Positions 1-64,000 of a stretch of 64,000 nt of DNA are shown here, piece after piece. The notes under the pieces were generated by a model, which did not search any database, was not told the origin of the DNA, and saw only the letters and a list, made by a program, of their open reading frames with translations. Position numbers and translations under genes: made by a program. Position 1 is the first letter of the stretch. Every line of letters begins with the position of its first letter. This DNA is from Thermotomaculum hydrothermale (GTDB lineage: Bacteria; Acidobacteriota; Holophagae; Thermotomaculales; Thermotomaculaceae): assembly GCF_016592575.1 (NCBI RefSeq), contig NZ_AP017470.1, forward strand, positions 620,001-684,000, given 5' to 3'.

Positions 1-17
1 TCCAATTTTAAAAAATT

Positions 18-755
18 ATGTCAGTCAATTACTATCACATTAAATGCAAAAATATAACATTGGCGGTAAATCCCAAAGTAAAAATTAATTGCGGAGATTT
101 AAGGTTTATCTTCTCGTCTTTAAAAGATTCCCCTTTAAAAGGGCGAAAAAATTTAAAAGAGTTTTCTTTTTTAATGAAAAACTATGTATTAAGGGAATAC
201 CATCACGGTGGGATTCTGAGAAATGTCTTAAAAAATAAATACTGGAGTAAAAACCCCAGAGCTTTTAGAGAAATACTTATCCTTTTAAAACTAAACGAAA
301 AGGGAATAAATGTCCCTGAACCATTGTTTGCTGGAAAAACGCAGGACTTTTTTTATACCCAGTTTATTGCCACAGAGAAGATTGAAAACGCAAGGGATTT
401 GTCAGAGGTTGATTTGAATAACAAGGTTGTGGAAGGTGTATTTAAAAGTATGGAAAAGTTGTTTGATACAGGGCTTTATCACCCTGATATGAATATAAAA
501 AATATTCTTTTAAAAGAGGGTGAAGTTTACTTTATAGATTTTGACAAAGCCTTTTTCTATGCTAAAAGTTTGCCAGAGGAGAAAAGGTATAAAATTTACA
601 AAAGGCTTTTTCGATCTTTTCATAAAATGGGTAAATTACAGTTTTTCCTTGAATATAAATTTGAAAATACCCCGCCTTATATACAAAAAGCATTTAAAGA
701 TTACCTTAAAGTTTCTTCTATACGCTCATTTTTATGGATTTTTAATAAAAAATAG
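18..755 (+). CDS. kdkA: 3-deoxy-D-manno-octulosonic acid (Kdo) kinase family protein
   Basis: Probable kinase that phosphorylates Kdo in the inner core of lipopolysaccharide, at the cytoplasmic face of the inner membrane. The 245-residue protein has the kinase-like fold signatures of the KdkA/WaaP group: a REYHHGG segment near residue 60, an AFRE segment near residue 80, the catalytic-loop-like HPDMNIKNIL near residue 155 and the metal-binding-like IDFDKA about 15 residues later. The length is usual for KdkA. The ATG lies only 17 bases into the window and no ribosome site is visible, so it may be coupled to an upstream gene outside the window. The next gene is a sugar aminotransferase, which fits a surface-polysaccharide setting. 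Another WaaP-type kinase is the main alternative. Confidence 0.78.
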   Translation: MSVNYYHIKCKNITLAVNPKVKINCGDLRFIFSSLKDSPLKGRKNLKEFSFLMKNYVLREYHHGGILRNVLKNKYWSKNPRAFREILILLKLNEKGINVPEPLFAGKTQDFFYTQFIATEKIENARDLSEVDLNNKVVEGVFKSMEKLFDTGLYHPDMNIKNILLKEGEVYFIDFDKAFFYAKSLPEEKRYKIYKRLFRSFHKMGKLQFFLEYKFENTPPYIQKAFKDYLKVSSIRSFLWIFNKK

Positions 756-795
756 AGTAAAGTTTTATCTGGAGATTTTATAAAAGGAGTAAACT

Positions 796-1962
796 ATGCA
801 AGTACCTTTACTTGACCTGAAAATTCAGTATAGAGCGCTTAAAGAAGAAATTGAACCTAAGTTGAGAGAAATCTATGAAAAACAGTATTTTATTTTAGGG
901 CCAGACGTCCAGTCTTTTGAAGAAAAGATGGCTGAATACTGTGGGACAAAATACGCCATAGGGTGTGCATCAGGTTCAGACGCCCTTGTGCTTGCTTTAA
1001 TGGCCTGCGATGTTAAACAGAATGATGAGGTTTTAACAACCCCCTATACATTTTTTGCAACAGCAGGGGCAATTGCAAGGATATGTGCAATACCTGTTTT
1101 CATTGATATTAATCCTGACGATTTTAATTTAAACCCTCAACTTCTTGAAAAATTCCTTGAAGAAAATGCTGAAAAGAAAGATGGAGAGGTTTACAACAAA
1201 AAAACTGGAAGAAAAATTAAAGCAATACTGCCAGTTCACCTTTACGGACAGACAGCAGATATGAAGGCTATTCTTGCAATTGCAGAAAAGTGGGGGCTTC
1301 CTGTTATTGAAGACTCTGCCCAGTCAATTGGTTCTATTGACGGAAATTTGAATAAAAAAGCGGGGAATATGGGGAAGATAGGCTGCTTTTCATTCTTTCC
1401 TTCAAAGAATTTAGGTGCTTTTGGAGACGGTGGGGCTTTAACCACAAACGATGAAAATGTGGCAAAAAGGCTTAAATCTTTAAGGGTTCACGGTGAATCA
1501 AAGAGGTACTATCACGATGAGGTAGGCTTTAATTCAAGGCTTGACGCCATTCAGGCTGCAGTGCTTGAAATTAAATTGAAGTACCTTGAAGAATGGCATA
1601 GGGGTAGGCAGAAAAACGCCGATTTTTACAATAAAGCGTTTAATGAAGCAAATTGCGATGGGATTTTAGCCACACCTCAGGTTTTAAGAAACAATAGACA
1701 CATTTTTAATCAGTATATTTTAAGGGTAAAGGACAGGGATAAACTTGTTGATTATTTAAGGGAGAACAATGTAGGCTGTGCTATTTATTACCCAGTACCT
1801 TTACATTTGCAGAAATGCTTTGAATACTTAGGATATAAAGAAGGTGATTTACCTGAGGCTGAAAAAGCGGCAAAAGAAACCATAGCATTGCCGATTTACC
1901 CTGAGTTAACTGAAGAGCAAAAACAGTATGTTGTAGATACAATTTTGAGGTTTTATTCGTAA
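796..1962 (+). CDS. DegT/DnrJ/EryC1/StrS family aminotransferase
   Basis: PLP-dependent aminotransferase of the sugar type, which usually converts a nucleotide-linked keto-sugar to an amino-sugar for surface polysaccharide. At 388 residues it is full length. Visible family marks are the N-terminal VPLLDLKIQY, the ASGSDAL stretch that holds the cofactor phosphate, EDSAQSIG with the ring-stacking acidic residue, and SFFPSKNLGAFGDGG, whose lysine forms the Schiff base. AAAGGAG lies just upstream of the ATG. It follows the Kdo kinase by 40 bases on the same strand. The exact sugar substrate cannot be read from the sequence. Confidence 0.92.
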   Translation: MQVPLLDLKIQYRALKEEIEPKLREIYEKQYFILGPDVQSFEEKMAEYCGTKYAIGCASGSDALVLALMACDVKQNDEVLTTPYTFFATAGAIARICAIPVFIDINPDDFNLNPQLLEKFLEENAEKKDGEVYNKKTGRKIKAILPVHLYGQTADMKAILAIAEKWGLPVIEDSAQSIGSIDGNLNKKAGNMGKIGCFSFFPSKNLGAFGDGGALTTNDENVAKRLKSLRVHGESKRYYHDEVGFNSRLDAIQAAVLEIKLKYLEEWHRGRQKNADFYNKAFNEANCDGILATPQVLRNNRHIFNQYILRVKDRDKLVDYLRENNVGCAIYYPVPLHLQKCFEYLGYKEGDLPEAEKAAKETIALPIYPELTEEQKQYVVDTILRFYS

Positions 1963-1971
1963 AAAAATATT

Positions 1972-1999
1972 TTGCAGTTTTGAGATATTAAAGTATAAT
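1972..1999 (+). promoter_or_regulatory. sigma-70-type promoter before rpmE
   Basis: TTGCAG at 1972-1977 and a perfect TATAAT at 1994-1999 with a 16-base spacer, in the short gap before rpmE. The predicted transcription start near 2006 leaves a leader of about 30 bases that contains GAGGAGG. This would drive rpmE and probably the prfA-prmC-murA run behind it. Confidence 0.6.
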
Positions 2000-2035
2000 C
2001 TATAACCTGATGGGAAAATACTTGAGGAGGATATA

Positions 2036-2239
2036 ATGAAAAAAGGAATTCACCCTGAATACTACGAAGCAGAAATAATTTGCGCTTGCGGAAACAGGTT
2101 TAAAGCTGGTTCAACCAAAAAAGAAATCAGAGTTGAAATCTGTTCAGCCTGCCATCCTTTCTTCACAGGTAAGGAAAAGCTTGTTGATACCGCAGGTAGA
2201 GTAGAAAAATTTAAAAGAAAATATCAGAATAAAAAGTAA
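2036..2239 (+). CDS. rpmE: 50S ribosomal protein L31, zinc-binding form
   Basis: Small protein of the large ribosomal subunit. The 67 residues begin with the typical [14 protein letters not shown] and carry two cysteine pairs, Cys16/Cys18 (CACG) and Cys36/Cys39 (CSACHPFF). These four ligands define the zinc-containing L31 type rather than the zinc-free paralogue used under zinc starvation. A strong GAGGAGG stands before the ATG. It leads a run with prfA, prmC and murA. Confidence 0.97.
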
Positions 2240-2254
2240 TTTTCTAACTAAAGT

Positions 2255-3325
2255 ATGTTTGACAAATTAGAAGGTATTGAAAAAGAGTTTGAGGAGATTA
2301 CTGCAAAATTAAGCGACCCTGAGCTTATTAAAGATAGGGATGCGTTTACAAAGTTATCTAAGCATCACTCTGAACTTGAGCCTATTGTAAATGAATATAA
2401 AAAGTATAAAAGTTATAAACAGGGGCTTGAAGACGCCAAATCCCTTCTTAAAGAAACCGGGGATAAGGAATTAAAGCAATTAGCCGAAGAAGAGATTGAG
2501 GAATACAGAGAGAAGATTAAAGAAAGTGAAGAAAGGCTAAAATTGCTACTGCTCCCAAAAGACCCCAATGATGAGAAAAATGTTATTCTGGAGATTAGGG
2601 CAGGCACAGGGGGAGAAGAAGCCGCCTTGTTTGCAGCAGAGATTTTCAGGATGTATTCAAGGTATGCTGAAAGAAAAAGGTGGAAATTAGAGGTTATGGA
2701 GATACATCAGACAGGAGTAGGAGGAATTAAAGAAGTTGTTGCAATGATTGAAGGTAAAGGTGCATATTCAAGGCTTAAATACGAAAGCGGAGTGCACAGG
2801 GTACAAAGGGTGCCTCAAACAGAATCTGGAGGCAGAATTCATACTTCCGCTATAACAGTAGCAATACTTCCTGAAATTGACGATGTGGAAATTCACATAG
2901 ACGAAAAAGATTTAAGGATTGATACCTTCAGAGCAAGTGGTGCTGGCGGCCAGCATGTAAACACAACAGATTCAGCAATAAGGATTACTCACATTCCAAC
3001 AGGGCTTGTTGTAACCTGCCATGATGAAAGGTCTCAATTGAAAAACAAAGAGAAGGCTATGAAGGTGTTGAGATCAAGGCTTTATGAAATGGAGAAAGAG
3101 AAACAGTTGAAAGAGGTGGCGGAAGATAGAAAAAACCAGGTTGGAAGTGGAGACAGAAGTGAAAAAATAAGAACTTACAACTATCCGCAAAGCAGGGTAA
3201 CTGACCATAGAATAGGAAAGACAATATACCAGCTTCAGCAATTTCTTGACGGTGATATTGATGAAATGGTTGATGCTTTAATTGCTCATTATCAGGCTGA
3301 GGCTTTAAAATCACTTCAAAACTAA
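2255..3325 (+). CDS. prfA: Peptide chain release factor 1
   Basis: Class I release factor that reads UAA and UAG and triggers peptide release on the ribosome. At 356 residues it is full length. The GGQ motif that reaches the peptidyl-transferase centre is in GAGGQHVN near residue 231. The codon-recognition tripeptide has the RF1 form PxT (RVPQTE) and not the SPF of RF2. It starts 15 bases after rpmE and is followed directly by prmC, which methylates the GGQ glutamine; this pairing is common and supports both calls. Confidence 0.97.
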
Positions 3326-3331
3326 AATTTG

Positions 3332-4162
3332 ATGAAAAGAAAGTTTCTAAAATATATTGATTCTTTGAAAAAAAAGGGGATAAAAGAGCCTCTTTTGGAG
3401 ATTCAAAGGTTTATTTCGGAAAAATTCTCAATTCCTCTTGTTGATGTTATAACTGGAGATTTTGAATTTACGCCGGAAATTGCTAAAGAATTAGAAACCT
3501 TTGTTAAAAAAAGGGCAGATGGTATTCCTTACGCATATATTTTAGGCTTTACACATTTTTGGGGAAGAAAATTTTTTGTCTCACCTGATGTTTTAATTCC
3601 AAGGCCTGAAACAGAGGTTATTGTTGACTTTGTATTAAAAAAGTTTGGAAATGGGTTTAAAGGGAAAATTCTTGACTGCTGCACTGGAAGTGGAAATATT
3701 GCTATTTCTTTAGCTTTAGAAATGCCAGAAGCTGTTGTTTTTGCTTCAGATATATCAATAAAGGCATTAAATATTGCAAGAAAAAATGCTGAAAATCTAA
3801 ATGCAAATATTTCATTAATTAATTGTGATAAATTGAATTGTTTAAAAGCACATTCAATAGACATAATTCTGGCTAATCCACCCTATATTGGATTAAGTGA
3901 AAAATATTCCCTTGAAAGAGAGGTTTTGAATGAACCTCACATTGCCCTTTTTGGCGGGGATAAAGGATATGAGTTTTTGGAGGAGTTTTTAAATAAGGCT
4001 GTTTTAATTGTAAAGGAAAAAGGTATAATAGTTTTTGAGATAGGGTATAATCAAAGAAAAGAAGTTGAATCCCTTACAAGAGAGATATTCAAAAAATCAG
4101 ATATTTATTTTTTGAAGGATTTAAATGGCCATTTCAGAGTTGGAGTTATAGAGAATGCTTGA
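3332..4162 (+). CDS. prmC: Release factor glutamine N5-methyltransferase
   Basis: S-adenosylmethionine-dependent enzyme that methylates the GGQ glutamine of release factors. An N-terminal helical domain is followed by a Rossmann-type methyltransferase domain with the cofactor loop CCTGSGNIAISLA near residue 114 and the catalytic NPPY at 182-185. A TTG codon at 3329 directly precedes the ATG at 3332, so the start could be either; the ATG is preferred. It sits 6 bases after prfA, and its 3' end overlaps murA by 8 bases, so the genes are likely translated together. Confidence 0.95.
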   Translation: MKRKFLKYIDSLKKKGIKEPLLEIQRFISEKFSIPLVDVITGDFEFTPEIAKELETFVKKRADGIPYAYILGFTHFWGRKFFVSPDVLIPRPETEVIVDFVLKKFGNGFKGKILDCCTGSGNIAISLALEMPEAVVFASDISIKALNIARKNAENLNANISLINCDKLNCLKAHSIDIILANPPYIGLSEKYSLEREVLNEPHIALFGGDKGYEFLEEFLNKAVLIVKEKGIIVFEIGYNQRKEVESLTREIFKKSDIYFLKDLNGHFRVGVIENA

Positions 4163-5417
4163 AAAGTTTGTTATTAAAGGCGGGAAAAGCCTGAAGGGGA
4201 AGGTTAGAATTTCAGGGGCAAAAAATTCAGCATTGCCTTTGCTTGCTGCATCTATTCTGTCAGAGAATGGCTTAACCCTTGAAAATGTGCCTGATGTTGC
4301 CGATGTAAGAACAATGCTTAAAGCATTGGAGCTTTTAGGGGTAAAGTATAACTTTAAAAAAGAAAATGGCATAATAGATATTGATTCTTCAAATGTTAAG
4401 CCTTGTGAAATTCCATACGACATTATAAGAAGGATGAGGGCTTCCGTTCTATTGATGGGCCCTTTACTTGCGAGGTTTAAAAAGGCTTATGTGTACACTC
4501 CGGGGGGTTGCGCCATAGGGGCAAGGCCAATAGATTTGCATATTGAGGCTTTTAAAAAATTAGGAGCAGATTATAAGGTTAAAGAAGGCTATTCAATTCT
4601 TAAAGCTAAAAAGTTAAAGGGCAATTTTATTTATTTTGATAAAGTTACTGTAACAGGTACTGAAAATGTAATTATGGCTTCTGTTTTTGCTGCTGGAGAA
4701 ACGATAATTGAAAATGCTGCTATTGAGCCAGAGGTTGTTGATTTGTGTAACTGCCTTCTAAAAATGGGTGCAAAGATTGAAGGAATTGGAACAAAAAGTT
4801 TAAGAATAAAAGGGGTTGAAAGCCTTAAAAAAATTAATCATACAGTTATTCCGGATAGAATTGAAGCAGGGACTTTTGTTATTGCAGCAGCAGTAACAAA
4901 GGGAAGGGTTGAAATTGAAAGTGTTATTCCTTCCCATCTTGACACATTTTTATCAAAGGTAAAAGATGCAGGGGTTAATGTTGAAGTTAAAGAAGATTCA
5001 CTTATTGTTGATGGGGGTTCAACAATTAATCCTGTAGATATTGAAACATCTCCTTACCCTGGATTTCCAACTGATTTGCAGGCACAGTTTATGGTTTTAA
5101 TGCTAAAAGCAAAGGGGGTTTCCCACATAAAAGAAAATATATTTGAAAACAGGTTTCAGCATGTTCAGGAATTGGTAAGGCTTGGAGCAGATATAAAACT
5201 TGATGGGAATACTGCCATAGTTAAGGGGGGAAAACCTTTAACTGGAGCAGATGTTATGGCTACAGATTTAAGAGCAAGCGCTTCACTGGTTCTTGCCGGG
5301 CTATTTGCGAAAGGTGTAACAAGGGTGCATAGAATATACCACCTTGATAGAGGATATGAAAAATTTGAGGAAAAATTAATAAAATTAGGTGCATCAATAA
5401 AAAGGGAGAAGGATTAA
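4155..5417 (+). CDS. murA: UDP-N-acetylglucosamine 1-carboxyvinyltransferase
   Basis: First committed step of peptidoglycan synthesis: transfer of enolpyruvate from phosphoenolpyruvate to UDP-GlcNAc in the cytoplasm. The 420 residues have the two-fold EPSP-synthase-like architecture. The loop PGGCAIGARP holds the catalytic cysteine at position 119; this is the residue attacked by fosfomycin, and its presence predicts sensitivity of the enzyme. The N-terminal KISGAKN-type motif (VRISGAKNSALPLL) binds substrate. The ATG lies inside the end of prmC. Confidence 0.97.
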   Translation: MLEKFVIKGGKSLKGKVRISGAKNSALPLLAASILSENGLTLENVPDVADVRTMLKALELLGVKYNFKKENGIIDIDSSNVKPCEIPYDIIRRMRASVLLMGPLLARFKKAYVYTPGGCAIGARPIDLHIEAFKKLGADYKVKEGYSILKAKKLKGNFIYFDKVTVTGTENVIMASVFAAGETIIENAAIEPEVVDLCNCLLKMGAKIEGIGTKSLRIKGVESLKKINHTVIPDRIEAGTFVIAAAVTKGRVEIESVIPSHLDTFLSKVKDAGVNVEVKEDSLIVDGGSTINPVDIETSPYPGFPTDLQAQFMVLMLKAKGVSHIKENIFENRFQHVQELVRLGADIKLDGNTAIVKGGKPLTGADVMATDLRASASLVLAGLFAKGVTRVHRIYHLDRGYEKFEEKLIKLGASIKREKD

Positions 5418-5458
5418 AAAAACTTGATTTTTTTTAATTTAAAATTAGGTTATAGTAT

Positions 5459-7066
5459 ATGAAAAAGATTAAACTTGGAAAATCGAAGAATATTAAAACC
5501 CTCTCCAAGAGGGATTTTGAACTGTATTCGCAAAAATCTCCTTTTCTAATTGATTCTATTTTTAAAGAGGTATACAGAGATTTAAAGAAAGGATTTTTTA
5601 ATAGAGAGGTTTTTAGAAGGTATCTCGGTAATTTCTATCTTGCTGGAGATTTTTTATCATCAATTATACTTGCGAGAAGAATTGCCACAGAATTGTTTGA
5701 GAGTTTATCTGAAGAAGATTTATCAATTGTTTATTCTGCTCTTGCCCTGCTTTTTTCTTTTTCTGGTGATACTGAAATATCTATGCGTTATATTTCTTTA
5801 ATTTCCGATTTAAAAAAAACAGATAAAGATATTGCTTACAGGTGGTTTAGCATTGCCTCAATGTTAAACGATTATGATAATGGAAACTATTTATCTTCAT
5901 ATTTAAATGGAAAGAGGATAATTACAGCTATTTCAGGCCTTGATTCTTCTCATGGAGTTTTTACGTTTCAACCTAAATTTCACCTTTTGGGGATTTTAAC
6001 AAGGGTTACAAATCGCTCGGCGCAAAAACTTGCTCAAAATGAAAAAGTTGGCTCTGAAAAGAGAAAAAGATATTTTGACACTATGTTAGAAATACTTAAA
6101 GAGATAAAAAAAATGGATAGTAAGCCATTTGATTTTTTTTATTACTGTGAATTAGCAAACTTACACTCATCAATGCATAGTTTCCCTAAAGCAGAAAAAG
6201 CATTGAATAGTGCATTTGATTTAATAAAAGCAAGCAAAAAGGCTTTTAATAAATATAGCTATATCTACTACCTTACTAAAGCCAATTACTTTACTCAAAA
6301 AGGTGATTTTTCAGAAGCCTATAAACAGATTAAACTTGCCTATCGTGCTTCTTTCAATGTTTCTGATGTTTACGATGAATTAGATGTAATCAACATATTT
6401 TTAGAAACTGCAAGACAGTTTTCCATATCAGACCCTTCTTTAAGGCAGCAAACAAGCGAATTTTATATGCAGGGTAATTCTCTTTTAAAACAATTTGTAA
6501 ATTTTCTTGAAGAAAAAGATTGGTATACAGGGAAAAACCACTCTGCAAAGGTTGCAGGGTTGAGCCATTTAATTGCAAAAAAGCTGGTTACAGTTTTCCC
6601 GTATATGAAGAATTTTATTGATATTCAATCAGTTTACCTTGCTGGGTATGTACACGATATAGGAAAGGTTAAAATTCCCTGGCTTTTAATAAATAAAATA
6701 ACCAAACTTGAGGAATTTGAGGTTGACTATCTAATGAAACATGTTGTTTTTGGGAGAGATATTCTTGAAGACTTAAACTTTTATTCAATAGCGAGAATTA
6801 TCTATCAACACCATGAGAGTCCTGATGGAGCAGGTTATCCAGAGGGGATAAAAAATGTTTCTGTTGAGGCAAACATAATATCATTGGCGGATTCTTTTGA
6901 GGCAATGACAACATCAAATAGAAAATACAAAAAACCAAAATCCCTTGAAACTGCAAAAGAAGAGATAATATCACTTGCGGGAAGTAAATACTATCCTGAA
7001 ATTATTGAATCCTTTAAAATGATTAGTTCTGAAGAATTAAAAACTTTTTTAAGCAGGTTGAAATAA
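5459..7066 (+). CDS. HD-GYP domain phosphodiesterase with helical N-terminal region
   Basis: Probable cyclic-di-GMP phosphodiesterase or related signalling hydrolase. The first 350 or so residues are helical, with TPR-like pairs (for example near residues 220-320), and have no transmembrane segment. The C-terminal part is an HD-GYP domain: His399-Asp400 in VHDIGKVKIP, then HHESPDGAGYP with Gly-Tyr-Pro at 459-461, then ISLADSFEAM. All the metal-binding marks are present, so it should be active. The TPR-like part may be a protein-binding sensor. No clear ribosome site precedes the ATG. Its stop codon touches the left arm of the inverted repeat at 7066-7083. Confidence 0.88.
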   Translation: MKKIKLGKSKNIKTLSKRDFELYSQKSPFLIDSIFKEVYRDLKKGFFNREVFRRYLGNFYLAGDFLSSIILARRIATELFESLSEEDLSIVYSALALLFSFSGDTEISMRYISLISDLKKTDKDIAYRWFSIASMLNDYDNGNYLSSYLNGKRIITAISGLDSSHGVFTFQPKFHLLGILTRVTNRSAQKLAQNEKVGSEKRKRYFDTMLEILKEIKKMDSKPFDFFYYCELANLHSSMHSFPKAEKALNSAFDLIKASKKAFNKYSYIYYLTKANYFTQKGDFSEAYKQIKLAYRASFNVSDVYDELDVINIFLETARQFSISDPSLRQQTSEFYMQGNSLLKQFVNFLEEKDWYTGKNHSAKVAGLSHLIAKKLVTVFPYMKNFIDIQSVYLAGYVHDIGKVKIPWLLINKITKLEEFEVDYLMKHVVFGRDILEDLNFYSIARIIYQHHESPDGAGYPEGIKNVSVEANIISLADSFEAMTTSNRKYKKPKSLETAKEEIISLAGSKYYPEIIESFKMISSEELKTFLSRLK

Positions 7067-7083
7067 GAGATAACCATGCTGTA
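7066..7083. repeat. Left arm of 18-bp perfect inverted repeat around the acetyltransferase gene
   Basis: The sequence AGAGATAACCATGCTGTA is the exact reverse complement of 7710-7727. It begins at the last base of the HD-GYP stop codon and ends 9 bases before the stop codon of the acetyltransferase gene. The match nearly continues outward (AAAT on both sides with one base offset) and stops inward. Confidence 0.9.
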
Positions 7084-7092
7084 GTTTTCGTA

Positions 7093-7689
7093 TTAACCGC
7101 CTTTAAACTCTTCGTCCCATACCATGTTTTCAAATTTGTCAATTAAACTTTCAAGGTCTGCTACCATAATAATTAAATTGTGTTTTTTGCCCTTGGTGTC
7201 AACAATGTAATTTGGAAGGGTTGCAGTCTTTTTGAATCCTAATTCTTCAAGAATATGGATTGCAGCTTTTTGCTCTTCCATTACCTCTGCTTCCACAAGG
7301 TCAAGGTTTCTCATTTCTTGAGCTTTAAAGAAAATCTGTTGAGCAAGATACTTTGATAGCCCTAAGTTTCTGTAATTAGGATCAACTATAATTCTTAATT
7401 TCCCGATATGAGATTTCCATCCAAAATTTGTCCAGTAAAGGGTTGATGAACCTACTATTTTTTTGTCTTTATTCCAGGCAACAATTGATACTCTGTTGCC
7501 TTTTTCAATTGCTTTTACCCTTTCTTCAACAAATCCGATATTTGTGACATCATACTTTAAATATAATTTGTCATCATCGGTTAACCTGTTAAGAAAATCA
7601 AAATACTCTTTGTATTGATCACTTTTCAGCAAATCAATAGTTAATTCCTCGCCGTTAGGCAATTTGTGCTTATGAGGATAACTAAACAT
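7093..7689 (-). CDS. GNAT family N-acetyltransferase
   Basis: Acetyl-CoA-dependent N-acetyltransferase of unknown substrate, 198 residues. The core GNAT pieces are visible: a substrate-side strand around AWNKDKKIVGSSTLYW, then KLRIIVDPNYRNLGLSKYLAQQI, which corresponds to the acetyl-CoA pyrophosphate-binding motif, then EAEVMEEQKAAIHILEELGFKK, the usual C-terminal motif. AGGAGGTGG precedes the ATG closely. The gene is convergent with the HD-GYP gene and stands alone. It lies wholly between two perfect 18-bp inverted repeats, which is unusual for a housekeeping acetyltransferase. Confidence 0.85.
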   Translation of the reverse strand: MFSYPHKHKLPNGEELTIDLLKSDQYKEYFDFLNRLTDDDKLYLKYDVTNIGFVEERVKAIEKGNRVSIVAWNKDKKIVGSSTLYWTNFGWKSHIGKLRIIVDPNYRNLGLSKYLAQQIFFKAQEMRNLDLVEAEVMEEQKAAIHILEELGFKKTATLPNYIVDTKGKKHNLIIMVADLESLIDKFENMVWDEEFKGG

Positions 7690-7709
7690 TCCACCTCCTC
7701 TTATATTTT

Positions 7710-7727
7710 TACAGCATGGTTATCTCT
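7710..7727. repeat. Right arm of 18-bp perfect inverted repeat
   Basis: TACAGCATGGTTATCTCT, the exact reverse complement of 7066-7083. It lies 20 bases upstream of the acetyltransferase ATG, so it would fall in the 5' leader of that transcript if transcription starts further upstream. Confidence 0.9.
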
Positions 7728-7858
7728 ATTTAAAATATACAAAATAAAAAAGATTTTGTCAAACAAAATTAAGTTAAGGCAAAGATATGGAGAAGAGGTT
7801 TTTGTTATCTGCTTAATTCTTAGAAAGATTAACAGGTTAAATTAAAATTAAAAAATAT

Positions 7859-7887
7859 TTGATTTATATTTTTAATGAAGGTAAAAT
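7859..7887 (+). promoter_or_regulatory. sigma-70-type promoter of the pyr operon
   Basis: TTGATT at 7859-7864 and TAAAAT at 7882-7887 with an ideal 17-base spacer. The predicted transcription start is at about 7894, exactly where the PyrR-type RNA loop begins. This agreement supports both features. Confidence 0.65.
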
Positions 7888-7893
7888 AAATTG

Positions 7894-7928
7894 ACTCTTT
7901 AAACCGGTACAGCGATGCCGGTAAGAGG
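7894..7928 (+). promoter_or_regulatory. PyrR-binding RNA element in the pyr leader
   Basis: The transcript here can fold into a two-part stem: CTCTT (7895-7899) with AAGAG (7923-7927), an internal bulge, then ACCGG (7903-7907) with CCGGT (7918-7922) and the loop TACAGCGATG. This arrangement, with CTTTAA on the 5' side and a purine-rich loop, matches the known PyrR anti-antiterminator class. It lies just after the predicted start site and upstream of a terminator and of pyrR itself. With UMP or UTP, PyrR is expected to bind and lower downstream expression. Loop bases differ somewhat from the Bacillus form. Confidence 0.75.
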
Positions 7929-7982
7929 TGAGGGATGATGATAGAAATTACAATCAGGTTACAATTTAATAATCTATAAATG

Positions 7983-8010
7983 AGAGGCTGGGTATTCAGC
8001 CTCTTTTTTT
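7983..8010 (+). terminator. Attenuator-type terminator upstream of pyrR
   Basis: AGAGGCTG (7983-7990) pairs with CAGCCTCT (7997-8004) over a 6-base loop and is followed by a run of T. It sits between the PyrR element and the pyrR start codon, the position of the attenuator in PyrR-controlled operons. The competing antiterminator helix was not obvious by eye. Confidence 0.8.
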
Positions 8011-8023
8011 GTAAGGGGGAAGT

Positions 8024-8563
8024 ATGTCTAAAGAAAAGGTCATTATGGATGAAAAACTTATGGAAAGAACAATTAAGAGAATGACCCATGAGATTTTAGA
8101 GGCAACCAAGGGAACAGACGATTTGTTGTTAATTGGGATCAGGACAAGGGGAGATCACATAGCAAAGAGAATAGCACGGTACATCAAAGAGTTTGAAGGA
8201 GTTGAGGTACCTGTGGGGCTTCTTGACATCACACTTTACAGGGATGATTTAATTACAAATGTTACAAATGCTTACCTTAAAGAAACGGAAATTCCCTTTC
8301 CTGTTACAGATAAAAAGGTTGTTCTAATTGACGATGTTCTTTACACAGGAAGGACTGTTAGGGCTGCAATAGAGGGAATACTTGATTTTGGTAGGCCAAG
8401 GTATATAAAACTTGCAGTTTTGGTTGATAGGGGACATAGAGAGTTGCCAATAAGGGCTGATATTGTTGGGAAAAACATTCCCACTTCAAAAGATGAAATG
8501 GTTCAGGTATATGTTGCCGAAGAAGACGGTAAAGATATGGTTGTTTTAAAGAAAAAAAATTGA
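8024..8563 (+). CDS. pyrR: Bifunctional pyr operon regulator / uracil phosphoribosyltransferase
   Basis: RNA-binding regulator of pyrimidine genes that also has phosphoribosyltransferase activity (uracil plus PRPP to UMP). At 179 residues it is the usual size. The PRPP-binding loop VVLIDDVLYTGRTVRAA is near residues 107-123, and the C-terminal VDRGHRELPIRADIVGKN is typical of PyrR. GGGGGA precedes the ATG. The gene heads pyrB and pyrC, and its own leader carries the RNA element it should bind, so it probably autoregulates. Confidence 0.96.
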   Translation: MSKEKVIMDEKLMERTIKRMTHEILEATKGTDDLLLIGIRTRGDHIAKRIARYIKEFEGVEVPVGLLDITLYRDDLITNVTNAYLKETEIPFPVTDKKVVLIDDVLYTGRTVRAAIEGILDFGRPRYIKLAVLVDRGHRELPIRADIVGKNIPTSKDEMVQVYVAEEDGKDMVVLKKKN

Positions 8564-8571
8564 GGTGAAAT

Positions 8572-9513
8572 ATGAAAAATTTTAAACACAGACACTTACT
8601 TGGGATAGAGCCTCTTTCAAAAGAGGATATCACTCAAATCCTTGATACAGCCAAAATTTTCAAGGGTATATGTAAAGGAACAAATAAAAAGTTTCCTGCT
8701 TTAAAGGGGAAATTAATACTTAACCTTTTTATGGAGAATTCAACAAGGACAAGGTCTTCCTTTGAGATTGCTGAAAAGAGATTGGGGGCTGATACTTTAA
8801 ATTTTTCTGCTTCAGCAAGTTCTCTTTCAAAGGGGGAGTCTTTTTATGACACAATTAAAACTCTTGAATCTATGGAGCCTCACATAGTGGTTATAAGGCA
8901 TTCTTCTCCCGGTTCTTCAAAATTTCTTGCTAACAACCTTAACGCTTCCGTTGTCAACGCAGGGGATGGCGCCCATGAGCATCCAACTCAGGCTCTACTT
9001 GATGCATATACAATTAGGGAAGCCTTGGGTACCCTTGAAGGGTTAAATATTGTTATTGCAGGGGATATAAAGCATTCAAGGGTAGTGCGCTCAAATATCT
9101 GGCTTTTGAAAAAAATGGGGAATAATGTTACTTTATCCGGTCCTCCCACACTTATACCTCCAGGAATTGAAAAATTAGGGGTAAATGTTGAATACAATTT
9201 TGATAATGCAATAAAGGATGCAGATGTTGTAATGATGTTGAGAATTCAAAGAGAGAGAATGGTTGAGAGCTTTTTCCCCTCATTGCAGGAATTTAATATG
9301 CTGTATGGGTTAACAAAAAAGAGAATGGAAAATCTTAAAAATGGTGCAATAGTTATGCATCCCGGTCCAATTAACAGGGGGGTTGAAATAAACTCAGAGG
9401 TTGCAGATTCTAAACGCTCTGTAATTTTAGAGCAGGTTAGCAATGGTATTTATGTAAGAATGGCTGTTTTATTTTTGCTTGCAGGAGGAAGAATAAATGA
9501 AATATCTAATTAA
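8572..9513 (+). CDS. pyrB: Aspartate carbamoyltransferase catalytic subunit
   Basis: Makes N-carbamoyl-aspartate from carbamoyl phosphate and aspartate, the second step of UMP synthesis. The 313 residues hold the carbamoyl-phosphate motif STRTR at 57-61 and HPTQALLDAY in the middle. No regulatory subunit gene (pyrI) follows, which fits control through PyrR instead of allosteric CTP control; pyrI elsewhere cannot be excluded. GAGGTGA precedes the ATG, 8 bases after pyrR, and the 3' end overlaps pyrC by 17 bases. Confidence 0.96.
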   Translation: MKNFKHRHLLGIEPLSKEDITQILDTAKIFKGICKGTNKKFPALKGKLILNLFMENSTRTRSSFEIAEKRLGADTLNFSASASSLSKGESFYDTIKTLESMEPHIVVIRHSSPGSSKFLANNLNASVVNAGDGAHEHPTQALLDAYTIREALGTLEGLNIVIAGDIKHSRVVRSNIWLLKKMGNNVTLSGPPTLIPPGIEKLGVNVEYNFDNAIKDADVVMMLRIQRERMVESFFPSLQEFNMLYGLTKKRMENLKNGAIVMHPGPINRGVEINSEVADSKRSVILEQVSNGIYVRMAVLFLLAGGRINEISN

Positions 9514-10783
9514 AAACGGACAGGTTTTAGACCCGTCAATAGGTTTAAATAAAAATCTTGATATTTTAATTGAAGATGGAATGATTACTGAGATTTCAGA
9601 ATCAATAGAAGAAAGTAAAGCGGATAAAATTTATGATGTTAAGGGATGCATTGTTGCTCCAGGTTTTGTTGATTTGCATGCACACTTGAGAGAGCCGGGA
9701 GGGGAGAGGGCAGAGACGATTGAAACAGGGGCTATGTCGGCAATGAATGGGGGATTTACCCATGTTTGTGCTATGCCCAATACCTCTCCCTGTATGGACA
9801 ATGCTGCCATTATAACCCTTGTTCTTGATAAAGCAAGGGATGCCGGGTATGCCGAAGTGCTTCCTGTTGGCGCAGTAAGTAAGAAAAGAGAGGGAAAAGA
9901 ACTTGCGTCAATAGGTGAAATGGTTCAAAAGGGTATAGTTGCAATCTCAGATGACGGGTTGCCTGTTGCTACAAGTGATTTAGTTAAAAAAGCACTTGAA
10001 TACTGTATTCCGTTTAATATCCCTCTAATGGAGCATGCAGAAGATTTAACTTTAACTAAAAAAGCGGTAATGAATGAAGGGTTTTACTCAACAAAATTAG
10101 GGCTTAAAGGAATACCTTCTATTGCTGAAGATATAATTGTTGCAAGGGATATTATTGTTAACTCTTATGTAAAAGGATGGTTGCATATTCAGCACCTTTC
10201 AACTGAATTTAGCCTCAACCTTGTCAGGGAAGCTAAATCAAGGGGTGAGAGGGTAACCTGTGAGGTAACACCGCACCACCTATATTTAAACGACTCTTAC
10301 CTTGAATCCTTTGACACCAATTACATTATGAAACCACCTTTAAGGAGTGAGAAAGACAGACTTGCACTTATTGAGGGGATAAAAGACGGCACTATTGATG
10401 CAATTGCAACAGACCATGCTCCTCACCCTAACGAACATAAAAATTGTGAAATAGACATTGCTGCTTTTGGGATTATTGGTTTTGAAACTGCAATTCCAGT
10501 AATTATTGACCTTTTATACCATAAACATGGTATTCCAATGGAGAGGATTATTGAATTAATGTCAATAAATCCCGCAAAAATAGTAAAACTTGAAGAGGGC
10601 AGAATTATGGAAGGTAAGAAAGCTGATTTAACTGTTTTAAATCCCGATAAAGAGGTAACTATAAACCCTGACTATTTTAAATCAAAGGCAAGGAATACGC
10701 CATTTAAAGGGTTGAGGTTAAAAGGCTCTCCAGTATTAACAGTTTTTGGAAATAGATTTATGGAGTGCAGGGTAGGTGATTAA
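9497..10783 (+). CDS. pyrC: Dihydroorotase, class I
   Basis: Zinc amidohydrolase that closes carbamoyl-aspartate to dihydroorotate. The 428 residues carry His61 and His63 in DLHAHLREPGGE, the class I signature, ISDDGLP with an aspartate where other classes have a carboxylated lysine, and ATDHAPHP near residue 310. The size and these marks place it in the long, Bacillus-type class and not the short E. coli type. It overlaps pyrB and ends just before a strong terminator, so the operon in this window is pyrR-pyrB-pyrC. Confidence 0.96.
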   Translation: MKYLIKNGQVLDPSIGLNKNLDILIEDGMITEISESIEESKADKIYDVKGCIVAPGFVDLHAHLREPGGERAETIETGAMSAMNGGFTHVCAMPNTSPCMDNAAIITLVLDKARDAGYAEVLPVGAVSKKREGKELASIGEMVQKGIVAISDDGLPVATSDLVKKALEYCIPFNIPLMEHAEDLTLTKKAVMNEGFYSTKLGLKGIPSIAEDIIVARDIIVNSYVKGWLHIQHLSTEFSLNLVREAKSRGERVTCEVTPHHLYLNDSYLESFDTNYIMKPPLRSEKDRLALIEGIKDGTIDAIATDHAPHPNEHKNCEIDIAAFGIIGFETAIPVIIDLLYHKHGIPMERIIELMSINPAKIVKLEEGRIMEGKKADLTVLNPDKEVTINPDYFKSKARNTPFKGLRLKGSPVLTVFGNRFMECRVGD

Positions 10784-10796
10784 AGAATAAAAAAGA

Positions 10797-10819
10797 GGGG
10801 GCTTTAAGCCCCCTTTTTT
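10797..10819. terminator. Bidirectional terminator between pyrC and the porin gene
   Basis: GGGGGC (10797-10802) pairs with GCCCCC (10808-10813) over TTTAA. T-runs lie on one side and A-runs on the other, so the hairpin can end transcription from pyrC on the plus strand and from the porin gene on the minus strand. Confidence 0.9.
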
Positions 10820-10917
10820 ATTGTGAAAGTGGGAGGGGATATGGTCTTAAAAATGCCATTTAAGACCAAATGCAAACGAATACTGTTTATTTGATGCCTC
10901 AACTTCTGCAAAATTAT

Positions 10918-12078
10918 TTACAGAAACAGCTTTAATAGTCTTTTTAGGAGATAGACAAAACCAAAATCTATACCGAAAGTCTTATTAAATTTATGGCTAA
11001 TTCCCATTGAATAATGGTCTTCTGTAATTGCTGGAAATCCTAATAGGTTGAACCACGCAACCTGAAAATCTGAAAAAGTTGCACTTAATTCAGAAACCTT
11101 ATGCTCAGGAGTCATTAAATCAAGGTTATCTGCATTTCTAATGGGGGATTTAGCATAATTGTACCCAAATTTTAAAGTTGTTTGTTTTGAAATTGTATAT
11201 TCAATACCAAGGCAATAAACAGTCTGGTCTTTCCACAAAAACTGTCCGTAGCCGTCTGTGTTTTCCCAGCCTATTTCCCTTACATCAAACATAAACCTCC
11301 ATGCATTAAGTCTATATCCAAAACCTATTGCCAATTCGTCAGGCTGTTCAAGCTTCATTTTTTCAAATATACCGTCATGATTTGTGTCAAGCACTCTATC
11401 ATAGTTCATAGGAATGGATGTCTGGTATAAAATCCCAAATGTAAAGTTGTTTTTTTGATAAGCAAGGCCGAATTGTCCACCTGCTCCGAATGCTTGTGAG
11501 ACACCGCCTCCTGCTTCAAAGGCATCTCCTGTATGAAAATCCTGCAAAAATGTTCCAATATCAAGTGAACCCCAGGCTAAATCAAGAGCAAAGCCAAGGC
11601 TTAAGTTTTCATTTACTTTGTATGAGAGTGCTGCAATTGTTCTCATAAACTGAAAGTTTGTGTTCATATTTGAGAGTCTCGGGTCTCTATTTCTGTAATC
11701 GACTCCCATACCGGAAACACCGAATGCTCCTAAACCAAAAGTAAATTTTTCATTTATCTGATATGTGATTCCTATTTCTGGAACCATAAAGGTATCAGCC
11801 TGGCTTTTAATAAACCCAGAATCGCCATGCTGCATATCAGAATATCTACCTCTTACTTCAGGGAAAAACAATACTGCGCCAAAACTCATATTAAAGCCTT
11901 TATAATTCCCTAAAAAGGCTGGATTTCTAAAAATCTCATCAGTTGCTCCAACCGGGGCACCAACACCTGCTCCACCTAACGCACTTGAAGACGGAGTAAC
12001 TCCAATCATGTTATCTCCGTTTGTCGCAAATACCGTAATTGCTGTAATCAGCATCAGTAAAACTACGAGTTTTTTCAT
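10918..12078 (-). CDS. Outer membrane protein transport protein, OmpP1/FadL family, frameshifted near the C-terminus
   Basis: Beta-barrel outer-membrane channel of the FadL type, used for long-chain fatty acids or other hydrophobic compounds. A signal peptide (MKKLVVLLMLITAITVFA) is followed by a mature start with SSSALGGAGVGAPVGATDEIFRNPAF, the usual N-terminal hatch of this family. AGGAGGAAG 7 bases before the ATG at 12078 fixes the start; an ORF start 7 codons upstream is ignored. The frame ends in a non-barrel tail (YLLKRLLKLFL). Reading one base out of phase from about 10948 down to a stop at 10847 gives a tail ending SFAFGLKWHF, an amphipathic strand with the C-terminal Phe that barrel assembly needs. 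The true gene therefore probably spans 10847-12078. Confidence 0.85.
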   Translation of the reverse strand: MKKLVVLLMLITAITVFATNGDNMIGVTPSSSALGGAGVGAPVGATDEIFRNPAFLGNYKGFNMSFGAVLFFPEVRGRYSDMQHGDSGFIKSQADTFMVPEIGITYQINEKFTFGLGAFGVSGMGVDYRNRDPRLSNMNTNFQFMRTIAALSYKVNENLSLGFALDLAWGSLDIGTFLQDFHTGDAFEAGGGVSQAFGAGGQFGLAYQKNNFTFGILYQTSIPMNYDRVLDTNHDGIFEKMKLEQPDELAIGFGYRLNAWRFMFDVREIGWENTDGYGQFLWKDQTVYCLGIEYTISKQTTLKFGYNYAKSPIRNADNLDLMTPEHKVSELSATFSDFQVAWFNLLGFPAITEDHYSMGISHKFNKTFGIDFGFVYLLKRLLKLFL

Positions 12079-12203
12079 CAACTTCCTCCTGCATTTCAAC
12101 TCGCTGAATAGTTTATAATATTATTCACAAAATATAAAGATTTTTTTCACATTTTCTTAAAATATTTTTTGTTGGATTTTAAAGTTGTTAACAGGAAATT
12201 TTT

Positions 12204-12752
12204 TTAGAGTATTTCAATTTTTAAATCAGGGTGCGGTGATGGGATTATAGTTGTGGAAACAAGCATTGCTTTGTCTTTTACGGCATCAACTCCGCTTTTA
12301 ACTGATGCTTCAACATCCGCAACTGTACCTGTGAAAACTGTGAAAGCTTTTCCGCCTAACCCCATCGCCATTCTTATTTCAATTAGCTCTATTGATGCGG
12401 TTTTTACCGCTGCGTCAGCAGCATAGATAGATGAAACAACTGAAAATGTTTCAATTACCCCTAACGCTTCTACATTTGATACTGTTTTTGTAGAGTATAG
12501 TGCGGGAAAAACATCAGGGTGAACATTTGGTATAACAAGACTATCAACTACATATCTATCCCCTTCTTCGATCCCGTTTGCAATTGCTGCTTCAACCTCT
12601 GCAACTTCCCCGTTAACAAATACTATGTATTTTCCGGGACATATTGTCTGTGATGTTACAAGTTTCACTTTTGCAGTTTTTAAAACTCTATCACAAACCT
12701 GGAATCCTCTTGCTATACTGTTTAACTCAATCATTCCTATTGCACTATTCAT
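12204..12752 (-). CDS. Tandem-BMC microcompartment shell protein, PduT-like
   Basis: Trimeric shell tile of a bacterial microcompartment. The 182 residues hold two BMC domains (about 1-90 and 95-182). The N-terminal AIGMIELNSIARG and SQTICPGK closely follow PduT. Cys38 in TICPGK is at the position that ligates a central [4Fe-4S] cluster in PduT trimers, so this tile may pass electrons through the shell. It lies one base after the PduS-like gene and is last in a three-gene cassette. No hexameric shell protein or core enzyme gene adjoins it. Confidence 0.93.
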   Translation of the reverse strand: MNSAIGMIELNSIARGFQVCDRVLKTAKVKLVTSQTICPGKYIVFVNGEVAEVEAAIANGIEEGDRYVVDSLVIPNVHPDVFPALYSTKTVSNVEALGVIETFSVVSSIYAADAAVKTASIELIEIRMAMGLGGKAFTVFTGTVADVEASVKSGVDAVKDKAMLVSTTIIPSPHPDLKIEIL

Positions 12753-12753
12753 A

Positions 12754-14061
12754 TCAACTTCCTATTATAACAAAGTTATTGTTTACTTTTTTAACTATTC
12801 CATTAACGGGAGAATGAACCGGTACACATAGTGATTTTTCTTCACACTTTGAAATTGGTTCTCCCTTTGATACCTTATCTCCTTCTTCTACAACTGGAAT
12901 TGACGGTGCCCCAATGTGTTGTGTTAAGGGAATTATGTAGTCTCCACTGTATTCAAATTCTCCAATAAATTCAGGCTCTATATCAAGGTGAAGAATTGAA
13001 AGCCTTGCCATTAGCCTTTTTGTGGGAATCTTTTTAGCTTCATTAAAGGGGTCTGCTCTATGCTCTTTTGGTGGAATGTCGTAATCTTTAAGTTTCTGGC
13101 GAAAGTGTGCATAAACTCTTTTTGGGGATAAACCAAAGGGGCAGGCAAACATTGAGCATACTCCGCATTGACAGCAAAGATAAGCAGCCTGGGCAATGTG
13201 TGAGGTTGAATCAAGTCCGTAGTTTAAAGTTCTCATAATCATGTGTGGTTCAATATCGTGTCCTAAATTGTGCCTTGGACAAAGCACTGTACACTCTGTA
13301 CACTGGCAACAAGCCGCTTTTGAAAACCTTGTCACTGAATCAAATGATGCAGTTTTCTCTCTTACGGCTGGATTGTTTTTATTTAAAAACACAAGAGCAC
13401 CTGTTGTTTTTGTTAAGACATCTTCAGGTGTTTTTACCTTTCCCATCATAACACCGCCTTCAATTAAAACAGTGTCTTCTTTTGGTTTTGCGTGTTCAAT
13501 TAATGCTTTGAAAGGAGTTCCTACATTGACTATAGCCACAAATGGATTTTCAACCTCTCCAACCACTGACACATACCTCTGATAAACAGGTACATTGTTT
13601 TCAACAGCATTGGCAATTTGAGCAAGTGTAAGGGCATTGTTTACTACAACTCCTACATCAATAGGAATCCCCTTTTGAGGCACAATTCTTCCTGTAACAT
13701 CGTAAACAAGGGATTGCTCATCCCCTGCCGGGTAGTAGTCCCCTAATTGAAATAGTTTGATATTATCAGCCTTTTGCCTTTTTATCTCTTCTTCTATTAG
13801 TGGAAATAGCTTGCTTCTTTTCTTTTTTATTGCAAAGAAACCATTTTTAGCACCTGTGGTTTCCATTGCGATCTTTAAACCTTTTATTATGTCTGTAATC
13901 TGATTTTTAATTACATAGTAGTCTGTGTAGAGCAATGGTTCGCATTCTGCTGCATTGCAAATATAGGTGTCAGGTTTTGAGTTTAGTTTTACATAGGTGG
14001 GGAATCCTGCTCCGCCTGCTCCCACAATTCCTGCATTTTTAACTTTATCTATAACGCTCAT
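12754..14061 (-). CDS. PduS/RnfC-like flavoprotein with two [4Fe-4S] clusters
   Basis: Electron-transfer protein related to cobalamin reductase PduS and RnfC. The glycine-rich GIVGAGGAGFP (11-21) belongs to the nucleotide/flavin-binding Rossmann domain. Two ferredoxin-type motifs follow: Cys251-x2-Cys254-x2-Cys257-x3-Cys261 and Cys296-x2-Cys299-x2-Cys302-x4-Cys307. The C-terminal part (about 375-435) resembles the RnfC barrel-sandwich domain. In Pdu systems PduS is thought to work with PduT; the same pair is adjacent here, and the start overlaps the vertex-protein gene by 4 bases (ATGA). The redox partner and substrate are not shown. Confidence 0.92.
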   Translation of the reverse strand: MSVIDKVKNAGIVGAGGAGFPTYVKLNSKPDTYICNAAECEPLLYTDYYVIKNQITDIIKGLKIAMETTGAKNGFFAIKKKRSKLFPLIEEEIKRQKADNIKLFQLGDYYPAGDEQSLVYDVTGRIVPQKGIPIDVGVVVNNALTLAQIANAVENNVPVYQRYVSVVGEVENPFVAIVNVGTPFKALIEHAKPKEDTVLIEGGVMMGKVKTPEDVLTKTTGALVFLNKNNPAVREKTASFDSVTRFSKAACCQCTECTVLCPRHNLGHDIEPHMIMRTLNYGLDSTSHIAQAAYLCCQCGVCSMFACPFGLSPKRVYAHFRQKLKDYDIPPKEHRADPFNEAKKIPTKRLMARLSILHLDIEPEFIGEFEYSGDYIIPLTQHIGAPSIPVVEEGDKVSKGEPISKCEEKSLCVPVHSPVNGIVKKVNNNFVIIGS

Positions 14062-14339
14062 TTTATTTCCTTTCCATCTATAACAAAACTATCAACAATG
14101 CCTATTATGGCTGAATCAACAGGGCAGTCTTTCATTCCCTCTGCCATTCTTGCTGAACTTCCCTGAACAACCAAAACATACTCTTTATAGCCTGCGCTAA
14201 CTGTGTCAACGGCAACAAGGTAATCCTTTTTTTCTTTAAGATTTTCGTCCACTGGAATTACAACAAGAAGTTTTTTTCCGTAAAGTTTTGGGTCTTTTCT
14301 TGTGGCAACAACAGTTCCGCTAACCTTTCCTATAAACAT
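14058..14339 (-). CDS. Microcompartment vertex protein, EutN/CcmL/PduN family
   Basis: Pentameric BMC-P protein that caps the corners of a microcompartment shell. The 93 residues start MFIGKVSGTVVATRKD and contain VDTVSAGYKEYVLVVQGSSAR and DSAIIGIVDSF, the usual fold marks. It is first of the three-gene cassette, with GGAG before the ATG and a TATAAT upstream. One vertex gene in a locus usually signals a closed shell, but hexamer genes must lie elsewhere if a compartment is made. Confidence 0.93.
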   Translation of the reverse strand: MFIGKVSGTVVATRKDPKLYGKKLLVVIPVDENLKEKKDYLVAVDTVSAGYKEYVLVVQGSSARMAEGMKDCPVDSAIIGIVDSFVIDGKEIK

Positions 14340-14366
14340 TCAAATCTCCATCAGTTTTTCAGTGTT

Positions 14367-14372
14367 ATTATA
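14367..14372 (-). promoter_or_regulatory. -10 element of the microcompartment cassette
   Basis: A perfect TATAAT on the minus strand, 28 bases before the vertex-protein ATG. The -35 region (CTTAAA at the right distance) is weak, which may mean activator dependence or simply a poor promoter. It suggests that the cassette is transcribed apart from the che-nuclease operon upstream. Confidence 0.45.
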
Positions 14373-14402
14373 ACAGGAAAAAGAATTTTTTTAAGGATTT
14401 CG

Positions 14403-15488
14403 TTACTCCACGATCCCTGGATTTGGGGTGTCTGCTTTAAATAATTCTTTGTCTGGACTGTCTGATGTTTGAATTCCTGTTTCAATTTTTCTGAAATTTA
14501 CCCTTTGTAGGCTTTTGCCTCCATTTCTAAGCCCGTCATACCAATCTAAACTAAATGTAAGCACCTCTTCAATGTGTCTGTCGGGAGTTGCAAGGTAAAA
14601 TATTCTTTGCTGAATAGGGGTTGGATTATTTGTGAACCAGAAATTATCTTGGCTTTGTAAATATTTGGCACTCTGTGGAACAGAAGGAAAAAGGCTTCTA
14701 AAGGTAGCTTCATCAACTGTACTGATTACACAAACCTCTCCAGGGTTTAAAATAAAATCATTTGAGGTTAATTTAGAGTAATGAGTGCTTTTGTCAAACA
14801 TAAAAAGCCAGTTTTTGAGATTAACCTGGTCTTTCCCGAAGTTTTTTATCTCTATAAATTCCTTGCCAGTATCTGTTTCATTGCCAGGTGGGTCGGGGTA
14901 AACCTCGGTAATTACAATCCTGTTTTTATGGTAATCAGACCACATATTTACTCTTCTTATTCTTGCAGAGGCTTCTGCTTTAGTCCATTCTTCAAACTTT
15001 AGAATAGGGTTGGCATTATAAAAGTACCTTTTGGCAAGCCCCTCCCTTAAAAGCTCAATGTTTAAAATCCTTCCGTTATAAACAACAACACCAAGTAATC
15101 TTCCATAAGAGTCTCTTGAATAGTAATCATCTTTTGCATAGTAAACTTTTACTGTTTTTCCATTTACTATGTTATAAATGTAATTAGTTGCATCTATGGA
15201 ATATGGTTCAGGGTCTTCAATATAGTTGTCATTATCATAATACCCTTTTTCTGGTGTATTTATTCCAAGAAATCTTATTTTTTCTGGCGTTCCGTTATCG
15301 TCTCTTTCTATTTTAATTGTATCTCCATCGATAACATTTATCACTTTTCCTGTAATGTAAACAGCCTGGTCAAGGTTCAGGTACTTTTCAAGGGTATTTT
15401 GTTTTTGAATAATTTCGGTTTTTGCATTAAAGGTAATAAACGCTAAAATTAAGAATAAACTAATCTTTTTCAATTGAAATTTCAACAA
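14403..15488 (-). CDS. Secreted staphylococcal-nuclease-like protein with lamin-tail domain
   Basis: Probable calcium-dependent extracellular nuclease. A signal peptide of about 23 residues precedes an SNase domain (45-185): GDTIKI with acidic calcium ligands near 54-56, RFLGINTPE with Arg72 and Glu80, and YGR with Arg130, matching Arg35, Glu43 and Arg87 of staphylococcal nuclease. A second domain (about 190-310) starting ITEVYPDPPGNE looks like a lamin-tail domain, often fused to secreted nucleases. The start is TTG, with GGAGAG at good distance, lying inside the end of cheB (29-base overlap). Its place at the end of a chemosensory operon is odd. Confidence 0.87.
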   Translation of the reverse strand: MLKFQLKKISLFLILAFITFNAKTEIIQKQNTLEKYLNLDQAVYITGKVINVIDGDTIKIERDDNGTPEKIRFLGINTPEKGYYDNDNYIEDPEPYSIDATNYIYNIVNGKTVKVYYAKDDYYSRDSYGRLLGVVVYNGRILNIELLREGLAKRYFYNANPILKFEEWTKAEASARIRRVNMWSDYHKNRIVITEVYPDPPGNETDTGKEFIEIKNFGKDQVNLKNWLFMFDKSTHYSKLTSNDFILNPGEVCVISTVDEATFRSLFPSVPQSAKYLQSQDNFWFTNNPTPIQQRIFYLATPDRHIEEVLTFSLDWYDGLRNGGKSLQRVNFRKIETGIQTSDSPDKELFKADTPNPGIVE

Positions 15489-16482
15489 TTTTCTCTCCTA
15501 TTTTATCTATTGGTAATTGGTAATTGTGAAGGTTGTTTGAGGCAATTTCTTTTGGCATGCCATACACTACACAGGTTTCTGGGGATTCTATAATCAATGT
15601 TCCCCTCTCGGATTTTAGTTTTTTTGCCCCTTCTAATCCGTCCTTTCCCATCCCGGTAAGTATTATACCTAAAAGTGATTCCCTGTAATAGGTGGCAGCA
15701 GTTTGAATTGTAATATCAATTGATGGTGTGTATAAATCGCTTGATTTTGATGGCATAAGTTCAATTTTTTTCCCTGATACAAGTAAATGGGATTCTCCCG
15801 GGCAAATGTATATATTATTTTCCTGGATTTTATCATAATGCCTTGCTTCACTAACCTGATAGTGCTGAACCAGGTTGTTTAGACGATTAGCAAATAATGG
15901 TGTGAAATTTTTGGGCATGTGCTGGCAAATAATAATTGGAATTGATATTTTTCCATCAATGTCTTTTAAAATTCTTTGGATTGCAGTGGGGCCACCTGTT
16001 GATGCTCCAATTACAATTAGTTTGAATTTATATTTCTTTTCTTTTTCAGGTATTATTTTGTAACTTTCAAGATTTTTGTGGTTGATCTCTAATAATCTTG
16101 GTTTTGAGTTTTTGAGTATTTTTAGTTTTTCAATAAATTTTTCTTTAAAATTTGAAGTTATATAACTTTTTTCTTTTCCTAAAAAGTCAATTGCTCCTAA
16201 TTCAAGAGCTTTTATTATGTTTTCATTTGTGTTAAGTGATGAGAATATTAAAACAGGAATTGGGTGGTTTTTCATTAACCATTTTAAAAAGGTGAATCCT
16301 CCCATTCTTGGCATTTCAAGGTCTAATACGCATGCATCAGGTTTATGCTTTACAACCTGCTTTATCCCCTCTTCCCCTGTTGATGCGGTTACTGTTTCAT
16401 TAAATAACCCACTTGAAAGGGCAATTATTTTTATTTCATTCCTTGTTAAATCTGAGTCTTCTACTATTAAGAGTTTTGACAT
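15460..16482 (-). CDS. cheB: Chemotaxis response regulator protein-glutamate methylesterase
   Basis: Removes methyl groups from chemoreceptor glutamates (and may deamidate glutamines), resetting the signal. The 340 residues hold a receiver domain with the phospho-acceptor Asp54 (VLDLEMP) and a C-terminal esterase domain with the triad Ser161 (GASTGG), His188 (CQHMP) and Asp281 (GMGKDG). All key residues are present. The ATG overlaps the end of cheR by 16 bases. Phosphorylation by the CheA encoded two genes upstream is expected. Confidence 0.96.
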   Translation of the reverse strand: MSKLLIVEDSDLTRNEIKIIALSSGLFNETVTASTGEEGIKQVVKHKPDACVLDLEMPRMGGFTFLKWLMKNHPIPVLIFSSLNTNENIIKALELGAIDFLGKEKSYITSNFKEKFIEKLKILKNSKPRLLEINHKNLESYKIIPEKEKKYKFKLIVIGASTGGPTAIQRILKDIDGKISIPIIICQHMPKNFTPLFANRLNNLVQHYQVSEARHYDKIQENNIYICPGESHLLVSGKKIELMPSKSSDLYTPSIDITIQTAATYYRESLLGIILTGMGKDGLEGAKKLKSERGTLIIESPETCVVYGMPKEIASNNLHNYQLPIDKIGEKIVEISIEKD

Positions 16483-17264
16483 GTTTTTTTCCTGAAAATT
16501 AACAAGTTATTTATTTCTTCCCTTTTAAAATATGGGAAACATTTGATTAATGACAGCTCTGATTTTCCTAAAATTAAAACACCACAATTTTTTAAACTCT
16601 GATAAATAATGTTTAAAACAACTTTCACTGTATCTTCTTTTAAGTAAATTAAAAAATTACGACATATAATTATATCATATTTGTTGATTTTTCTTAAAGT
16701 TAGCAAATTTGAAGTTAAAAACTCAATATTTTCTTTCAAGGGGTGTAAAACTTTAAATCCTTTTTCAGTTTTAAAAAAATATTTTTGTAAGTATTTGTTA
16801 GGTAAATTTTTTACAGAATGTTCATTGAAAATTCCTTTTTCTGCCTGGTCTATTGCACTTTCAGAAATATCAATTCCTTCAATCTTTATTGAGTTTAGGT
16901 TTTTTTCATTAGCCAGTATTTTAAGGGAATATGCAGTTTCCCCGGTTGCACATGGGGCAACCAGGATTTCTTTAAAGTTCTGTTTTTCTGCTATTTCAAT
17001 TGCCAGATTTAAGTAATCCTGTTCTCTAAAAAAATAACTTTCCACAGGGATAAAGATATCAATAAATGAATTAAAGCACTCTTTGTCTGTTCTAATTAAA
17101 TGTTCAACAGCAAAAATATTGTCCGATTTTATCTGGCATTTTTTGAAAAATCTTTCAAGCCTTTTTTTTACCAAATTTCTTTCAGGTTTTATTTTACATC
17201 CTGTTATGTCTTCAAAGAGCTGGACATAATCATTAAATGAGAAATAAAATTGTTTTTCCTTCAT
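16467..17264 (-). CDS. cheR: Chemotaxis protein methyltransferase
   Basis: S-adenosylmethionine-dependent methylation of chemoreceptor glutamates. The 265 residues show a small helical N-terminal domain and a methyltransferase domain with SYFFREQDYL (the receptor/cofactor segment, usually RxxxFFR), VAPCATGETAYSLKILA (cofactor loop) and YDIIICRNFLIYL (the usual CRNVLIYF-type motif). It overlaps both its neighbours, cheW and cheB, so the four che genes are translationally linked. Confidence 0.94.
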   Translation of the reverse strand: MKEKQFYFSFNDYVQLFEDITGCKIKPERNLVKKRLERFFKKCQIKSDNIFAVEHLIRTDKECFNSFIDIFIPVESYFFREQDYLNLAIEIAEKQNFKEILVAPCATGETAYSLKILANEKNLNSIKIEGIDISESAIDQAEKGIFNEHSVKNLPNKYLQKYFFKTEKGFKVLHPLKENIEFLTSNLLTLRKINKYDIIICRNFLIYLKEDTVKVVLNIIYQSLKNCGVLILGKSELSLIKCFPYFKREEINNLLIFRKKTCQNS

Positions 17265-17658
17265 GAGAGCTTATTTCCTTGCAATCAATTATTGTAATTG
17301 GGTTTTCGTTTATATAGAAAATTTCTTTTACAAAAGGGGATTTTATGTTTTTTTCTCTATTTTCAAATTGGTTTGAGTTAAAAATTCCACCTAATTCATC
17401 TGCAGGGATTGCTATCATCTCGTTTAGCACAATGAAATAGTTTGGGTTATTGATTTTAATTTCAAAATAATAAAAAGTGTTCAATACAGCAATAATTTCA
17501 TTTCTATGAACGATAATTTTATTAATGTGCGGTGCTTCTATCGGTAATGGAAAAGATTCTGTGTTCTCAATAATTTCTTTAATAAAGTCGGTATTAATGG
17601 CAAAAAATTGATTGCTGATTTTAAAAATTAAAAGTTGTGAATTTGATTCTTGTTTCAT
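17233..17658 (-). CDS. cheW: CheW-like adaptor protein
   Basis: Scaffold that couples receptors to CheA. The 141 residues consist of one CheW-like beta-barrel domain: FKISNQFFAINTDFIKEII at the N-terminus and INKIIVHRNEIIAVLN in the middle, as in CheW. Sequence is more diverged than a flagellar CheW, which fits an alternative chemosensory pathway. It overlaps cheA by 38 bases and cheR by 32. Confidence 0.85.
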   Translation of the reverse strand: MKQESNSQLLIFKISNQFFAINTDFIKEIIENTESFPLPIEAPHINKIIVHRNEIIAVLNTFYYFEIKINNPNYFIVLNEMIAIPADELGGIFNSNQFENREKNIKSPFVKEIFYINENPITIIDCKEISSHEGKTILFLI

Positions 17659-19588
17659 ATTTTTTCCTTGTTAGTTCAATTAACTGATTAACATCCAGTA
17701 TAAAGCCTATTTTATTGTCATCATATCTGCAAACCCCGGAAAATATAGGAAATTTTTTAAGTTTCCCTTTGAAAGGCATTATTGTTTTTTCCTGGTAGTC
17801 TATAATTTTATCCACAAGTACGCAAATTGTGGTACTTGCAAAGTTTAAAGTTATTATGTTTGAAAGGTTGGAGTATATTGTACTTTTGTTCATTAATTGT
17901 GGGAGACTAATTAAAGGAACTGGAGAATTTTCACACTTGTAATAGGTTTTATTGTTTAAATAAATCATTTTTTCTTCATTAAATTCTTCAATATTTATAA
18001 TTGCAAATTCAGGAATGCAGATTATAAAATCATCCACTGTAGCAAAGAATAGAGGCATAATGGCTGTTGTCAAAGGGAGTTTCAAAATAAAAGTTGTCCC
18101 CTTCTCCTTTTCTGTTTTAATAAAAATGTCTCCGCCTATTGAGGTAAGTGTTGCTTTAACAGAATCGAGCCCTATTCCCCTTCCGGAAATTTTTGAGGAG
18201 TGCTCTTTGGTTGAAAAGCCAGGTTGAAAGATTAGTTGCAGTAATAATTCTTCAGTAAATTCATGATAAAATTTGTTTAATCCTAATTGTTTTGCCTTTT
18301 CTTTAACTTTATCTAAATCTATTCCCTTTCCATCGTCTGTAAACTCTATATAAACAGAATTTTCGCTTTGATATGCATTTATTGTAATCTTTCCATATTC
18401 ATTTTTCCCTTTTTTTATTCTTTCATCAGGGTATTCAATACCGTGATCTATAGCATTTCTTGCAAGGTGGACAAGGGGGTCAATTAAAATATCAATAATT
18501 GGTTTGTCTATTTTTTCATTGGCACCTCTTATTTCAACATTAACCTTTTTATCTAACTGTTCAGCAGTTGTTTTAATTGTATTTTCAATAAGTTGAAACA
18601 ATGGCCATAGGTTAACCAACCTTAAATTGACTATGTTTTTGTGTAAGTTGCTAATTTTTTTGTTTAAGAGAGAGATATAAAATTCTAATTTTTCAAATTG
18701 ATATTCTTCTGTAACCTCTTTGGTTTTTTTGATCAGGTTATTTTTTGCACTTTCAAGTTCATCAATGTCTCCTAAAAGACTGTCTATAAGATTTGATTCA
18801 ATTTTTAAAATGGGGGATATTTTTGTTTTTTCTTTGTTCTCTAAGTTGGCATTTTTTTTAGTTATCTGTTTATATAAAATTTTTAACTTTGCGTTTTTGC
18901 CACAATTTTTTTTTATTTCCCTTAAAAGTGTTTCAGAGGAATATACAATATCAAAGTTTATTTTAGTGTTGTTATTCAATAAATCCCCTGGAATTACTGC
19001 TATTACCTCGCCATTTTCTTTTAGCTTGGTTGTAATTTCCTCAATTTCTTTTTCAAAGTTTTCAAAGTTTAAGGTAAGTGAACAAAGAATGATATTTCTT
19101 CCCTTTTTTATATTAAGATAAACCCTGTTAATTTCGGTGTCGGTAAAACTTTGGATTAAATCTTCAGGAAGTTTTGAAAGATAGAAGTTTAAATCTTCTT
19201 TTGTTATTTCCTTCTGTTCTGACAATATTTTTTTGATTTTATTTATTGCCTGTTTTAGTTTTTTTTCACTTATTGTTTTTTTGCTAAGTGCCTGGTTTAT
19301 CAATGTATGGACATTGAAAATAGTTTCCATAACATTTGAATTAAGGTTTATTTTCCCTTTTTTTATTTCATTAAGCATCTGTTCTGATAGGTGAATAATG
19401 TCGCTTAATTTTGCTAAATCAGCCATTAACATTAAGCTTTTCAGGGTGTGAAGTATCCTGTAAAGTTCATTCACTTCATCTATGTACTCTTTTTCTTCCG
19501 CAATAATTTCTTCAAGTTCTTTTATAAGTATGTAGAGCTTTTCGTTAAGTTGTGATATTTCTTCAAAAATTTCGTTTCTTTTAGCCAT
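17621..19588 (-). CDS. cheA: CheA-type chemosensory histidine kinase
   Basis: Autokinase that passes phosphate to receiver domains. Domains in order over 655 residues: an Hpt (P1) domain with phospho-His47 in ILHTLKS (the usual glycine after LK is replaced by Ser), a middle region 130-250 that may be a diverged P2, a dimerisation helix pair near 270-330, an ATPase domain with HLARNAIDHGIE, DDGKGI and GRGIGLD, and a C-terminal CheW-like P5 domain from about 515. No receiver domain is fused. The ATG overlaps the stop of the transglutaminase-like gene (TAATG). Confidence 0.93.
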   Translation of the reverse strand: MAKRNEIFEEISQLNEKLYILIKELEEIIAEEKEYIDEVNELYRILHTLKSLMLMADLAKLSDIIHLSEQMLNEIKKGKINLNSNVMETIFNVHTLINQALSKKTISEKKLKQAINKIKKILSEQKEITKEDLNFYLSKLPEDLIQSFTDTEINRVYLNIKKGRNIILCSLTLNFENFEKEIEEITTKLKENGEVIAVIPGDLLNNNTKINFDIVYSSETLLREIKKNCGKNAKLKILYKQITKKNANLENKEKTKISPILKIESNLIDSLLGDIDELESAKNNLIKKTKEVTEEYQFEKLEFYISLLNKKISNLHKNIVNLRLVNLWPLFQLIENTIKTTAEQLDKKVNVEIRGANEKIDKPIIDILIDPLVHLARNAIDHGIEYPDERIKKGKNEYGKITINAYQSENSVYIEFTDDGKGIDLDKVKEKAKQLGLNKFYHEFTEELLLQLIFQPGFSTKEHSSKISGRGIGLDSVKATLTSIGGDIFIKTEKEKGTTFILKLPLTTAIMPLFFATVDDFIICIPEFAIINIEEFNEEKMIYLNNKTYYKCENSPVPLISLPQLMNKSTIYSNLSNIITLNFASTTICVLVDKIIDYQEKTIMPFKGKLKKFPIFSGVCRYDDNKIGFILDVNQLIELTRKKYETRIKFTTFNF

Positions 19589-20325
19589 TAATAAAACCTG
19601 AATAAATTCGGTAATTTGTAGACAATTGTTTTCTTTTTCAGTATATCAGTAAATCCTTTTTTGGTTAAGTTGTTTTTAATCTTAAATGTTGTTCCTAAAA
19701 GTGTTTGTGAATTGCAAATAAGCAGGTATGTAGAAGGTACAAAGTGATGGTACTTTACAGGGTCTGAGAAAGCCCAGCCATACCTGGGGTAATATATTTC
19801 AACAATTGCGTGAAGGCTTTTTCCGGAGATTGTTGTTTTTTTTGTGTTTTCAAATTTTATTACATATCTTATCCTTGCAGGGATATTGCATAAGGCAAGT
19901 AATTTTACTGTTGTTAATGCCGCTGTATTGCAGTCACCTTTTAATGGTGGATTAATTGTGTTTGAGTACTTGAAATTTTTTGACACAAAGTTTAGGACAT
20001 TGTCCACACACTGATAGTACCCTTTTGATTTTTGCTTAATTTCATGTGCAAACAAAATTAATTCTTCACTGTTTGATTTGTTTTTTTCAATTAATGTTAT
20101 TAATCTTCTTTCCTTTATTTCAAAAGGATAGGGGGATGGAATTTTTAAAGGTGCGTAGTTTACTTTAACCTCTATTTTATTTTTATTTTTTATTTTCAAA
20201 GTATAGTTTGCATTTGAGTAATTTTTAAGACAGGCAGGGGTCTCAGAGCACAAGTAAATAGTTTTAATTGCAATTTGATTTGAAAAAACATTAATTGTAA
20301 AGAGGAAGAGAATTAGAAATCTCAT
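19588..20325 (-). CDS. Transglutaminase-like domain protein, probably exported
   Basis: A predicted signal peptide (about 15 residues) leads a papain-fold transglutaminase-like domain. The catalytic triad is Cys132 (GDCNTAAL), His172 (SLHAIVEIY) and Asp188 (FSDP), all present in the usual spacing. Such bacterial proteins are usually cysteine peptidases or amide-modifying enzymes; the substrate is unknown. It sits between nusB (4-base ATGA overlap) and cheA (1-base overlap), so it is very probably co-expressed with the chemosensory genes. A role in that pathway is possible but not shown. Confidence 0.85.
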   Translation of the reverse strand: MRFLILFLFTINVFSNQIAIKTIYLCSETPACLKNYSNANYTLKIKNKNKIEVKVNYAPLKIPSPYPFEIKERRLITLIEKNKSNSEELILFAHEIKQKSKGYYQCVDNVLNFVSKNFKYSNTINPPLKGDCNTAALTTVKLLALCNIPARIRYVIKFENTKKTTISGKSLHAIVEIYYPRYGWAFSDPVKYHHFVPSTYLLICNSQTLLGTTFKIKNNLTKKGFTDILKKKTIVYKLPNLFRFY

Positions 20326-20732
20326 TTTAAGTCTTTATTTATTGCGTCAAGTATTCCGTTAATGAATACTCCGCTTTCACTGTCTCCGTATTTTTTCCCT
20401 ATCTCAATTGCCTCATTAATTACAATTGGAGGATCTAAGTCTTCAAAAAGCAACTCATATGTTGCAATTCTAAGAATATTCCTGTCTATTGTTGACATTC
20501 TGGATAGTTTCCAGTGCTGTGATTTTGATTCAATAGTTTTATCAATAATAGATTTTTTTTCGAGTACTTTTTTAAATAATTTTTCTGCATACTCTTTTGT
20601 TTTACTTCCTGCTTTTGCCCTTTCTAAATCTGCATAGAAATTCTTTAAAATATAATCTGGATTTAACCCAGTAACATCGTATGAGTAAAGCATATACAGT
20701 GCGTATTCCCTTGCTTTTCTTCTGTTTCCCAT
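20322..20732 (-). CDS. nusB: Transcription antitermination protein NusB
   Basis: Binds boxA RNA with NusE (S10) and promotes antitermination, mainly on rRNA operons. The 136-residue all-helical protein shows the usual N-terminal RRKAREYALYMLYSYD, the middle DRNILRIATYELLFE and the C-terminal VINEAIEIGKKYGDSESGVFINGILD. A ribosome site (GGAGAAA) precedes the ATG. It is divergent from priA and heads the operon running into the che genes. Confidence 0.96.
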   Translation of the reverse strand: MGNRRKAREYALYMLYSYDVTGLNPDYILKNFYADLERAKAGSKTKEYAEKLFKKVLEKKSIIDKTIESKSQHWKLSRMSTIDRNILRIATYELLFEDLDPPIVINEAIEIGKKYGDSESGVFINGILDAINKDLK

Positions 20733-20773
20733 AATTTCTCCTTTTTCGCAAAAGATTATATCATATAATTGAA

Positions 20774-23194
20774 ATGGAGATTAAAAAGTCTATGAAATAC
20801 TATAAAATCGCTATACCTGAAATTAAGAAAACCTATACTTTTTTTTCTGAATCAGAGATAAATCCTGGTTATTTTTGTTCTGTAAAAGTGAGAAACAGAC
20901 AATATGTGGGTATAGTTGTTGAGAAAGATAATTCTATTGATAACTCTTTGAAGTACAACAGAATTTCCTCAATTTACAGGGATTTTACCCCCCTTTCTAA
21001 AAATTATATTGATTTTATAAAAACAATATCAAATTATTACTTTACTGATTACGGAGTTTTCTTCTCAATAGCCTTTCCTTCAAAAATGTTTAAAGGAATA
21101 GAATTCGAGTATTCTTTAAACTCTGAAAAGGTCGGCTTATTTTTGACAGACGAGGAGTTGAAGATAGTCACCCTTCTAAAAGAAAAACCAATGAAGTTAA
21201 AGGAAATAAAAAAATATACAGGAGAAGAGGATGTTGTTGCTTCATTGAAAAATCTTGAAAAACTGGGGTTGATAAAAAAAGAGATAGCAAATCCATTTAA
21301 AAGGGCTGAAACAACCAAAAGAAAGGCTGTAAGCCTTTTAAAAATTCCAGAAGAGAAAGAGATTGAAGCTATAAAAAGGAAAAGCCCAGCCCAGTTTAGG
21401 GTTTTAGACTACCTTGTTAAAAATAAAGGGGTAAATTTTTTTCTCGTAAGTGAGCTTTCCGATAGGCTAAAGGTTTCCTCTTCATCTTTTGAATCTCTTG
21501 AAAAAAAAGGTTTTGTCAGGCTTTTTTACGATTATCCATCATTAATAAAAGAGCATCCTCAATTAAAAGAAATTATTACCTTAAACAAGTATCAGGAAAA
21601 ATTTTACAGGGATTTTTTAAACTCTAAAAACGGGGTTTATTACCTATTCGGAGTTACAGGGTCAGGTAAAACAGAGGTTTATTTAAGGTGTGCAGAAGCA
21701 ATTATTTCAGAAGGGAAAACTGTTTTATACCTTGTCCCTGAAATAGGATTAACCCCGGCAGCAATTTCAAGGTTAAAGGTAAGGTTTGGGAAAGATATTG
21801 CTATACTACACTCTGGTTTAAGTTACGGTGAGAGAATTTCAGAATGGTTGAGGGTGTTAAACGAAAAGGTAAAAATTGTGGTAGGGACAAGGTCTGCAAT
21901 ATTTGCCCCTTTGAAAAATTTAGGATTGATAATTGTTGATGAGGAGCATGACCACTCATACAAACAGGAGAATTTTCCTAAATACAACGCTGTGCATTGT
22001 GCTTTATTCAGAGGTAAAATTGATAATATTCCCATTATTTTAGGCTCGGCATCGCCTTCAGTGGAAATCTTTTACAATGCTAAAAAAGGGAAATACAAAT
22101 TGTACAAATTACCAGAGAGAGCTGGGGAGAGCGGTTTCCCTTCAGTTGAAATTATAGATATGATGGAAGAATTTAAAAAAGCAAAAGGGAAAAAGAAAAT
22201 ATTTGCTGAAACAACTATAAATGAAATAAAAAAAGTAATTGATTCAGGTGGTCAGGTGCTTATTTTTGTAAATAGAAGAGGTTATGCTCCATTCTTGATG
22301 TGTAGAAAGTGTGGGTTTATTGAGATGTGTCCCAATTGCTCAGTTAGTTTGACGGTGCATTCTGACAGTAATTCTTATCCCCTTCAATGCCACTACTGCG
22401 GTTATGGTAAAGAGATCCCTGATGTATGCCCATCCTGTGGGGATAACTTTATTCAAATGATGGGATACGGTACCCAGAGGATTGAAAAAAGGCTTAAATC
22501 ATTATTTCCAAAAGCAAAAATAGAAAGGGTTGACAGAGATACAGTTTCAACTAAGAACGCGTTTGAAAACTTTATGACAAAGATGAATAGGAGAGAAATT
22601 GATATAGTTGTAGGCACACAGATGATTGCAAAGGGCCATCATTTTCCGTATTTGAGACTTTCTGTTATTGTGGATGCTGACAGCTTGATTTCTTTTCCTG
22701 ATTTTCGCTCTGCTGAGAGGGCATTTTCCCTTTTTTTACAGGTTGGAGGCAGGGCAGGCAGGGAGTTGAAAGGCAAGGTTTTAATTCAAACCTACAAGCC
22801 TGAACACTATATTTTTAAGTATTTAAAAAATCACGATTATCTCTCTTTTTTTGATAAAGAGATTGATTTTAGGAAGAAGGCACTATACCCTCCATTTGCA
22901 AAGATTATTGTTGTTGAAATTAAAGGGAATGACGAAGAAAAGGTAGCAGAATTTTCTAATTTGGTTGGAAACAGGTTAAAAGAGAAAAATGTTGATGGAA
23001 AAGTGCAAATTTTGGGTCCAGTAAAGGCATCTATATTCAAAGTTCATAATAAATTCAGGTATCACATAATTTTAAAATCAAAGGATAGGCGAAGTTTGAG
23101 AAGTTTATTTAAAAAAGGAGTTTTACCCTTTCTTGAGAAAAAACTATCGGGAATTGTAATAATTCCAGATATTGATCCATACTCTATAATGTAG
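20774..23194 (+). CDS. priA: Primosomal protein N' (replication restart helicase)
   Basis: Superfamily 2 helicase that reloads the replisome at stalled forks. The 806 residues begin with a PriA DNA-binding domain. Then come Walker A GVTGSGKTEVYLR near residue 295, DEEHDHSYKQ (Walker B) and the eight-cysteine zinc region CRKCGFIEMCPNCS through CHYCG and CPSCG. The helicase C-terminal domain has GTQMIAKGHHFP and QVGGRAGR. Length is slightly above the E. coli protein, with an insertion of a wHTH-like part before the helicase core. No terminator clearer than a weak AT hairpin follows. Confidence 0.96.
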   Translation: MEIKKSMKYYKIAIPEIKKTYTFFSESEINPGYFCSVKVRNRQYVGIVVEKDNSIDNSLKYNRISSIYRDFTPLSKNYIDFIKTISNYYFTDYGVFFSIAFPSKMFKGIEFEYSLNSEKVGLFLTDEELKIVTLLKEKPMKLKEIKKYTGEEDVVASLKNLEKLGLIKKEIANPFKRAETTKRKAVSLLKIPEEKEIEAIKRKSPAQFRVLDYLVKNKGVNFFLVSELSDRLKVSSSSFESLEKKGFVRLFYDYPSLIKEHPQLKEIITLNKYQEKFYRDFLNSKNGVYYLFGVTGSGKTEVYLRCAEAIISEGKTVLYLVPEIGLTPAAISRLKVRFGKDIAILHSGLSYGERISEWLRVLNEKVKIVVGTRSAIFAPLKNLGLIIVDEEHDHSYKQENFPKYNAVHCALFRGKIDNIPIILGSASPSVEIFYNAKKGKYKLYKLPERAGESGFPSVEIIDMMEEFKKAKGKKKIFAETTINEIKKVIDSGGQVLIFVNRRGYAPFLMCRKCGFIEMCPNCSVSLTVHSDSNSYPLQCHYCGYGKEIPDVCPSCGDNFIQMMGYGTQRIEKRLKSLFPKAKIERVDRDTVSTKNAFENFMTKMNRREIDIVVGTQMIAKGHHFPYLRLSVIVDADSLISFPDFRSAERAFSLFLQVGGRAGRELKGKVLIQTYKPEHYIFKYLKNHDYLSFFDKEIDFRKKALYPPFAKIIVVEIKGNDEEKVAEFSNLVGNRLKEKNVDGKVQILGPVKASIFKVHNKFRYHIILKSKDRRSLRSLFKKGVLPFLEKKLSGIVIIPDIDPYSIM

Positions 23195-23312
23195 CGTAAA
23201 TTTTTTTTTACACTTTTCCCCTGTAACTTTACTTTAAAACATTTTTTTTAACAATTCTGTTTTAATTATAAGAAAAAAAAGAAGTTATCTTGGTTTGGTT
23301 TGTTGCTTCTGT

Positions 23313-23328
23313 TGGCATATTGCGTGCA
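23313..23328 (+). promoter_or_regulatory. Candidate sigma-54 (RpoN) promoter
   Basis: TGGCATATTGCGTGCA reads against the sigma-54 consensus TGGCAC-N5-TTGCA with two mismatches; the invariant GG (-24) and GC (-12) are present at the exact 12-base step. It lies 35 bases before the ATG at 23363, with AAGGAGG in between. Sigma-54 promoters need an activator, whose binding site would be upstream or in the end of priA. Confidence 0.55.
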
Positions 23329-23362
23329 AAAAATAGAGTGAGGATAGACAAGGAGGTAAGAA

Positions 23363-23548
23363 ATGAAATTGAAGTTTAATGTAACAGAAGATGGCAAAAA
23401 ACAGATAATTGTAGATTTAAATGAGACTAATAAAGGGAAAAATTTCCCGGAGGAAAGTCAACCCCTTGAAAAGGATTTTTCCATGGTAGGCGATATCAGG
23501 TATTTTGCCATTGAAAGGTTTAATTATCTGAGGAGGTATGCCATATGA
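23363..23548 (+). CDS. Small hypothetical protein
   Basis: A 61-residue soluble, charged protein that I do not recognise. It begins MKLKFNVTEDGKKQIIVDLNE, which suggests a short beta hairpin, and ends with an aromatic and arginine-rich segment (FAIERFNYLRRYAI). The case for a real gene is an AAGGAGG at ideal distance from the ATG, a candidate sigma-54 promoter just upstream, and an ATGA overlap with the next gene. No cysteines, signal peptide or membrane segment are present. Confidence 0.6.
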   Translation: MKLKFNVTEDGKKQIIVDLNETNKGKNFPEESQPLEKDFSMVGDIRYFAIERFNYLRRYAI

Positions 23549-23826
23549 AAGGAGATATCATGAAAGGCATAAAAAATTATTTTGTGATTTCGTTTTTAAT
23601 CGGACTTGTAATTATAATTTTTTCACTGGGGTTAAACATGGAAATTTTCAGGTCTGCAATGATATTCGGATTGGTAAGCGGTATTACCATATGCCTTTTA
23701 AGTTTAACAGAGCTTTATAAATCGTATTATTTTAAAAGTTGTCCCATATGCGGAGATAAAATTGAGTTCCCAAAAAATAAATGTTCAAATTGCGGTTATG
23801 AGTTGAAAACAAAAAGAATAAGGTAA
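23545..23826 (+). CDS. Small membrane protein with C-terminal zinc ribbon
   Basis: Two hydrophobic segments (about residues 13-30 and 36-56) are followed by a cytoplasmic zinc-ribbon-like tail with CPICG and CSNCG (four cysteines spaced 3 and 14-15 apart). Function unknown. GAGGAGG precedes the ATG at 23545, which overlaps the stop of the previous gene; a second ATG at 23560 has its own AAAGGAG, so the start may be 5 codons later. It is co-transcribed with the 61-residue gene and may be membrane-bound partner or sensor. Confidence 0.65.
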   Translation: MKGDIMKGIKNYFVISFLIGLVIIIFSLGLNMEIFRSAMIFGLVSGITICLLSLTELYKSYYFKSCPICGDKIEFPKNKCSNCGYELKTKRIR

Positions 23827-24154
23827 TTTTTGTTTTGAAAAAAAGACTGATGTGTAATTTTGTTAAAATTAAATTACCATTTTTAATTAATATAAATTTA
23901 AAAGGCTTGCAAATAACTACTTTTTTTCTCTCCTGTTAATGGTAAACTTTTTTTTAATTTATTCCTTTTTTGTTTTCCAACATTCTCTTTTTTATTTCCA
24001 TCCGTAAAATAAAATTTACATTTTTTCTTCCTGTAAAAGTTTTTTTACATTTTTTAAAAATAATTATCTTCTTTTTCTTATAAATATGGATTTAGATAAT
24101 GGCAAAGGAGTTGAATTAATAGTAATGAACAAACTTTTGTCACAGGAGGGAAAA
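23827..24154. other. AT-rich intergenic stretch without a recognised gene
   Basis: About 330 bases of very AT-rich sequence with long T runs. It contains a weak hairpin TGTAAA (24032-24037) with TTTACA (24044-24049) followed by T, which may act as a terminator for the small-protein pair. No RNA gene or convincing promoter was seen. ORF starts at 24086 and 24125 in frame with the next gene are judged less likely than the ATG at 24155. Confidence 0.5.
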
Positions 24155-24670
24155 ATGAAATTATCTGAATTGCTTATTGTATTTGGAATTTTTTCAATAA
24201 CAGCAATGTCATCTATTGGTATTATAAATTCTTTACCACAGGCAAGATTAAAAGCCGCTTCTTTTAAAATCTATTCTCTTTTTGTTGAGGCAAGGAGCCT
24301 GGCATTAAGGCAGGGTTGTAATTACGCAGTTGTTATTGAGGAAAAGCCAGACGGGCACTATTTTACACTTGTGAAAGATACAAATTACAATGGTGTTTGC
24401 TATAGAGAGTACCTTAGTGGAAGAGATGCAGAGATAGGAAAGGGGATAGTTTTAGAAAAAGAATACCCAGGTGTTTATATTAAAAAGATAGCATTTTCAA
24501 GCAAGCATGTAATATCCTTCTCCCCTTACTTTACAAGTTCAAACGGGAGTATTTATTTGAAGACAAAAAATCCAGATGACGGTGTATTCAGGCTTAAAGT
24601 TTACGGTAAATCTTTTGTGGTGAAACCTGTAAAAATTTTTCCTGACGGAAGTGAGGTGAAGTATGAGTAA
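24155..24670 (+). CDS. GspH/FimT-like pseudopilin without a canonical prepilin site
   Basis: Predicted membrane-anchored minor pseudopilin of a type II secretion or type IV pilus-like machine. The N-terminus KLSELLIVFGIFSITAMSSI resembles the conserved pilin helix FTLIELLIVIAI, and the next segment ARLKAASFKIYSLFVEARSLALRQG is the typical GspH/FimT continuation, followed by a beta-rich domain. CAGGAGGG just before the ATG fixes the start. Unusually there is no leader with Gly before the helix; starts further upstream would give a short leader with Gly at -2 and Lys at -1. The 3' end overlaps dprA by 8 bases, which hints at a link with DNA uptake. Confidence 0.75.
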   Translation: MKLSELLIVFGIFSITAMSSIGIINSLPQARLKAASFKIYSLFVEARSLALRQGCNYAVVIEEKPDGHYFTLVKDTNYNGVCYREYLSGRDAEIGKGIVLEKEYPGVYIKKIAFSSKHVISFSPYFTSSNGSIYLKTKNPDDGVFRLKVYGKSFVVKPVKIFPDGSEVKYE

Positions 24671-25700
24671 TAAAGAATTGTTTCTTGCTTTTCACTTATT
24701 AAAGGGAATGGGGTACAAATCTAAAAGAGATTTATTGGTTAACTATAATTATGACATAGAGAAAACTATTTCTTTTTTATCTAAAAAGGAAGAAGTGTAT
24801 CTTCCTTTGAAGTCAGCAAGAGGGATTATTGAATTTTGCAATAAAAAGGGAATTAAAATTATTACTATACAAGATGAATTTTACCCAGAAAGATTGAGAG
24901 AGATACAAGATCCACCTGTTTGCCTTTTTGCAAAAGGTAATATAGAGATTTTAAAAGAAAATTATCTTGCATTTGTCGGTACCAGAAGGGCTACCCCTTA
25001 CGGGATAAATGCAACTGAAAAGCTAATTTCAGATTTGTCTCAATACAAGGTAGGCATTGTAAGCGGTTTTGCAAACGGGATAGATTCAATTGCACATAAA
25101 TGTGCCCTTAAATTTAATATGCCTACTATTGCTGTGTTAGGTTGCGGGGTAGATGTAATTTATCCCCGAAACAATTTAAAACTTTACGGTGAGATTATAG
25201 AAAAAGGGTGTATAATATCGGAGTTTGTTCCTAAAACCAAACCTGAGCCTTTCAGGTTTCCTATAAGAAACAGGATAATTTCAGGCATTTCGATGGGGGT
25301 TGTTGTGGTTGAAGCAAGAGAAAAATCAGGCTCAATGATAACCTTAAACTATGGATTAAATCAGGGAAGGGAAATTTTTGCAGTGCCTGGAAGAATTTTT
25401 GATAAGGCTTCAATTGCAACAAACACCAAGATAAAAAACGGAGAGGCTAAACTAATTTTATCAGGTGAAGATATAGTGGAAGAATATTCTCTGGTTGCAA
25501 TTTCAGAAAAATCTGATAAATTTTTGAAGTTGAGCGATGATTTTGTTGAAAAGTATCTCTCAGACAGACCTAAATCGCTTGAAGAATTAATGCTGGAGAG
25601 CGGAATGAATTATGAACAGTTAATTACAAGGCTTTCTTTTCTTGAGGTTGAAGGGAAAGTAATGAAAAATGGATTTAATCAATATACAAAGAGGGTTTAA
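24663..25700 (+). CDS. dprA: DNA processing protein DprA/Smf
   Basis: Loads RecA on incoming single-stranded DNA during natural transformation. The 345 residues show an N-terminal SAM/HhH-like region, then the Rossmann-like core with FVGTRRATPYG, SGFANGIDSIAHKCAL, VLGCGVDVIYP and VVEAREKSGSM, and a C-terminal winged-helix domain (about 285-345). It overlaps the pseudopilin-like gene upstream and topA downstream (1 base). The dprA-topA pair is a common arrangement in many bacteria. Confidence 0.95.
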   Translation: MSNKELFLAFHLLKGMGYKSKRDLLVNYNYDIEKTISFLSKKEEVYLPLKSARGIIEFCNKKGIKIITIQDEFYPERLREIQDPPVCLFAKGNIEILKENYLAFVGTRRATPYGINATEKLISDLSQYKVGIVSGFANGIDSIAHKCALKFNMPTIAVLGCGVDVIYPRNNLKLYGEIIEKGCIISEFVPKTKPEPFRFPIRNRIISGISMGVVVVEAREKSGSMITLNYGLNQGREIFAVPGRIFDKASIATNTKIKNGEAKLILSGEDIVEEYSLVAISEKSDKFLKLSDDFVEKYLSDRPKSLEELMLESGMNYEQLITRLSFLEVEGKVMKNGFNQYTKRV

Positions 25701-27982
25701 TGGCAGATAAACTTATAATTGTTGAATCTCCTGCAAAATCAAGAACAATCGAAAAATATCTTAAAGGCAAATACCATGTGGAAGCCACAATGGGGCATAT
25801 TGTTGATTTGCCAAAAAAAGAATTTGGCATAGACATAGAAAACGGTTTTAAGCCAAAGTATGTTGTTATTGATGAGAAGAAAAAGGTTGTTTCCAATCTG
25901 AAAAAAAAGGCAAAGAATTACTCGGAAATTTACCTTGCTGCCGACCCTGATAGAGAGGGTGAAGCTATCTGTTATCATTTGAAGAATCTCCTTTCATCTA
26001 AAGACAAAAAGATATACAGGGTTTTGTTTAATGAAATAACCCCCACAGGAATATCAAAGGCTTTAGAATCCCCTGGAGATGTTGATTTAAACAAATTTAA
26101 TGCACAACAGACAAGAAGGATTGTGGATAGAATTGTTGGTTATAAGGTTTCCCCACTTTTATGGGAAAAGGTAAAGAGGGGATTGTCTGCAGGTAGGGTT
26201 CAGACAGTTGCTTTAAGGATTATCTGCGAAAGGGAAGAAGAGATAAGGAAATTCAACAAAGAAGAGTACTGGACAATATTGGCAGAATTATTAAAAAATG
26301 AAATCCCTTTTACTGCAAAACTCGTTGAGATAGACGGGAGAAAGGTTAGAATAGGGAATAAAAAGGCGCCAATCGCAATAGACTCTAAACAACTTGCCGA
26401 ACAAATTAAGAGGGAACTTGAAAAAGGAAATTTTTTAATAGAATCAGTTAAGAAAAAGCATAAAAAAAGGAATCCATTGCCACCTTTTATTACAAGTAAA
26501 TTACAGCAGGAAGCAGCAAGGGTTTTAGATTTTCCTGTTAAGAAAACAATGAGAATAGCGCAGAAATTGTATGAAGGTGTTGATATAGGTGATGGCCCTG
26601 TCGGTTTGATTACATATATGAGAACAGACTCTACCAGAATTTCAAAAGAGGCTATTGAAAGTGCAAGGGCTTTTATTGGCGAAAAATTCGGGAAGGAAGA
26701 ATTACCGTCAAAACCAAATGTATATTCTGCAAAGGAGAATGCACAGGATGCACACGAGGCTATAAGACCTACATCTGTTTTTAGAACACCGGAATCTATT
26801 TCAAAATACCTCTCTAAAGATGAGCTGGCACTATATAGCCTTATCTGGAAAAGATTTGTAGCAAGCCAGATGACACCTGCAATATTTGAAGAAACAGAGG
26901 TAAAAATTAAGAACGGAAAGTATACCCTTGAAGCAAGTGGCACTGTTTTAAAAAAAGAGGGGTTTTTAAAGGTTTACAACCCAGGGGTAGGGAAAGACAA
27001 ATTGTTACCAGAGGTTGAAGAGGGGGAAAAACTTGCATTGAAAAATATAGAAGCAAAGCAAAACTTTACAACCCCACCGCCAAGGTACACCGAGGCAACC
27101 CTTGTTAAAGAACTTGAATCAAACGGAATAGGAAGGCCTTCCACCTATGCAACAATAATATCTGTTATTCAAAACAGGGCTTATGTGTTAATGAAGGAGA
27201 AAAAGTTTTACCCAACTGCCTTAGGTGAACTGGTAAACAAGTTGCTTGTTTCCTCTTTTCCCAAAATATTTGAAATTAATTACACTGCAAACCTTGAGAA
27301 AGAGTTAGACGGTATTGAAGAAGGCAAACTTGATTACCTTGAAGTTTTAAGAAAGTTTTACATAGAGTTTGAGAGGTACTTAAAAAGAGCAGAAGAGGAA
27401 ATGGTAAGCGTTAAGAGAAACGGTGTGCCTATTGGGGAAAAGTGTGAAAAGTGTGGTGGCGAAATGGTAAAAAAGGTTGGAAAATTTGGAGTTTTCATTG
27501 CCTGTTCCAACTATCCTGAGTGCAAAAATACCCGTGAGGTTGTTGAAAGTGCAGATGGAGAAGATGCAAATGGTGAGAAAAAAACTTGCCCAAAATGTGG
27601 AGGTGAGCTTGTTTTAAAATCAGGTAGGTATGGAAAGTTTTATACCTGTTCAAATTATCCTGAATGCGATTACAGGGAATCCTTAAACGGTAACGGAAAC
27701 GGAGTAAAGCAGCTTGACAAAAACTGTCCCCAGTGTGGGAAGCCTCTTGTTGAGAGAAAAGGGAAATACGGTAAGTTTATAGCGTGCTCAGGTTATCCTG
27801 AATGTAAATATATAGAAAAAGAAAAACCAAAAGAACTGGATATAATTTGTCCTAAGTGTGGAAAGGGAAAAATTGTTGTGAGAAAAACGAGAAGAGGAAA
27901 GGTTTTTTACGGCTGTTCAAGGTATCCGGATTGTGATTACGCATCATGGACTTTGCCTGATAATGGTGAGAAGTCTGACTAA
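25700..27982 (+). CDS. topA: DNA topoisomerase I
   Basis: Type IA topoisomerase that relaxes negative supercoils. The 760 residues hold the TOPRIM domain (LIIVESPAKSRTIEKYL, AADPDREGEAI), the catalytic Tyr306 in GLITYMRTDSTRIS, and four C-terminal zinc ribbons of the topoisomerase type, each with CxxCG and a C(S/x)xYPxC pair (starting near residues 579, 632, 676 and 715). Four ribbons is towards the high end for the family. GTTTAATGG joins the dprA stop and the topA start. Confidence 0.97.
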   Translation: MADKLIIVESPAKSRTIEKYLKGKYHVEATMGHIVDLPKKEFGIDIENGFKPKYVVIDEKKKVVSNLKKKAKNYSEIYLAADPDREGEAICYHLKNLLSSKDKKIYRVLFNEITPTGISKALESPGDVDLNKFNAQQTRRIVDRIVGYKVSPLLWEKVKRGLSAGRVQTVALRIICEREEEIRKFNKEEYWTILAELLKNEIPFTAKLVEIDGRKVRIGNKKAPIAIDSKQLAEQIKRELEKGNFLIESVKKKHKKRNPLPPFITSKLQQEAARVLDFPVKKTMRIAQKLYEGVDIGDGPVGLITYMRTDSTRISKEAIESARAFIGEKFGKEELPSKPNVYSAKENAQDAHEAIRPTSVFRTPESISKYLSKDELALYSLIWKRFVASQMTPAIFEETEVKIKNGKYTLEASGTVLKKEGFLKVYNPGVGKDKLLPEVEEGEKLALKNIEAKQNFTTPPPRYTEATLVKELESNGIGRPSTYATIISVIQNRAYVLMKEKKFYPTALGELVNKLLVSSFPKIFEINYTANLEKELDGIEEGKLDYLEVLRKFYIEFERYLKRAEEEMVSVKRNGVPIGEKCEKCGGEMVKKVGKFGVFIACSNYPECKNTREVVESADGEDANGEKKTCPKCGGELVLKSGRYGKFYTCSNYPECDYRESLNGNGNGVKQLDKNCPQCGKPLVERKGKYGKFIACSGYPECKYIEKEKPKELDIICPKCGKGKIVVRKTRRGKVFYGCSRYPDCDYASWTLPDNGEKSD

Positions 27983-28696
27983 ATGCCCACTGATTTAACT
28001 GAAATTAAAGGTTACAATTTAAAACTTTTTCAGAATAAAAAGGGTTACAGGTTTTCAATTGATTCCTTTTTGCTTGCCTGGTTTGTTGCAGGGGAAGAAT
28101 TCAGTAAAGGCTTAGAAATAGGAGCAGGTAGCGGGATAGTTTCCCTTTTAATTGAGAGAATGACAGAAGACAAAAAGCATTTTGAATTAATTGAAGTGCA
28201 GAAATCCCTTTTTAACCTTCTTAAAAAAAATATTGATTTAAATAAGCCTTATAAAAGTAAGTTTGTTTTAAGAAATGAGGATGCGAGGTTTGTATTGCCT
28301 TCAGTAATTCCCGATATTGTCTATTCAAACCCCCCTTTTACTGATTTTTCAAAGGGAAAGGTTTCCCCAAATTTTGAAAAGGCTATAGCAAGGCATACCT
28401 ATCTTTTAAACCTTGAATCACTATTAAAATGGTATATAGAGAATACAGGGCAAAATACAAAACTTGCCTTTGTTGAAACAATTAAGAATCTGGAATATTA
28501 CAGAGAAAAAGTTGAGGAATTTTCCCTTTTTGTTGAAAAAATTGTTTATGTAAAGCCATTTGAAAACAAAAATCCGAACTTATTTCTAATTTTGATAAAC
28601 AAAAAGAAGAAGGATTTTGAAGAACAATATCTTACCATATACAAGTCAAAAAACATTTACACAGACAAAGTTAAACAGATTTTAGGGATTGTATGA
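27983..28696 (+). CDS. tRNA1(Val) adenine-N6-methyltransferase-like protein
   Basis: S-adenosylmethionine-dependent methyltransferase of the YfiC/TrmN6 group, which modifies A37 of tRNA1(Val) in E. coli. The 237 residues start with LKLFQNKKGYRFSIDSFLLAWF, a hallmark of the group, then the cofactor loop LEIGAGSGIVSLL and the catalytic YSNPPF, the NPP(Y/F) motif of amino-group methyltransferases. The ATG follows the topA stop directly. The tRNA target is inferred from the family. Confidence 0.85.
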   Translation: MPTDLTEIKGYNLKLFQNKKGYRFSIDSFLLAWFVAGEEFSKGLEIGAGSGIVSLLIERMTEDKKHFELIEVQKSLFNLLKKNIDLNKPYKSKFVLRNEDARFVLPSVIPDIVYSNPPFTDFSKGKVSPNFEKAIARHTYLLNLESLLKWYIENTGQNTKLAFVETIKNLEYYREKVEEFSLFVEKIVYVKPFENKNPNLFLILINKKKKDFEEQYLTIYKSKNIYTDKVKQILGIV

Positions 28697-28708
28697 TAAA
28701 ATCTTTCC

Positions 28709-29308
28709 ATGGGATTTTTTAGCGGAAATTTAAGTCTTAAAAGATTTTTTATAGAGGAAATTGAATACTTTAAAGATAAAGAAAGGGTTGTTGCAAACTT
28801 AAATAACTATCTTTTCAAGGATATAGAAAATCAGGCAAAAGAGGAATCAATAGGGTGGGTAAGCCCTTTAAAGGTTTATAAATCTCAAATTGATGTTGAA
28901 GAAATCTATTACGGTAACTATATACTTTTAGCATTAAGATATGACACAAAGAAAGTATCAAAAGTTCTTATTGATTGCAAATTAAATGAAACAATAGAAA
29001 GAGAAGGGTTATCTATTCAAAATAATAAACAATTGAAGCAGTTAAAAGATGATATAAAGCAGGAATTGTTAAAGAAAACTCTTCCTTCTCCTAAAATTGT
29101 TGAAGCTGTAATTGACTTGAATAAAAAAACACTTTTATTAAATTCCACCTCTAAAAAATTAGGGGGTTTGTTTTTATCTTTGTTTGAAAAAAGCTTTTCA
29201 ATTATGCCTGTTTATGTTGACCCAACTGTATTCTCATACATTTCTGTGGGGAAACAGGGGGTTGAAAAGTTATCTTCTCTAACGGAGACAGTAATCTATG
29301 ACGAATGA
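28709..29308 (+). CDS. rdgC: RdgC-like protein, N-terminal part
   Basis: RdgC proteins form a ring around DNA and modulate RecA-dependent recombination. This 199-residue ORF matches the first part of the long RdgC-like family: it begins MGFFSGNLSLKRF, has GWVSPL, then YILLALRYDTKKVSKVLI, a long charged helix with KDDIKQELLKK, and an AVIDLNKKTLLLNSTS strand. It ends where the family normally continues. The next ORF, overlapping by 11 bases in another frame, carries the expected continuation, so the gene is split. The family assignment is from remembered motifs and should be checked by profile search. Confidence 0.7.
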   Translation: MGFFSGNLSLKRFFIEEIEYFKDKERVVANLNNYLFKDIENQAKEESIGWVSPLKVYKSQIDVEEIYYGNYILLALRYDTKKVSKVLIDCKLNETIEREGLSIQNNKQLKQLKDDIKQELLKKTLPSPKIVEAVIDLNKKTLLLNSTSKKLGGLFLSLFEKSFSIMPVYVDPTVFSYISVGKQGVEKLSSLTETVIYDE

Positions 29309-29798
29309 GTTAAGAATAGATGAGTTTATTTTTAAAGAGTTTCTCCTTTATATCCTTTACACTTCAGAGATTAACGGGGGAGAAATTGAGGTTAACGGTG
29401 AAATAATTTACTTAAATGTAATGGACAGGCTTACCCTGGAAGGTGAAGGTGATGTCTGGGAAACTGATTTAAAAAGAGGAGTGCCTTCAATATCTCGAGA
29501 GGCAAAGAGGGCAATTTTAAATGGCAAAATGCCATCTTTAATGAAATTAAAAATACAGTCAGGAGAGGATTCATTCTTTTTTGTGATAGATTCCAAAACC
29601 CTTGACATAAAATCCCTTAAGATACCTGTTGTTGCAATAAAAGAACCTGATATAAAGCTTGAACAAAGAATGTTTTACATTGAGACAATTTATTTAATCC
29701 TTGAATCAATATTTAAGGATTTTTGCAGTATAAGGACAGATGAGGATAAATGGGAAATGTTTGTAAATGATGTGAAAAAATGGGCAAAAGAACTCTAA
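29298..29798 (+). CDS. RdgC-like protein, C-terminal part in a shifted frame
   Basis: A 166-residue ORF beginning at ATG 29298, inside the end of the preceding ORF and one base out of phase. It contains FLLYILYTSE, DRLTLEGEG, EAKRAILNGKMPSLMKLKI and FFFVIDSKTLDIKSLKI, which follow the order of motifs in the C-terminal half of long RdgC-like proteins. It could be a separate subunit translated by coupling, or the rear of a frameshifted gene. In-phase stop codons just upstream of 29298 mean that it cannot extend further. It overlaps the amidase gene by 19 bases. Confidence 0.6.
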   Translation: MTNELRIDEFIFKEFLLYILYTSEINGGEIEVNGEIIYLNVMDRLTLEGEGDVWETDLKRGVPSISREAKRAILNGKMPSLMKLKIQSGEDSFFFVIDSKTLDIKSLKIPVVAIKEPDIKLEQRMFYIETIYLILESIFKDFCSIRTDEDKWEMFVNDVKKWAKEL

Positions 29799-31495
29799 TA
29801 CTCCTTTTTCTTATAAACACTATTTTTCTTTTTGCATCAACTGTTGTTTATTTAAAAAAAGAAGGTAATTTTTCCCTTTACGCATACTTAACAAAGTCAG
29901 ATGGCATTCAATTAGTGGTTAAAACAAAGTCTTCAGCATCCAAAAATACTGTTAGAAAAATATATGCGAATTCCAAAAAGGCAAAAATAAGGTATAAAAG
30001 AAGCATTAGAACCAGAAGGTTTTATATTAAATATCAGGACTTAAAAGATATTTACAAAGAGATTGTTATAAAAAAATTATTTCCCTATGATTACTTTAAA
30101 AACGGATATTATTACCACAAAGTCAGGTATAAAGGGGCTGAATCTCTGTGGAGAGTTGCTGTTTGGTTTACTGGAGACGGAATGAATTACAAAAAAATAA
30201 AAAAAATCAACAAGTTGAGAAAAAACTCTCTCTATTATAAAACAACTGTGAAAATACCTGAAAATTTACTCCTTTCTTTTTTAAAGCCTGAGAAGAAAAA
30301 AAAATCTGGGAAAAACAATTTAAATTCAGGGAAAAAGGAAGCCAAACCATTGCTTGAGTACAGAAAAGACAAAAAAGGGGAATATGCTATTTATAGACTG
30401 AAAAAAGGTGAAGCACTATATTCTGCAGTTGTTGTAAGGTTTACAGGAAGGCTTGATGCAGATTCAGTTATGGAGCTTGCGTATAAGATTGCCGAAAGAA
30501 GTGGCATAAAGGATGTTACAGATATACCAGTAGGCTATCCTATAAAAATCCCGGTTGAATACCTTTTACCTGAATACAAACCTAAAAATTCAAAAGAGTA
30601 TAAACAGTATGAGAGTGATTTGAAAGAATCAGAACTCCTTGCAAGTAAACAAAAGATAGAAAAATCAAAAAATCTTGAAGGGGTTTATGTGATTTTAGAC
30701 CCTGGACACGGTGGGGCAGACACAGGGGCAATGTACAACGGTGTCTGGGAAGATGATTATATGTATGATATTGTTTGCAGGATAAAGAGGATTCTTGAAA
30801 CAAAAACAAAAGCAGTGGTAATACCTACAGTATGGGATAAAAGTTCAGGATATAAAATTTTTAATACAAAAAAGATTAAATTGGACAGAGACGAGTATCT
30901 GATGACCACCCCTAAATTTAATTTAAATTCTAAACTTGCATCTAAGGTAGGGGTAAACCTTCGCTGGTATCTTGCAAATTACCTTAATTCAAAGAGGATA
31001 AAGTCAGGTGTTAATCCTTCAAAAATTGTATTTATCAGTTTTCATGCAGATGCGCTGTACAAAAAGGTAAGGGGCACAATGATTTATATTCCCTATGCAG
31101 GGTTATACAGAAAAAAGGCAGGGCGCAGGAACAGGGTTTATTTAAAGTACTATGAGGTAAGAGTTAAGCCCTTCTATACTTTTACTAAAAAAGAGGTTTC
31201 AGTTTCAGAAGGTTTGTCAAGAAAACTTGCGTACAAGATAATTGATAATTTAAAAAACAATGGTATAACTGTTCATAAAGAAAAGCCTGTTAGGGAATTT
31301 ATTTTCCGCTCAAGGTATTCAAGGCCATTTGTCCCTGCTGTTATTCGCTACAATAAGGTAATGATTAAAATGCTAATAGAAGTAGGAAATTTAAAAAACA
31401 AAAAGGATGCAAAATCAATTGCAAATCCTGAATTCAGAGAAAAATTTGCTGAAACAGTTGTACAGTCTCTTTTAGAGTTTTATGGCAATAAATAA
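29780..31495 (+). CDS. N-acetylmuramoyl-L-alanine amidase with LysM-like N-terminal region
   Basis: Zinc amidase that cleaves the peptide stem from peptidoglycan in the periplasm. A signal peptide (about 20 residues) is followed by two segments that resemble LysM modules (about 114-160 and 203-258, each with a YR/HKVKxGExLW-type start), then an Amidase_3 domain: His310 in DPGHGGADTGA, a glutamate in GVWEDD, HAD in FISFHAD and a C-terminal glutamate in LIEVGNLKN. The full set of metal and catalytic residues suggests activity. Such enzymes separate daughter cells or recycle wall. The start lies in the end of the RdgC-like ORF. Confidence 0.9.
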   Translation: MGKRTLILLFLINTIFLFASTVVYLKKEGNFSLYAYLTKSDGIQLVVKTKSSASKNTVRKIYANSKKAKIRYKRSIRTRRFYIKYQDLKDIYKEIVIKKLFPYDYFKNGYYYHKVRYKGAESLWRVAVWFTGDGMNYKKIKKINKLRKNSLYYKTTVKIPENLLLSFLKPEKKKKSGKNNLNSGKKEAKPLLEYRKDKKGEYAIYRLKKGEALYSAVVVRFTGRLDADSVMELAYKIAERSGIKDVTDIPVGYPIKIPVEYLLPEYKPKNSKEYKQYESDLKESELLASKQKIEKSKNLEGVYVILDPGHGGADTGAMYNGVWEDDYMYDIVCRIKRILETKTKAVVIPTVWDKSSGYKIFNTKKIKLDRDEYLMTTPKFNLNSKLASKVGVNLRWYLANYLNSKRIKSGVNPSKIVFISFHADALYKKVRGTMIYIPYAGLYRKKAGRRNRVYLKYYEVRVKPFYTFTKKEVSVSEGLSRKLAYKIIDNLKNNGITVHKEKPVREFIFRSRYSRPFVPAVIRYNKVMIKMLIEVGNLKNKKDAKSIANPEFREKFAETVVQSLLEFYGNK

Positions 31496-31928
31496 TTTTA
31501 AAGAAAAATATAATTTAACTTTTAAATTCTACAGATTTGATTCCCCTTTAAACGGTGCCAGAGGGCTTTATTTTTTCAACATAATCAGGTGGCAGTTTGA
31601 GTCAATTCATTTAAAATTTAGAAAAAGAGAAAAGTTTTCCTTACCTGTTGTTAATCAGTCTGAAAAACTTAAAACAGAAAAAGACTTTTTTTGTTTGTTA
31701 GGTCATGGAACAATTTTATTTCAACTAAATAGGGTGAGGATAGTTACAGACCCTGTTTTTGGGAATATACCGTTTTACAAAAGATATACCCCCTTTCCCT
31801 ATGGAGTTAAAAATTTGATGCCTATAGATGCTGTTTTAATCTCTCACAACCACTATGACCACCTTGATATACCATCTTTAAAAAAGATAAAAAATGCAGG
31901 AAAAATTGTTTTGCCTCTTAAAAAATAG
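31482..31928 (+). CDS. Metallo-beta-lactamase-fold hydrolase, N-terminal fragment
   Basis: Resembles the first half of the NAPE-PLD/UlaG-like group of MBL-fold hydrolases. The region around residues 70-135 has LLGHGTILFQLNRVRIVTDPVFG and the metal motif SHNHYDHLD (HxHxDH). The frame ends at TAG 31926-31928 directly after six A (31920-31925). Reading with one A fewer passes smoothly into the following ORF, which holds the remaining metal ligands. By itself the fragment would lack the C-terminal half of the active site. Confidence 0.75.
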   Translation: MAINNFKEKYNLTFKFYRFDSPLNGARGLYFFNIIRWQFESIHLKFRKREKFSLPVVNQSEKLKTEKDFFCLLGHGTILFQLNRVRIVTDPVFGNIPFYKRYTPFPYGVKNLMPIDAVLISHNHYDHLDIPSLKKIKNAGKIVLPLKK

Positions 31929-32412
31929 AAAATATGTGAAAAAAATTTTTAAGAAAGAAAAAATTAAAGAATTAAGCTGGTTTGAAAGTTGGGAGTTTAA
32001 AGGAATTAAAATTGTTTTATTGCCTGCTAAACACTGGTCAAAGAGGAGGCTCTTTGACAGGAATACATCACTCTGGGGTAGTTTTCTTATTCAAACAGAT
32101 AAAACTACGATTTATTATGCAGGGGATACAGCATACTCATATCATTTCAAAGACATAGGGGAAATATTTGAGATTGATTATGCTTTTCTTCCTATTGGCG
32201 CTTACAAGCCTGATTACATAATGAAACATAACCATATGAATCCTGAAGAGGCTTATAAAGCGTTCAAAGATTTAAATGCAAAGCATTTTATCCCAATCCA
32301 TTATGGAGTTTTTAAATTAAGCGACGAATCTGTAAGCGAACCTTATGAAAAAATAGTAAAGATAATCCCTGAAAATAAAATCCCTAAAATAGGTGAAGTT
32401 GTAATAATTTAA
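31894..32412 (+). CDS. Metallo-beta-lactamase-fold hydrolase, C-terminal fragment
   Basis: Holds the second half of the same MBL-fold enzyme: LLPAKHWSKR, SFLIQTDKTTIYYAGDTAYS (bridging Asp) and HFIPIHYGVFKLS (last His ligand). Homologous sequence starts near 31920; the few residues before that, from the ATG at 31894, come from the overlapping frame and are probably not real. The intact enzyme would be about 308 residues, normal for NAPE-PLD-like hydrolases, which act on phosphodiester or related bonds. Confidence 0.72.
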   Translation: MQEKLFCLLKNRKYVKKIFKKEKIKELSWFESWEFKGIKIVLLPAKHWSKRRLFDRNTSLWGSFLIQTDKTTIYYAGDTAYSYHFKDIGEIFEIDYAFLPIGAYKPDYIMKHNHMNPEEAYKAFKDLNAKHFIPIHYGVFKLSDESVSEPYEKIVKIIPENKIPKIGEVVII

Positions 32413-32561
32413 ATTGTTAGGCAATAGTTTTTTTACCCTGTTTTTTATTGAGTGATAATTGAATAAAAAATTAATATCTTTCCTTATAGTTTTTCTTAAA
32501 CACCTGTAACTTTTTTTAAGAAAGTGTTCGTGAAAAGAATTTTAGGGAGAATTTTATGTTT

Positions 32562-33962
32562 TTAGTTTTTAAAATATGGAAGCCTTTGAAATGGTTTAAA
32601 TTGTTTCTCAATTGAAGTGTAATCCTTCTGCCAGTTTTGTCCATCATAATAAAGGGTTTTTACATGCTTATCAATATACTCTTCTGGATTTTTTATATTT
32701 TCGATTACTATAAACTCTGGATAAAAAAATTTGTTGATTACATTTCCTTGATAATCGGTAATTATATTCAAAATATGTTGATGGATATTAAAGTTAATCC
32801 CCATTTTTTTGAATACCATAGGTTTAATTTTTGAATAAAAAAATGCGCTGAAATCCATGTGGGTTTTACTGTTATTGCTTTTTTGATATGTTGCAAGGTA
32901 ATAATTTGTCATTTTAAAGTTGTCCAGGAAAAAGGTTAAATAAACTATATTGGACTTTTTATTGAAATCAAAATTTGTATTCTCTGGTTGTATAAAATCA
33001 AGGGTTTTGTTATAAAATTTCCAGTCTGATTTCATAAAAGTAATCACGGGAAGAGAAAACTTGTGTAAATAATTATTCGTTCCACTTAAAATTAAAACCT
33101 TTTCCCCTTCTACCTTTCTAATTTCAAGAGATCGAAATCTGCCAGGATGCCAGAATGTGAACTTTTCTTTTCCATCAAGATTAAAAACTCTTACACATGA
33201 AGGATAAAAAGGGATGTCCACCTGTAAAATAATTAATTCTGGTTTTCCATCACTGTCAATATCATTCACTTTTGTATTTACTATGGCGAAGTTATCATAA
33301 ACATAATTTTCGTCTTTTACCTTGTAGGAAGTAGACAAATTAAATCTCTTTTTTTCAATTAGATTACCTTTTGAATCTGAAATAAAAATTCTAACTTCTT
33401 TTGGTTTTTCCGGGTCAATTTCTGCATAAACCATATCTAATATTTTGTCATTATTTAAATCAACAAAGTGAACATATTTGCAATTTCCTGGTTCAAATGC
33501 AACTCTTTTATAAACATCAGAATTGGTATGAAATGTTTTCAAGATATTTCCATACTGGTCTTTAATATTTATTATTGAGCCTTCGCCTTTAATTTCATAA
33601 AATAGTTTTCTTTTTTGCAACTTTCTAATTTTGTAGTATGAAGTAAAATTATAACCTGCGACTATGACTAAAAGAATTGTTATAGCGAAAAACACAAAAG
33701 GTTTAATCGGTTTTTTTTTAGATTGTTTATCTTTTAGTATGTTCTCTGTAACCAGGTTGTTATGAGTTTGTTCAGGCTTATCTTTCTTATTCCTTTCAGC
33801 AAGCCATTTATCTATCTCATCTGTATATGCAAATACAGATTTTTTATCCTTTATTCTCCTGATAGGGAATCCGTCTTGTTTCTCCCATCTATGTATAGTT
33901 TTTGCTGATTTTCCTACATACTCTGAAATTTCTTTCCAGCCGTCAAGTCTTTTTCTGTCCAT
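32562..33962 (-). CDS. Membrane-tethered regulator: helix-turn-helix, one TM helix, FG-GAP-like extracytoplasmic domain
   Basis: One-component regulator with ToxR-like layout. Residues 1-58 form a MerR/excisionase-type helix-turn-helix (LDGWKEISEYVGKSAKTIHRWEKQDGFPI). Residues 88-106 form one transmembrane helix. The remaining 360 residues lie outside the cytoplasm and contain calcium-loop-like DLNNDKILD (168-176) and DIDSDGKPE (234-242), as in FG-GAP/VCBS beta-propeller repeats. The DNA-binding end is of a type frequent in Acidobacteriota. Targets are unknown. It is divergent from two acyl-CoA dehydrogenase genes with a 250-base gap between, so they or itself are first candidates. Confidence 0.78.
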   Translation of the reverse strand: MDRKRLDGWKEISEYVGKSAKTIHRWEKQDGFPIRRIKDKKSVFAYTDEIDKWLAERNKKDKPEQTHNNLVTENILKDKQSKKKPIKPFVFFAITILLVIVAGYNFTSYYKIRKLQKRKLFYEIKGEGSIINIKDQYGNILKTFHTNSDVYKRVAFEPGNCKYVHFVDLNNDKILDMVYAEIDPEKPKEVRIFISDSKGNLIEKKRFNLSTSYKVKDENYVYDNFAIVNTKVNDIDSDGKPELIILQVDIPFYPSCVRVFNLDGKEKFTFWHPGRFRSLEIRKVEGEKVLILSGTNNYLHKFSLPVITFMKSDWKFYNKTLDFIQPENTNFDFNKKSNIVYLTFFLDNFKMTNYYLATYQKSNNSKTHMDFSAFFYSKIKPMVFKKMGINFNIHQHILNIITDYQGNVINKFFYPEFIVIENIKNPEEYIDKHVKTLYYDGQNWQKDYTSIEKQFKPFQRLPYFKN

Positions 33963-34001
33963 AATGTAGTCTCCATTTACTTATAAAAACTTAACACATT
34001 T

Positions 34002-34030
34002 ATATATAAAAGTCTATTGTTATAAATCAA
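34002..34030 (-). promoter_or_regulatory. Possible sigma-70 promoter of the membrane regulator gene
   Basis: On the minus strand TTGATT (34025-34030) is followed after 17-18 bases by an AT-rich -10 (ATATAT/TATATA at 34001-34007), about 40 bases before the ATG. The surrounding DNA is so AT-rich that chance matches are likely. Confidence 0.4.
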
Positions 34031-34212
34031 TTACAAAATGTTGTCGTATGCTTCAAGAAAAGTTTAGAGATTCTAAAAATAAAATATTTTTTGTTTTTGC
34101 TTTAACAAAACAATTATATTTCACAATATTTTGAAGATGAAAATTAAAAGGCAACTTTTATTTATTTTTGATAAAATAATTTAGTACATAATCTTTAAAA
34201 AGGGAGTGGGAT

Positions 34213-35358
34213 ATGGATTTTAGATTGACTGAAGAACAACAAATGATGAGGGATATGGCAAGGCGTTTTGCCGAGGAAAGGGTTAAACCAGGGGCTGCTG
34301 AGAGAGATAGAACTCACGAGTTTCCTGTTGATTTGCTTAAAGAATGTGCTGAGTTGGGCTTTATGGGGGTTGCAATTCCTGAAGAATACGGCGGTGCAGG
34401 AATGGATTATATCTCTTATGCAATAATGATTGAAGAGATTTCAAGAGCCTGTGCATCAACAGGGGTTATACTTTCTGTTAACAACTCACTTGTTTGTGAC
34501 CCGCTATTAAAGTATGGAAGCGATTATATAAAGAAGGAGTTTTTAACTCCTCTTGCTGAGGGCAAAAAGTTAGGTTGTTTTGGTTTAACAGAGCCTAACG
34601 CTGGTTCTGATGCGGCAAACTTAAAAACAACAGCTAAAAAAGACGGAGATTACTATATTATTAACGGTTCAAAGATTTTTATTACAAACGCTACACACGC
34701 TGATGTTTGCCTTCTCTTTGCTGTTACAGACAAAGAAAAGGGTAAGCACGGAATTTCTGCTTTTGTTGTTGATACAAAAACAGAGGGGTTTAACATAGGC
34801 ACTGTTGAGGACAAACTTGGTATTAATGCAAGCGGAACGGCTGAGCTTTACTTTGAAGATATGAGAGTACCAAAGGAGAACATGCTTGGAGAAGAAGGCC
34901 AGGGCTATAAGATTGCTCTTGCAACGCTTGACGGTGCAAGGGTTGGTATTGCTGCCCAGGGAGTGGGGCTTGCGCAGGCTGTTTTAGACGAATGCGTTAG
35001 GTATGCAAAAGAGAGGATTCAGTTTGGAAGGCCAATATCTTCTTTCCAGGCGATTCAGTGGTACCTTGCAGATATGGCAACAAATATAGAGGCTGCAAGG
35101 CTTTTAACCTACAAAGGGGCTGCCTGCAAACAGAACGGGGGAAGGTGCAACAAAATTACTTCTATGGCAAAGGTTTTTGCAGCTGAAACAGCAATGGAAG
35201 CAGCAAGAAAGGGAGTTCAAATATTTGGCGGATATGGTTATATGAAAGAGTATCCAATGGAAAGATTCTTCAGAGATGCAAAAATTCTTGAGATTTACGA
35301 AGGTACTTCCGAGATACAGAGAATTGTAATTGCTGCTCAGGTTTTATCAGAGGTGTAA
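34213..35358 (+). CDS. Acyl-CoA dehydrogenase (first of a tandem pair)
   Basis: FAD enzyme that makes the first double bond in beta-oxidation of short or branched acyl-CoA. The 381 residues have the three-part fold with FGLTEPNAGSDAANL (FAD/substrate loop), an RVGIAAQGVGLAQ helix and IYEGTSEIQ; Glu363 is the catalytic base in the position used by short-chain and butyryl-type enzymes. GGGAGTGGG precedes the ATG. It is followed three bases later by a close paralogue. No electron-transfer flavoprotein genes lie in this window. Confidence 0.95.
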   Translation: MDFRLTEEQQMMRDMARRFAEERVKPGAAERDRTHEFPVDLLKECAELGFMGVAIPEEYGGAGMDYISYAIMIEEISRACASTGVILSVNNSLVCDPLLKYGSDYIKKEFLTPLAEGKKLGCFGLTEPNAGSDAANLKTTAKKDGDYYIINGSKIFITNATHADVCLLFAVTDKEKGKHGISAFVVDTKTEGFNIGTVEDKLGINASGTAELYFEDMRVPKENMLGEEGQGYKIALATLDGARVGIAAQGVGLAQAVLDECVRYAKERIQFGRPISSFQAIQWYLADMATNIEAARLLTYKGAACKQNGGRCNKITSMAKVFAAETAMEAARKGVQIFGGYGYMKEYPMERFFRDAKILEIYEGTSEIQRIVIAAQVLSEV

Positions 35359-35361
35359 ATT

Positions 35362-36501
35362 ATGGATTTTCGCCTTACAGAAGAGCAAAAAATGTTCCGC
35401 GATATGGTACGGGACTTTGCAAAAAAAGAGGTTGAACCGGGGGCTTCAGAGAGAGATAAAAAGGCAGAATTTGCCCACGATTTAGTTAAAGAAATGGGCG
35501 AGTTAGGTTTAATGGGGGTATTTATCCCAGAAGAATTCGGTGGCTCAGGTGGGGATGTTATATCGTATCTCTTAGCTGTAGAAGAGCTTGCAAAGGTTGA
35601 TCCTGGCGTTGCAGTTACAATGAGTGTCAACAATTCTGTTTGTTGCTTTCCTATTTTAAAATTCGGTAATGAAGAGCAGAAGAAAAAGTATCTACCCCTT
35701 CTTGCTTCTGGAGAAGTAATTGGTGGCTTTTGTCTTACAGAACCAAATGCAGGTTCTGATGCAGGAAGTTTAAGGACTAAGGCTGTAAAAAAGGGGGATA
35801 AGTACATTATTAACGGCTCTAAAGCCTGGATAACGAATGCGAGAGTGGGCAAGTACTTTGTTTTACTTGCTTCAACAAACCCTGAGGCTGGGCATAAAGG
35901 AATTTCTGCCTTTATCGTTGATGCAGACCATCCAGGCTTTATTGTGGATAAACCTGAGGATAAAATGGGAATGCGCTCTTCCAAAACCTGTATGGTTACT
36001 TTAGAGGATTTGGAAGTACCGGCAGAAAACCTTTTAGGTGAAGAGGGAATGGGTTTTAAAATTGCCCTTACTACTTTAAACCATTCAAGGATTGGTATTG
36101 GTGCACAGGCTCTTGGAATTGCCAAAGGGGCATTTGAAGAAGGGGTAAAATATTCAACTGAAAGGGTTCAATTTGGAAAACCTATTGCAAAGCAGCAGGC
36201 TATTCAGTTTAAAATTGCAGATATGGCAACAAGGATTGAAGCGGCAGAAAACCTTGTGTACTATGCAGGGTTTATGGATTCAATAGGAAAAACTGACCCT
36301 AAACTTTCCTCAATGGCAAAGATGTACGCTTCTGAGACAGCAATTTTTTGCACATACGAAGCATTGCAGATTCATGGAGGATACGGCTATTCCAAGGAGT
36401 ACAAGATTGAAAGATTGTACAGGGATGCAAGGGTAACCACTATTTACGAAGGAACTAACGAAATACAGAGGCTTGTTATTGCAAAAAGCCTGTTGGGATA
36501 A
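35362..36501 (+). CDS. Acyl-CoA dehydrogenase (second of a tandem pair)
   Basis: Paralogue of the gene before it: both start MDFRLTEEQ and align over their full length, so they probably arose by duplication. The 379 residues have GGFCLTEPNAGSDAGSL, SRIGIGAQALGIAKG and IYEGTNEIQ with catalytic Glu363. The substrate may differ from its neighbour's in chain length or branching, which cannot be read off here. Its stop is one base before the tlyA start, so the fatty-acid genes and the RNA methyltransferase are likely on one transcript. Confidence 0.95.
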   Translation: MDFRLTEEQKMFRDMVRDFAKKEVEPGASERDKKAEFAHDLVKEMGELGLMGVFIPEEFGGSGGDVISYLLAVEELAKVDPGVAVTMSVNNSVCCFPILKFGNEEQKKKYLPLLASGEVIGGFCLTEPNAGSDAGSLRTKAVKKGDKYIINGSKAWITNARVGKYFVLLASTNPEAGHKGISAFIVDADHPGFIVDKPEDKMGMRSSKTCMVTLEDLEVPAENLLGEEGMGFKIALTTLNHSRIGIGAQALGIAKGAFEEGVKYSTERVQFGKPIAKQQAIQFKIADMATRIEAAENLVYYAGFMDSIGKTDPKLSSMAKMYASETAIFCTYEALQIHGGYGYSKEYKIERLYRDARVTTIYEGTNEIQRLVIAKSLLG

Positions 36502-36502
36502 A

Positions 36503-37306
36503 ATGGCAAAAAAAGAGAGGGCAGATAAACTGCTCGTTCAAAGAAATTTAGTTAAATCAAGGGAAGAAGCCCGCCGTTTGATTATGGCGGGTCTTGTTTT
36601 TCTTGACAATAAGCGTATTGAAAAAGCAGGGGAGTTAATCCCAATTGAAAAAGAGATTTTTGTTAAAAGAAAACTACACAATTATGTTGGTAGAGGGGGA
36701 TTGAAACTTGAAAAAGCCCTTAATGAGTTTAAGATTGATGTAAAGGATAGAATTTGTGCCGATATAGGCTCATCTACTGGGGGCTTTACAGACTGCTTGC
36801 TTCAAAGGGGAGCAAAGCTTGTTTTTGCAATAGATACTGGCACAAACCAGCTTGATTTAAAACTCAGAAAAGACAACCGTGTTGTTGTTATGGAAAATTT
36901 TAACGCAAGGTATTTGAAAAGGGAGGATTTATCTTTTCCAGTTTCTTTTATCTGTATGGATGTTTCTTTTATTTCTGTAAAGAAAATTATTCCTGTTTTT
37001 ACGTCTATAATTGATGAGGAGAGAGATTTTGATGCTGTCATTTTAATAAAGCCTCAATTTGAGGTTGGGAAAGACGAAGTGGAAAAAAAGGGCATTATAA
37101 AGGATAAGACAAAGCATTTCAGGGTTATTGAAGATATAATATCTTTTAGTAACTCACACGGATTTTGCGCTGAAAATTTAACAAAATCACCAATTCAGGG
37201 ACAGAAGGGAAATATCGAATATCTTTTACATTTAAAGGTTAAAGGAAATTGTAGTAATATTATAAATAAGAAAAGAGTTGAAGAGGTTGTTTTCAATGAA
37301 ATTTGA
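36503..37306 (+). CDS. tlyA: TlyA family rRNA methyltransferase
   Basis: Ribose 2'-O-methyltransferase of the TlyA group, which in mycobacteria modifies 16S and 23S rRNA. An N-terminal S4 RNA-binding domain (ADKLLVQRNLVKSREEARRLIMAG) is joined to an FtsJ-type methyltransferase domain with ADIGSSTGGFTDCLLQRGA and ICMDVSFISVKKI. The ATG at 36503 lies just after the acyl-CoA dehydrogenase stop; a longer frame from 36473 overlaps that gene and is rejected. The 3' end overlaps nadK. Older names call this family haemolysin, which is misleading. Confidence 0.92.
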   Translation: MAKKERADKLLVQRNLVKSREEARRLIMAGLVFLDNKRIEKAGELIPIEKEIFVKRKLHNYVGRGGLKLEKALNEFKIDVKDRICADIGSSTGGFTDCLLQRGAKLVFAIDTGTNQLDLKLRKDNRVVVMENFNARYLKREDLSFPVSFICMDVSFISVKKIIPVFTSIIDEERDFDAVILIKPQFEVGKDEVEKKGIIKDKTKHFRVIEDIISFSNSHGFCAENLTKSPIQGQKGNIEYLLHLKVKGNCSNIINKKRVEEVVFNEI

Positions 37307-38189
37307 AAAAATAGGTGTAATTTTTAAGCCGAAGGCTGATTTAAAAACTCTCGAAAAGGTGTTGTTTGCCCTTGAAAAGATATTGATTAAAAGAGGAATT
37401 TCAAAGGCTTACACATTGAAACCTATTCCAGAAACTATAACAGTTGATAATTCTTTAGGAGAATTTTTTGTTAAAGCATCCCCGGTGGATTTTATTGATA
37501 GTGTTGATTTACTTCTTGTTTTAGGGGGAGATGGCACTTTGTTGTCATCAGTGAGATTGTTAGAGGGTGAAAAAATTCCAATATTAGGTGTGAATTTAGG
37601 AAGTCTTGGTTTTTTAACAATAGTACAGGTTGATGAATTTGAAGAGGCTTTAACCAACACTCTAAATGGTAATTATCAGATTGACGAAAGGTTAATGCTT
37701 GAAGGGAAGATTTTTGATGAAAATGGTAAGGTTCTTGTTGAGGAGCATGTTTTAAACGATGTTGTAGTTAACAAAGCAGCGCTGGCAAGGATTATGGATT
37801 TAAGGTTAATGATAGATGGGGATTTTGTGTCTGACTATAAATCTGACGGGCTTATAATCTCAACACCGACAGGTTCAACAGCATACTCCCTTGCAGCAGG
37901 AGGTCCTATTATCTTTCCTTCAACAAATGTTCTTACAATTACCCCTATTTGTCCGCACTCTTTAACAAACAGGCCAATTGTTGTATGTTCTAACTCTGAA
38001 ATTGAGATTACTTTAAATAAAATGCACACAGATATTTTTATAACCTTTGACGGCCAGAAAGGTTACAGATTTTCTTCTCAGCATATTTTAAAGGTAAAAA
38101 AGTCAGAGAGAAAGGCTTTGTTAATTAATCCCAAATTAAAAAATTATTTTGAAGTTTTAAAAGAAAAACTGAAATGGGGAGAAAGGTAA
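37296..38189 (+). CDS. nadK: NAD kinase
   Basis: Phosphorylates NAD to NADP. The protein carries the diagnostic LGGDGTLLSSVR, LGVNLGSLGFLT and SDGLIISTPTGSTAYSLAAGGPI motifs. The ATG at 37296, with GAAGAGG at fair distance, is chosen over a TTG at 37278 in the same frame; both lie inside the end of tlyA. The tlyA-nadK order is common in bacteria and supports both calls. Confidence 0.95.
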   Translation: MKFEKIGVIFKPKADLKTLEKVLFALEKILIKRGISKAYTLKPIPETITVDNSLGEFFVKASPVDFIDSVDLLLVLGGDGTLLSSVRLLEGEKIPILGVNLGSLGFLTIVQVDEFEEALTNTLNGNYQIDERLMLEGKIFDENGKVLVEEHVLNDVVVNKAALARIMDLRLMIDGDFVSDYKSDGLIISTPTGSTAYSLAAGGPIIFPSTNVLTITPICPHSLTNRPIVVCSNSEIEITLNKMHTDIFITFDGQKGYRFSSQHILKVKKSERKALLINPKLKNYFEVLKEKLKWGER

Positions 38190-38199
38190 GGAGTGAAAA

Positions 38200-40749
38200 A
38201 TGAAAACATTTAATATTGTTCCGAATATTCCGCCTGAATTAGAGCCTTTAAAAGAGATTAGTTTTAACCTCTGGCATGTATGGAATCCAGATGCTATTAC
38301 TTTATTTATGAGAATTGACAGGAAATTGTGGGAAAGTTGCAATCATAATCCTGTTTTAATGCTTGGGAGACTCAGTCAAGAAAAGTTAAATGAGCTTGTC
38401 CATGACGAAGGATTTATGCTCTTCCTTGAAAAAGTATATTCTGACTTTAAAAGGTATGTTGATAACAAAAACTTTTTTCAATACTCACTTGGAGTAAACA
38501 AAGATTTTAAGATAGCCTATTTTTCTGCAGAGTTTGGTATTAACGATTCTATTCCAAACTATTCTGGTGGATTGGGGGTTTTGGCAGGTGACCATTTAAA
38601 ATCATCTTCCGACTTGAATGTTCCTTTAATAGGGGTTGGATTAATGTATCAGCAGGGCTATTTCAGGCAGTATTTAACCCCTGACGGCTGGCAACAGGAA
38701 ACGTACCCTGAAAATGATTTTCACAATATGCCTATGAAGTTAGTTAAAAATGGAGACGGAAACCCTTTAACAGTTTCAGTTAAAGTTGGAGATAGAAATG
38801 TTTATGTTAGGGTATGGAAGCTTGAAGTTGGAAGAGTTTCTGTTTATATGCTTGATACAAATAACCAGATGAATTCTGATGAAGATAGAAAAATAACCGA
38901 CCAATTGTACGGGGGAGATATAGAGCATAGAATTAAGCAGGAAATAATCCTTGGCATTGGCGGGGTAAGAGTTCTTGACGCTCTGGGAATTCAGCCTGCT
39001 GTTTATCACTTAAATGAGGGGCATTCCGCTTTTGCAACATTTGAGAGAGTAAGGATTTTAATTGAAAAGCACGGTTTAACCTTTGAAGAGGCAAGACTTT
39101 TTGTTCAACATACAACTGTTTTTACAACTCATACCCCTGTACCTGCCGGTAATGATGTTTTCCCTCCTGAGCTTATTTCAAAGTACTTTTCCGTGTATAT
39201 TTCAGAGTTAGGGCTTTCCCCTGAACAATTTTTAAGCTTTGGCAGGGTAAATCCCTTTGATAAGCAGGAAGGCTTTTGTATGACTGTGCTTGCATTGAAA
39301 AATTCAGCCTTTGCAAATGGGGTGAGCAGGCTTCACGGAAAGGTTTCAAGAAATATGTGGAAGGGCTTGTATCCCCATATAGATGTTGAAGAGGTTCCCA
39401 TTAAACATATTACAAACGGGGTTCATATCCCGTCGTGGATTTCCCTTGACCTTGCTACACTTTATTCAAGGTATTTAGGGCCTCAGTGGGCTGAAGACCC
39501 TGACAATGAAAAAATCTGGGAAAGAGCACTTGATATTCCTGATGAAGAGCTATGGAGAACCCATGAGAGAAGAAGGGAGAGGCTGGTTGCTTTTGTGAGG
39601 AGAAGGCTTGTTAAATGCTTGAAGAGAAAAGGTGCAAGACAAAGTGAAATAATGAAGGCAAAACAGGTTTTAGACCCTGAGGCATTAACAATTGGCTTTG
39701 CGAGAAGGTTTGCTGCATACAAGAGGGCATACCTTATATTTAAAGACCCTGACAGGCTAGATAAAATTTTAAACAACCCTGAAAAGCCTGTTCAAATTAT
39801 TATTGCAGGCAAAGCACACCCAAAGGATATGGAAGGAAAGGAAATTATTAAAAATATTGTCCAGATTGCAAGGGAAGAAAGGTTCAGGAAGAAAATTGTT
39901 TTTATTGAGGATTACGATATAAATGTTGCAAGGTACCTTGTTCAGGGGGTTGATTTGTGGCTGAATAACCCAAGAAGGCCATTAGAGGCATCAGGTACAA
40001 GCGGAATGAAGGCATCTGCAAATGCCGGGCTTAATTTAAGCGTTTTAGATGGCTGGTGGGATGAGGCTTACAACGGGGAAAACGGTTGGGCTATAGGTAG
40101 TGGAGAGGAGTACGATGATTTAGAGTACCAGGATGAAGTTGAAAGCAGGGCTATTTACGATTTGCTTGAGAAAGAGATTATTCCTCTTTTCTATACAAGA
40201 GGAGATGATAAATTGCCACATGAGTGGATAGAGAGAATGAAGATAAACTTGAAAACAATTTGCGGTTTCTTTAATACCCATAGAATGGTTGAAGATTATA
40301 TGGAAAAATTCTATTTAAAAGGGGCTGAACACTTTTTCTCCCTTGGGCAAAACGGCTTTGAAGGGCTAAAAAACCTTCTTGCATGGAAGAAGAAGATTGA
40401 TACAAACTGGCATAATGTGAGAATTTTGGAAAGTGAATTTTTGGGGGAAAGGGAAAGTTTAATTAGAACTCCATTAGGTTGCAGGGTAAAGGTAGACCTT
40501 GCGGGGTTAACTCCAGAGGATATTGTTGTTGAAGCTTACTTTGGGAAACTTGACGCAAATGGGAAATTATCTGAATTTCAGATAGAAAAACTTGAAAATG
40601 TAAAGCAAATTGATAGTACTGTGTATGAATTTTCTGGAGAAATAACCGTTGAAAAAACAGGGAGATTTGGTCTAAGGTTTAGAATCAGGCCGGTTAATTT
40701 AAACCTTGAAGACTCTTTATCGTTGACATATATAAAATGGGACGATTAA
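38200..40749 (+). CDS. glgP: Alpha-glucan (glycogen/maltodextrin) phosphorylase
   Basis: PLP enzyme that releases glucose-1-phosphate from alpha-1,4-glucans. The 849 residues belong to the group with an N-terminal DUF3417 region (LEPLKEISFNLWHVWNPDA) and no eukaryotic-type regulatory extension. The PLP lysine is in EASGTSGMKASANAG near residue 606, and YFSAEFGINDSIPNYSGGLGVLAGDH is also typical. GGAG precedes the ATG, 10 bases after nadK. It suggests that the organism stores or uses glycogen-like polymers. Confidence 0.95.
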   Translation: MKTFNIVPNIPPELEPLKEISFNLWHVWNPDAITLFMRIDRKLWESCNHNPVLMLGRLSQEKLNELVHDEGFMLFLEKVYSDFKRYVDNKNFFQYSLGVNKDFKIAYFSAEFGINDSIPNYSGGLGVLAGDHLKSSSDLNVPLIGVGLMYQQGYFRQYLTPDGWQQETYPENDFHNMPMKLVKNGDGNPLTVSVKVGDRNVYVRVWKLEVGRVSVYMLDTNNQMNSDEDRKITDQLYGGDIEHRIKQEIILGIGGVRVLDALGIQPAVYHLNEGHSAFATFERVRILIEKHGLTFEEARLFVQHTTVFTTHTPVPAGNDVFPPELISKYFSVYISELGLSPEQFLSFGRVNPFDKQEGFCMTVLALKNSAFANGVSRLHGKVSRNMWKGLYPHIDVEEVPIKHITNGVHIPSWISLDLATLYSRYLGPQWAEDPDNEKIWERALDIPDEELWRTHERRRERLVAFVRRRLVKCLKRKGARQSEIMKAKQVLDPEALTIGFARRFAAYKRAYLIFKDPDRLDKILNNPEKPVQIIIAGKAHPKDMEGKEIIKNIVQIAREERFRKKIVFIEDYDINVARYLVQGVDLWLNNPRRPLEASGTSGMKASANAGLNLSVLDGWWDEAYNGENGWAIGSGEEYDDLEYQDEVESRAIYDLLEKEIIPLFYTRGDDKLPHEWIERMKINLKTICGFFNTHRMVEDYMEKFYLKGAEHFFSLGQNGFEGLKNLLAWKKKIDTNWHNVRILESEFLGERESLIRTPLGCRVKVDLAGLTPEDIVVEAYFGKLDANGKLSEFQIEKLENVKQIDSTVYEFSGEITVEKTGRFGLRFRIRPVNLNLEDSLSLTYIKWDD

Positions 40750-40754
40750 AAGAA

Positions 40755-40783
40755 TTGAAAAATAAGGTTAAAATTGTTATATT
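40755..40783 (+). promoter_or_regulatory. sigma-70-type promoter before the DUF465 gene
   Basis: TTGAAA (40755-40760) and TATATT (40778-40783) with a 17-base spacer in the gap after glgP. The start site near 40790 leaves a short leader with GGAGG. Confidence 0.6.
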
Positions 40784-40810
40784 TTAATTACAACATAATT
40801 TGGAGGTATT

Positions 40811-41050
40811 ATGATTAAATTAAGTGAAGAACAGGTGAAGGAAATTCTTTACAAAGAAAACCCTGAATTTAAACAGCTTAAAGACAAACACGCCAGTTTT
40901 GAAGCAAGACTTCAGGAATTACTAAAAAAAAGCAGGCTTTCAAATGAAGAAGAGCTTGAACTTCATGAGATAAAGAAACAAAAACTTATTTTAAAAGATA
41001 AAATGTATCAAATGATAAGAGAATACAGGGAGACACACAAATCTGAATAA
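40811..41050 (+). CDS. DUF465 (YdcH-like) family protein
   Basis: A 79-residue, highly charged helical protein, probably a helical hairpin: the NPEFKQLKDKHASFEARLQEL segment and the LHEIKKQKLILKDKMYQMI segment form the two helices, with NEEELELHEIKK as in YdcH. The biochemical role of the family is not established. GGAGG precedes the ATG and a good promoter lies upstream. pssA follows after 22 bases. Confidence 0.8.
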   Translation: MIKLSEEQVKEILYKENPEFKQLKDKHASFEARLQELLKKSRLSNEEELELHEIKKQKLILKDKMYQMIREYRETHKSE

Positions 41051-41072
41051 AAAGCATTATTAGGGAGAGAAT

Positions 41073-41819
41073 TTGGCAGAAAAAAATCCGAGGAAAGGGG
41101 CTTTTATACTGCCCAGCCTCTTTACTATAGCAAACCTTTTTTTTGGTTTTTCCGCTATTCTTTTTGCGGAATCTGGAAAGTATCAAATAGCATGTTTTTT
41201 TGTATTCGTGTCCGCAATTATGGATATGTTAGACGGCAGGATTGCGAGAATGACTGGTACTGAGTCTCAATTTGGCGCAGAACTTGATTCTATTGTGGAT
41301 GTTGTCTCTTTTGGAGTTGCCCCTGCTTTTATTTTTTACCACTGGGGTTTTTCTCAACCTGCAATAGATATGTTTTTAAAGAGATTAGGCTGGGCGGCCG
41401 CCTTTATTTTTGTTAGTTGTGGGGCTTTAAGGCTTGCAAGGTTTAATATTCAGAAGAACATTGTTGACTCAAAATACTTTGTAGGGGTTCCAATTCCTAT
41501 TGCAGCTATATTCACGATTTCCATGGTGTTAAGGTTTCCTGAACCTGTAAATTCTCCCCTTTTTAGTTATATAGTTTCCATGATGGTTATTTTTGTTGCG
41601 CTTTTAATGGTTTCCAAAATTAAATACTATAGTTTTAAAAAAACAAAGATAAAAAAAGAAAAGCCGTATTCTTTTGTAATTGTTATTATTATTTTGTTTG
41701 CCGGGCTAATTATTGCCCCTGCTACTATACTTCTCCTCTTTGCTTTTTTCTATTTAATCCATCCCTTTATTTTTAGAAACGGCTCTCATAAAGAACCGCA
41801 ATCAAAAGCCTCTAAATAA
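41073..41819 (+). CDS. pssA: CDP-diacylglycerol-serine O-phosphatidyltransferase
   Basis: Integral membrane enzyme that makes phosphatidylserine, the precursor of phosphatidylethanolamine. The 248 residues carry the complete CDP-alcohol phosphotransferase motif DG-x2-AR-x8-G-x3-D-x3-D in DGRIARMTGTESQFGAELDSIVD and several membrane helices, as in the Bacillus-type PssA. The start is TTG with GGGAGAG at normal distance; no ATG fits before the conserved region. No psd gene adjoins. Confidence 0.92.
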   Translation: MAEKNPRKGAFILPSLFTIANLFFGFSAILFAESGKYQIACFFVFVSAIMDMLDGRIARMTGTESQFGAELDSIVDVVSFGVAPAFIFYHWGFSQPAIDMFLKRLGWAAAFIFVSCGALRLARFNIQKNIVDSKYFVGVPIPIAAIFTISMVLRFPEPVNSPLFSYIVSMMVIFVALLMVSKIKYYSFKKTKIKKEKPYSFVIVIIILFAGLIIAPATILLLFAFFYLIHPFIFRNGSHKEPQSKASK

Positions 41820-41843
41820 CATAGATTTATTCAACAAGTTATA

Positions 41844-41872
41844 TTGCCAAAATCTTCCATTGTTTTTATATT
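41844..41872 (+). promoter_or_regulatory. sigma-70-type promoter before the RsbRD-like gene
   Basis: TTGCCA (41844-41849) and TATATT (41867-41872) with a 17-base spacer, 27 bases before the ATG at 41900. GGGAGG is the ribosome site. Confidence 0.55.
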
Positions 41873-41899
41873 CTTAGTAAGAAAAACTGGGAGGAAAAT

Positions 41900-42463
41900 A
41901 TGATAAACAAAGTTGTTCAGTTTATTGATACACATATAGAAAATTTTTCAAAAGCTTTTGCTAAAGAAGTAAAAAAATCAAAGTATTTGATGAGGTACAA
42001 GGGATTTGAAGAGGAAGAAGTGGTATCAAGAGCTAAATCACTGTTTAAAACCATGACCACATGGCTAAAAGAGGAGATGGAATACAAAGATGTTGGCAAG
42101 TATTTCGTTAAGGTGGGGAAGCAAAGGTATGAGGAGGGCTTCCCTCTCTGTGAAGTGATTCATGCATTATTTTTGATTAAAAACATTTTCTGGAAAAAGA
42201 TTAACGAGGAAGGATTTTTGTCTTCTACTTTGCAGATTTATATTGCAATTGAGACTTTGAAAAAGATTTACGATTTTTTTGATGTTGGGGCATTTTATAT
42301 AGTTAGAGGGTATCAGGAAGCAATGTATAATGAGTTAGGCTCAACAGGTAAAATTACTGAGGAAGACTTAAAAAAGGTATTTTTCCCAGGCTCATTTAAA
42401 AATGATGAATTAATGGAAAAAATGTCTTACAAAAACATTCCATTTTTTGACTGGAAATGGTAA
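41900..42463 (+). CDS. Helical protein resembling the RsbRD N-terminal sensor domain
   Basis: A 187-residue all-helical soluble protein. The layout VVSRAKSLFKTMTTWLKEEMEYKDVGKYFVKVGKQRYEEGFPLCEVIHALFLIKNIFW, cut here into its recognisable parts (a four-helix bundle, a RYEEGFPLCEV turn, a following hydrophobic helix), resembles the N-terminal domain of RsbR-type co-antagonists. There is no STAS domain in this protein, but a free-standing STAS protein is encoded convergently just 28 bases away. This is a plausible sensor for a partner-switching pathway. The assignment is weak and needs a profile search. Confidence 0.5.
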   Translation: MINKVVQFIDTHIENFSKAFAKEVKKSKYLMRYKGFEEEEVVSRAKSLFKTMTTWLKEEMEYKDVGKYFVKVGKQRYEEGFPLCEVIHALFLIKNIFWKKINEEGFLSSTLQIYIAIETLKKIYDFFDVGAFYIVRGYQEAMYNELGSTGKITEEDLKKVFFPGSFKNDELMEKMSYKNIPFFDWKW

Positions 42464-42470
42464 AAAAAAG

Positions 42471-42484
42471 AGGGCTAAAAGCCC
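42471..42484 (-). terminator. Terminator of the STAS gene
   Basis: GGGCT (42472-42476) pairs with AGCCC (42480-42484) over a 3-base loop. Read on the minus strand it is followed by CTC and eight T, so it ends transcription of the STAS gene. The plus-strand side lacks a T run. Confidence 0.7.
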
Positions 42485-42491
42485 CCTGCTA

Positions 42492-42830
42492 TTATTCAAA
42501 ACTTGCACACGCTTCTGCGGTACTGTCAAAAACCTCAAAAATAGATATTAAAGTTGTAAGTTGTAATAAATCGTGAACCTTTGTGTTAAGGTTTGCTAAT
42601 TTTAATTCTCCACCCTGTTTTTTGGTTGTGGTATAGGCGCTTGCAAGCTCTCCCACACCTGAAGAATCCATATAAGAAACATTTTTCATATCAATAACTA
42701 TTTTTTTTCTACCCTTTTCGAGTAGCTCTTTAATTGTATTCCTTAAAGCAACATCTCCTTCGCCTATTGTTATTTTTCCATTAATTTCAACTACTGTAAC
42801 ATCTCCAACTTCTCTTGTTTTTATTTTCAT
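42492..42830 (-). CDS. STAS domain anti-sigma factor antagonist
   Basis: Single STAS domain of the SpoIIAA/RsbV type, 112 residues. IVIDMKNVSYMDSSGVGELASAY contains the phosphorylatable serine in the usual DSSG site. Such proteins release sigma factors or other targets by binding a kinase/anti-sigma factor when dephosphorylated. No kinase or phosphatase gene is beside it. GGGAGGTC precedes the ATG. The RsbRD-like gene faces it. Confidence 0.9.
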   Translation of the reverse strand: MKIKTREVGDVTVVEINGKITIGEGDVALRNTIKELLEKGRKKIVIDMKNVSYMDSSGVGELASAYTTTKKQGGELKLANLNTKVHDLLQLTTLISIFEVFDSTAEACASFE

Positions 42831-42897
42831 TTTGACCTCCCTAATCTTTTTTGTACAAATTAGTTAACGAAATCCCCTTATAAATGTTTCAACATTA

Positions 42898-44580
42898 TTA
42901 AATTTCAGGAAAAATTGGTCTGATGTCAACAGGGATATTTTTTAACTTTTCAAGTGCTTTTTTCACCTCAGGTTTGATGACTTTATAAGTGTTTACAAAC
43001 TGTTTTGTTTTTTCATAATCCCCGGTTGCCTGAAGTATTAAAAGCTCATGTGCCAGTTTTGTAAATCCATCCTTTGCTTTTTCAAGATTAACGGAAAACT
43101 TTTTGCTGTTTTCATCGTAATTAATAACGCCTAATTCCCTGAGGTAATTAAAGATGATTATGTTTCCACCTCCGTGTGCTTCGTTAATTCCAAATCTTAT
43201 AGACCTGAAAATTCCACCAATAAAGGTTGTAACCAGTTGTTTTTCAAATCCTTTCGGGAAAACCCCTTTTTCAGTCAGGAAGAATCCATTGTAAACACCT
43301 AAAACATCAGCCTTTGCCTCTTCAATTGTTGAATAGTATTCCTTTAACTCTTTGTTTACAGTTGTTTTTTTACCGTTTTTTGTAATAATTCCAGGCCCTA
43401 ATCCGTGTGAAATTTCGTGTAACAGTGTGTGTGTAAAATAGGCGTTAAAGGAAACATTTTTCAAGGTATCTTTTGTTAAAACAGTTTTTGCTATTGGAAT
43501 CCAGCACATCTTATACTTTGCTTCGGCAACATTCTTCAATAACACTTTTTTAGAGCCTTTTGCTTCCCTTACTCTTTCGTCGTTTGGAAGGTTAAATGCT
43601 GTTGTTTGAACTCCAGCCCCTGCGTCTCCCCCACAGTAAACTTCGTAAACAACGGCGATAGGGGAGGATAATCCTCTGTTAAAGTTTTTGTACATATCAG
43701 GGATTGGGAGGTTTTTCTCCATGTCTATAAGGTACTTTGCTATTGTTTTTAGTTTTTTACTCTCAACCGGGTCTTTAACTGTAACAAAGGATTCAAAAGA
43801 GGCTTTGTAGCCGAATAGCCTGTCTTCGTAAACCTCATAAGGACCAATTACAACCTCTATTGCATTATTCTTTACATCCATCCATGCAAGGTCTGATTTG
43901 AAGTAATCGTTTGATAGAAAAGCCTCTGCCCTTAAATTAAGGTATTTTTTTACTGTGGGGTTTTCGCAATTCTTTGCAGTCTCTTTAAGCAATTGAGTCG
44001 CTTTTTCTAAAAAAGGTTTATATTCTTTGCTATAAGGTATTGCAACTAAATTACCGTCTTTATTTCTTCTGATTACTGTAAAGTTTGATGTAAATTCATC
44101 TTCAAGTTCTGGGTGCTGTTTTAAAAAGTCTTCAAACTCATCCTTTGTCATATCTTCAGGATAGAAATTTGCCCCTAAAGGTTTCTCTCCAACACCTTCA
44201 ATAAAAGGTTTATCATGTTCAAGCCTGTTAAATGGCCCATAGTAAATGTTAAACAGCTCAAGTTCTTTTTTTGACAACTCATCATTTGCTTTTTTTAATT
44301 TTTCCCTTATTTCAACATTTTTTGAGTAAACCTGTCTCAAAAAAATCTCGTCCATTATTTTTGTGGCTTCTATAAGTTTCTTAAGCACAATTTTCTGCTT
44401 TTCGTTTATTAGTTTTTTGTCAAAAGATAGTTTTACAGGGGCAAACTTGTTTATTTCCCTGTTTAAATACTCTAATTTTTCTTTATTCTTTTCCATTTTT
44501 ATTTCTGTCTTTTCCTTTTTTTCTGTATTGCATGACAAAGCAAATAAAAGAATTATGCCTAAAGTTAATATTTTTCTCAT
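42898..44580 (-). CDS. Peptidase M49-like zinc dipeptidyl-peptidase, probable lipoprotein
   Basis: Zinc peptidase related to dipeptidyl-peptidase III. The 560 residues start with a lipoprotein-like signal (LLFALSC, acyl-cysteine at 17). The metal site is HEISH near 387-391 followed by GLGPG and, about 25 residues on, EEAKAD, as in the M49-like bacterial group; classical DPP III has HELLGH instead. It probably cuts peptides outside the cytoplasm. The gene overlaps the OPT transporter gene by 4 bases (ATGA), so peptide cleavage and uptake are produced together. Confidence 0.85.
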   Translation of the reverse strand: MRKILTLGIILLFALSCNTEKKEKTEIKMEKNKEKLEYLNREINKFAPVKLSFDKKLINEKQKIVLKKLIEATKIMDEIFLRQVYSKNVEIREKLKKANDELSKKELELFNIYYGPFNRLEHDKPFIEGVGEKPLGANFYPEDMTKDEFEDFLKQHPELEDEFTSNFTVIRRNKDGNLVAIPYSKEYKPFLEKATQLLKETAKNCENPTVKKYLNLRAEAFLSNDYFKSDLAWMDVKNNAIEVVIGPYEVYEDRLFGYKASFESFVTVKDPVESKKLKTIAKYLIDMEKNLPIPDMYKNFNRGLSSPIAVVYEVYCGGDAGAGVQTTAFNLPNDERVREAKGSKKVLLKNVAEAKYKMCWIPIAKTVLTKDTLKNVSFNAYFTHTLLHEISHGLGPGIITKNGKKTTVNKELKEYYSTIEEAKADVLGVYNGFFLTEKGVFPKGFEKQLVTTFIGGIFRSIRFGINEAHGGGNIIIFNYLRELGVINYDENSKKFSVNLEKAKDGFTKLAHELLILQATGDYEKTKQFVNTYKVIKPEVKKALEKLKNIPVDIRPIFPEI

Positions 44581-46625
44581 AGCATTTTTTCCTTATGTTC
44601 TTTCGTTGCAAAATAGTAAACACCGATTGTAATAACAATCATAATAATAAGTCCAATCAATGTTGCCGTGCCTTCGTTTGCGGAAACAAGGTAAGGGTGA
44701 TGTCCCTCTTTTCCGGCAACACCGAATATATGCCAGAGAGTATCTAATAAGTTTAATTTTTCTCCATTAACAGTCATTGCAGGCCATATTGTCCATGCCC
44801 TGAGCGCAGCCCCTAAAACACCGAACAGTGCTGAACCTGCAAGCAAACCTGAGGCAATAAGTGTGCCCTTCTGCACTCTTTTCTTTGCAATCTCCTGGTC
44901 TTCAGAACTCCTGCCTAATAGCCATGCAATAAATCCTCCAACTAAAAGAGGGGTATTTAATTCCTGGGGTAAGTACATTCCAAGGGCAAATGCAAGGGCA
45001 GGCACTCCTAAAATATCCATAAGAAGAGCAACAATTCCGCCAACGCCGTATAAAATCCATGGAATATTTGCTTTTGGGTCCATTAGGGTCAGGATAATTG
45101 ATTTCATAACATTTGCCTGAGGAGCAGGCATTGCAGGGTTCGGTTGCCCGTTTGGAAGGGTGAAACCTAAGGTTGCATTTATAAGGTAAATTGCAGCTCC
45201 AACTGTTGCGGCAGCAATTAAAATCCCTAAAAACTTAAACCTTTCCTGGTTGTAAGGTGTTGCCCCTAACCAGTAACCGATTTTCAAATCAGTAATAAAG
45301 CCCCCTGCAACAGAGAGTGCAGTGCATACAACAGAGCCCATAACTAATGCAACAGCCATTCCCTTATCTCCATGAAGCCCTGCTTTAACAAGCAAAACAG
45401 AGCCTATAATCAAAGTAACAAGTGTCATTCCTGAAACAGGGTTTGAGCCAACAATAGCAATTGCTCTTGCTGCAACTGTTGTGAATAAGAATGTAATTAC
45501 AAAGGTAATGATTAAAGTCAATAGCCCGAAACCGAAACTTTTTGTAAGTATATAGTAAAAAATAAAGGTTGCTATTAAGGAAACTCCCAACAAAGTGATA
45601 ATTGTTTTCATTGATAAGTCTTTATCAGTCCTTATTTCTTCATGTTCTTCGTGGTGGCCGAAAATCTGCTTAAATCCTATTGAAAATGATGAGATGATAA
45701 CATTGAAATTTTTGATTATTCCCATTAAACCTGCAATAGCGATTGCGCCTATACCGATAGGCCTTACATATTGAGCAAATATGGCGTTTGGAGTCATTGC
45801 AGTTGCATGCACCAATGATTGAGAGTAACCAAAAAATGGAACAAATACAAACCAAGCCAAAAATGAGCCTGCAACAATTACAAAGGCATACCTTAATCCC
45901 ACAATGTATCCAAGGCCTATGAAGAATGCGGTTGTTTCCATTTTAAATAGCATTTTTGTTTTTTCGGTAAATGTTTTAAAGGGGGTGCCAAGCATTGTCC
46001 AGTTGAAATGCGTTCCCCAGAATCTCATTGATTCTCCTAAAAAGTCAATTATTCCACCGACAAGCATGGAGTAAATAAGGGTTTTAGATTGGTCTCCTGC
46101 GCTTTCCCCTGTTGCTAAAATCTCTGTTGTAGCAGTTGCCTCGGGGAAGGGTAGAATTCCGTGCTGGTCTGCAACAAAATATCTTCTAAGGGGAATTAAA
46201 AATAATATACCTAAAACTCCCCCTAAAAATGCTGCAAAAAATATTGTTAAAAATCCAGGATTTAGATTTAACATAAACAGGGCGGGAAGGGTGAAAATAG
46301 CACCTGCAACAACAACTCCTGAGCCTGCCCCAATGCTCTGGATAATAACATTTTCAAGAATTGTGTTTTCCCTTTTGTACATTTTCCCTAACCCCACCGC
46401 TAAAATTGCAATAGGGATTGCTGCTTCAAATACCTGTCCAGCCTTTAATCCGGAGTAAGCACATGCAAAGGTAAATAGAAATGCCATTATCATTCCCCAG
46501 ATAATACTTCTCGGGGTTACTTCCGGGATAATTTTTTCAGCAGGGATAAAAGGGATATACTTTTCCCCTTCTTTTAAAGGCCTGTAAGCGTTTTCAGGTA
46601 ATCCTTTAGGGTTTTTAACTTCCAT
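44577..46625 (-). CDS. OPT family oligopeptide transporter
   Basis: Secondary transporter with about 14-16 membrane helices over 682 residues, taking up oligopeptides with protons or a metal complex. Visible marks are the N-terminal TPRSIIWGMIMAFLFTFACAYSGLKAGQVFEAAIPIAIL, cut by the SGLKAGQVFEA core, and later GSNPVSGMTL and ALAFALGMYLPQE. Siderophore-metal OPT members are the alternative, but the adjacent peptidase favours peptides. AAGGAGAGG precedes the ATG. Confidence 0.93.
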   Translation of the reverse strand: MEVKNPKGLPENAYRPLKEGEKYIPFIPAEKIIPEVTPRSIIWGMIMAFLFTFACAYSGLKAGQVFEAAIPIAILAVGLGKMYKRENTILENVIIQSIGAGSGVVVAGAIFTLPALFMLNLNPGFLTIFFAAFLGGVLGILFLIPLRRYFVADQHGILPFPEATATTEILATGESAGDQSKTLIYSMLVGGIIDFLGESMRFWGTHFNWTMLGTPFKTFTEKTKMLFKMETTAFFIGLGYIVGLRYAFVIVAGSFLAWFVFVPFFGYSQSLVHATAMTPNAIFAQYVRPIGIGAIAIAGLMGIIKNFNVIISSFSIGFKQIFGHHEEHEEIRTDKDLSMKTIITLLGVSLIATFIFYYILTKSFGFGLLTLIITFVITFLFTTVAARAIAIVGSNPVSGMTLVTLIIGSVLLVKAGLHGDKGMAVALVMGSVVCTALSVAGGFITDLKIGYWLGATPYNQERFKFLGILIAAATVGAAIYLINATLGFTLPNGQPNPAMPAPQANVMKSIILTLMDPKANIPWILYGVGGIVALLMDILGVPALAFALGMYLPQELNTPLLVGGFIAWLLGRSSEDQEIAKKRVQKGTLIASGLLAGSALFGVLGAALRAWTIWPAMTVNGEKLNLLDTLWHIFGVAGKEGHHPYLVSANEGTATLIGLIIMIVITIGVYYFATKEHKEKML

Positions 46626-46663
46626 AACCTCTCCTTTTTAAATTTTGGTAAACTTACCTAATT

Positions 46664-46692
46664 ACTTTATTGCAAAATCACTTTTTTTTCAA
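46664..46692 (-). promoter_or_regulatory. sigma-70-type promoter of the OPT-peptidase operon
   Basis: On the minus strand TTGAAA (46687-46692) and TAAAGT (46664-46669) with a 17-base spacer, about 40 bases before the ATG. Confidence 0.5.
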
Positions 46693-46753
46693 GGAAATTA
46701 AGATGTAATTGTACAGTTTGATTTCTATTTTCAGCTTGTTTTATAAAAATTTT

Positions 46754-47263
46754 TTATGGAAGGATTTTAATTGGTGTGCCAACTTTAACCGATTTCCATA
46801 CTTCGTCCATATCTTTGTTGCTTAGTGCAATGCATCCCCTTGTCCAGTTGAATCTTTGCATTATGAATGAAAACATTTCCCAGCCATTTTTCTGGCCGTG
46901 AATCATAATGTCGCCGCCCGGGTTTACATGGAGTTTTCTTGCCCTTTCTATGTCCTGTTTGTTTGGGTATGATATGTGAATTGATTTGTAAAACTTGCTA
47001 TTGAGATTTTTATAATCAAGGACATATAATCCTTCAGGTGTTTTTGAGTCTCCTTCCTTTATCTTGTGCCCCTTGGGATTTTTTCCAAAAACAACATGAT
47101 AGGATTTTATTACCTTGCCATTTTTCATAAGGTATAATCTATGTTCAGACTTTTTTACCACCACCATATCCGCAGGGGTTATAGCAAATGATGGGGTTAT
47201 GAGAAAAATAAACAGAAAAATTAGAAATTTTTTAAAATTTTTAGATAATATTTTTCTTGCCAT
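46754..47263 (-). CDS. L,D-transpeptidase family protein
   Basis: Periplasmic YkuD-fold enzyme that makes 3-3 cross-links in peptidoglycan or attaches lipoproteins to it. A signal peptide (about 27 residues, ending SFA) is followed by the catalytic domain: His122 in IMIHGQ and Cys144 in TRGCIALSN, the conserved catalytic pair. At 169 residues it is a minimal single-domain form without LysM, close to the YafK-like branch. It is the last gene of a run with rarA and ttcA. Confidence 0.9.
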   Translation of the reverse strand: MARKILSKNFKKFLIFLFIFLITPSFAITPADMVVVKKSEHRLYLMKNGKVIKSYHVVFGKNPKGHKIKEGDSKTPEGLYVLDYKNLNSKFYKSIHISYPNKQDIERARKLHVNPGGDIMIHGQKNGWEMFSFIMQRFNWTRGCIALSNKDMDEVWKSVKVGTPIKILP

Positions 47264-47318
47264 TTTTCTCCCTTTAAAGTTGATTTATTGTAAATGATTA
47301 TTGTTTGCACATCAAATT

Positions 47319-48662
47319 TTACTTTTTTATGTGTAGTATCCAGTCTCTTGTTATTTTTATTTTCCCTGATTTTATAAGGTAGCGAAGAGCTTTTTTCATC
47401 TTCCATTTTTCAATATTTAAACTGATGCTTAAATCTTCAAGGTTTATTCTTTCGCCGTCAAGGGTTTTTAGCTTATTCATTATTTTCTCTTCAATTTCTT
47501 TTGAAAGATTTGTTATTTCAGAGTGTTTAACGTACCTTTTGTTTTTTAGTTGTTTTGGTAAAAATTCCTGTTTTTCAAAGGGGTTAGAATGGCTATAGAT
47601 GTAGCCCTTTGCCCCTGATATTTTATCTGCATCCTTGTAATGTGTGTCTTTTAGGTGGTCTGGTACATCAAAAATAAGCCCATTTCTTATGTCATTTATT
47701 GCATTGTCAATTGAAACTATTGTTTCGTTTGATTTTTCAGCTTTTGCAAGGTAAATTGCAAGCTGTGCAAGGTGAATTCTTGCCTCTGGCAATCCTAAAT
47801 TTTTAACAGCATACAACACAGCAGCGGCTAAAACTGTTGCAAAGGGGTCTTCGTTTCCTATGTCTTCTGCAGCACAAACAAACATTCTCCTTGCGATAAA
47901 TTCAGGGTCTTCCCCCGCTTCTAACATCTTTGCAATGTAATAGATTGCTGCATCGGCATCTGAGCCCCTTAAACTCTTTTGCAATGCAGATGCGTGGTTA
48001 AAGTGCTCATCAGAGTGTTTGTCGTAAACAGGGTTTGATTTAAACTCTTCAAAGGCATCTTCCCCTGTAACCTCAATTGCTTCAAGATAGTTTAATGCCT
48101 TTCTAAAGTCTCCGCCGCAGAAAAAACTTATTTTTTTCAGGGTTTCTGTTGATGTTTTCAGGTTTTCCTTTTCCTTTATTTTTTTCAGCCCTTCAAAAAT
48201 CTCTTCGCTGGACAATGGTTCAAAGTGAAATACCAGACACCTTGAAAGTATTGCCTTGTTTACTGAAAATGCAGGGTTTTCAGTTGTTGCACCAATCATA
48301 ACCAAATCCCCTTTTTCAATGGAAGGCAGAAGTATATCCTGTTGAAGTTTGTTAAACCTGTGGATTTCATCAACAAAGAGAAGTATATTTTTTGATAAAG
48401 ATGCCTTTTTAACAATATCCTTTAGCTCTTTTGCCCCTGAATTTGTTGCGGAGATCTCTGTAAAAAGCATATTCATCTCTTTGCTAATTATCCTTGCAAG
48501 GGTTGTTTTTCCCGTACCTGGATTTCCCCAGAAAATCATTGATTGAATGTGCTTTTGCTCTATAAATTTTTTTATTGGAGCATTTTCTCCAATTAGATGC
48601 TTTTGCCCAATAAAGTCTTCAAGTTTTTCAGGCCTGAATTTTTCTGCAAAAGGCTTTTTCAA
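47319..48662 (-). CDS. rarA: Replication-associated recombination protein RarA/MgsA with an extra C-terminal helix-turn-helix
   Basis: AAA+ ATPase that acts at stalled forks and interacts with clamp-loader and SSB proteins. Walker A WGNPGTGKTTLA, Walker B LLFVDEIHRFNK, sensor GATTENPAF and the C-terminal LRGSDADAAIYYIAKMLEAGED are all present. The last 55 residues (LEDLSISLNIEKWKMKKALRYLIKSG) extend beyond the usual RarA end and look like a small winged helix. The start overlaps ttcA by 4 bases. Confidence 0.94.
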   Translation of the reverse strand: MKKPFAEKFRPEKLEDFIGQKHLIGENAPIKKFIEQKHIQSMIFWGNPGTGKTTLARIISKEMNMLFTEISATNSGAKELKDIVKKASLSKNILLFVDEIHRFNKLQQDILLPSIEKGDLVMIGATTENPAFSVNKAILSRCLVFHFEPLSSEEIFEGLKKIKEKENLKTSTETLKKISFFCGGDFRKALNYLEAIEVTGEDAFEEFKSNPVYDKHSDEHFNHASALQKSLRGSDADAAIYYIAKMLEAGEDPEFIARRMFVCAAEDIGNEDPFATVLAAAVLYAVKNLGLPEARIHLAQLAIYLAKAEKSNETIVSIDNAINDIRNGLIFDVPDHLKDTHYKDADKISGAKGYIYSHSNPFEKQEFLPKQLKNKRYVKHSEITNLSKEIEEKIMNKLKTLDGERINLEDLSISLNIEKWKMKKALRYLIKSGKIKITRDWILHIKK

Positions 48663-49414
48663 TCTTTTACTCCCTTTGAATAATCGTGGAAGAAGTTGTA
48701 CTTTTTCAGTGCCGTAAAAGCGTTGTGCAGCACTCTTTTATCCTTTTTTTTCAATTCATTAATTAGTTCTTTTACCTTGTCTCTCATTGATATTTTATCA
48801 CCTAAAAGCTCGCAAGTTGTGTCTGTTGGAAATTTAATTTCTCCCGAATTTACGAACTCTATTATCAATTCTTCCTGAATGTAGCACATAGGCCTGATTA
48901 AAAGGATAGGGTGTTTTTCACTTTGGGCAACTGCAGGCATACCGGATATTTTCCCTGCAAAAAACATGTTCATTACAAAGGTTTCAACCATATCGTCCAT
49001 GTGGTGGCCTAAGGCCAATTTGTTGCAGCCAATCTCTTTTATCCTTTCGTACAAAACAGCCCTTCTAAACCTTGAACAAAGCCTGCACGGCATATCCTCT
49101 TTTGGATTTTCAGCCATCATTTTTTTCACAGTGATTTCTATATCTGACTTAAACCAGGTTAGTTTTTCACCTAAATTTTCAAAAAAATCGCTCAAGTCTT
49201 TTTTAGGCGGTTCATTGTTCATTGAAAGGTAAACAGGAACAATTTTATACTTTTCCTTTGCCTTCCTTTGCAATTCTCTTAACGCAAGGTATAGGGTTAG
49301 AGAGTCTTTTCCTCCTGATATTCCAACAGCGACTTTGTCTCCCCCCTCAATCATTTTAAAGTCGCCAATTGCTTTTCCTGTTCTTCTAACTATTAAATCA
49401 AAGGCTTTTTTCAT
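48659..49414 (-). CDS. ttcA: tRNA 2-thiocytidine synthetase TtcA family
   Basis: ATP-dependent PP-loop enzyme that thiolates cytidine 32 of tRNA using an Fe-S cluster. The 251 residues have the PP-loop GISGGKDSLTL near residue 32 and MPCRLCSRFRRAVLYERIKEIG with the CxxC pair, then LGHHMDDMVET. A third cysteine occurs in TTCELLG. The related TtuA/NcsA thiolases are the alternatives. It is divergent from anmK. Confidence 0.88.
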   Translation of the reverse strand: MKKAFDLIVRRTGKAIGDFKMIEGGDKVAVGISGGKDSLTLYLALRELQRKAKEKYKIVPVYLSMNNEPPKKDLSDFFENLGEKLTWFKSDIEITVKKMMAENPKEDMPCRLCSRFRRAVLYERIKEIGCNKLALGHHMDDMVETFVMNMFFAGKISGMPAVAQSEKHPILLIRPMCYIQEELIIEFVNSGEIKFPTDTTCELLGDKISMRDKVKELINELKKKDKRVLHNAFTALKKYNFFHDYSKGVKD

Positions 49415-49495
49415 ACACGCTCCTGAAATAAAGTCGTCTATTGAATTTTAAAGAAATAGGTTTTAATTGCAACTTAAAAAATTTAAAATAAAAAT

Positions 49496-50644
49496 ATGAG
49501 TAAATTCTGTATTGGATTAATGAGTGGAACATCGTTAGATGGGATTGATGGGGTTATTGTTAAAATTAATGAAGATGGCAGATTTGAATCCCTTATTGAA
49601 AGTATTTACCTGCCATTTTCAAAAAGTTTAAGGGATGAGTTAAAAGAATTATCTGAAAGCCAGGTTGTAAATAAGGAAAAGCTTTTAAGATACGATTTTC
49701 TTTTAGGCAAACTTTTTGCAGATTGCGTTGAAAAGCTGCTTGAAAAATCAAAGATTGATAGAAAAGAAATATTTTGTATCGGCTCTCATGGTTTAACTGT
49801 TGGGCATTTCCCCTCTCAAAAAAAGATTTTTGGTGTTAATACCGCCTTTACCTTGCAGATAGGAGACGGGGATATTATTGCGGAGAAAACAGGTATTCTC
49901 ACTGTTTCTGATTTTAGAAGAAAGGATATGGCAAGCGGTGGTGAGGGTGCGCCATTAATTCCCTTTGTTGATAAGCTTCTCTTTTACAGGAAAGACAAAA
50001 ATGTTGCCTGTTTGAACATTGGAGGGATTGCAAATATTACAATTATTCCTAAAAATGAGAGTAGGGATTTGATTGCCTTTGACACAGGCCCTGGAAATTA
50101 CCTTTCTGACCTTGCTGTTAAAAGGCTTTTTGGAAATAAGCACACCTGCGATTTAAACGGAAACTTTGCAAAAAAGGGAAGGGTGAACAACCTTCTTTTA
50201 GAGAGGATTTTTGCAGACGAGTATTTCAGGAAGATGCCGCCTAAATCTACCGGGAAGGAGTATTTTGGAGAGGATTTTCTTAATTTTGTTTTGCAGGTTG
50301 GAAGACACCTTGATTTTTTAGATTTGTTTTCAACAATTTCTTATTTAACGCCTTACTCAATTGCAAAGTCTATTGAGATGTTTGTTGAGTATGAGGATTT
50401 TCCTGAAATTCTAATTGTTTCAGGGGGCGGTGTTAACAATGAGTTTTTTATGGAAAGTTTGAAAAACCTTCTTCCAGATGTTGATATTATTAGTTCAGAT
50501 AAATTGGGGATAAGCTCTGATTTTAAGGAAGCAATAGGTTTTGCAATTTTAGGTTTTAACACTTTAAACAGAATTCCATCTTCAATTCCTTCTGTTACAG
50601 GTTGTTCAAAGCCTCAAATATTAGGAAAGATTAGTTTGCCTTAA
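49496..50644 (+). CDS. anmK: Anhydro-N-acetylmuramic acid kinase
   Basis: Converts 1,6-anhydro-MurNAc from wall turnover to MurNAc-6-phosphate. The 382 residues have the N-terminal phosphate loop IGLMSGTSLDGIDGV, GSHGLTVGHFP, VSDFRRKDMASGGEGAPL and FDTGPGNYL, all typical of AnmK. No Shine-Dalgarno is visible and AT-rich promoter-like sequence reaches almost to the ATG, so the mRNA may have a very short leader. It faces mqnA with a 4-base overlap of their ends. Together with the amidase and L,D-transpeptidase it points to active wall recycling. Confidence 0.95.
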   Translation: MSKFCIGLMSGTSLDGIDGVIVKINEDGRFESLIESIYLPFSKSLRDELKELSESQVVNKEKLLRYDFLLGKLFADCVEKLLEKSKIDRKEIFCIGSHGLTVGHFPSQKKIFGVNTAFTLQIGDGDIIAEKTGILTVSDFRRKDMASGGEGAPLIPFVDKLLFYRKDKNVACLNIGGIANITIIPKNESRDLIAFDTGPGNYLSDLAVKRLFGNKHTCDLNGNFAKKGRVNNLLLERIFADEYFRKMPPKSTGKEYFGEDFLNFVLQVGRHLDFLDLFSTISYLTPYSIAKSIEMFVEYEDFPEILIVSGGGVNNEFFMESLKNLLPDVDIISSDKLGISSDFKEAIGFAILGFNTLNRIPSSIPSVTGCSKPQILGKISLP

Positions 50645-51468
50645 ATTAGATTTAGAGAATAGTTTTGAGGTATTAATCCCATTTCAGCACAGTATTTTAA
50701 GAAAAGCATTAATCCCTTTCTTTCCTTTGAACCGAAGCGATAGTGGAGGTTTTCTTTAAGGTATTTTTTTATCTGATATTTTGTAAGGTTTGATTCTCCA
50801 TTAAATGCAATACTTTCAATAATTGTGTCAATCTGTTGAATCCCCTTTTCTCCTGCTTCCCTGAATATTTCTGGAGAAAGTGAAGAGTCTTTTTTTATAA
50901 GCCACATTGCAAAAACAAAGGGCAGTCCTGTAAAGTGATTCCACTCTAATGCAAGGTCTATTTTAATTAAAGATGGGTTTTGGGTTCCAAATAGAAGTGC
51001 CCTGTCCCCAATTGCAAGGACTGCATCATAATCTTTTGAATTTAAAGCGGTTTCTATATCTGTATTGTAAAATTTATAATTGCATTTTTTATTTTTCCAC
51101 TTTTCCATAAGTATTTTTATTAGTGCGTTTGATGTGCCAGAGTTTGGGTCTAACCCTATGGTTTTAGTTTCTTCAATCTCTTTTCTGGAAAATAGTAAAA
51201 CGCTTTCCACGCTTGAATGAGAGGCTATGCAAATCCCGTCAACTACATTTGTATCTGGAATCTTTGCAATTGCTATTGATGAGACTATCCCTGCGTCTAT
51301 TTTTCCAGTTTTTAATTTTTCAATGCAATCTGATGGATAGTTGTAACTTATATCGTAATCTTTATTGTCTTTATTTTCAAGAAAATAAGTTAACGGCTTC
51401 GCATTAATATAAGGAATTACAGAAATTATTGGCTTATGCTTTTTTAAATTCGATGCAGAATTCGGCAC
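50641..51468 (-). CDS. mqnA: Chorismate dehydratase, futalosine pathway of menaquinone synthesis
   Basis: First enzyme of the futalosine route, removing water from chorismate to give 3-enolpyruvyl-benzoate. The 275 residues have the periplasmic-binding-protein-like fold of MqnA: ISVIPYINAKPLTYFLE near the start, GKIDAGIVSSIAIA, GLDPNSGTSNALIKIL and LALEWNHFTGLPFVFAMW. The start is GTG at 51466-51468 with GGGAGG at good distance, inside the end of the kinase gene (35-base overlap). MqnB, C and D are not in this window. The organism therefore likely respires with menaquinone. Confidence 0.92.
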   Translation of the reverse strand: MPNSASNLKKHKPIISVIPYINAKPLTYFLENKDNKDYDISYNYPSDCIEKLKTGKIDAGIVSSIAIAKIPDTNVVDGICIASHSSVESVLLFSRKEIEETKTIGLDPNSGTSNALIKILMEKWKNKKCNYKFYNTDIETALNSKDYDAVLAIGDRALLFGTQNPSLIKIDLALEWNHFTGLPFVFAMWLIKKDSSLSPEIFREAGEKGIQQIDTIIESIAFNGESNLTKYQIKKYLKENLHYRFGSKERKGLMLFLKYCAEMGLIPQNYSLNLI

Positions 51469-53593
51469 CTTTTCCTCCCGGATTTGTCACATAAATATCC
51501 CCTTGCATTTTTGTCATTAACCTTTTAGCAAGGTGTAAACTTAGACCTAATCCTCTCTTATGGTGTTCAAGTTTTTCTATTAATTTAAACCTGTCAAATA
51601 TAATTTCAATATCCTCTTCTTTAATTCCTGGTCCAGAGTCTGCAATGTAAAGTTTTGCTTTATTGTTTTCTATTGATGAGTATATATTAATCAATTCTCC
51701 AGGTGGGTTATATTTTATGGCATTTTCAAGAACAAAGAATATAACTTTCCCAGCCTGCTCATTATCGACCATGACAAGGGTATCTTTCAGGTTGATTTCT
51801 GCCTTTATTTTTTTCTCTTTCATCTGTTCTTCAAGACGATGCATTTGTTCCATTACAAGTGCTTTCAATGGATATGGCTGAATTATCAGTTCAAGCCTGT
51901 TATTTTCAATATTTACAGTGTCAAGCACCCTTTCAACAATTGAGGAAAGATAGGTGCCTTCTTTTTGAATTACCTTTGCGAATTTTTTTAATTCCTCGGG
52001 ATCTGATATGTATCCGTCTGCAATTGTTTCCGCATAGGTAATAATTGATGTTAATGGGGTTTTTAATTCGTGAGACATTAATCCCATAAAATCATCTTTC
52101 AATTTGTCAATCATTCTTAACTGTGATAGTAACCCTTCTAATTGTTTGTTTTTAAGTTCAAGTTCTCTTGTCCTTTCTGCAACCTTTTGTTCAAGCTCCT
52201 TGTTTATATTTGCAATGTAATCCATTTTTTCTTTTAACTGTTTGTTCAGATTGTTGACTGTACTGTAAAGTTTTGCGTTTTCAATAGCGATTGAAATAAA
52301 GTTTGCCATTATATTGAAAAAATGGAGGGTAGATTCTTCAATTTGAATATCCTCAAAAAGGTAAAGGTTTATTAATCCTATTCTTTTTTTTGACTTTTTC
52401 AATGGCAATGAAACACATCCCTTTACAAGGGGATGGTATTTTTTTAACAATTTATATAGCTCTGTGTTTTTGGTTCTATACATTACTACAATTTTATTTT
52501 GATTATAAACCTGATAATGTAAGTTATTTCCAGTTTCCCTGCCTATTTCCATCAAATAGTCTTCTTTAATACTGTCAATAAAACTTTGAGTTAGTTCACC
52601 GTTTTCATTTTCAAGCAATATGGAGACCCCTGCTTTTGTGGAAAGTTTCAGAGAGTCACTTGCAAGTTTAAATATCTTTTTTAAATCCAGTTCCGAAACT
52701 ATTGCCTGTGCTAATTTGCTTGCTGAAACAAGCTGATTTACCTTTATTTCAAGTTTGGATTTTGTCTCTTCAAGCTCATTGTAAAGTTCTGTTAACTCCA
52801 TATTTGTTTGAACAGCCTGATGGATTAACTGGTCTCCAGTATCGTTGTCTGACGCAGGGAAAATTATTTTTAATTCACTTCCTTTTTCTTGATTGTTTTC
52901 TTTTCCCTTTTGCTTTATTTTTTCTTTTTCAGCCTGTTCTTCATCAGTAAAAATATCTCTAAGGTATAAAACAAATTCTTCTGCAAAATTTGGTGGAGCA
53001 GACAATTTTTTGTTTTTTATTAAATCAACAACAACATTTTTTGCAATTTCAAAAAAGGCGTCAAGTACTCCCGTGCCATTAATAGCAATAGTAGGAAAAT
53101 CAGGCCAGTTTTTTACATTGTAATTTTTTTTACATTCAGATAGTGGAAGAATATTTTTTAGGTCTCTTTTATTATATTGCAAAACTATGGGAATTTTGTT
53201 TATGTCAAAGTTGTAAAATTTAAGGTTTTCAGCAAGGTCTTTTAAACTTTCCTGGTTTTCTTTGATTAAATTGCTCTGGGAATCAACCACAAACACTATA
53301 CCGTCAGTTGCTGCCAGTACAGCCCTTCTTGTTGATGCGTATTTCACCTGTCCAGGTACTGTGTAAAGCTTTAATTTAACCTTGTAATTGTTTAAAGAGG
53401 GGATTGTAATAGGCAAAAAGTCAAAGAATAATGTCCTATCTTCTTCTGTTTTTACAGAGTAAAGTTTTGCGCTTGATTTGTTTTTTATCCTTGAATGAAT
53501 GTATTGCAGAGAGGTAGTTTTCCCCCCCAATGCCATCCCGTAATATACTATTTTTATTAAGATTTCTTTCTTTGTAAAACTAATTTGTACCAT
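51434..53593 (-). CDS. MglA-type GTPase fused to a GAF domain and a histidine kinase
   Basis: A 719-residue cytoplasmic fusion. Residues 10-195 form a small Ras-like GTPase of the MglA type: P-loop GMALGGKTT (19-27), VPGQ (79-82) and NKRD (141-144). A charged linker and coiled coil (about 230-300) lead to a GAF-like domain (about 300-460), a second coiled coil, a HisKA domain with FMGLMSHELKTPLTS holding the phospho-His, and an ATPase domain with NAIKYNPPG, DSGPGI and RGLGLSL. No membrane helix. The GTPase may gate the kinase in response to cell polarity. No response regulator gene adjoins. Confidence 0.88.
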   Translation of the reverse strand: MVQISFTKKEILIKIVYYGMALGGKTTSLQYIHSRIKNKSSAKLYSVKTEEDRTLFFDFLPITIPSLNNYKVKLKLYTVPGQVKYASTRRAVLAATDGIVFVVDSQSNLIKENQESLKDLAENLKFYNFDINKIPIVLQYNKRDLKNILPLSECKKNYNVKNWPDFPTIAINGTGVLDAFFEIAKNVVVDLIKNKKLSAPPNFAEEFVLYLRDIFTDEEQAEKEKIKQKGKENNQEKGSELKIIFPASDNDTGDQLIHQAVQTNMELTELYNELEETKSKLEIKVNQLVSASKLAQAIVSELDLKKIFKLASDSLKLSTKAGVSILLENENGELTQSFIDSIKEDYLMEIGRETGNNLHYQVYNQNKIVVMYRTKNTELYKLLKKYHPLVKGCVSLPLKKSKKRIGLINLYLFEDIQIEESTLHFFNIMANFISIAIENAKLYSTVNNLNKQLKEKMDYIANINKELEQKVAERTRELELKNKQLEGLLSQLRMIDKLKDDFMGLMSHELKTPLTSIITYAETIADGYISDPEELKKFAKVIQKEGTYLSSIVERVLDTVNIENNRLELIIQPYPLKALVMEQMHRLEEQMKEKKIKAEINLKDTLVMVDNEQAGKVIFFVLENAIKYNPPGELINIYSSIENNKAKLYIADSGPGIKEEDIEIIFDRFKLIEKLEHHKRGLGLSLHLAKRLMTKMQGDIYVTNPGGKGAEFCIEFKKA

Positions 53594-53640
53594 AGGTTAA
53601 TGATATGTTTTTCATTTATTTATGTCAAGAAATACAAGAC

Positions 53641-56600
53641 TTAATCTTCAAAAATAAGGTAAAGCGATGGTATTAAAATCAAGGTAATACCGGTTGCAAA
53701 AAGGACGCCGAAACCAAGGCTTAATGCCATTGGAATAAGAAACTTCGCCTGCACTGATTTTTCAAATATTAAAGGCATTAGCCCGCCAAATGTTGTAATT
53801 GAGGTTAATATTACAGGCCTGAATCTTTTTTTGCATGCCTCAATAGCAAGCTCATACTTTGAAAGCTCTGGTTTTTCCTTTTTAAATTGATAAATAGCAT
53901 CAATAAGCACAAGGCTATCGTTAACAAGCACTCCTGTTAAAGCAACAATCCCGAAAAAACTGAGCAAACTTAAATCGTAGCCTAAAAGCACATGCCCCCA
54001 TACTGCTCCAATTATTCCAAAGGGAATGGCTGTCATAATGACAATGGGAATTCTGAATGAGTTAAAAGGTATTGCAAGTAATATATAAATTAGCAAGATA
54101 GCAATCCAGAATCCCTCAATCATACTCTTCATTGAGTCTCTTTTTTCCTTGTTTTGCCCTTCAAAAGAGTAAGAAAGCCCTGGATAGTTTTCCTTTAACT
54201 TTCTTAAATATCCTTTCTTTAATTTGTTCAAAATTTTATCTGCATCTGCAACCTTTTCATTAACATCAGCCATGACATTTACGACTCTTCTCCTGTTTGC
54301 CCTTGTAATTACCGAATAGGACGGAGATATTTTATATGTAGCAACATATTTTAAAGGTACCATTGAGCCGTCAGGTGCTTTGACCTTTAAGGTATCAAGG
54401 AAGTATTTTGAATTTCTTTCATTTTCAGGAAACCTTACCATTACTCTGACATCATCCTTTCCCCTCTGAATTCTCACTGATTCAAGGCCGTAAAATGCAC
54501 CTCTCACCTGTTCTCCAAGTGTGGCAACATTAAAACCTAAAACCTTTCCAAAATCGGTAAGTTTTAGTTTTAGCTCTTTCTTACCGCCCTGCAGATTGTC
54601 TTTTATGTCGTAAACGCCTTTAAATTCCCTTAATTTGTTTTCCAATTCCTTCGCAAGTTTTTTTAATAGTTCAAAATCATCTGCTGCAAGCTGAATGTTT
54701 ATTGCTTCCCCCGAGCTGAATAATGAGGAGGTAAAACTAATACTTTCAACTCCTGGCACTTCCCCTGTTATCCTTCTCCACATATTGGCAACTATATTGC
54801 TGTCTAAATTTCTTTTATCTGATTTTTCAAGTTCAAGCGCAACTTCTCCTAAATTTGATGAAAAATTGTTTGTTACCTTTGAAGTGTTGTGTCTGTTTGA
54901 ATATGGCTGGCTTCCTATTGTTGCAACAATATGCTTGATAATTTTTTTTCCATACTTTTTGTTTATTTCTCTTTCAAGTTCAAACGCCTTTTTTTGCACA
55001 TAACTTACTGCTTTTTGAGTTTCTATGGCACTTGCCCCTTCAGGAAGCTTTATTGCACATACAACCTGGTCTGAATCAACTTTCGGGAAAAACAGAAATT
55101 TCAAGTGTCCTGATGCAAAAAATCCTAAGGTAAACAAAAGCATAAAAAAACCAATAGATAATGTTATGTATTTATAGTCAAGAGCCTTTCTTAATAGTTT
55201 TAAGTAATAGTTTTCAATAAAATAATCAAGTTTTTTGTTAAAGTATTTGGGAAGTATGTTATATAGCTTTGATTCCCTATCTTTAATCCAGGCAAGGTGG
55301 GATGGCAGAATAAAGAGTGCTTCAAGAAGGGAGATTGTTAAAACTGAAATTACAACAGCAGGTATTGCAAACATAAATTTGCCAAATATTCCTTCAACAT
55401 TCAAAAGAGGATAGAATGCGGCAATTGTTGTTGAAACTGATAGAAATACAGGTAAGGCCATTTCCATTGTTCCTTCAATTGATGCTTTCATCTTTGGAAC
55501 GCCACGCTCAATTTTGTAGAAAATATGTTCTCCTATAACAATTGCATCGTCCACAACCATACCAAGGCAAACAATAAATGCAAATAATGAAATCATATTT
55601 ACGCTTATTCCAAAGTGGGGGAGTATTATAAACGCACCTAAAAAGGAGACCGGTATACCTGCTGCAACCCATAGGGCAAGCCTTATTTCAAGAAACATTG
55701 CAAGCATTATTAATACAAGAACAAGCCCCTGAGCAGCATTTCTAAGCAATAGGTTTAACCTGCTTCTTAGAATGTCTGCCATATTGCCGAGAATTACGGT
55801 GTGCACTCCTTCTGGCAGGTATTTTTCTTCCTCTTTTAAGTATTTTTTTACTGTTTTTTCAATTGTTAAGGCTGATTGTTTCCCTATTCTGTAAACATTT
55901 ATTACTGCGGTTAATTTACCGTCAAGTTCAACTTTACTGTCAACATCTTCAAAACCGTCAACAATTGTTGCAATGTCTTTTAATCTTACTATGTTCCCGT
56001 TTATGTTGTTTATTATAGGGATATTGGCAAAGTCTTTTGATGTGTACTTTAATCCCTTTGTTCTGACAAGTATTTCACTATCCTTTGTTTTTATTCTCCC
56101 TGCTGGTATGTCAATACAGTTTGCCCTTACAATCTTTGAGATGTCGCTTAAACTTAAATTGTACTTTTCAAGGCTTTCCCTTGGTACATTTATGGAAATT
56201 TCATAAGGCCTTGATGCTGAAATTTGAACAAGAGAAATCTCTTTTAATGAAGTTAAGTCATCCCTTATCTTTTCTGCAATTCTCTTTATGTCTTTTTCGT
56301 TCGCATCGCCGTAAACAAGGATTTTTAAGACCTCTGTTCTCCTTGAAACCTCTGTAATTATTGGCTTGTCAATCTCTTGCGGAAAGTTTGTAATTCTGTC
56401 AACTGCATTCTTTATTTCGTCAAGCAGTTTTCTTGAATCGTATCCCTTCTGAATTTCAACAATAACAGTTCCAATTCCCTCGCTTGCAGTTGATTTTATC
56501 TCTTTTATCCCGTCAATCCCTGCTATTTCCTCTTCTATCCTTGCACAAACGCTCTCTTCAACATCCTTTGGTGTTGCCCCCCTGTATGGTACTGTAATGC

Positions 56601-56739
56601 TAATCATATCAAGGCTGTAATATGGAAAGACTTCAACATTTGAGTTTTTCATGTTTATAAAGCCATAGGATAATATAAAGACGAGTAATAGGTTTGCGGT
56701 TACATGATTTTTAACTGTCCATTCAACTATCTTTCTCAT
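53641..56739 (-). CDS. Efflux RND transporter permease subunit
   Basis: Proton-driven inner-membrane pump of the AcrB/HAE1-type superfamily, 1032 residues with the usual twelve membrane helices in two halves and two large periplasmic loops. Marks are VPYRGATPKDVEESVCARIEEEI cut to its PKDVE core, FIVCLGMVVDDAIVIGE with the paired aspartates of helix 4, and GVLVNDSLVLIDAI in the second half. Substrate class (drugs, lipids, solvents) cannot be told. Start overlaps the adaptor gene by 4 bases. Confidence 0.95.
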   Translation of the reverse strand: MRKIVEWTVKNHVTANLLLVFILSYGFINMKNSNVEVFPYYSLDMISITVPYRGATPKDVEESVCARIEEEIAGIDGIKEIKSTASEGIGTVIVEIQKGYDSRKLLDEIKNAVDRITNFPQEIDKPIITEVSRRTEVLKILVYGDANEKDIKRIAEKIRDDLTSLKEISLVQISASRPYEISINVPRESLEKYNLSLSDISKIVRANCIDIPAGRIKTKDSEILVRTKGLKYTSKDFANIPIINNINGNIVRLKDIATIVDGFEDVDSKVELDGKLTAVINVYRIGKQSALTIEKTVKKYLKEEEKYLPEGVHTVILGNMADILRSRLNLLLRNAAQGLVLVLIMLAMFLEIRLALWVAAGIPVSFLGAFIILPHFGISVNMISLFAFIVCLGMVVDDAIVIGEHIFYKIERGVPKMKASIEGTMEMALPVFLSVSTTIAAFYPLLNVEGIFGKFMFAIPAVVISVLTISLLEALFILPSHLAWIKDRESKLYNILPKYFNKKLDYFIENYYLKLLRKALDYKYITLSIGFFMLLFTLGFFASGHLKFLFFPKVDSDQVVCAIKLPEGASAIETQKAVSYVQKKAFELEREINKKYGKKIIKHIVATIGSQPYSNRHNTSKVTNNFSSNLGEVALELEKSDKRNLDSNIVANMWRRITGEVPGVESISFTSSLFSSGEAINIQLAADDFELLKKLAKELENKLREFKGVYDIKDNLQGGKKELKLKLTDFGKVLGFNVATLGEQVRGAFYGLESVRIQRGKDDVRVMVRFPENERNSKYFLDTLKVKAPDGSMVPLKYVATYKISPSYSVITRANRRRVVNVMADVNEKVADADKILNKLKKGYLRKLKENYPGLSYSFEGQNKEKRDSMKSMIEGFWIAILLIYILLAIPFNSFRIPIVIMTAIPFGIIGAVWGHVLLGYDLSLLSFFGIVALTGVLVNDSLVLIDAIYQFKKEKPELSKYELAIEACKKRFRPVILTSITTFGGLMPLIFEKSVQAKFLIPMALSLGFGVLFATGITLILIPSLYLIFED

Positions 56740-57860
56740 TTTTCACCCTTCATTACTCTCACTTTCATTCCGTTTGATACTGCGTAAAGGTTTGTTGTTA
56801 TAATTTTGCATTTATCAGGCAACCCTTTTACATAGGCAAATTTTTTGTCTTCGTATAAGAGTTTAACCTGCTTAATTTGTAATGTGTTGTCTTTGTATAT
56901 CCAGACAGAGCCGTCTCTGAAAGAGTTTAGTGGAATTTTTGTGCAAATAACAGGTGTTGATTCAATATGACATATTACAAAATCGCCTAACTTTAACATT
57001 TTCCCTGCATTTTTTTCGGGAATAACATAAACATTTACCATTCTTGTCTTTAAGTCATAGTTTGAACCTATCCTGTCAATTTTTCCGTTAAATTCTTTAA
57101 ATTTATCTTTGGTTTGCATCAATATTTTAACAGAGTTCCCATTCTGAACATAGCTTGCCTCTGTTTTGTTTAAAGGAGTTACAATTTGAATGTCATCTGT
57201 TGAGTAGATAGAGGCAAGTACTGTTTGTGGGGATACAACCTGCCCAACATCAGCATTTTTTGAAATAATGTAGCAGTTGAAAGGTGCTTTTATTATTGTT
57301 CTTTCAAGGTTTATTTTTGCCAATTCAACTTCTGCTTTTGCAGCATCAAAGGAGGCCTTTGCCGCTTTTAATTGAGGGATGTATAAAGTTAACTCATCTG
57401 GCACAATATTTTTTTCATTATTCAAAATCTTATTGTATATTTCTTCCCATTGCTCTTTTGCTATCTTTGCCTGCTTTAATGCCTTTTTGTAATTTACTTC
57501 CTGATTTACTAAATTAGCCTTTGCCCTTTCTAATGCAATTTTGTAGTCTGTTTGCTCTATAAAAACAATTTCTTCGCCCTTTTTGAAAAATCCACCTTCT
57601 TTGAATTTTCTTGATACCTTTACAATTTTTCCTGAAACCTGAGGAATAAGGTTTATCTTTTTTAAAGAATCAACAGTGCCGTAAGTTTCAAAAACAATAG
57701 GCTGAAGCTTTTTTTCTGCGTCTAAAACCTCAACAATAGGGCCTTTGTATTCAACCTTTGTCTTTTTAGGCTTTATTCTAAATTTTATAAAAAGGGTAAA
57801 TGCAATTACGCCTAAAATAACAATAAATAAGGCTATAAATACCTCTTTTCTGCTTTTCAT
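56736..57860 (-). CDS. Efflux RND transporter periplasmic adaptor subunit
   Basis: Membrane-fusion protein that joins the pump to the outer-membrane channel. The 374 residues have an N-terminal membrane anchor (about 10-28), a lipoyl-like half (VSGKIVKVSRKFKEGGFFKKGEEI), a helical hairpin (about 105-185), the second lipoyl half (INLERTIIKAPFNCYIISKNADVGQVV) and beta-barrel and proximal domains. The order of genes, channel-adaptor-pump with 4-base overlaps, makes the assignment secure. Confidence 0.93.
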   Translation of the reverse strand: MKSRKEVFIALFIVILGVIAFTLFIKFRIKPKKTKVEYKGPIVEVLDAEKKLQPIVFETYGTVDSLKKINLIPQVSGKIVKVSRKFKEGGFFKKGEEIVFIEQTDYKIALERAKANLVNQEVNYKKALKQAKIAKEQWEEIYNKILNNEKNIVPDELTLYIPQLKAAKASFDAAKAEVELAKINLERTIIKAPFNCYIISKNADVGQVVSPQTVLASIYSTDDIQIVTPLNKTEASYVQNGNSVKILMQTKDKFKEFNGKIDRIGSNYDLKTRMVNVYVIPEKNAGKMLKLGDFVICHIESTPVICTKIPLNSFRDGSVWIYKDNTLQIKQVKLLYEDKKFAYVKGLPDKCKIITTNLYAVSNGMKVRVMKGEK

Positions 57861-59281
57861 TTTTCACCTCTATATTCATTATTTTTTAGCAAATTTACCC
57901 CGCCACCTAATGCTTTGTAAAGTGATACCCTGTTTAACAGAAGGTTTAAGTACAGGCGGTCTAACTTGTTTTTCTCGTTTATATAAGCAATTTTCTGGTT
58001 TAAATAGTTTTCAAGGGTGTCAGTTCCATTTATATAGTCCTTTTTCTTTTTATCTAAAATGGTTTTGAGGCTTGAAACAGCCTTTTTCTCTGAATTAATC
58101 TGGATTGTGATTGTTTCATACTGCTCTAATAGTGAATCAACCTCTGTAAATGCGTTTATAACGGTTTTTTTGTAATTGTTTATTGCAATCTCTAAATCCT
58201 TTTTTGAAATCTTCAATTTGTTTCTCAATGCCCCTCTGTTGAAGATTGGCTGGAAAATATTAATCCCAAAATTCCATACATTTGATTTTTGATTTAACAG
58301 CAATGAGAGTTCTGTTGTCTTAAAACCGTCAGAGGCTGTAAGTTTAATTGAGGGAAATAGGTTTGCTTTATTAATCCCAACGCTTGAAGCCTTTGCTTTT
58401 ACATCTAAATAGGATGCAAGAACATCTGGCCTTCTTAAAAGAAGCTCTGAAGGAAGTCCGGGATTTAAAGGTTTAATTTCCCTTTTTAATTTGTCAAAGT
58501 CTGTTGTTTTTATTGATGCGTTGTGTTTTGAAAGAATATTCTTTATTGACTGTTCAAGTATTATTTTGTTTTGTTTTAAAGAGTTTAATGTATTTTCAAG
58601 CTGGTTTAACTGATTTTCCGCAAGCAAAAAGGTTTCAGAAGGATATACTCCATCTAAATAATTTTTGTAAGCGGTATCTCTTATGATTTTATAAACCTCA
58701 ATTGTTTTTTCAGTATTTTTAATCTCTTTCTTTAGTTCTGAATATTTCAGGTAAAGGGAAGTTGCGTTTGCAATTATTGAGAGTTTCAACGATTTTTGAG
58801 TTTGTTCCATATTTAAAAATGAATAAAGGCTCTGCTTTCTTTCGTTTTTTAGTTTATTAAATAAATCAATCTCGTATGATGCATCAAAAGTAAAAGAGTA
58901 GGTGGTATTTTTAAATGCCCCCCCTTGAGGTAAAAAAGTTCTTAAATTTGTTTTGTTTCTCATTGCCCCTGTTGAAAGTGAAATATTAGGCCAGAAATTG
59001 CTTTTTGATACCCTGTAAAGAAGTTTAAATTTTTCAACTGTTAAATCTGCATTTTTAAAATCAAGGGAGTTTTTTTGCGCGTCAAGTATGAATGTATTAA
59101 GGTTTTTGTCGTTAAACTCATTCCACCAATTTAAGTCGCCAAGTTTTTTGTTTTGTTTTTTAGAATTAACAAAGCTTTCTTTTTCTGGTGTTATTTTTTT
59201 CTCCTCAACTTCAGGTGCTAAGTTACAGGAAACCTGAAAAAATACAATAATTGCGAATAAAACAGCAATTTTTTTAATCAT
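57857..59281 (-). CDS. TolC/NodT-type outer membrane efflux protein
   Basis: Trimeric outer-membrane channel of the efflux pump. The protein from ATG 59281 has a signal peptide ending FFQVSC, so it is probably a lipoprotein, followed by the two tandem OEP repeats with LLRRPDVLASYLDVKAKASSVGINKANLFPS as the sharpest mark (the LRRPDV motif of NodT-type proteins). The start at 59281 follows TTGAGGATT and overlaps the marR stop; an ORF start at 59308 lies deep in marR and is rejected. Confidence 0.92.
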   Translation of the reverse strand: MIKKIAVLFAIIVFFQVSCNLAPEVEEKKITPEKESFVNSKKQNKKLGDLNWWNEFNDKNLNTFILDAQKNSLDFKNADLTVEKFKLLYRVSKSNFWPNISLSTGAMRNKTNLRTFLPQGGAFKNTTYSFTFDASYEIDLFNKLKNERKQSLYSFLNMEQTQKSLKLSIIANATSLYLKYSELKKEIKNTEKTIEVYKIIRDTAYKNYLDGVYPSETFLLAENQLNQLENTLNSLKQNKIILEQSIKNILSKHNASIKTTDFDKLKREIKPLNPGLPSELLLRRPDVLASYLDVKAKASSVGINKANLFPSIKLTASDGFKTTELSLLLNQKSNVWNFGINIFQPIFNRGALRNKLKISKKDLEIAINNYKKTVINAFTEVDSLLEQYETITIQINSEKKAVSSLKTILDKKKKDYINGTDTLENYLNQKIAYINEKNKLDRLYLNLLLNRVSLYKALGGGVNLLKNNEYRGEK

Positions 59282-59717
59282 AATCCTCAATCCTTTTTTC
59301 AAGTTCATCTGTTATTTTTTGTAAAAGTGATAAAAAAATTTTTTTTTCATTGTCTGTTAAAAAATCCAGCATGGTATTGTTCAGTTTCTTAAATTCATTC
59401 AGTATTTTCCCCCTTAAATCAACTCCTTTTTTGGTTAATTTCAAGTAAACCGTTCTTAAATCCTCACCGTTTTCCCTCAAAAGGTATCCTTCTTTTATTA
59501 AAGGTTTTGTTGCCTGTGTTATTGCCCCTGGGGTGACATCAAGCATTTTTGCAAGCTCTCCAACTTTATAAGGTGTATCCGGCAGCATATGGATAATAAT
59601 ACCAGCATGCGGTTTGCTTAAAGCAGGGTCTATCTCTTTTATCCTTTTTGAAAGGAATAAATGATTTAAATGAAGAAACTTTGTTAATACACTCATTGTT
59701 GAAAAATCAATACCCAT
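59274..59717 (-). CDS. MarR family transcriptional regulator
   Basis: Winged-helix repressor, 147 residues. The core PYKVGELAKMLDVTPGAITQATKPLIKEGYLLRENGEDLRTVYLKLTKKG is the helix-turn-helix and wing of the family, here named by its parts: KMLDVTPGAITQ (recognition) and LRTVYLKLTKKG (wing). It leads the efflux operon, and a perfect 25-base palindrome lies between its promoter and its ATG. It probably represses itself and the pump and releases DNA on binding a small ligand. Confidence 0.93.
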   Translation of the reverse strand: MGIDFSTMSVLTKFLHLNHLFLSKRIKEIDPALSKPHAGIIIHMLPDTPYKVGELAKMLDVTPGAITQATKPLIKEGYLLRENGEDLRTVYLKLTKKGVDLRGKILNEFKKLNNTMLDFLTDNEKKIFLSLLQKITDELEKRIEDYD

Positions 59718-59741
59718 TTTCCCCTCATTAATTTAGTTCCT

Positions 59742-59766
59742 CAATATTTTAGAAGCTAAAATATTG
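59742..59766 (-). promoter_or_regulatory. Probable MarR operator
   Basis: CAATATTTTAG (59742-59752) and CTAAAATATTG (59756-59766) form a perfect palindrome with a 3-base centre. It lies 24 bases before the marR ATG and just downstream of the predicted start site of the promoter at 59777-59805. Size and symmetry fit a MarR dimer. Confidence 0.75.
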
Positions 59767-59776
59767 ATTTAATAAA

Positions 59777-59805
59777 ATATTAATTCCCGTAAACAGTTTT
59801 GTCAA
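59777..59805 (-). promoter_or_regulatory. sigma-70-type promoter of the marR-efflux operon
   Basis: On the minus strand a perfect TTGACA (59800-59805) and TAATAT (59777-59782) with an ideal 17-base spacer. A start near 59770 places the palindrome at about +4 to +28, where a bound repressor would block transcription. Confidence 0.75.
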
Positions 59806-59812
59806 TAAAAAA

Positions 59813-59831
59813 AGGCGGCAATTTGCCGCCT
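59813..59831 (-). terminator. Terminator of the nitronate monooxygenase-like gene
   Basis: AGGCGGCA (59813-59820) pairs with TGCCGCCT (59824-59831) over ATT. On the minus strand it is followed by a run of T, so it ends the gene at 59854-60822 and insulates the marR promoter. Confidence 0.85.
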
Positions 59832-59853
59832 GAAAAAATATTTTTTGTAATTA

Positions 59854-60822
59854 TTAGATAAACTTACACATTTTTTCCTTTAGTATTTTTTCTGCCTCTG
59901 AAATAATTCCTTCAATCAACTCTTTAACTGTTGGAATGTCGTTTATAAGGCCGACAACCTGGCCGCATGCAAAGAGTGCGTCGTCAAGTTCGCCGGTTTG
60001 TAATGCCTTTAACCCTCTTAATCCGCTTAAAAGTGGTGCAAGTTCTTCAAGGGTTGCCCCTTTTTCTTCCATCTCTTTGATTTTTAAAGCGTGTTTGTTT
60101 TTCAATGCCCTTAGAGTGTTTTTTAAGCTTCTTTCAACAAGAATTGTGTCTGTCTCTTTTGCTTCAACCAGTTTTTTCTTAATGTTTTCATGTGCGGGTG
60201 CCTCTTTTGTTGCAACAAACCTTGTGCCCATATTTACACCTTCAGCACCAAGTGCAAGGGCTGCTAAAAATCCCCTTGCATCTCCAAATCCTCCTGAAGC
60301 AATTACAGGAATGTTTAATTCATCAGCCGCTCTTGGAATAAGGATTAGTGAGGTAACATCGTCTTCTCCAGGATGGCCTGCACATTCAAATCCGTCAATG
60401 CTTACAAAATCACAACCGATTGCCTCTGCCTTTTTAGCATGTCTTATTGAAGTGCATTTGTGTATTACCTTAATTCCTGCATCCTTTAATTTCTTCATAT
60501 AAGGTTCAGGGTTTCTTCCTGCAGTTTCCATTATTTTTATCCCTTTTTCAATAATTACATCAATGTAAGCATCATAGTTTACAGGCCTTAATGTCGGTAA
60601 AAATGTAATGTTTACTCCAAACGGTTTATCAGTTAAACTTTTGCATTTGTCTATTTCATCGGCTAATTTTTCAGGTTTGTCAAAGGACAATGCAGTTATA
60701 ATTCCAAGCCCTCCCGCATTAGATACTGCTGAGGCTAACTCAGCCTTTGACAACCACATCATACCCCCCTGAATAATGGGGTATTTAATCCCAAGGGTTT
60801 CGGTTACCTTTGTTTTAAACAT
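59854..60822 (-). CDS. Nitronate monooxygenase / FabK-like flavin enzyme
   Basis: FMN-dependent TIM-barrel enzyme of the 2-nitropropane dioxygenase family, 322 residues. Marks are IKYPIIQGGMMWLSKAELASAVSNAGGLGII (named by its PIIQGGM and AGGLGII ends), GFECAGHPGE with the conserved His, IPVIASGGFGDARG and LGAEGVNMGTRFVAT. The family contains nitronate oxidisers and enoyl-ACP reductase II (FabK); sequence alone does not separate them safely, and no fatty-acid synthesis genes adjoin. GGGAGG precedes the ATG. Confidence 0.85.
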   Translation of the reverse strand: MFKTKVTETLGIKYPIIQGGMMWLSKAELASAVSNAGGLGIITALSFDKPEKLADEIDKCKSLTDKPFGVNITFLPTLRPVNYDAYIDVIIEKGIKIMETAGRNPEPYMKKLKDAGIKVIHKCTSIRHAKKAEAIGCDFVSIDGFECAGHPGEDDVTSLILIPRAADELNIPVIASGGFGDARGFLAALALGAEGVNMGTRFVATKEAPAHENIKKKLVEAKETDTILVERSLKNTLRALKNKHALKIKEMEEKGATLEELAPLLSGLRGLKALQTGELDDALFACGQVVGLINDIPTVKELIEGIISEAEKILKEKMCKFI

Positions 60823-60855
60823 GTTACCTCCCAGATTTCTCTTTAAATAGAAAAA

Positions 60856-60874
60856 GGGGGAGTAAATCTCCCCC
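60856..60874 (-). terminator. Terminator of the TlpA-like gene
   Basis: GGGGGAG (60856-60862) pairs with CTCCCCC (60868-60874) over TAAAT; on the minus strand five T follow. Confidence 0.85.
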
Positions 60875-60909
60875 TCTCTCCAATTTTTTGTTATTTTAAA
60901 ATATTTTAC

Positions 60910-62061
60910 TTATTTAAGCAATGATTTAATGTAAGTGATAAGCGGGTCGTTTCCATCTGAAAAACCTACGAAAACTTTTGAAATTTTACCTTCTTTGTCT
61001 ATTACAACAAAGTGAGGGATACCGCTTACACCATACGCTTTATATATTGATTTATCTTTTAATATTGCAACAGGATACTCAATATTTCTTTCTTTTAAGA
61101 AGTTTTTAATGTATTTTAATTCTTCTTCAGGCTTTAGATTGGGTATTTTCTGTTTGCCGTCTGAAAATGTTCCATAGTAAGAAGTTATGCTTATAACAAC
61201 AAGCCCTTTGTCCTTTAATTGAGCATAGAGTTTTTCAAGGTGAGGCATAGCTGCTCTGCAAGGAGGGCACCATGGGGCGAAGAAGTCTAATACAACAACT
61301 TTGCCCTTTAAATCGGAAAGCTTCACTCCTTTTGTGTTAATCCATGTGTCAACTCCAGTAATTTCAGGTGCCTGTTTTCCTACAGTATCTAATTGGGTAA
61401 GTCTTGGCTTCATTCTATTTTTTATCTGGTCAGGGAGTACCTTGCTGTTTAAAGCATTTTTAATTGTTTCTTTTGCCTTGTCAATGTTTCCAACCTGCTG
61501 ATAAGCAAGAGACAAACTGTCATAAGCATAGTATGCTGTCATTGGGTCAAGTTTAGGAGCGTTTACCGCTTTTTCAAGAAACGCAATTGCTTCTTTGTTT
61601 TTGTTTTTTCCTAAAAGCATATATCCAAAGTTAAAAGCATTCCTTGCATAATCAGAGCTTGTTTTGCTAACCATGTCAAGGTATTTAGACGCATTTGAGT
61701 AATCATTAAGTTCAAAGTAAGCAACTGCTTTTGTCAGATTTAATTTATCCTGGTCTAAAGCAGCAGGCTTTTTTATTAATTTTAAAGTAGCAAGAGCTTT
61801 TTTCCCATCGTTTACTGAGTTATATAGCTGTGCTGCAAGCAATTTTTCTTCGTCATTCATTTTATTAACATCGTATTTTGAAATCAGGTCATTCATCTGC
61901 TTTTTCATCTCATCTAAAAACTTCTGGTATTGCTCTCTTGTTTTAATTGTCTTCTGTTTTTGTTGGAGGCTTTGCATTAAATTATTGTAGTCTTCTTTAA
62001 AACCTGCAAAGCTTAAAGTGGTTAATAACATCATAAAAATAAAAACTAAATATTTTCTCAT
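60910..62061 (-). CDS. TlpA/ResA-like thioredoxin-fold protein with TPR-like repeats
   Basis: Exported thiol-disulfide protein, 383 residues. A signal peptide of 19 residues (ending SFA) is followed by a helical TPR-like part (about 65-215; for example AVAYFELNDYSNASKYL and YDSLSLAYQQVGNIDKAKE) and a thioredoxin domain (232-383) with the active site Trp264-Cys265-Pro-Pro-Cys268 and a cis-proline loop in YGVSGIPHFV. It probably reduces disulfides in the periplasm, for instance for cytochrome maturation, but its partner is unknown. AGGAGG precedes the ATG. Confidence 0.9.
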   Translation of the reverse strand: MRKYLVFIFMMLLTTLSFAGFKEDYNNLMQSLQQKQKTIKTREQYQKFLDEMKKQMNDLISKYDVNKMNDEEKLLAAQLYNSVNDGKKALATLKLIKKPAALDQDKLNLTKAVAYFELNDYSNASKYLDMVSKTSSDYARNAFNFGYMLLGKNKNKEAIAFLEKAVNAPKLDPMTAYYAYDSLSLAYQQVGNIDKAKETIKNALNSKVLPDQIKNRMKPRLTQLDTVGKQAPEITGVDTWINTKGVKLSDLKGKVVVLDFFAPWCPPCRAAMPHLEKLYAQLKDKGLVVISITSYYGTFSDGKQKIPNLKPEEELKYIKNFLKERNIEYPVAILKDKSIYKAYGVSGIPHFVVIDKEGKISKVFVGFSDGNDPLITYIKSLLK

Positions 62062-62114
62062 TAAAATCCTCCTGAAAAAATTTGTCTTCTGGATTATATC
62101 ACAATAATCCTTTT

Positions 62115-64000
62115 TTAATATGCATTTAAAGATTTCATATAGGTTCTGCCCCTATCACCTTCAACTTCAATACAAATAAGGGGTTTGTTTGAACTATATT
62201 GTACAAAAGAGTGTTCGTTGAACTGATTTTCAGGAAATAAATCCTTTAAAAGTGATTTATATCTCTTTAATGGTTCTATTTTTACTTCTTTTTCACCAAT
62301 TATATTTCCCTGTCCATCATACAGTTTAAAAGTTACAAAAGCATTTTCTCTATTAGGGTTGAGGGCTACAATTCCTGTCCAGTAATTATCATCACTTAAA
62401 GCAACAGGTAATGTCCCTACTTCTTTACCCTTTGGGAGGAGTGAATAACCACAAATTGCTCCTCCAGGGACACCATATATTTCAATTCCAGTTGTTTTCA
62501 CATTAGAGTATGCATATCCCCAGACAGCCTGTTGCAATTCTTCTTCACTGAAAAGGTGCTCAAATAACCCTTTAACCTTCGACAGCGCTTTTATTTCAAT
62601 TGACTTTGTTCCCACAAGCTTTTTTTTGTCATTGTAAAGATAGAAGATAAGCCTGCCATCTCTGTTTTCTGTGTTTGTAAAAGTAAATCCTGTCCAGAAT
62701 ATATCTTTTTCTTCAGGGATATGAGGTATATAAAACTTTGTGTAAGAGTCAGACGAAAGGGTTATTGCTGCTCCATCATTGTTATTTTGAACAAAAAGTT
62801 CAAACCCGTTTAAAACATCAGATTGGTTTATGTCGTAAATCTTGCCCCAGCTGAACTGTTCAGAAATATTTTCTGCAAATTTATTTAAGTCAATTAAATT
62901 GCTGTAACTTGCATCAAGACTTGAACCCTGGTTGTTAACAGTTACAATTAACTGTTTTCCATTTTTATTTCCAATGCTTACAAGGGTATTCCAGTAATTG
63001 GTTTCTTCTGCAATGTGGGGGATGTTTAGTTGATAATTTGTTGTCAATCCCTGATATGCAGCAGCCCCTAAATTTTCACCGCTTACATCTGTATAAATTA
63101 AAAGGAATGAATTAGGAGTAATTGTGTATTGATAGTTTTCGTTAGAATTATTGTTAAAGAATTCTGAAAGTTTCACCTTTCTGAAAGGGTCTATTGTAAT
63201 ATTTTTGGTTTCAATATTTTTTTCATTATCTATCTGTTGGATAGATGCTCTTGCTGTTTGATTAATTGGGTTTATCAGATAGGAATTAAAATTGATTTGT
63301 CTTTCATTTATGGTGGTTTTCCCATTAATTGCTAAAGGATAGCTTTTCAATTCAACAGGCAGAATTCTTATGCTTTTTGATTCACCTTTGTATCCAAGGT
63401 CATTTTCTGCCTCAACCTTTACATAGTAAGCTCCTGCTGCATAGAAAATTAACGATATTTCAGGCTCTTCTGTTTCAAAGCTTCCCTCATAATCTCCTGA
63501 AACAATCCAAGTGTATTTTGTGATAGGTCTGTTATTTGGTTCATTAAATTTGCAGGAAAAATCCACAGTAAGAGCAGTTAATCCGCTTTGAGTTGAGGCT
63601 GAAAAACTTTCAATTTCAGGGGTAGATACTCTTGTGAAGTATGCATAAATTGAGTGGTTTGAAGTGATATTTTTAAAAGTGTAATTTGATATCCTTCCAA
63701 AATCTGTTCCGTCTACAACAACTTTATCAATGGTATGTCCCTCATCTGGTGAAATGGTGAAGGTTTTTGTTTCCCCTTCGCTTACAGTGATTTCTCCTGA
63801 TGGATAAATTGAGCCTCCCTCTCCACATTGTGCTGTAATTGTGTATTTGTTGTTTGAAATTATGGTAAATGTAGCTTCAATTGTGTGATTTTCATGAACA
63901 TTATCAAAGGTGTAGATGTTAACAATTCCAACAGAGTTTCCATCAACTATAACATCTTTTATTAGATATCCGTTATTTGCAGAGATTACAAATGTAATTG
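62115..64000 (-). CDS. Large repeat-rich surface protein, partial (5' end outside the window)
   Basis: The frame is open from the stop at 62115 to the window edge, so at least 628 residues are present and the N-terminus is missing. A GTG at 63566 is internal, not a start. From the N-terminal side there are two beta repeats of about 75 residues (YTFDNVHENHTIEATF and YTFKNITSNHSIYAYF, each after a VDG step), a PKD-like domain (DFSCKFNEPNN to YYVKVEAEND), then about three modules of 110-120 residues that begin YWNTLVSIGN, FWTGFTFTNT and YWTGIVALNP. There is no visible sorting signal at the C-terminus. It is probably an adhesin or other exported protein. Confidence 0.75.
   Translation of the reverse strand, partial: ITFVISANNGYLIKDVIVDGNSVGIVNIYTFDNVHENHTIEATFTIISNNKYTITAQCGEGGSIYPSGEITVSEGETKTFTISPDEGHTIDKVVVDGTDFGRISNYTFKNITSNHSIYAYFTRVSTPEIESFSASTQSGLTALTVDFSCKFNEPNNRPITKYTWIVSGDYEGSFETEEPEISLIFYAAGAYYVKVEAENDLGYKGESKSIRILPVELKSYPLAINGKTTINERQINFNSYLINPINQTARASIQQIDNEKNIETKNITIDPFRKVKLSEFFNNNSNENYQYTITPNSFLLIYTDVSGENLGAAAYQGLTTNYQLNIPHIAEETNYWNTLVSIGNKNGKQLIVTVNNQGSSLDASYSNLIDLNKFAENISEQFSWGKIYDINQSDVLNGFELFVQNNNDGAAITLSSDSYTKFYIPHIPEEKDIFWTGFTFTNTENRDGRLIFYLYNDKKKLVGTKSIEIKALSKVKGLFEHLFSEEELQQAVWGYAYSNVKTTGIEIYGVPGGAICGYSLLPKGKEVGTLPVALSDDNYWTGIVALNPNRENAFVTFKLYDGQGNIIGEKEVKIEPLKRYKSLLKDLFPENQFNEHSFVQYSSNKPLICIEVEGDRGRTYMKSLNAY

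Follow-up and report, generated by a model that had tools for sequence, protein, structure and literature searches.

In the icaR mRNA of Staphylococcus aureus, a 3′ motif in the long 3′ UTR pairs with the Shine-Dalgarno region, which blocks initiation and creates an RNase III site (PMC3868564). Long-distance 5′-3′ pairing is also found in the hok/aapA type I toxin mRNAs, whose full-length transcripts are highly stable and whose folding is conserved in relatives; these short toxin mRNAs, which have an antisense RNA, are kept inert by masking of the Shine-Dalgarno sequence and are activated by 3′ trimming (PMC6733600). Neither circularised bacterial mRNAs nor the hok fbi/tac wording gave any match in literature searches. 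The locus analysed here resembles icaR in that pairing between the 5′ and 3′ UTRs is proposed, in this case for the mRNA of a GNAT acetyltransferase gene of Thermotomaculum hydrothermale.

The GNAT locus and its inverted repeat

The window (the whole stretch of DNA analysed, 64,000 nucleotides) contains the following features at the locus:

7734..7762, (-) strand: GNAT promoter, with -35 TTGACA at 7762-7757, a 17-nt spacer and -10 TATATT at 7739-7734; predicted +1 at 7727
7710..7727, (-) strand: 5′ arm of the repeat, nucleotides +1 to +18 of the predicted mRNA, AGAGAUAACCAUGCUGUA
7709..7717, (-) strand: mini-ORF AUG-CUG-UAA from the codon listing, beginning within the 5′ arm; putative role
7694..7699, (-) strand: Shine-Dalgarno sequence AGGAGG, outside the predicted helix and conserved in four species
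7093..7689, (-) strand: GNAT acetyltransferase of 198 aa (Pfam PF00583, E 2.3e-11), enclosed by the predicted helix
7066..7083, (-) strand: 3′ arm of the repeat, 9 nt past the GNAT stop codon, UACAGCAUGGUUAUCUCU, with pairs kept through changes
5459..7066, (+) strand: convergent HD-GYP gene, whose stop codon overlaps the arm by one base, its last and the arm's first

The original prediction of a perfect 18-bp inverted repeat was confirmed in the sequence, where 7066-7083 (+) reads AGAGATAACCATGCTGTA and 7710-7727 is its exact reverse complement, and the open reading frame listing likewise bore out the claim that GNAT (7093-7689) is the sole gene between the arms. One detail is corrected, in that the first base of the left arm is the last base of the HD-GYP stop codon (TAA, 7064-7066). 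For comparison within the family, eight other acidobacterial genomes were used, four from the same genus (G001-G004) and four from a sister genus (G005-G008); the source genome is G000.

The GNAT promoter (TTGACA-17-TATATT) matches the consensus at 11 of 12 positions. Hexamers and spacing are identical in G002 and G004, and in G001 the -35 element and the spacer are identical up to the contig end. The predicted +1, seven bases after the -10 hexamer, coincides with the first base of the arm (7727 here) in G000, G002 and G004; this start site is predicted from the consensus, and neither a 3′ end nor a terminator was recognised for the GNAT transcript. An AUG lies inside the 5′ arm in all four GNAT-bearing species, with an in-frame stop as the third to fifth codon.

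Three further observations were made. The G001 assembly is broken (L007:1 / L101 end; C112 / C106) downstream of the -10 element, ahead of the bases that open the 5′ arm. A PyrR-binding leader (RF00515) at window positions 7892-8012 (+) scored 44 bits (E 1.6e-4), under the gathering score of 54, and was missed at the default Rfam threshold; it lies upstream of pyrR-pyrB and has a terminator-like hairpin at 7982-8005. At window positions 12204-14339 (-), an RnfC-like protein with a Complex1_51K domain is flanked by microcompartment shell genes (BMC, EutN/CcmL).

Rarity and conservation of the repeat

Background levels were measured on sample stretches making up 37% of the genome (864 kb, with 464 kb used for the inverted-repeat scan). 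Among perfect inverted repeats separated by a gap of 100-2500 nt, the repeat at this locus was the longest in the 464 kb scanned, and in five Markov simulations of the same 464 kb a length of 18 bp was never reached and 17 bp was reached in two cases. When the 100 nt upstream of each open reading frame were compared with the 100 nt downstream (804 ORFs in 864 kb), GNAT ranked first with a complementarity of 18, followed by one ORF at 17 and the rest at 13 or less. Because it is both the longest in the scanned DNA and first among the 804 ORFs, the repeat is, at the level of sequence, more than a chance match, as had been claimed, and its conservation in relatives settles the point.

No further copy of the 18-mer with two or fewer mismatches was found in the whole 2.32-Mb genome, a check that the original prediction had proposed; four extra matches in the genome each carried three mismatches. 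Three of the four gene-bearing genomes carry just two copies of the 12-mer core GAGATAACCATG, one in each arm; the fourth has a single copy, one base having changed in its 3′ arm. The core is absent outside the arms throughout these four genomes, and a scattered operator motif was rejected on this ground. An Rfam search with the arms matched no known RNA family.

No genome-wide class of end-closed genes was apparent among the 804 ORFs (864 kb), the only other outlier being a zinc-ribbon gene in sampled stretch L027. This second bracketed gene (L027:7759-8141, G000:C1:407759-408141) encodes a small, three-repeat zinc-ribbon-like protein, and its inverted repeat (7759-7778 / 8122-8141) comprises 17 perfect positions, or 20 when a single mismatch, G·U on the gene's strand, is allowed. 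The gene is unrelated to GNAT and may share the end-closed layout. Its bracketing may also have another cause, since no homologue was found in the eight relatives or in 396 genomes searched across the phylum, and a tyrosine-recombinase C-terminal remnant adjoins the gene. Separately, four sampled stretches (L024:290-1523, L037:11852-13084, L039:13968-15201 and L040:18694-19926) contain TTAATTGTGTCAGG inverted repeats whose arms are separated by 1205-1206 nt; these are probably one insertion-sequence family.

The repeat is present at the same two places in all three GNAT-bearing congeners (G001, G002 and G004), where GNAT (90-95% protein identity) faces the same HD-GYP gene in convergent orientation. 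Identity at synonymous four-fold sites among these species is only 28-58%, so the arms are strongly constrained. At its outer end the 5′ arm has 13 bases that are invariant across the four species; its inner bases vary (CTGTA in the window, TCGT in G001, CCGA in G002 and CCGT in G004), and the other arm follows. The remaining congener, G003, is without GNAT and without an orthologous HD-GYP gene; a helicase-like gene (DEAD-box, by eye) adjoins pyrR there, and the break in synteny lies well upstream of the GNAT promoter, away from the repeat ends. In the sister genus the convergent pair is present without the repeat, with a GNAT of 56-60% protein identity, and a terminator-like sequence was recognised by eye in the gap in G005 and G007 and further on in G006; the G008 contig ends before this point. 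A gene retained without its repeat, the counter-case raised with the original prediction, was thus found in the sister genus only, whereas within the genus gene and repeat co-occur. The helix therefore seems to be confined to this genus.

Proposed pairing of the message ends

In the four-species alignment, every species has a standard pair at 16 of 17 positions. Both partners have changed in two pairs (C-G/U-A and U-A/A-U); where one partner alone has changed, in three cases, the result is G·U, and this holds only for the GNAT-sense strand. In register, 95.6% of cells were paired, compared with 26-53% when the partner was slid by 1-3 columns. The observed covariation was, however, reached in 30 of 500 shuffles (6%), and with only four sequences covariation alone is weak support for a helix.

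The strand on which pairs are kept is informative. In each of the three within-species differences between the arms, the 5′ arm has T where the mirrored 3′ arm has C, so that RNA of the GNAT strand retains a G·U pair at that position and RNA of the opposite strand loses pairing there. The GNAT-sense helix thus runs without a break in each of the four species (16-18 bp, -27.6 to -30.3 kcal/mol), whereas the opposite-strand helix has internal mismatches in G001 and G004 (-22.6 and -24.0 kcal/mol), and a helix on the HD-GYP strand was rejected. This asymmetry points to pairing in the GNAT mRNA, and not in an HD-GYP read-through transcript or in double-stranded DNA. Folding of the four full transcripts predicted the helix with a probability of ~0.99 at 37, 55 and 65 °C, and blocking the 3′ arm in the prediction cost 19-23 kcal/mol. 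The helix ends 19-22 nt upstream of the start codon and begins 9-12 nt past the stop codon, and these distances are conserved. Twelve of the 17 pairs never vary across the four species, an invariance beyond what pairing requires that hints at an added, sequence-specific role for the arms.

One of the readings offered originally, a paired 5′ leader and 3′ end, is supported by the compensatory changes, by the sense-only G·U changes and by the position of the arm at the predicted +1. It is quite probable that the repeat encodes a long-range RNA helix between the two ends of the GNAT mRNA. The likely explanation for the locus overall is a panhandle GNAT message, with its ends sealed against RNases and its ribosome-binding site free. 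Transcription would start at ~7727, as judged from the conserved promoter, so that the message would begin with the 5′ arm as its first 17-18 nt. Once the polymerase has passed the stop codon and the 3′ arm has been made, the arms would pair and close the ~0.63-kb message as a panhandle. The borders of the helix would then lie close to the edges of the footprints of an initiating and a terminating ribosome, the distances at both ends being about those of such footprints, with the Shine-Dalgarno sequence outside the stem. In this arrangement the 5′ end would be hidden from 5′-end-dependent decay and the same helix would cap the 3′ end, with translation presumably still possible; an actively translated reading frame full of ribosomes could itself hold the arms apart. 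The genome encodes both RNase J (566 bits) and RNase E/G (514 bits), each over its cut-off, and these are enzymes for which the 5′ end of an mRNA matters (review PMC3997798). Because the helix would join +1 to a segment just behind the coding region, shielding both ends, and because these enzymes are encoded, the main effect of the helix, if it forms, is somewhat more probably stabilising than repressive.

Alternative readings and described systems

A perfect inverted repeat that tightly flanks a single gene could also mark the ends of a mobile cassette or the sites of a site-specific inversion, both of which had been suggested originally, and the position of the promoter just outside the repeat means that a flip would turn the gene off. 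Each genome has one such locus with no other copies, and G001, G002 and G004 have kept the repeat vertically in the same position, with changes that match between the arms, which argues against a cassette, as does G003, where the break lies upstream of the GNAT promoter and not at the repeat, the HD-GYP gene has gone too and there is no empty site at the repeat ends. Inversion is opposed by the single orientation in all family genomes with a close homologue, and a domain scan of 15 neighbouring genes found no recombinase, in agreement with what had been noted earlier. Both readings were rejected and are highly improbable. A regulator acting on DNA is less remote, if still unlikely: it would bind two copies of a 13-bp sequence, one at +1 and one behind the gene, and so loop the DNA, with the arms co-evolving with the protein. 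The invariance of the outer 13 bp of the 5′ arm across four species goes beyond the needs of pairing, and +1 to +18 is the classic position of a repressor site. Such a double operator would have to use a motif that is no palindrome and has no other occurrence in the genomes, and each of the three differences between the arms is T against C in the direction that keeps G·U in the GNAT RNA.

Two other readings concern the transcript. The helix might serve chiefly as a terminator or 3′-end element where the two genes converge, the arms being kept alike by gene conversion, and this would fit with the terminator-like sequences that take this place in G005 and G007 (further on in G006, by eye), with a terminator scan of the gap in the window that found none, and with some U-rich sequence after the arm in G001 and G002. 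G000 and G004 are without an uninterrupted U-tract after the arm, and gene conversion leaves unexplained both why the mismatches are all G·U on one strand and why an arm sits at the predicted +1; we regard this replacement of a terminator as quite unlikely. A more credible, though still doubtful, alternative keeps the same RNA helix and gives it a repressive effect, the closed form being poorly translated, or cleaved by RNase III, until it is opened, with an AUG-NNN-stop mini-ORF hidden in the 5′ arm (compare icaR and hok/aapA). The bacterial 5′-3′ UTR helices of the two papers cited above do repress translation (PMC3868564, PMC6733600), the AUG of the mini-ORF is within the arm in four of four species, and in G000 the Shine-Dalgarno sequence is also able to pair locally with a UCCUC early in the coding sequence. 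The sequence of that local hairpin is not conserved, however; the Shine-Dalgarno sequence and start codon are outside the helix in all species, unlike icaR and aapA with their paired Shine-Dalgarno sequences, and folding predictions with the 3′ arm blocked showed little change in Shine-Dalgarno accessibility.

Set beside the described systems, the locus has the long leader/3′ UTR complementarity (18 bp, the longest of the 804 ORFs) of 5′-3′ UTR pairing, together with compensatory change in relatives (in four species, with the score reached in 6% of shuffles). Judged on such sequence features it is a putative 5′-3′ UTR-pairing mRNA, without the features that define the icaR type or the hok/aapA type. 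In the GNAT mRNA it is the extreme 5′ end that would pair, 9-12 nt after the stop codon, with the Shine-Dalgarno sequence left outside; the 3′ UTR is not paired with the Shine-Dalgarno region as in icaR, the helix ending 19-22 nt before the start codon. As in hok/aapA, both ends of the message are predicted to pair and the folding is kept in relatives, but the locus encloses a 198-aa enzyme and not a small hydrophobic toxin peptide, its Shine-Dalgarno sequence is free, and there is no sign of a toxin-antitoxin pair. In 5′ stabiliser stem-loops of the ompA type, a helix at the very 5′ end shields the message from end-dependent RNases; in the GNAT message the partner strand of the 5′ end lies at the opposite end, ~630 nt distant. 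The known helices of icaR and hok/aapA repress by covering the ribosome-binding site, whereas the GNAT helix would leave that site free, in a layout in which the 5′ nucleotides of an ordinary enzyme gene are paired just behind its stop codon, genus-wide. A housekeeping-type mRNA closed by its own terminal nucleotides, with borders that fit ribosome footprints, might tentatively be seen as a bacterial version, translatable and protein-free, of the closed-loop mRNA of eukaryotes. Should the helix control decay, both ends of a bacterial message would be protected at once by simple means.
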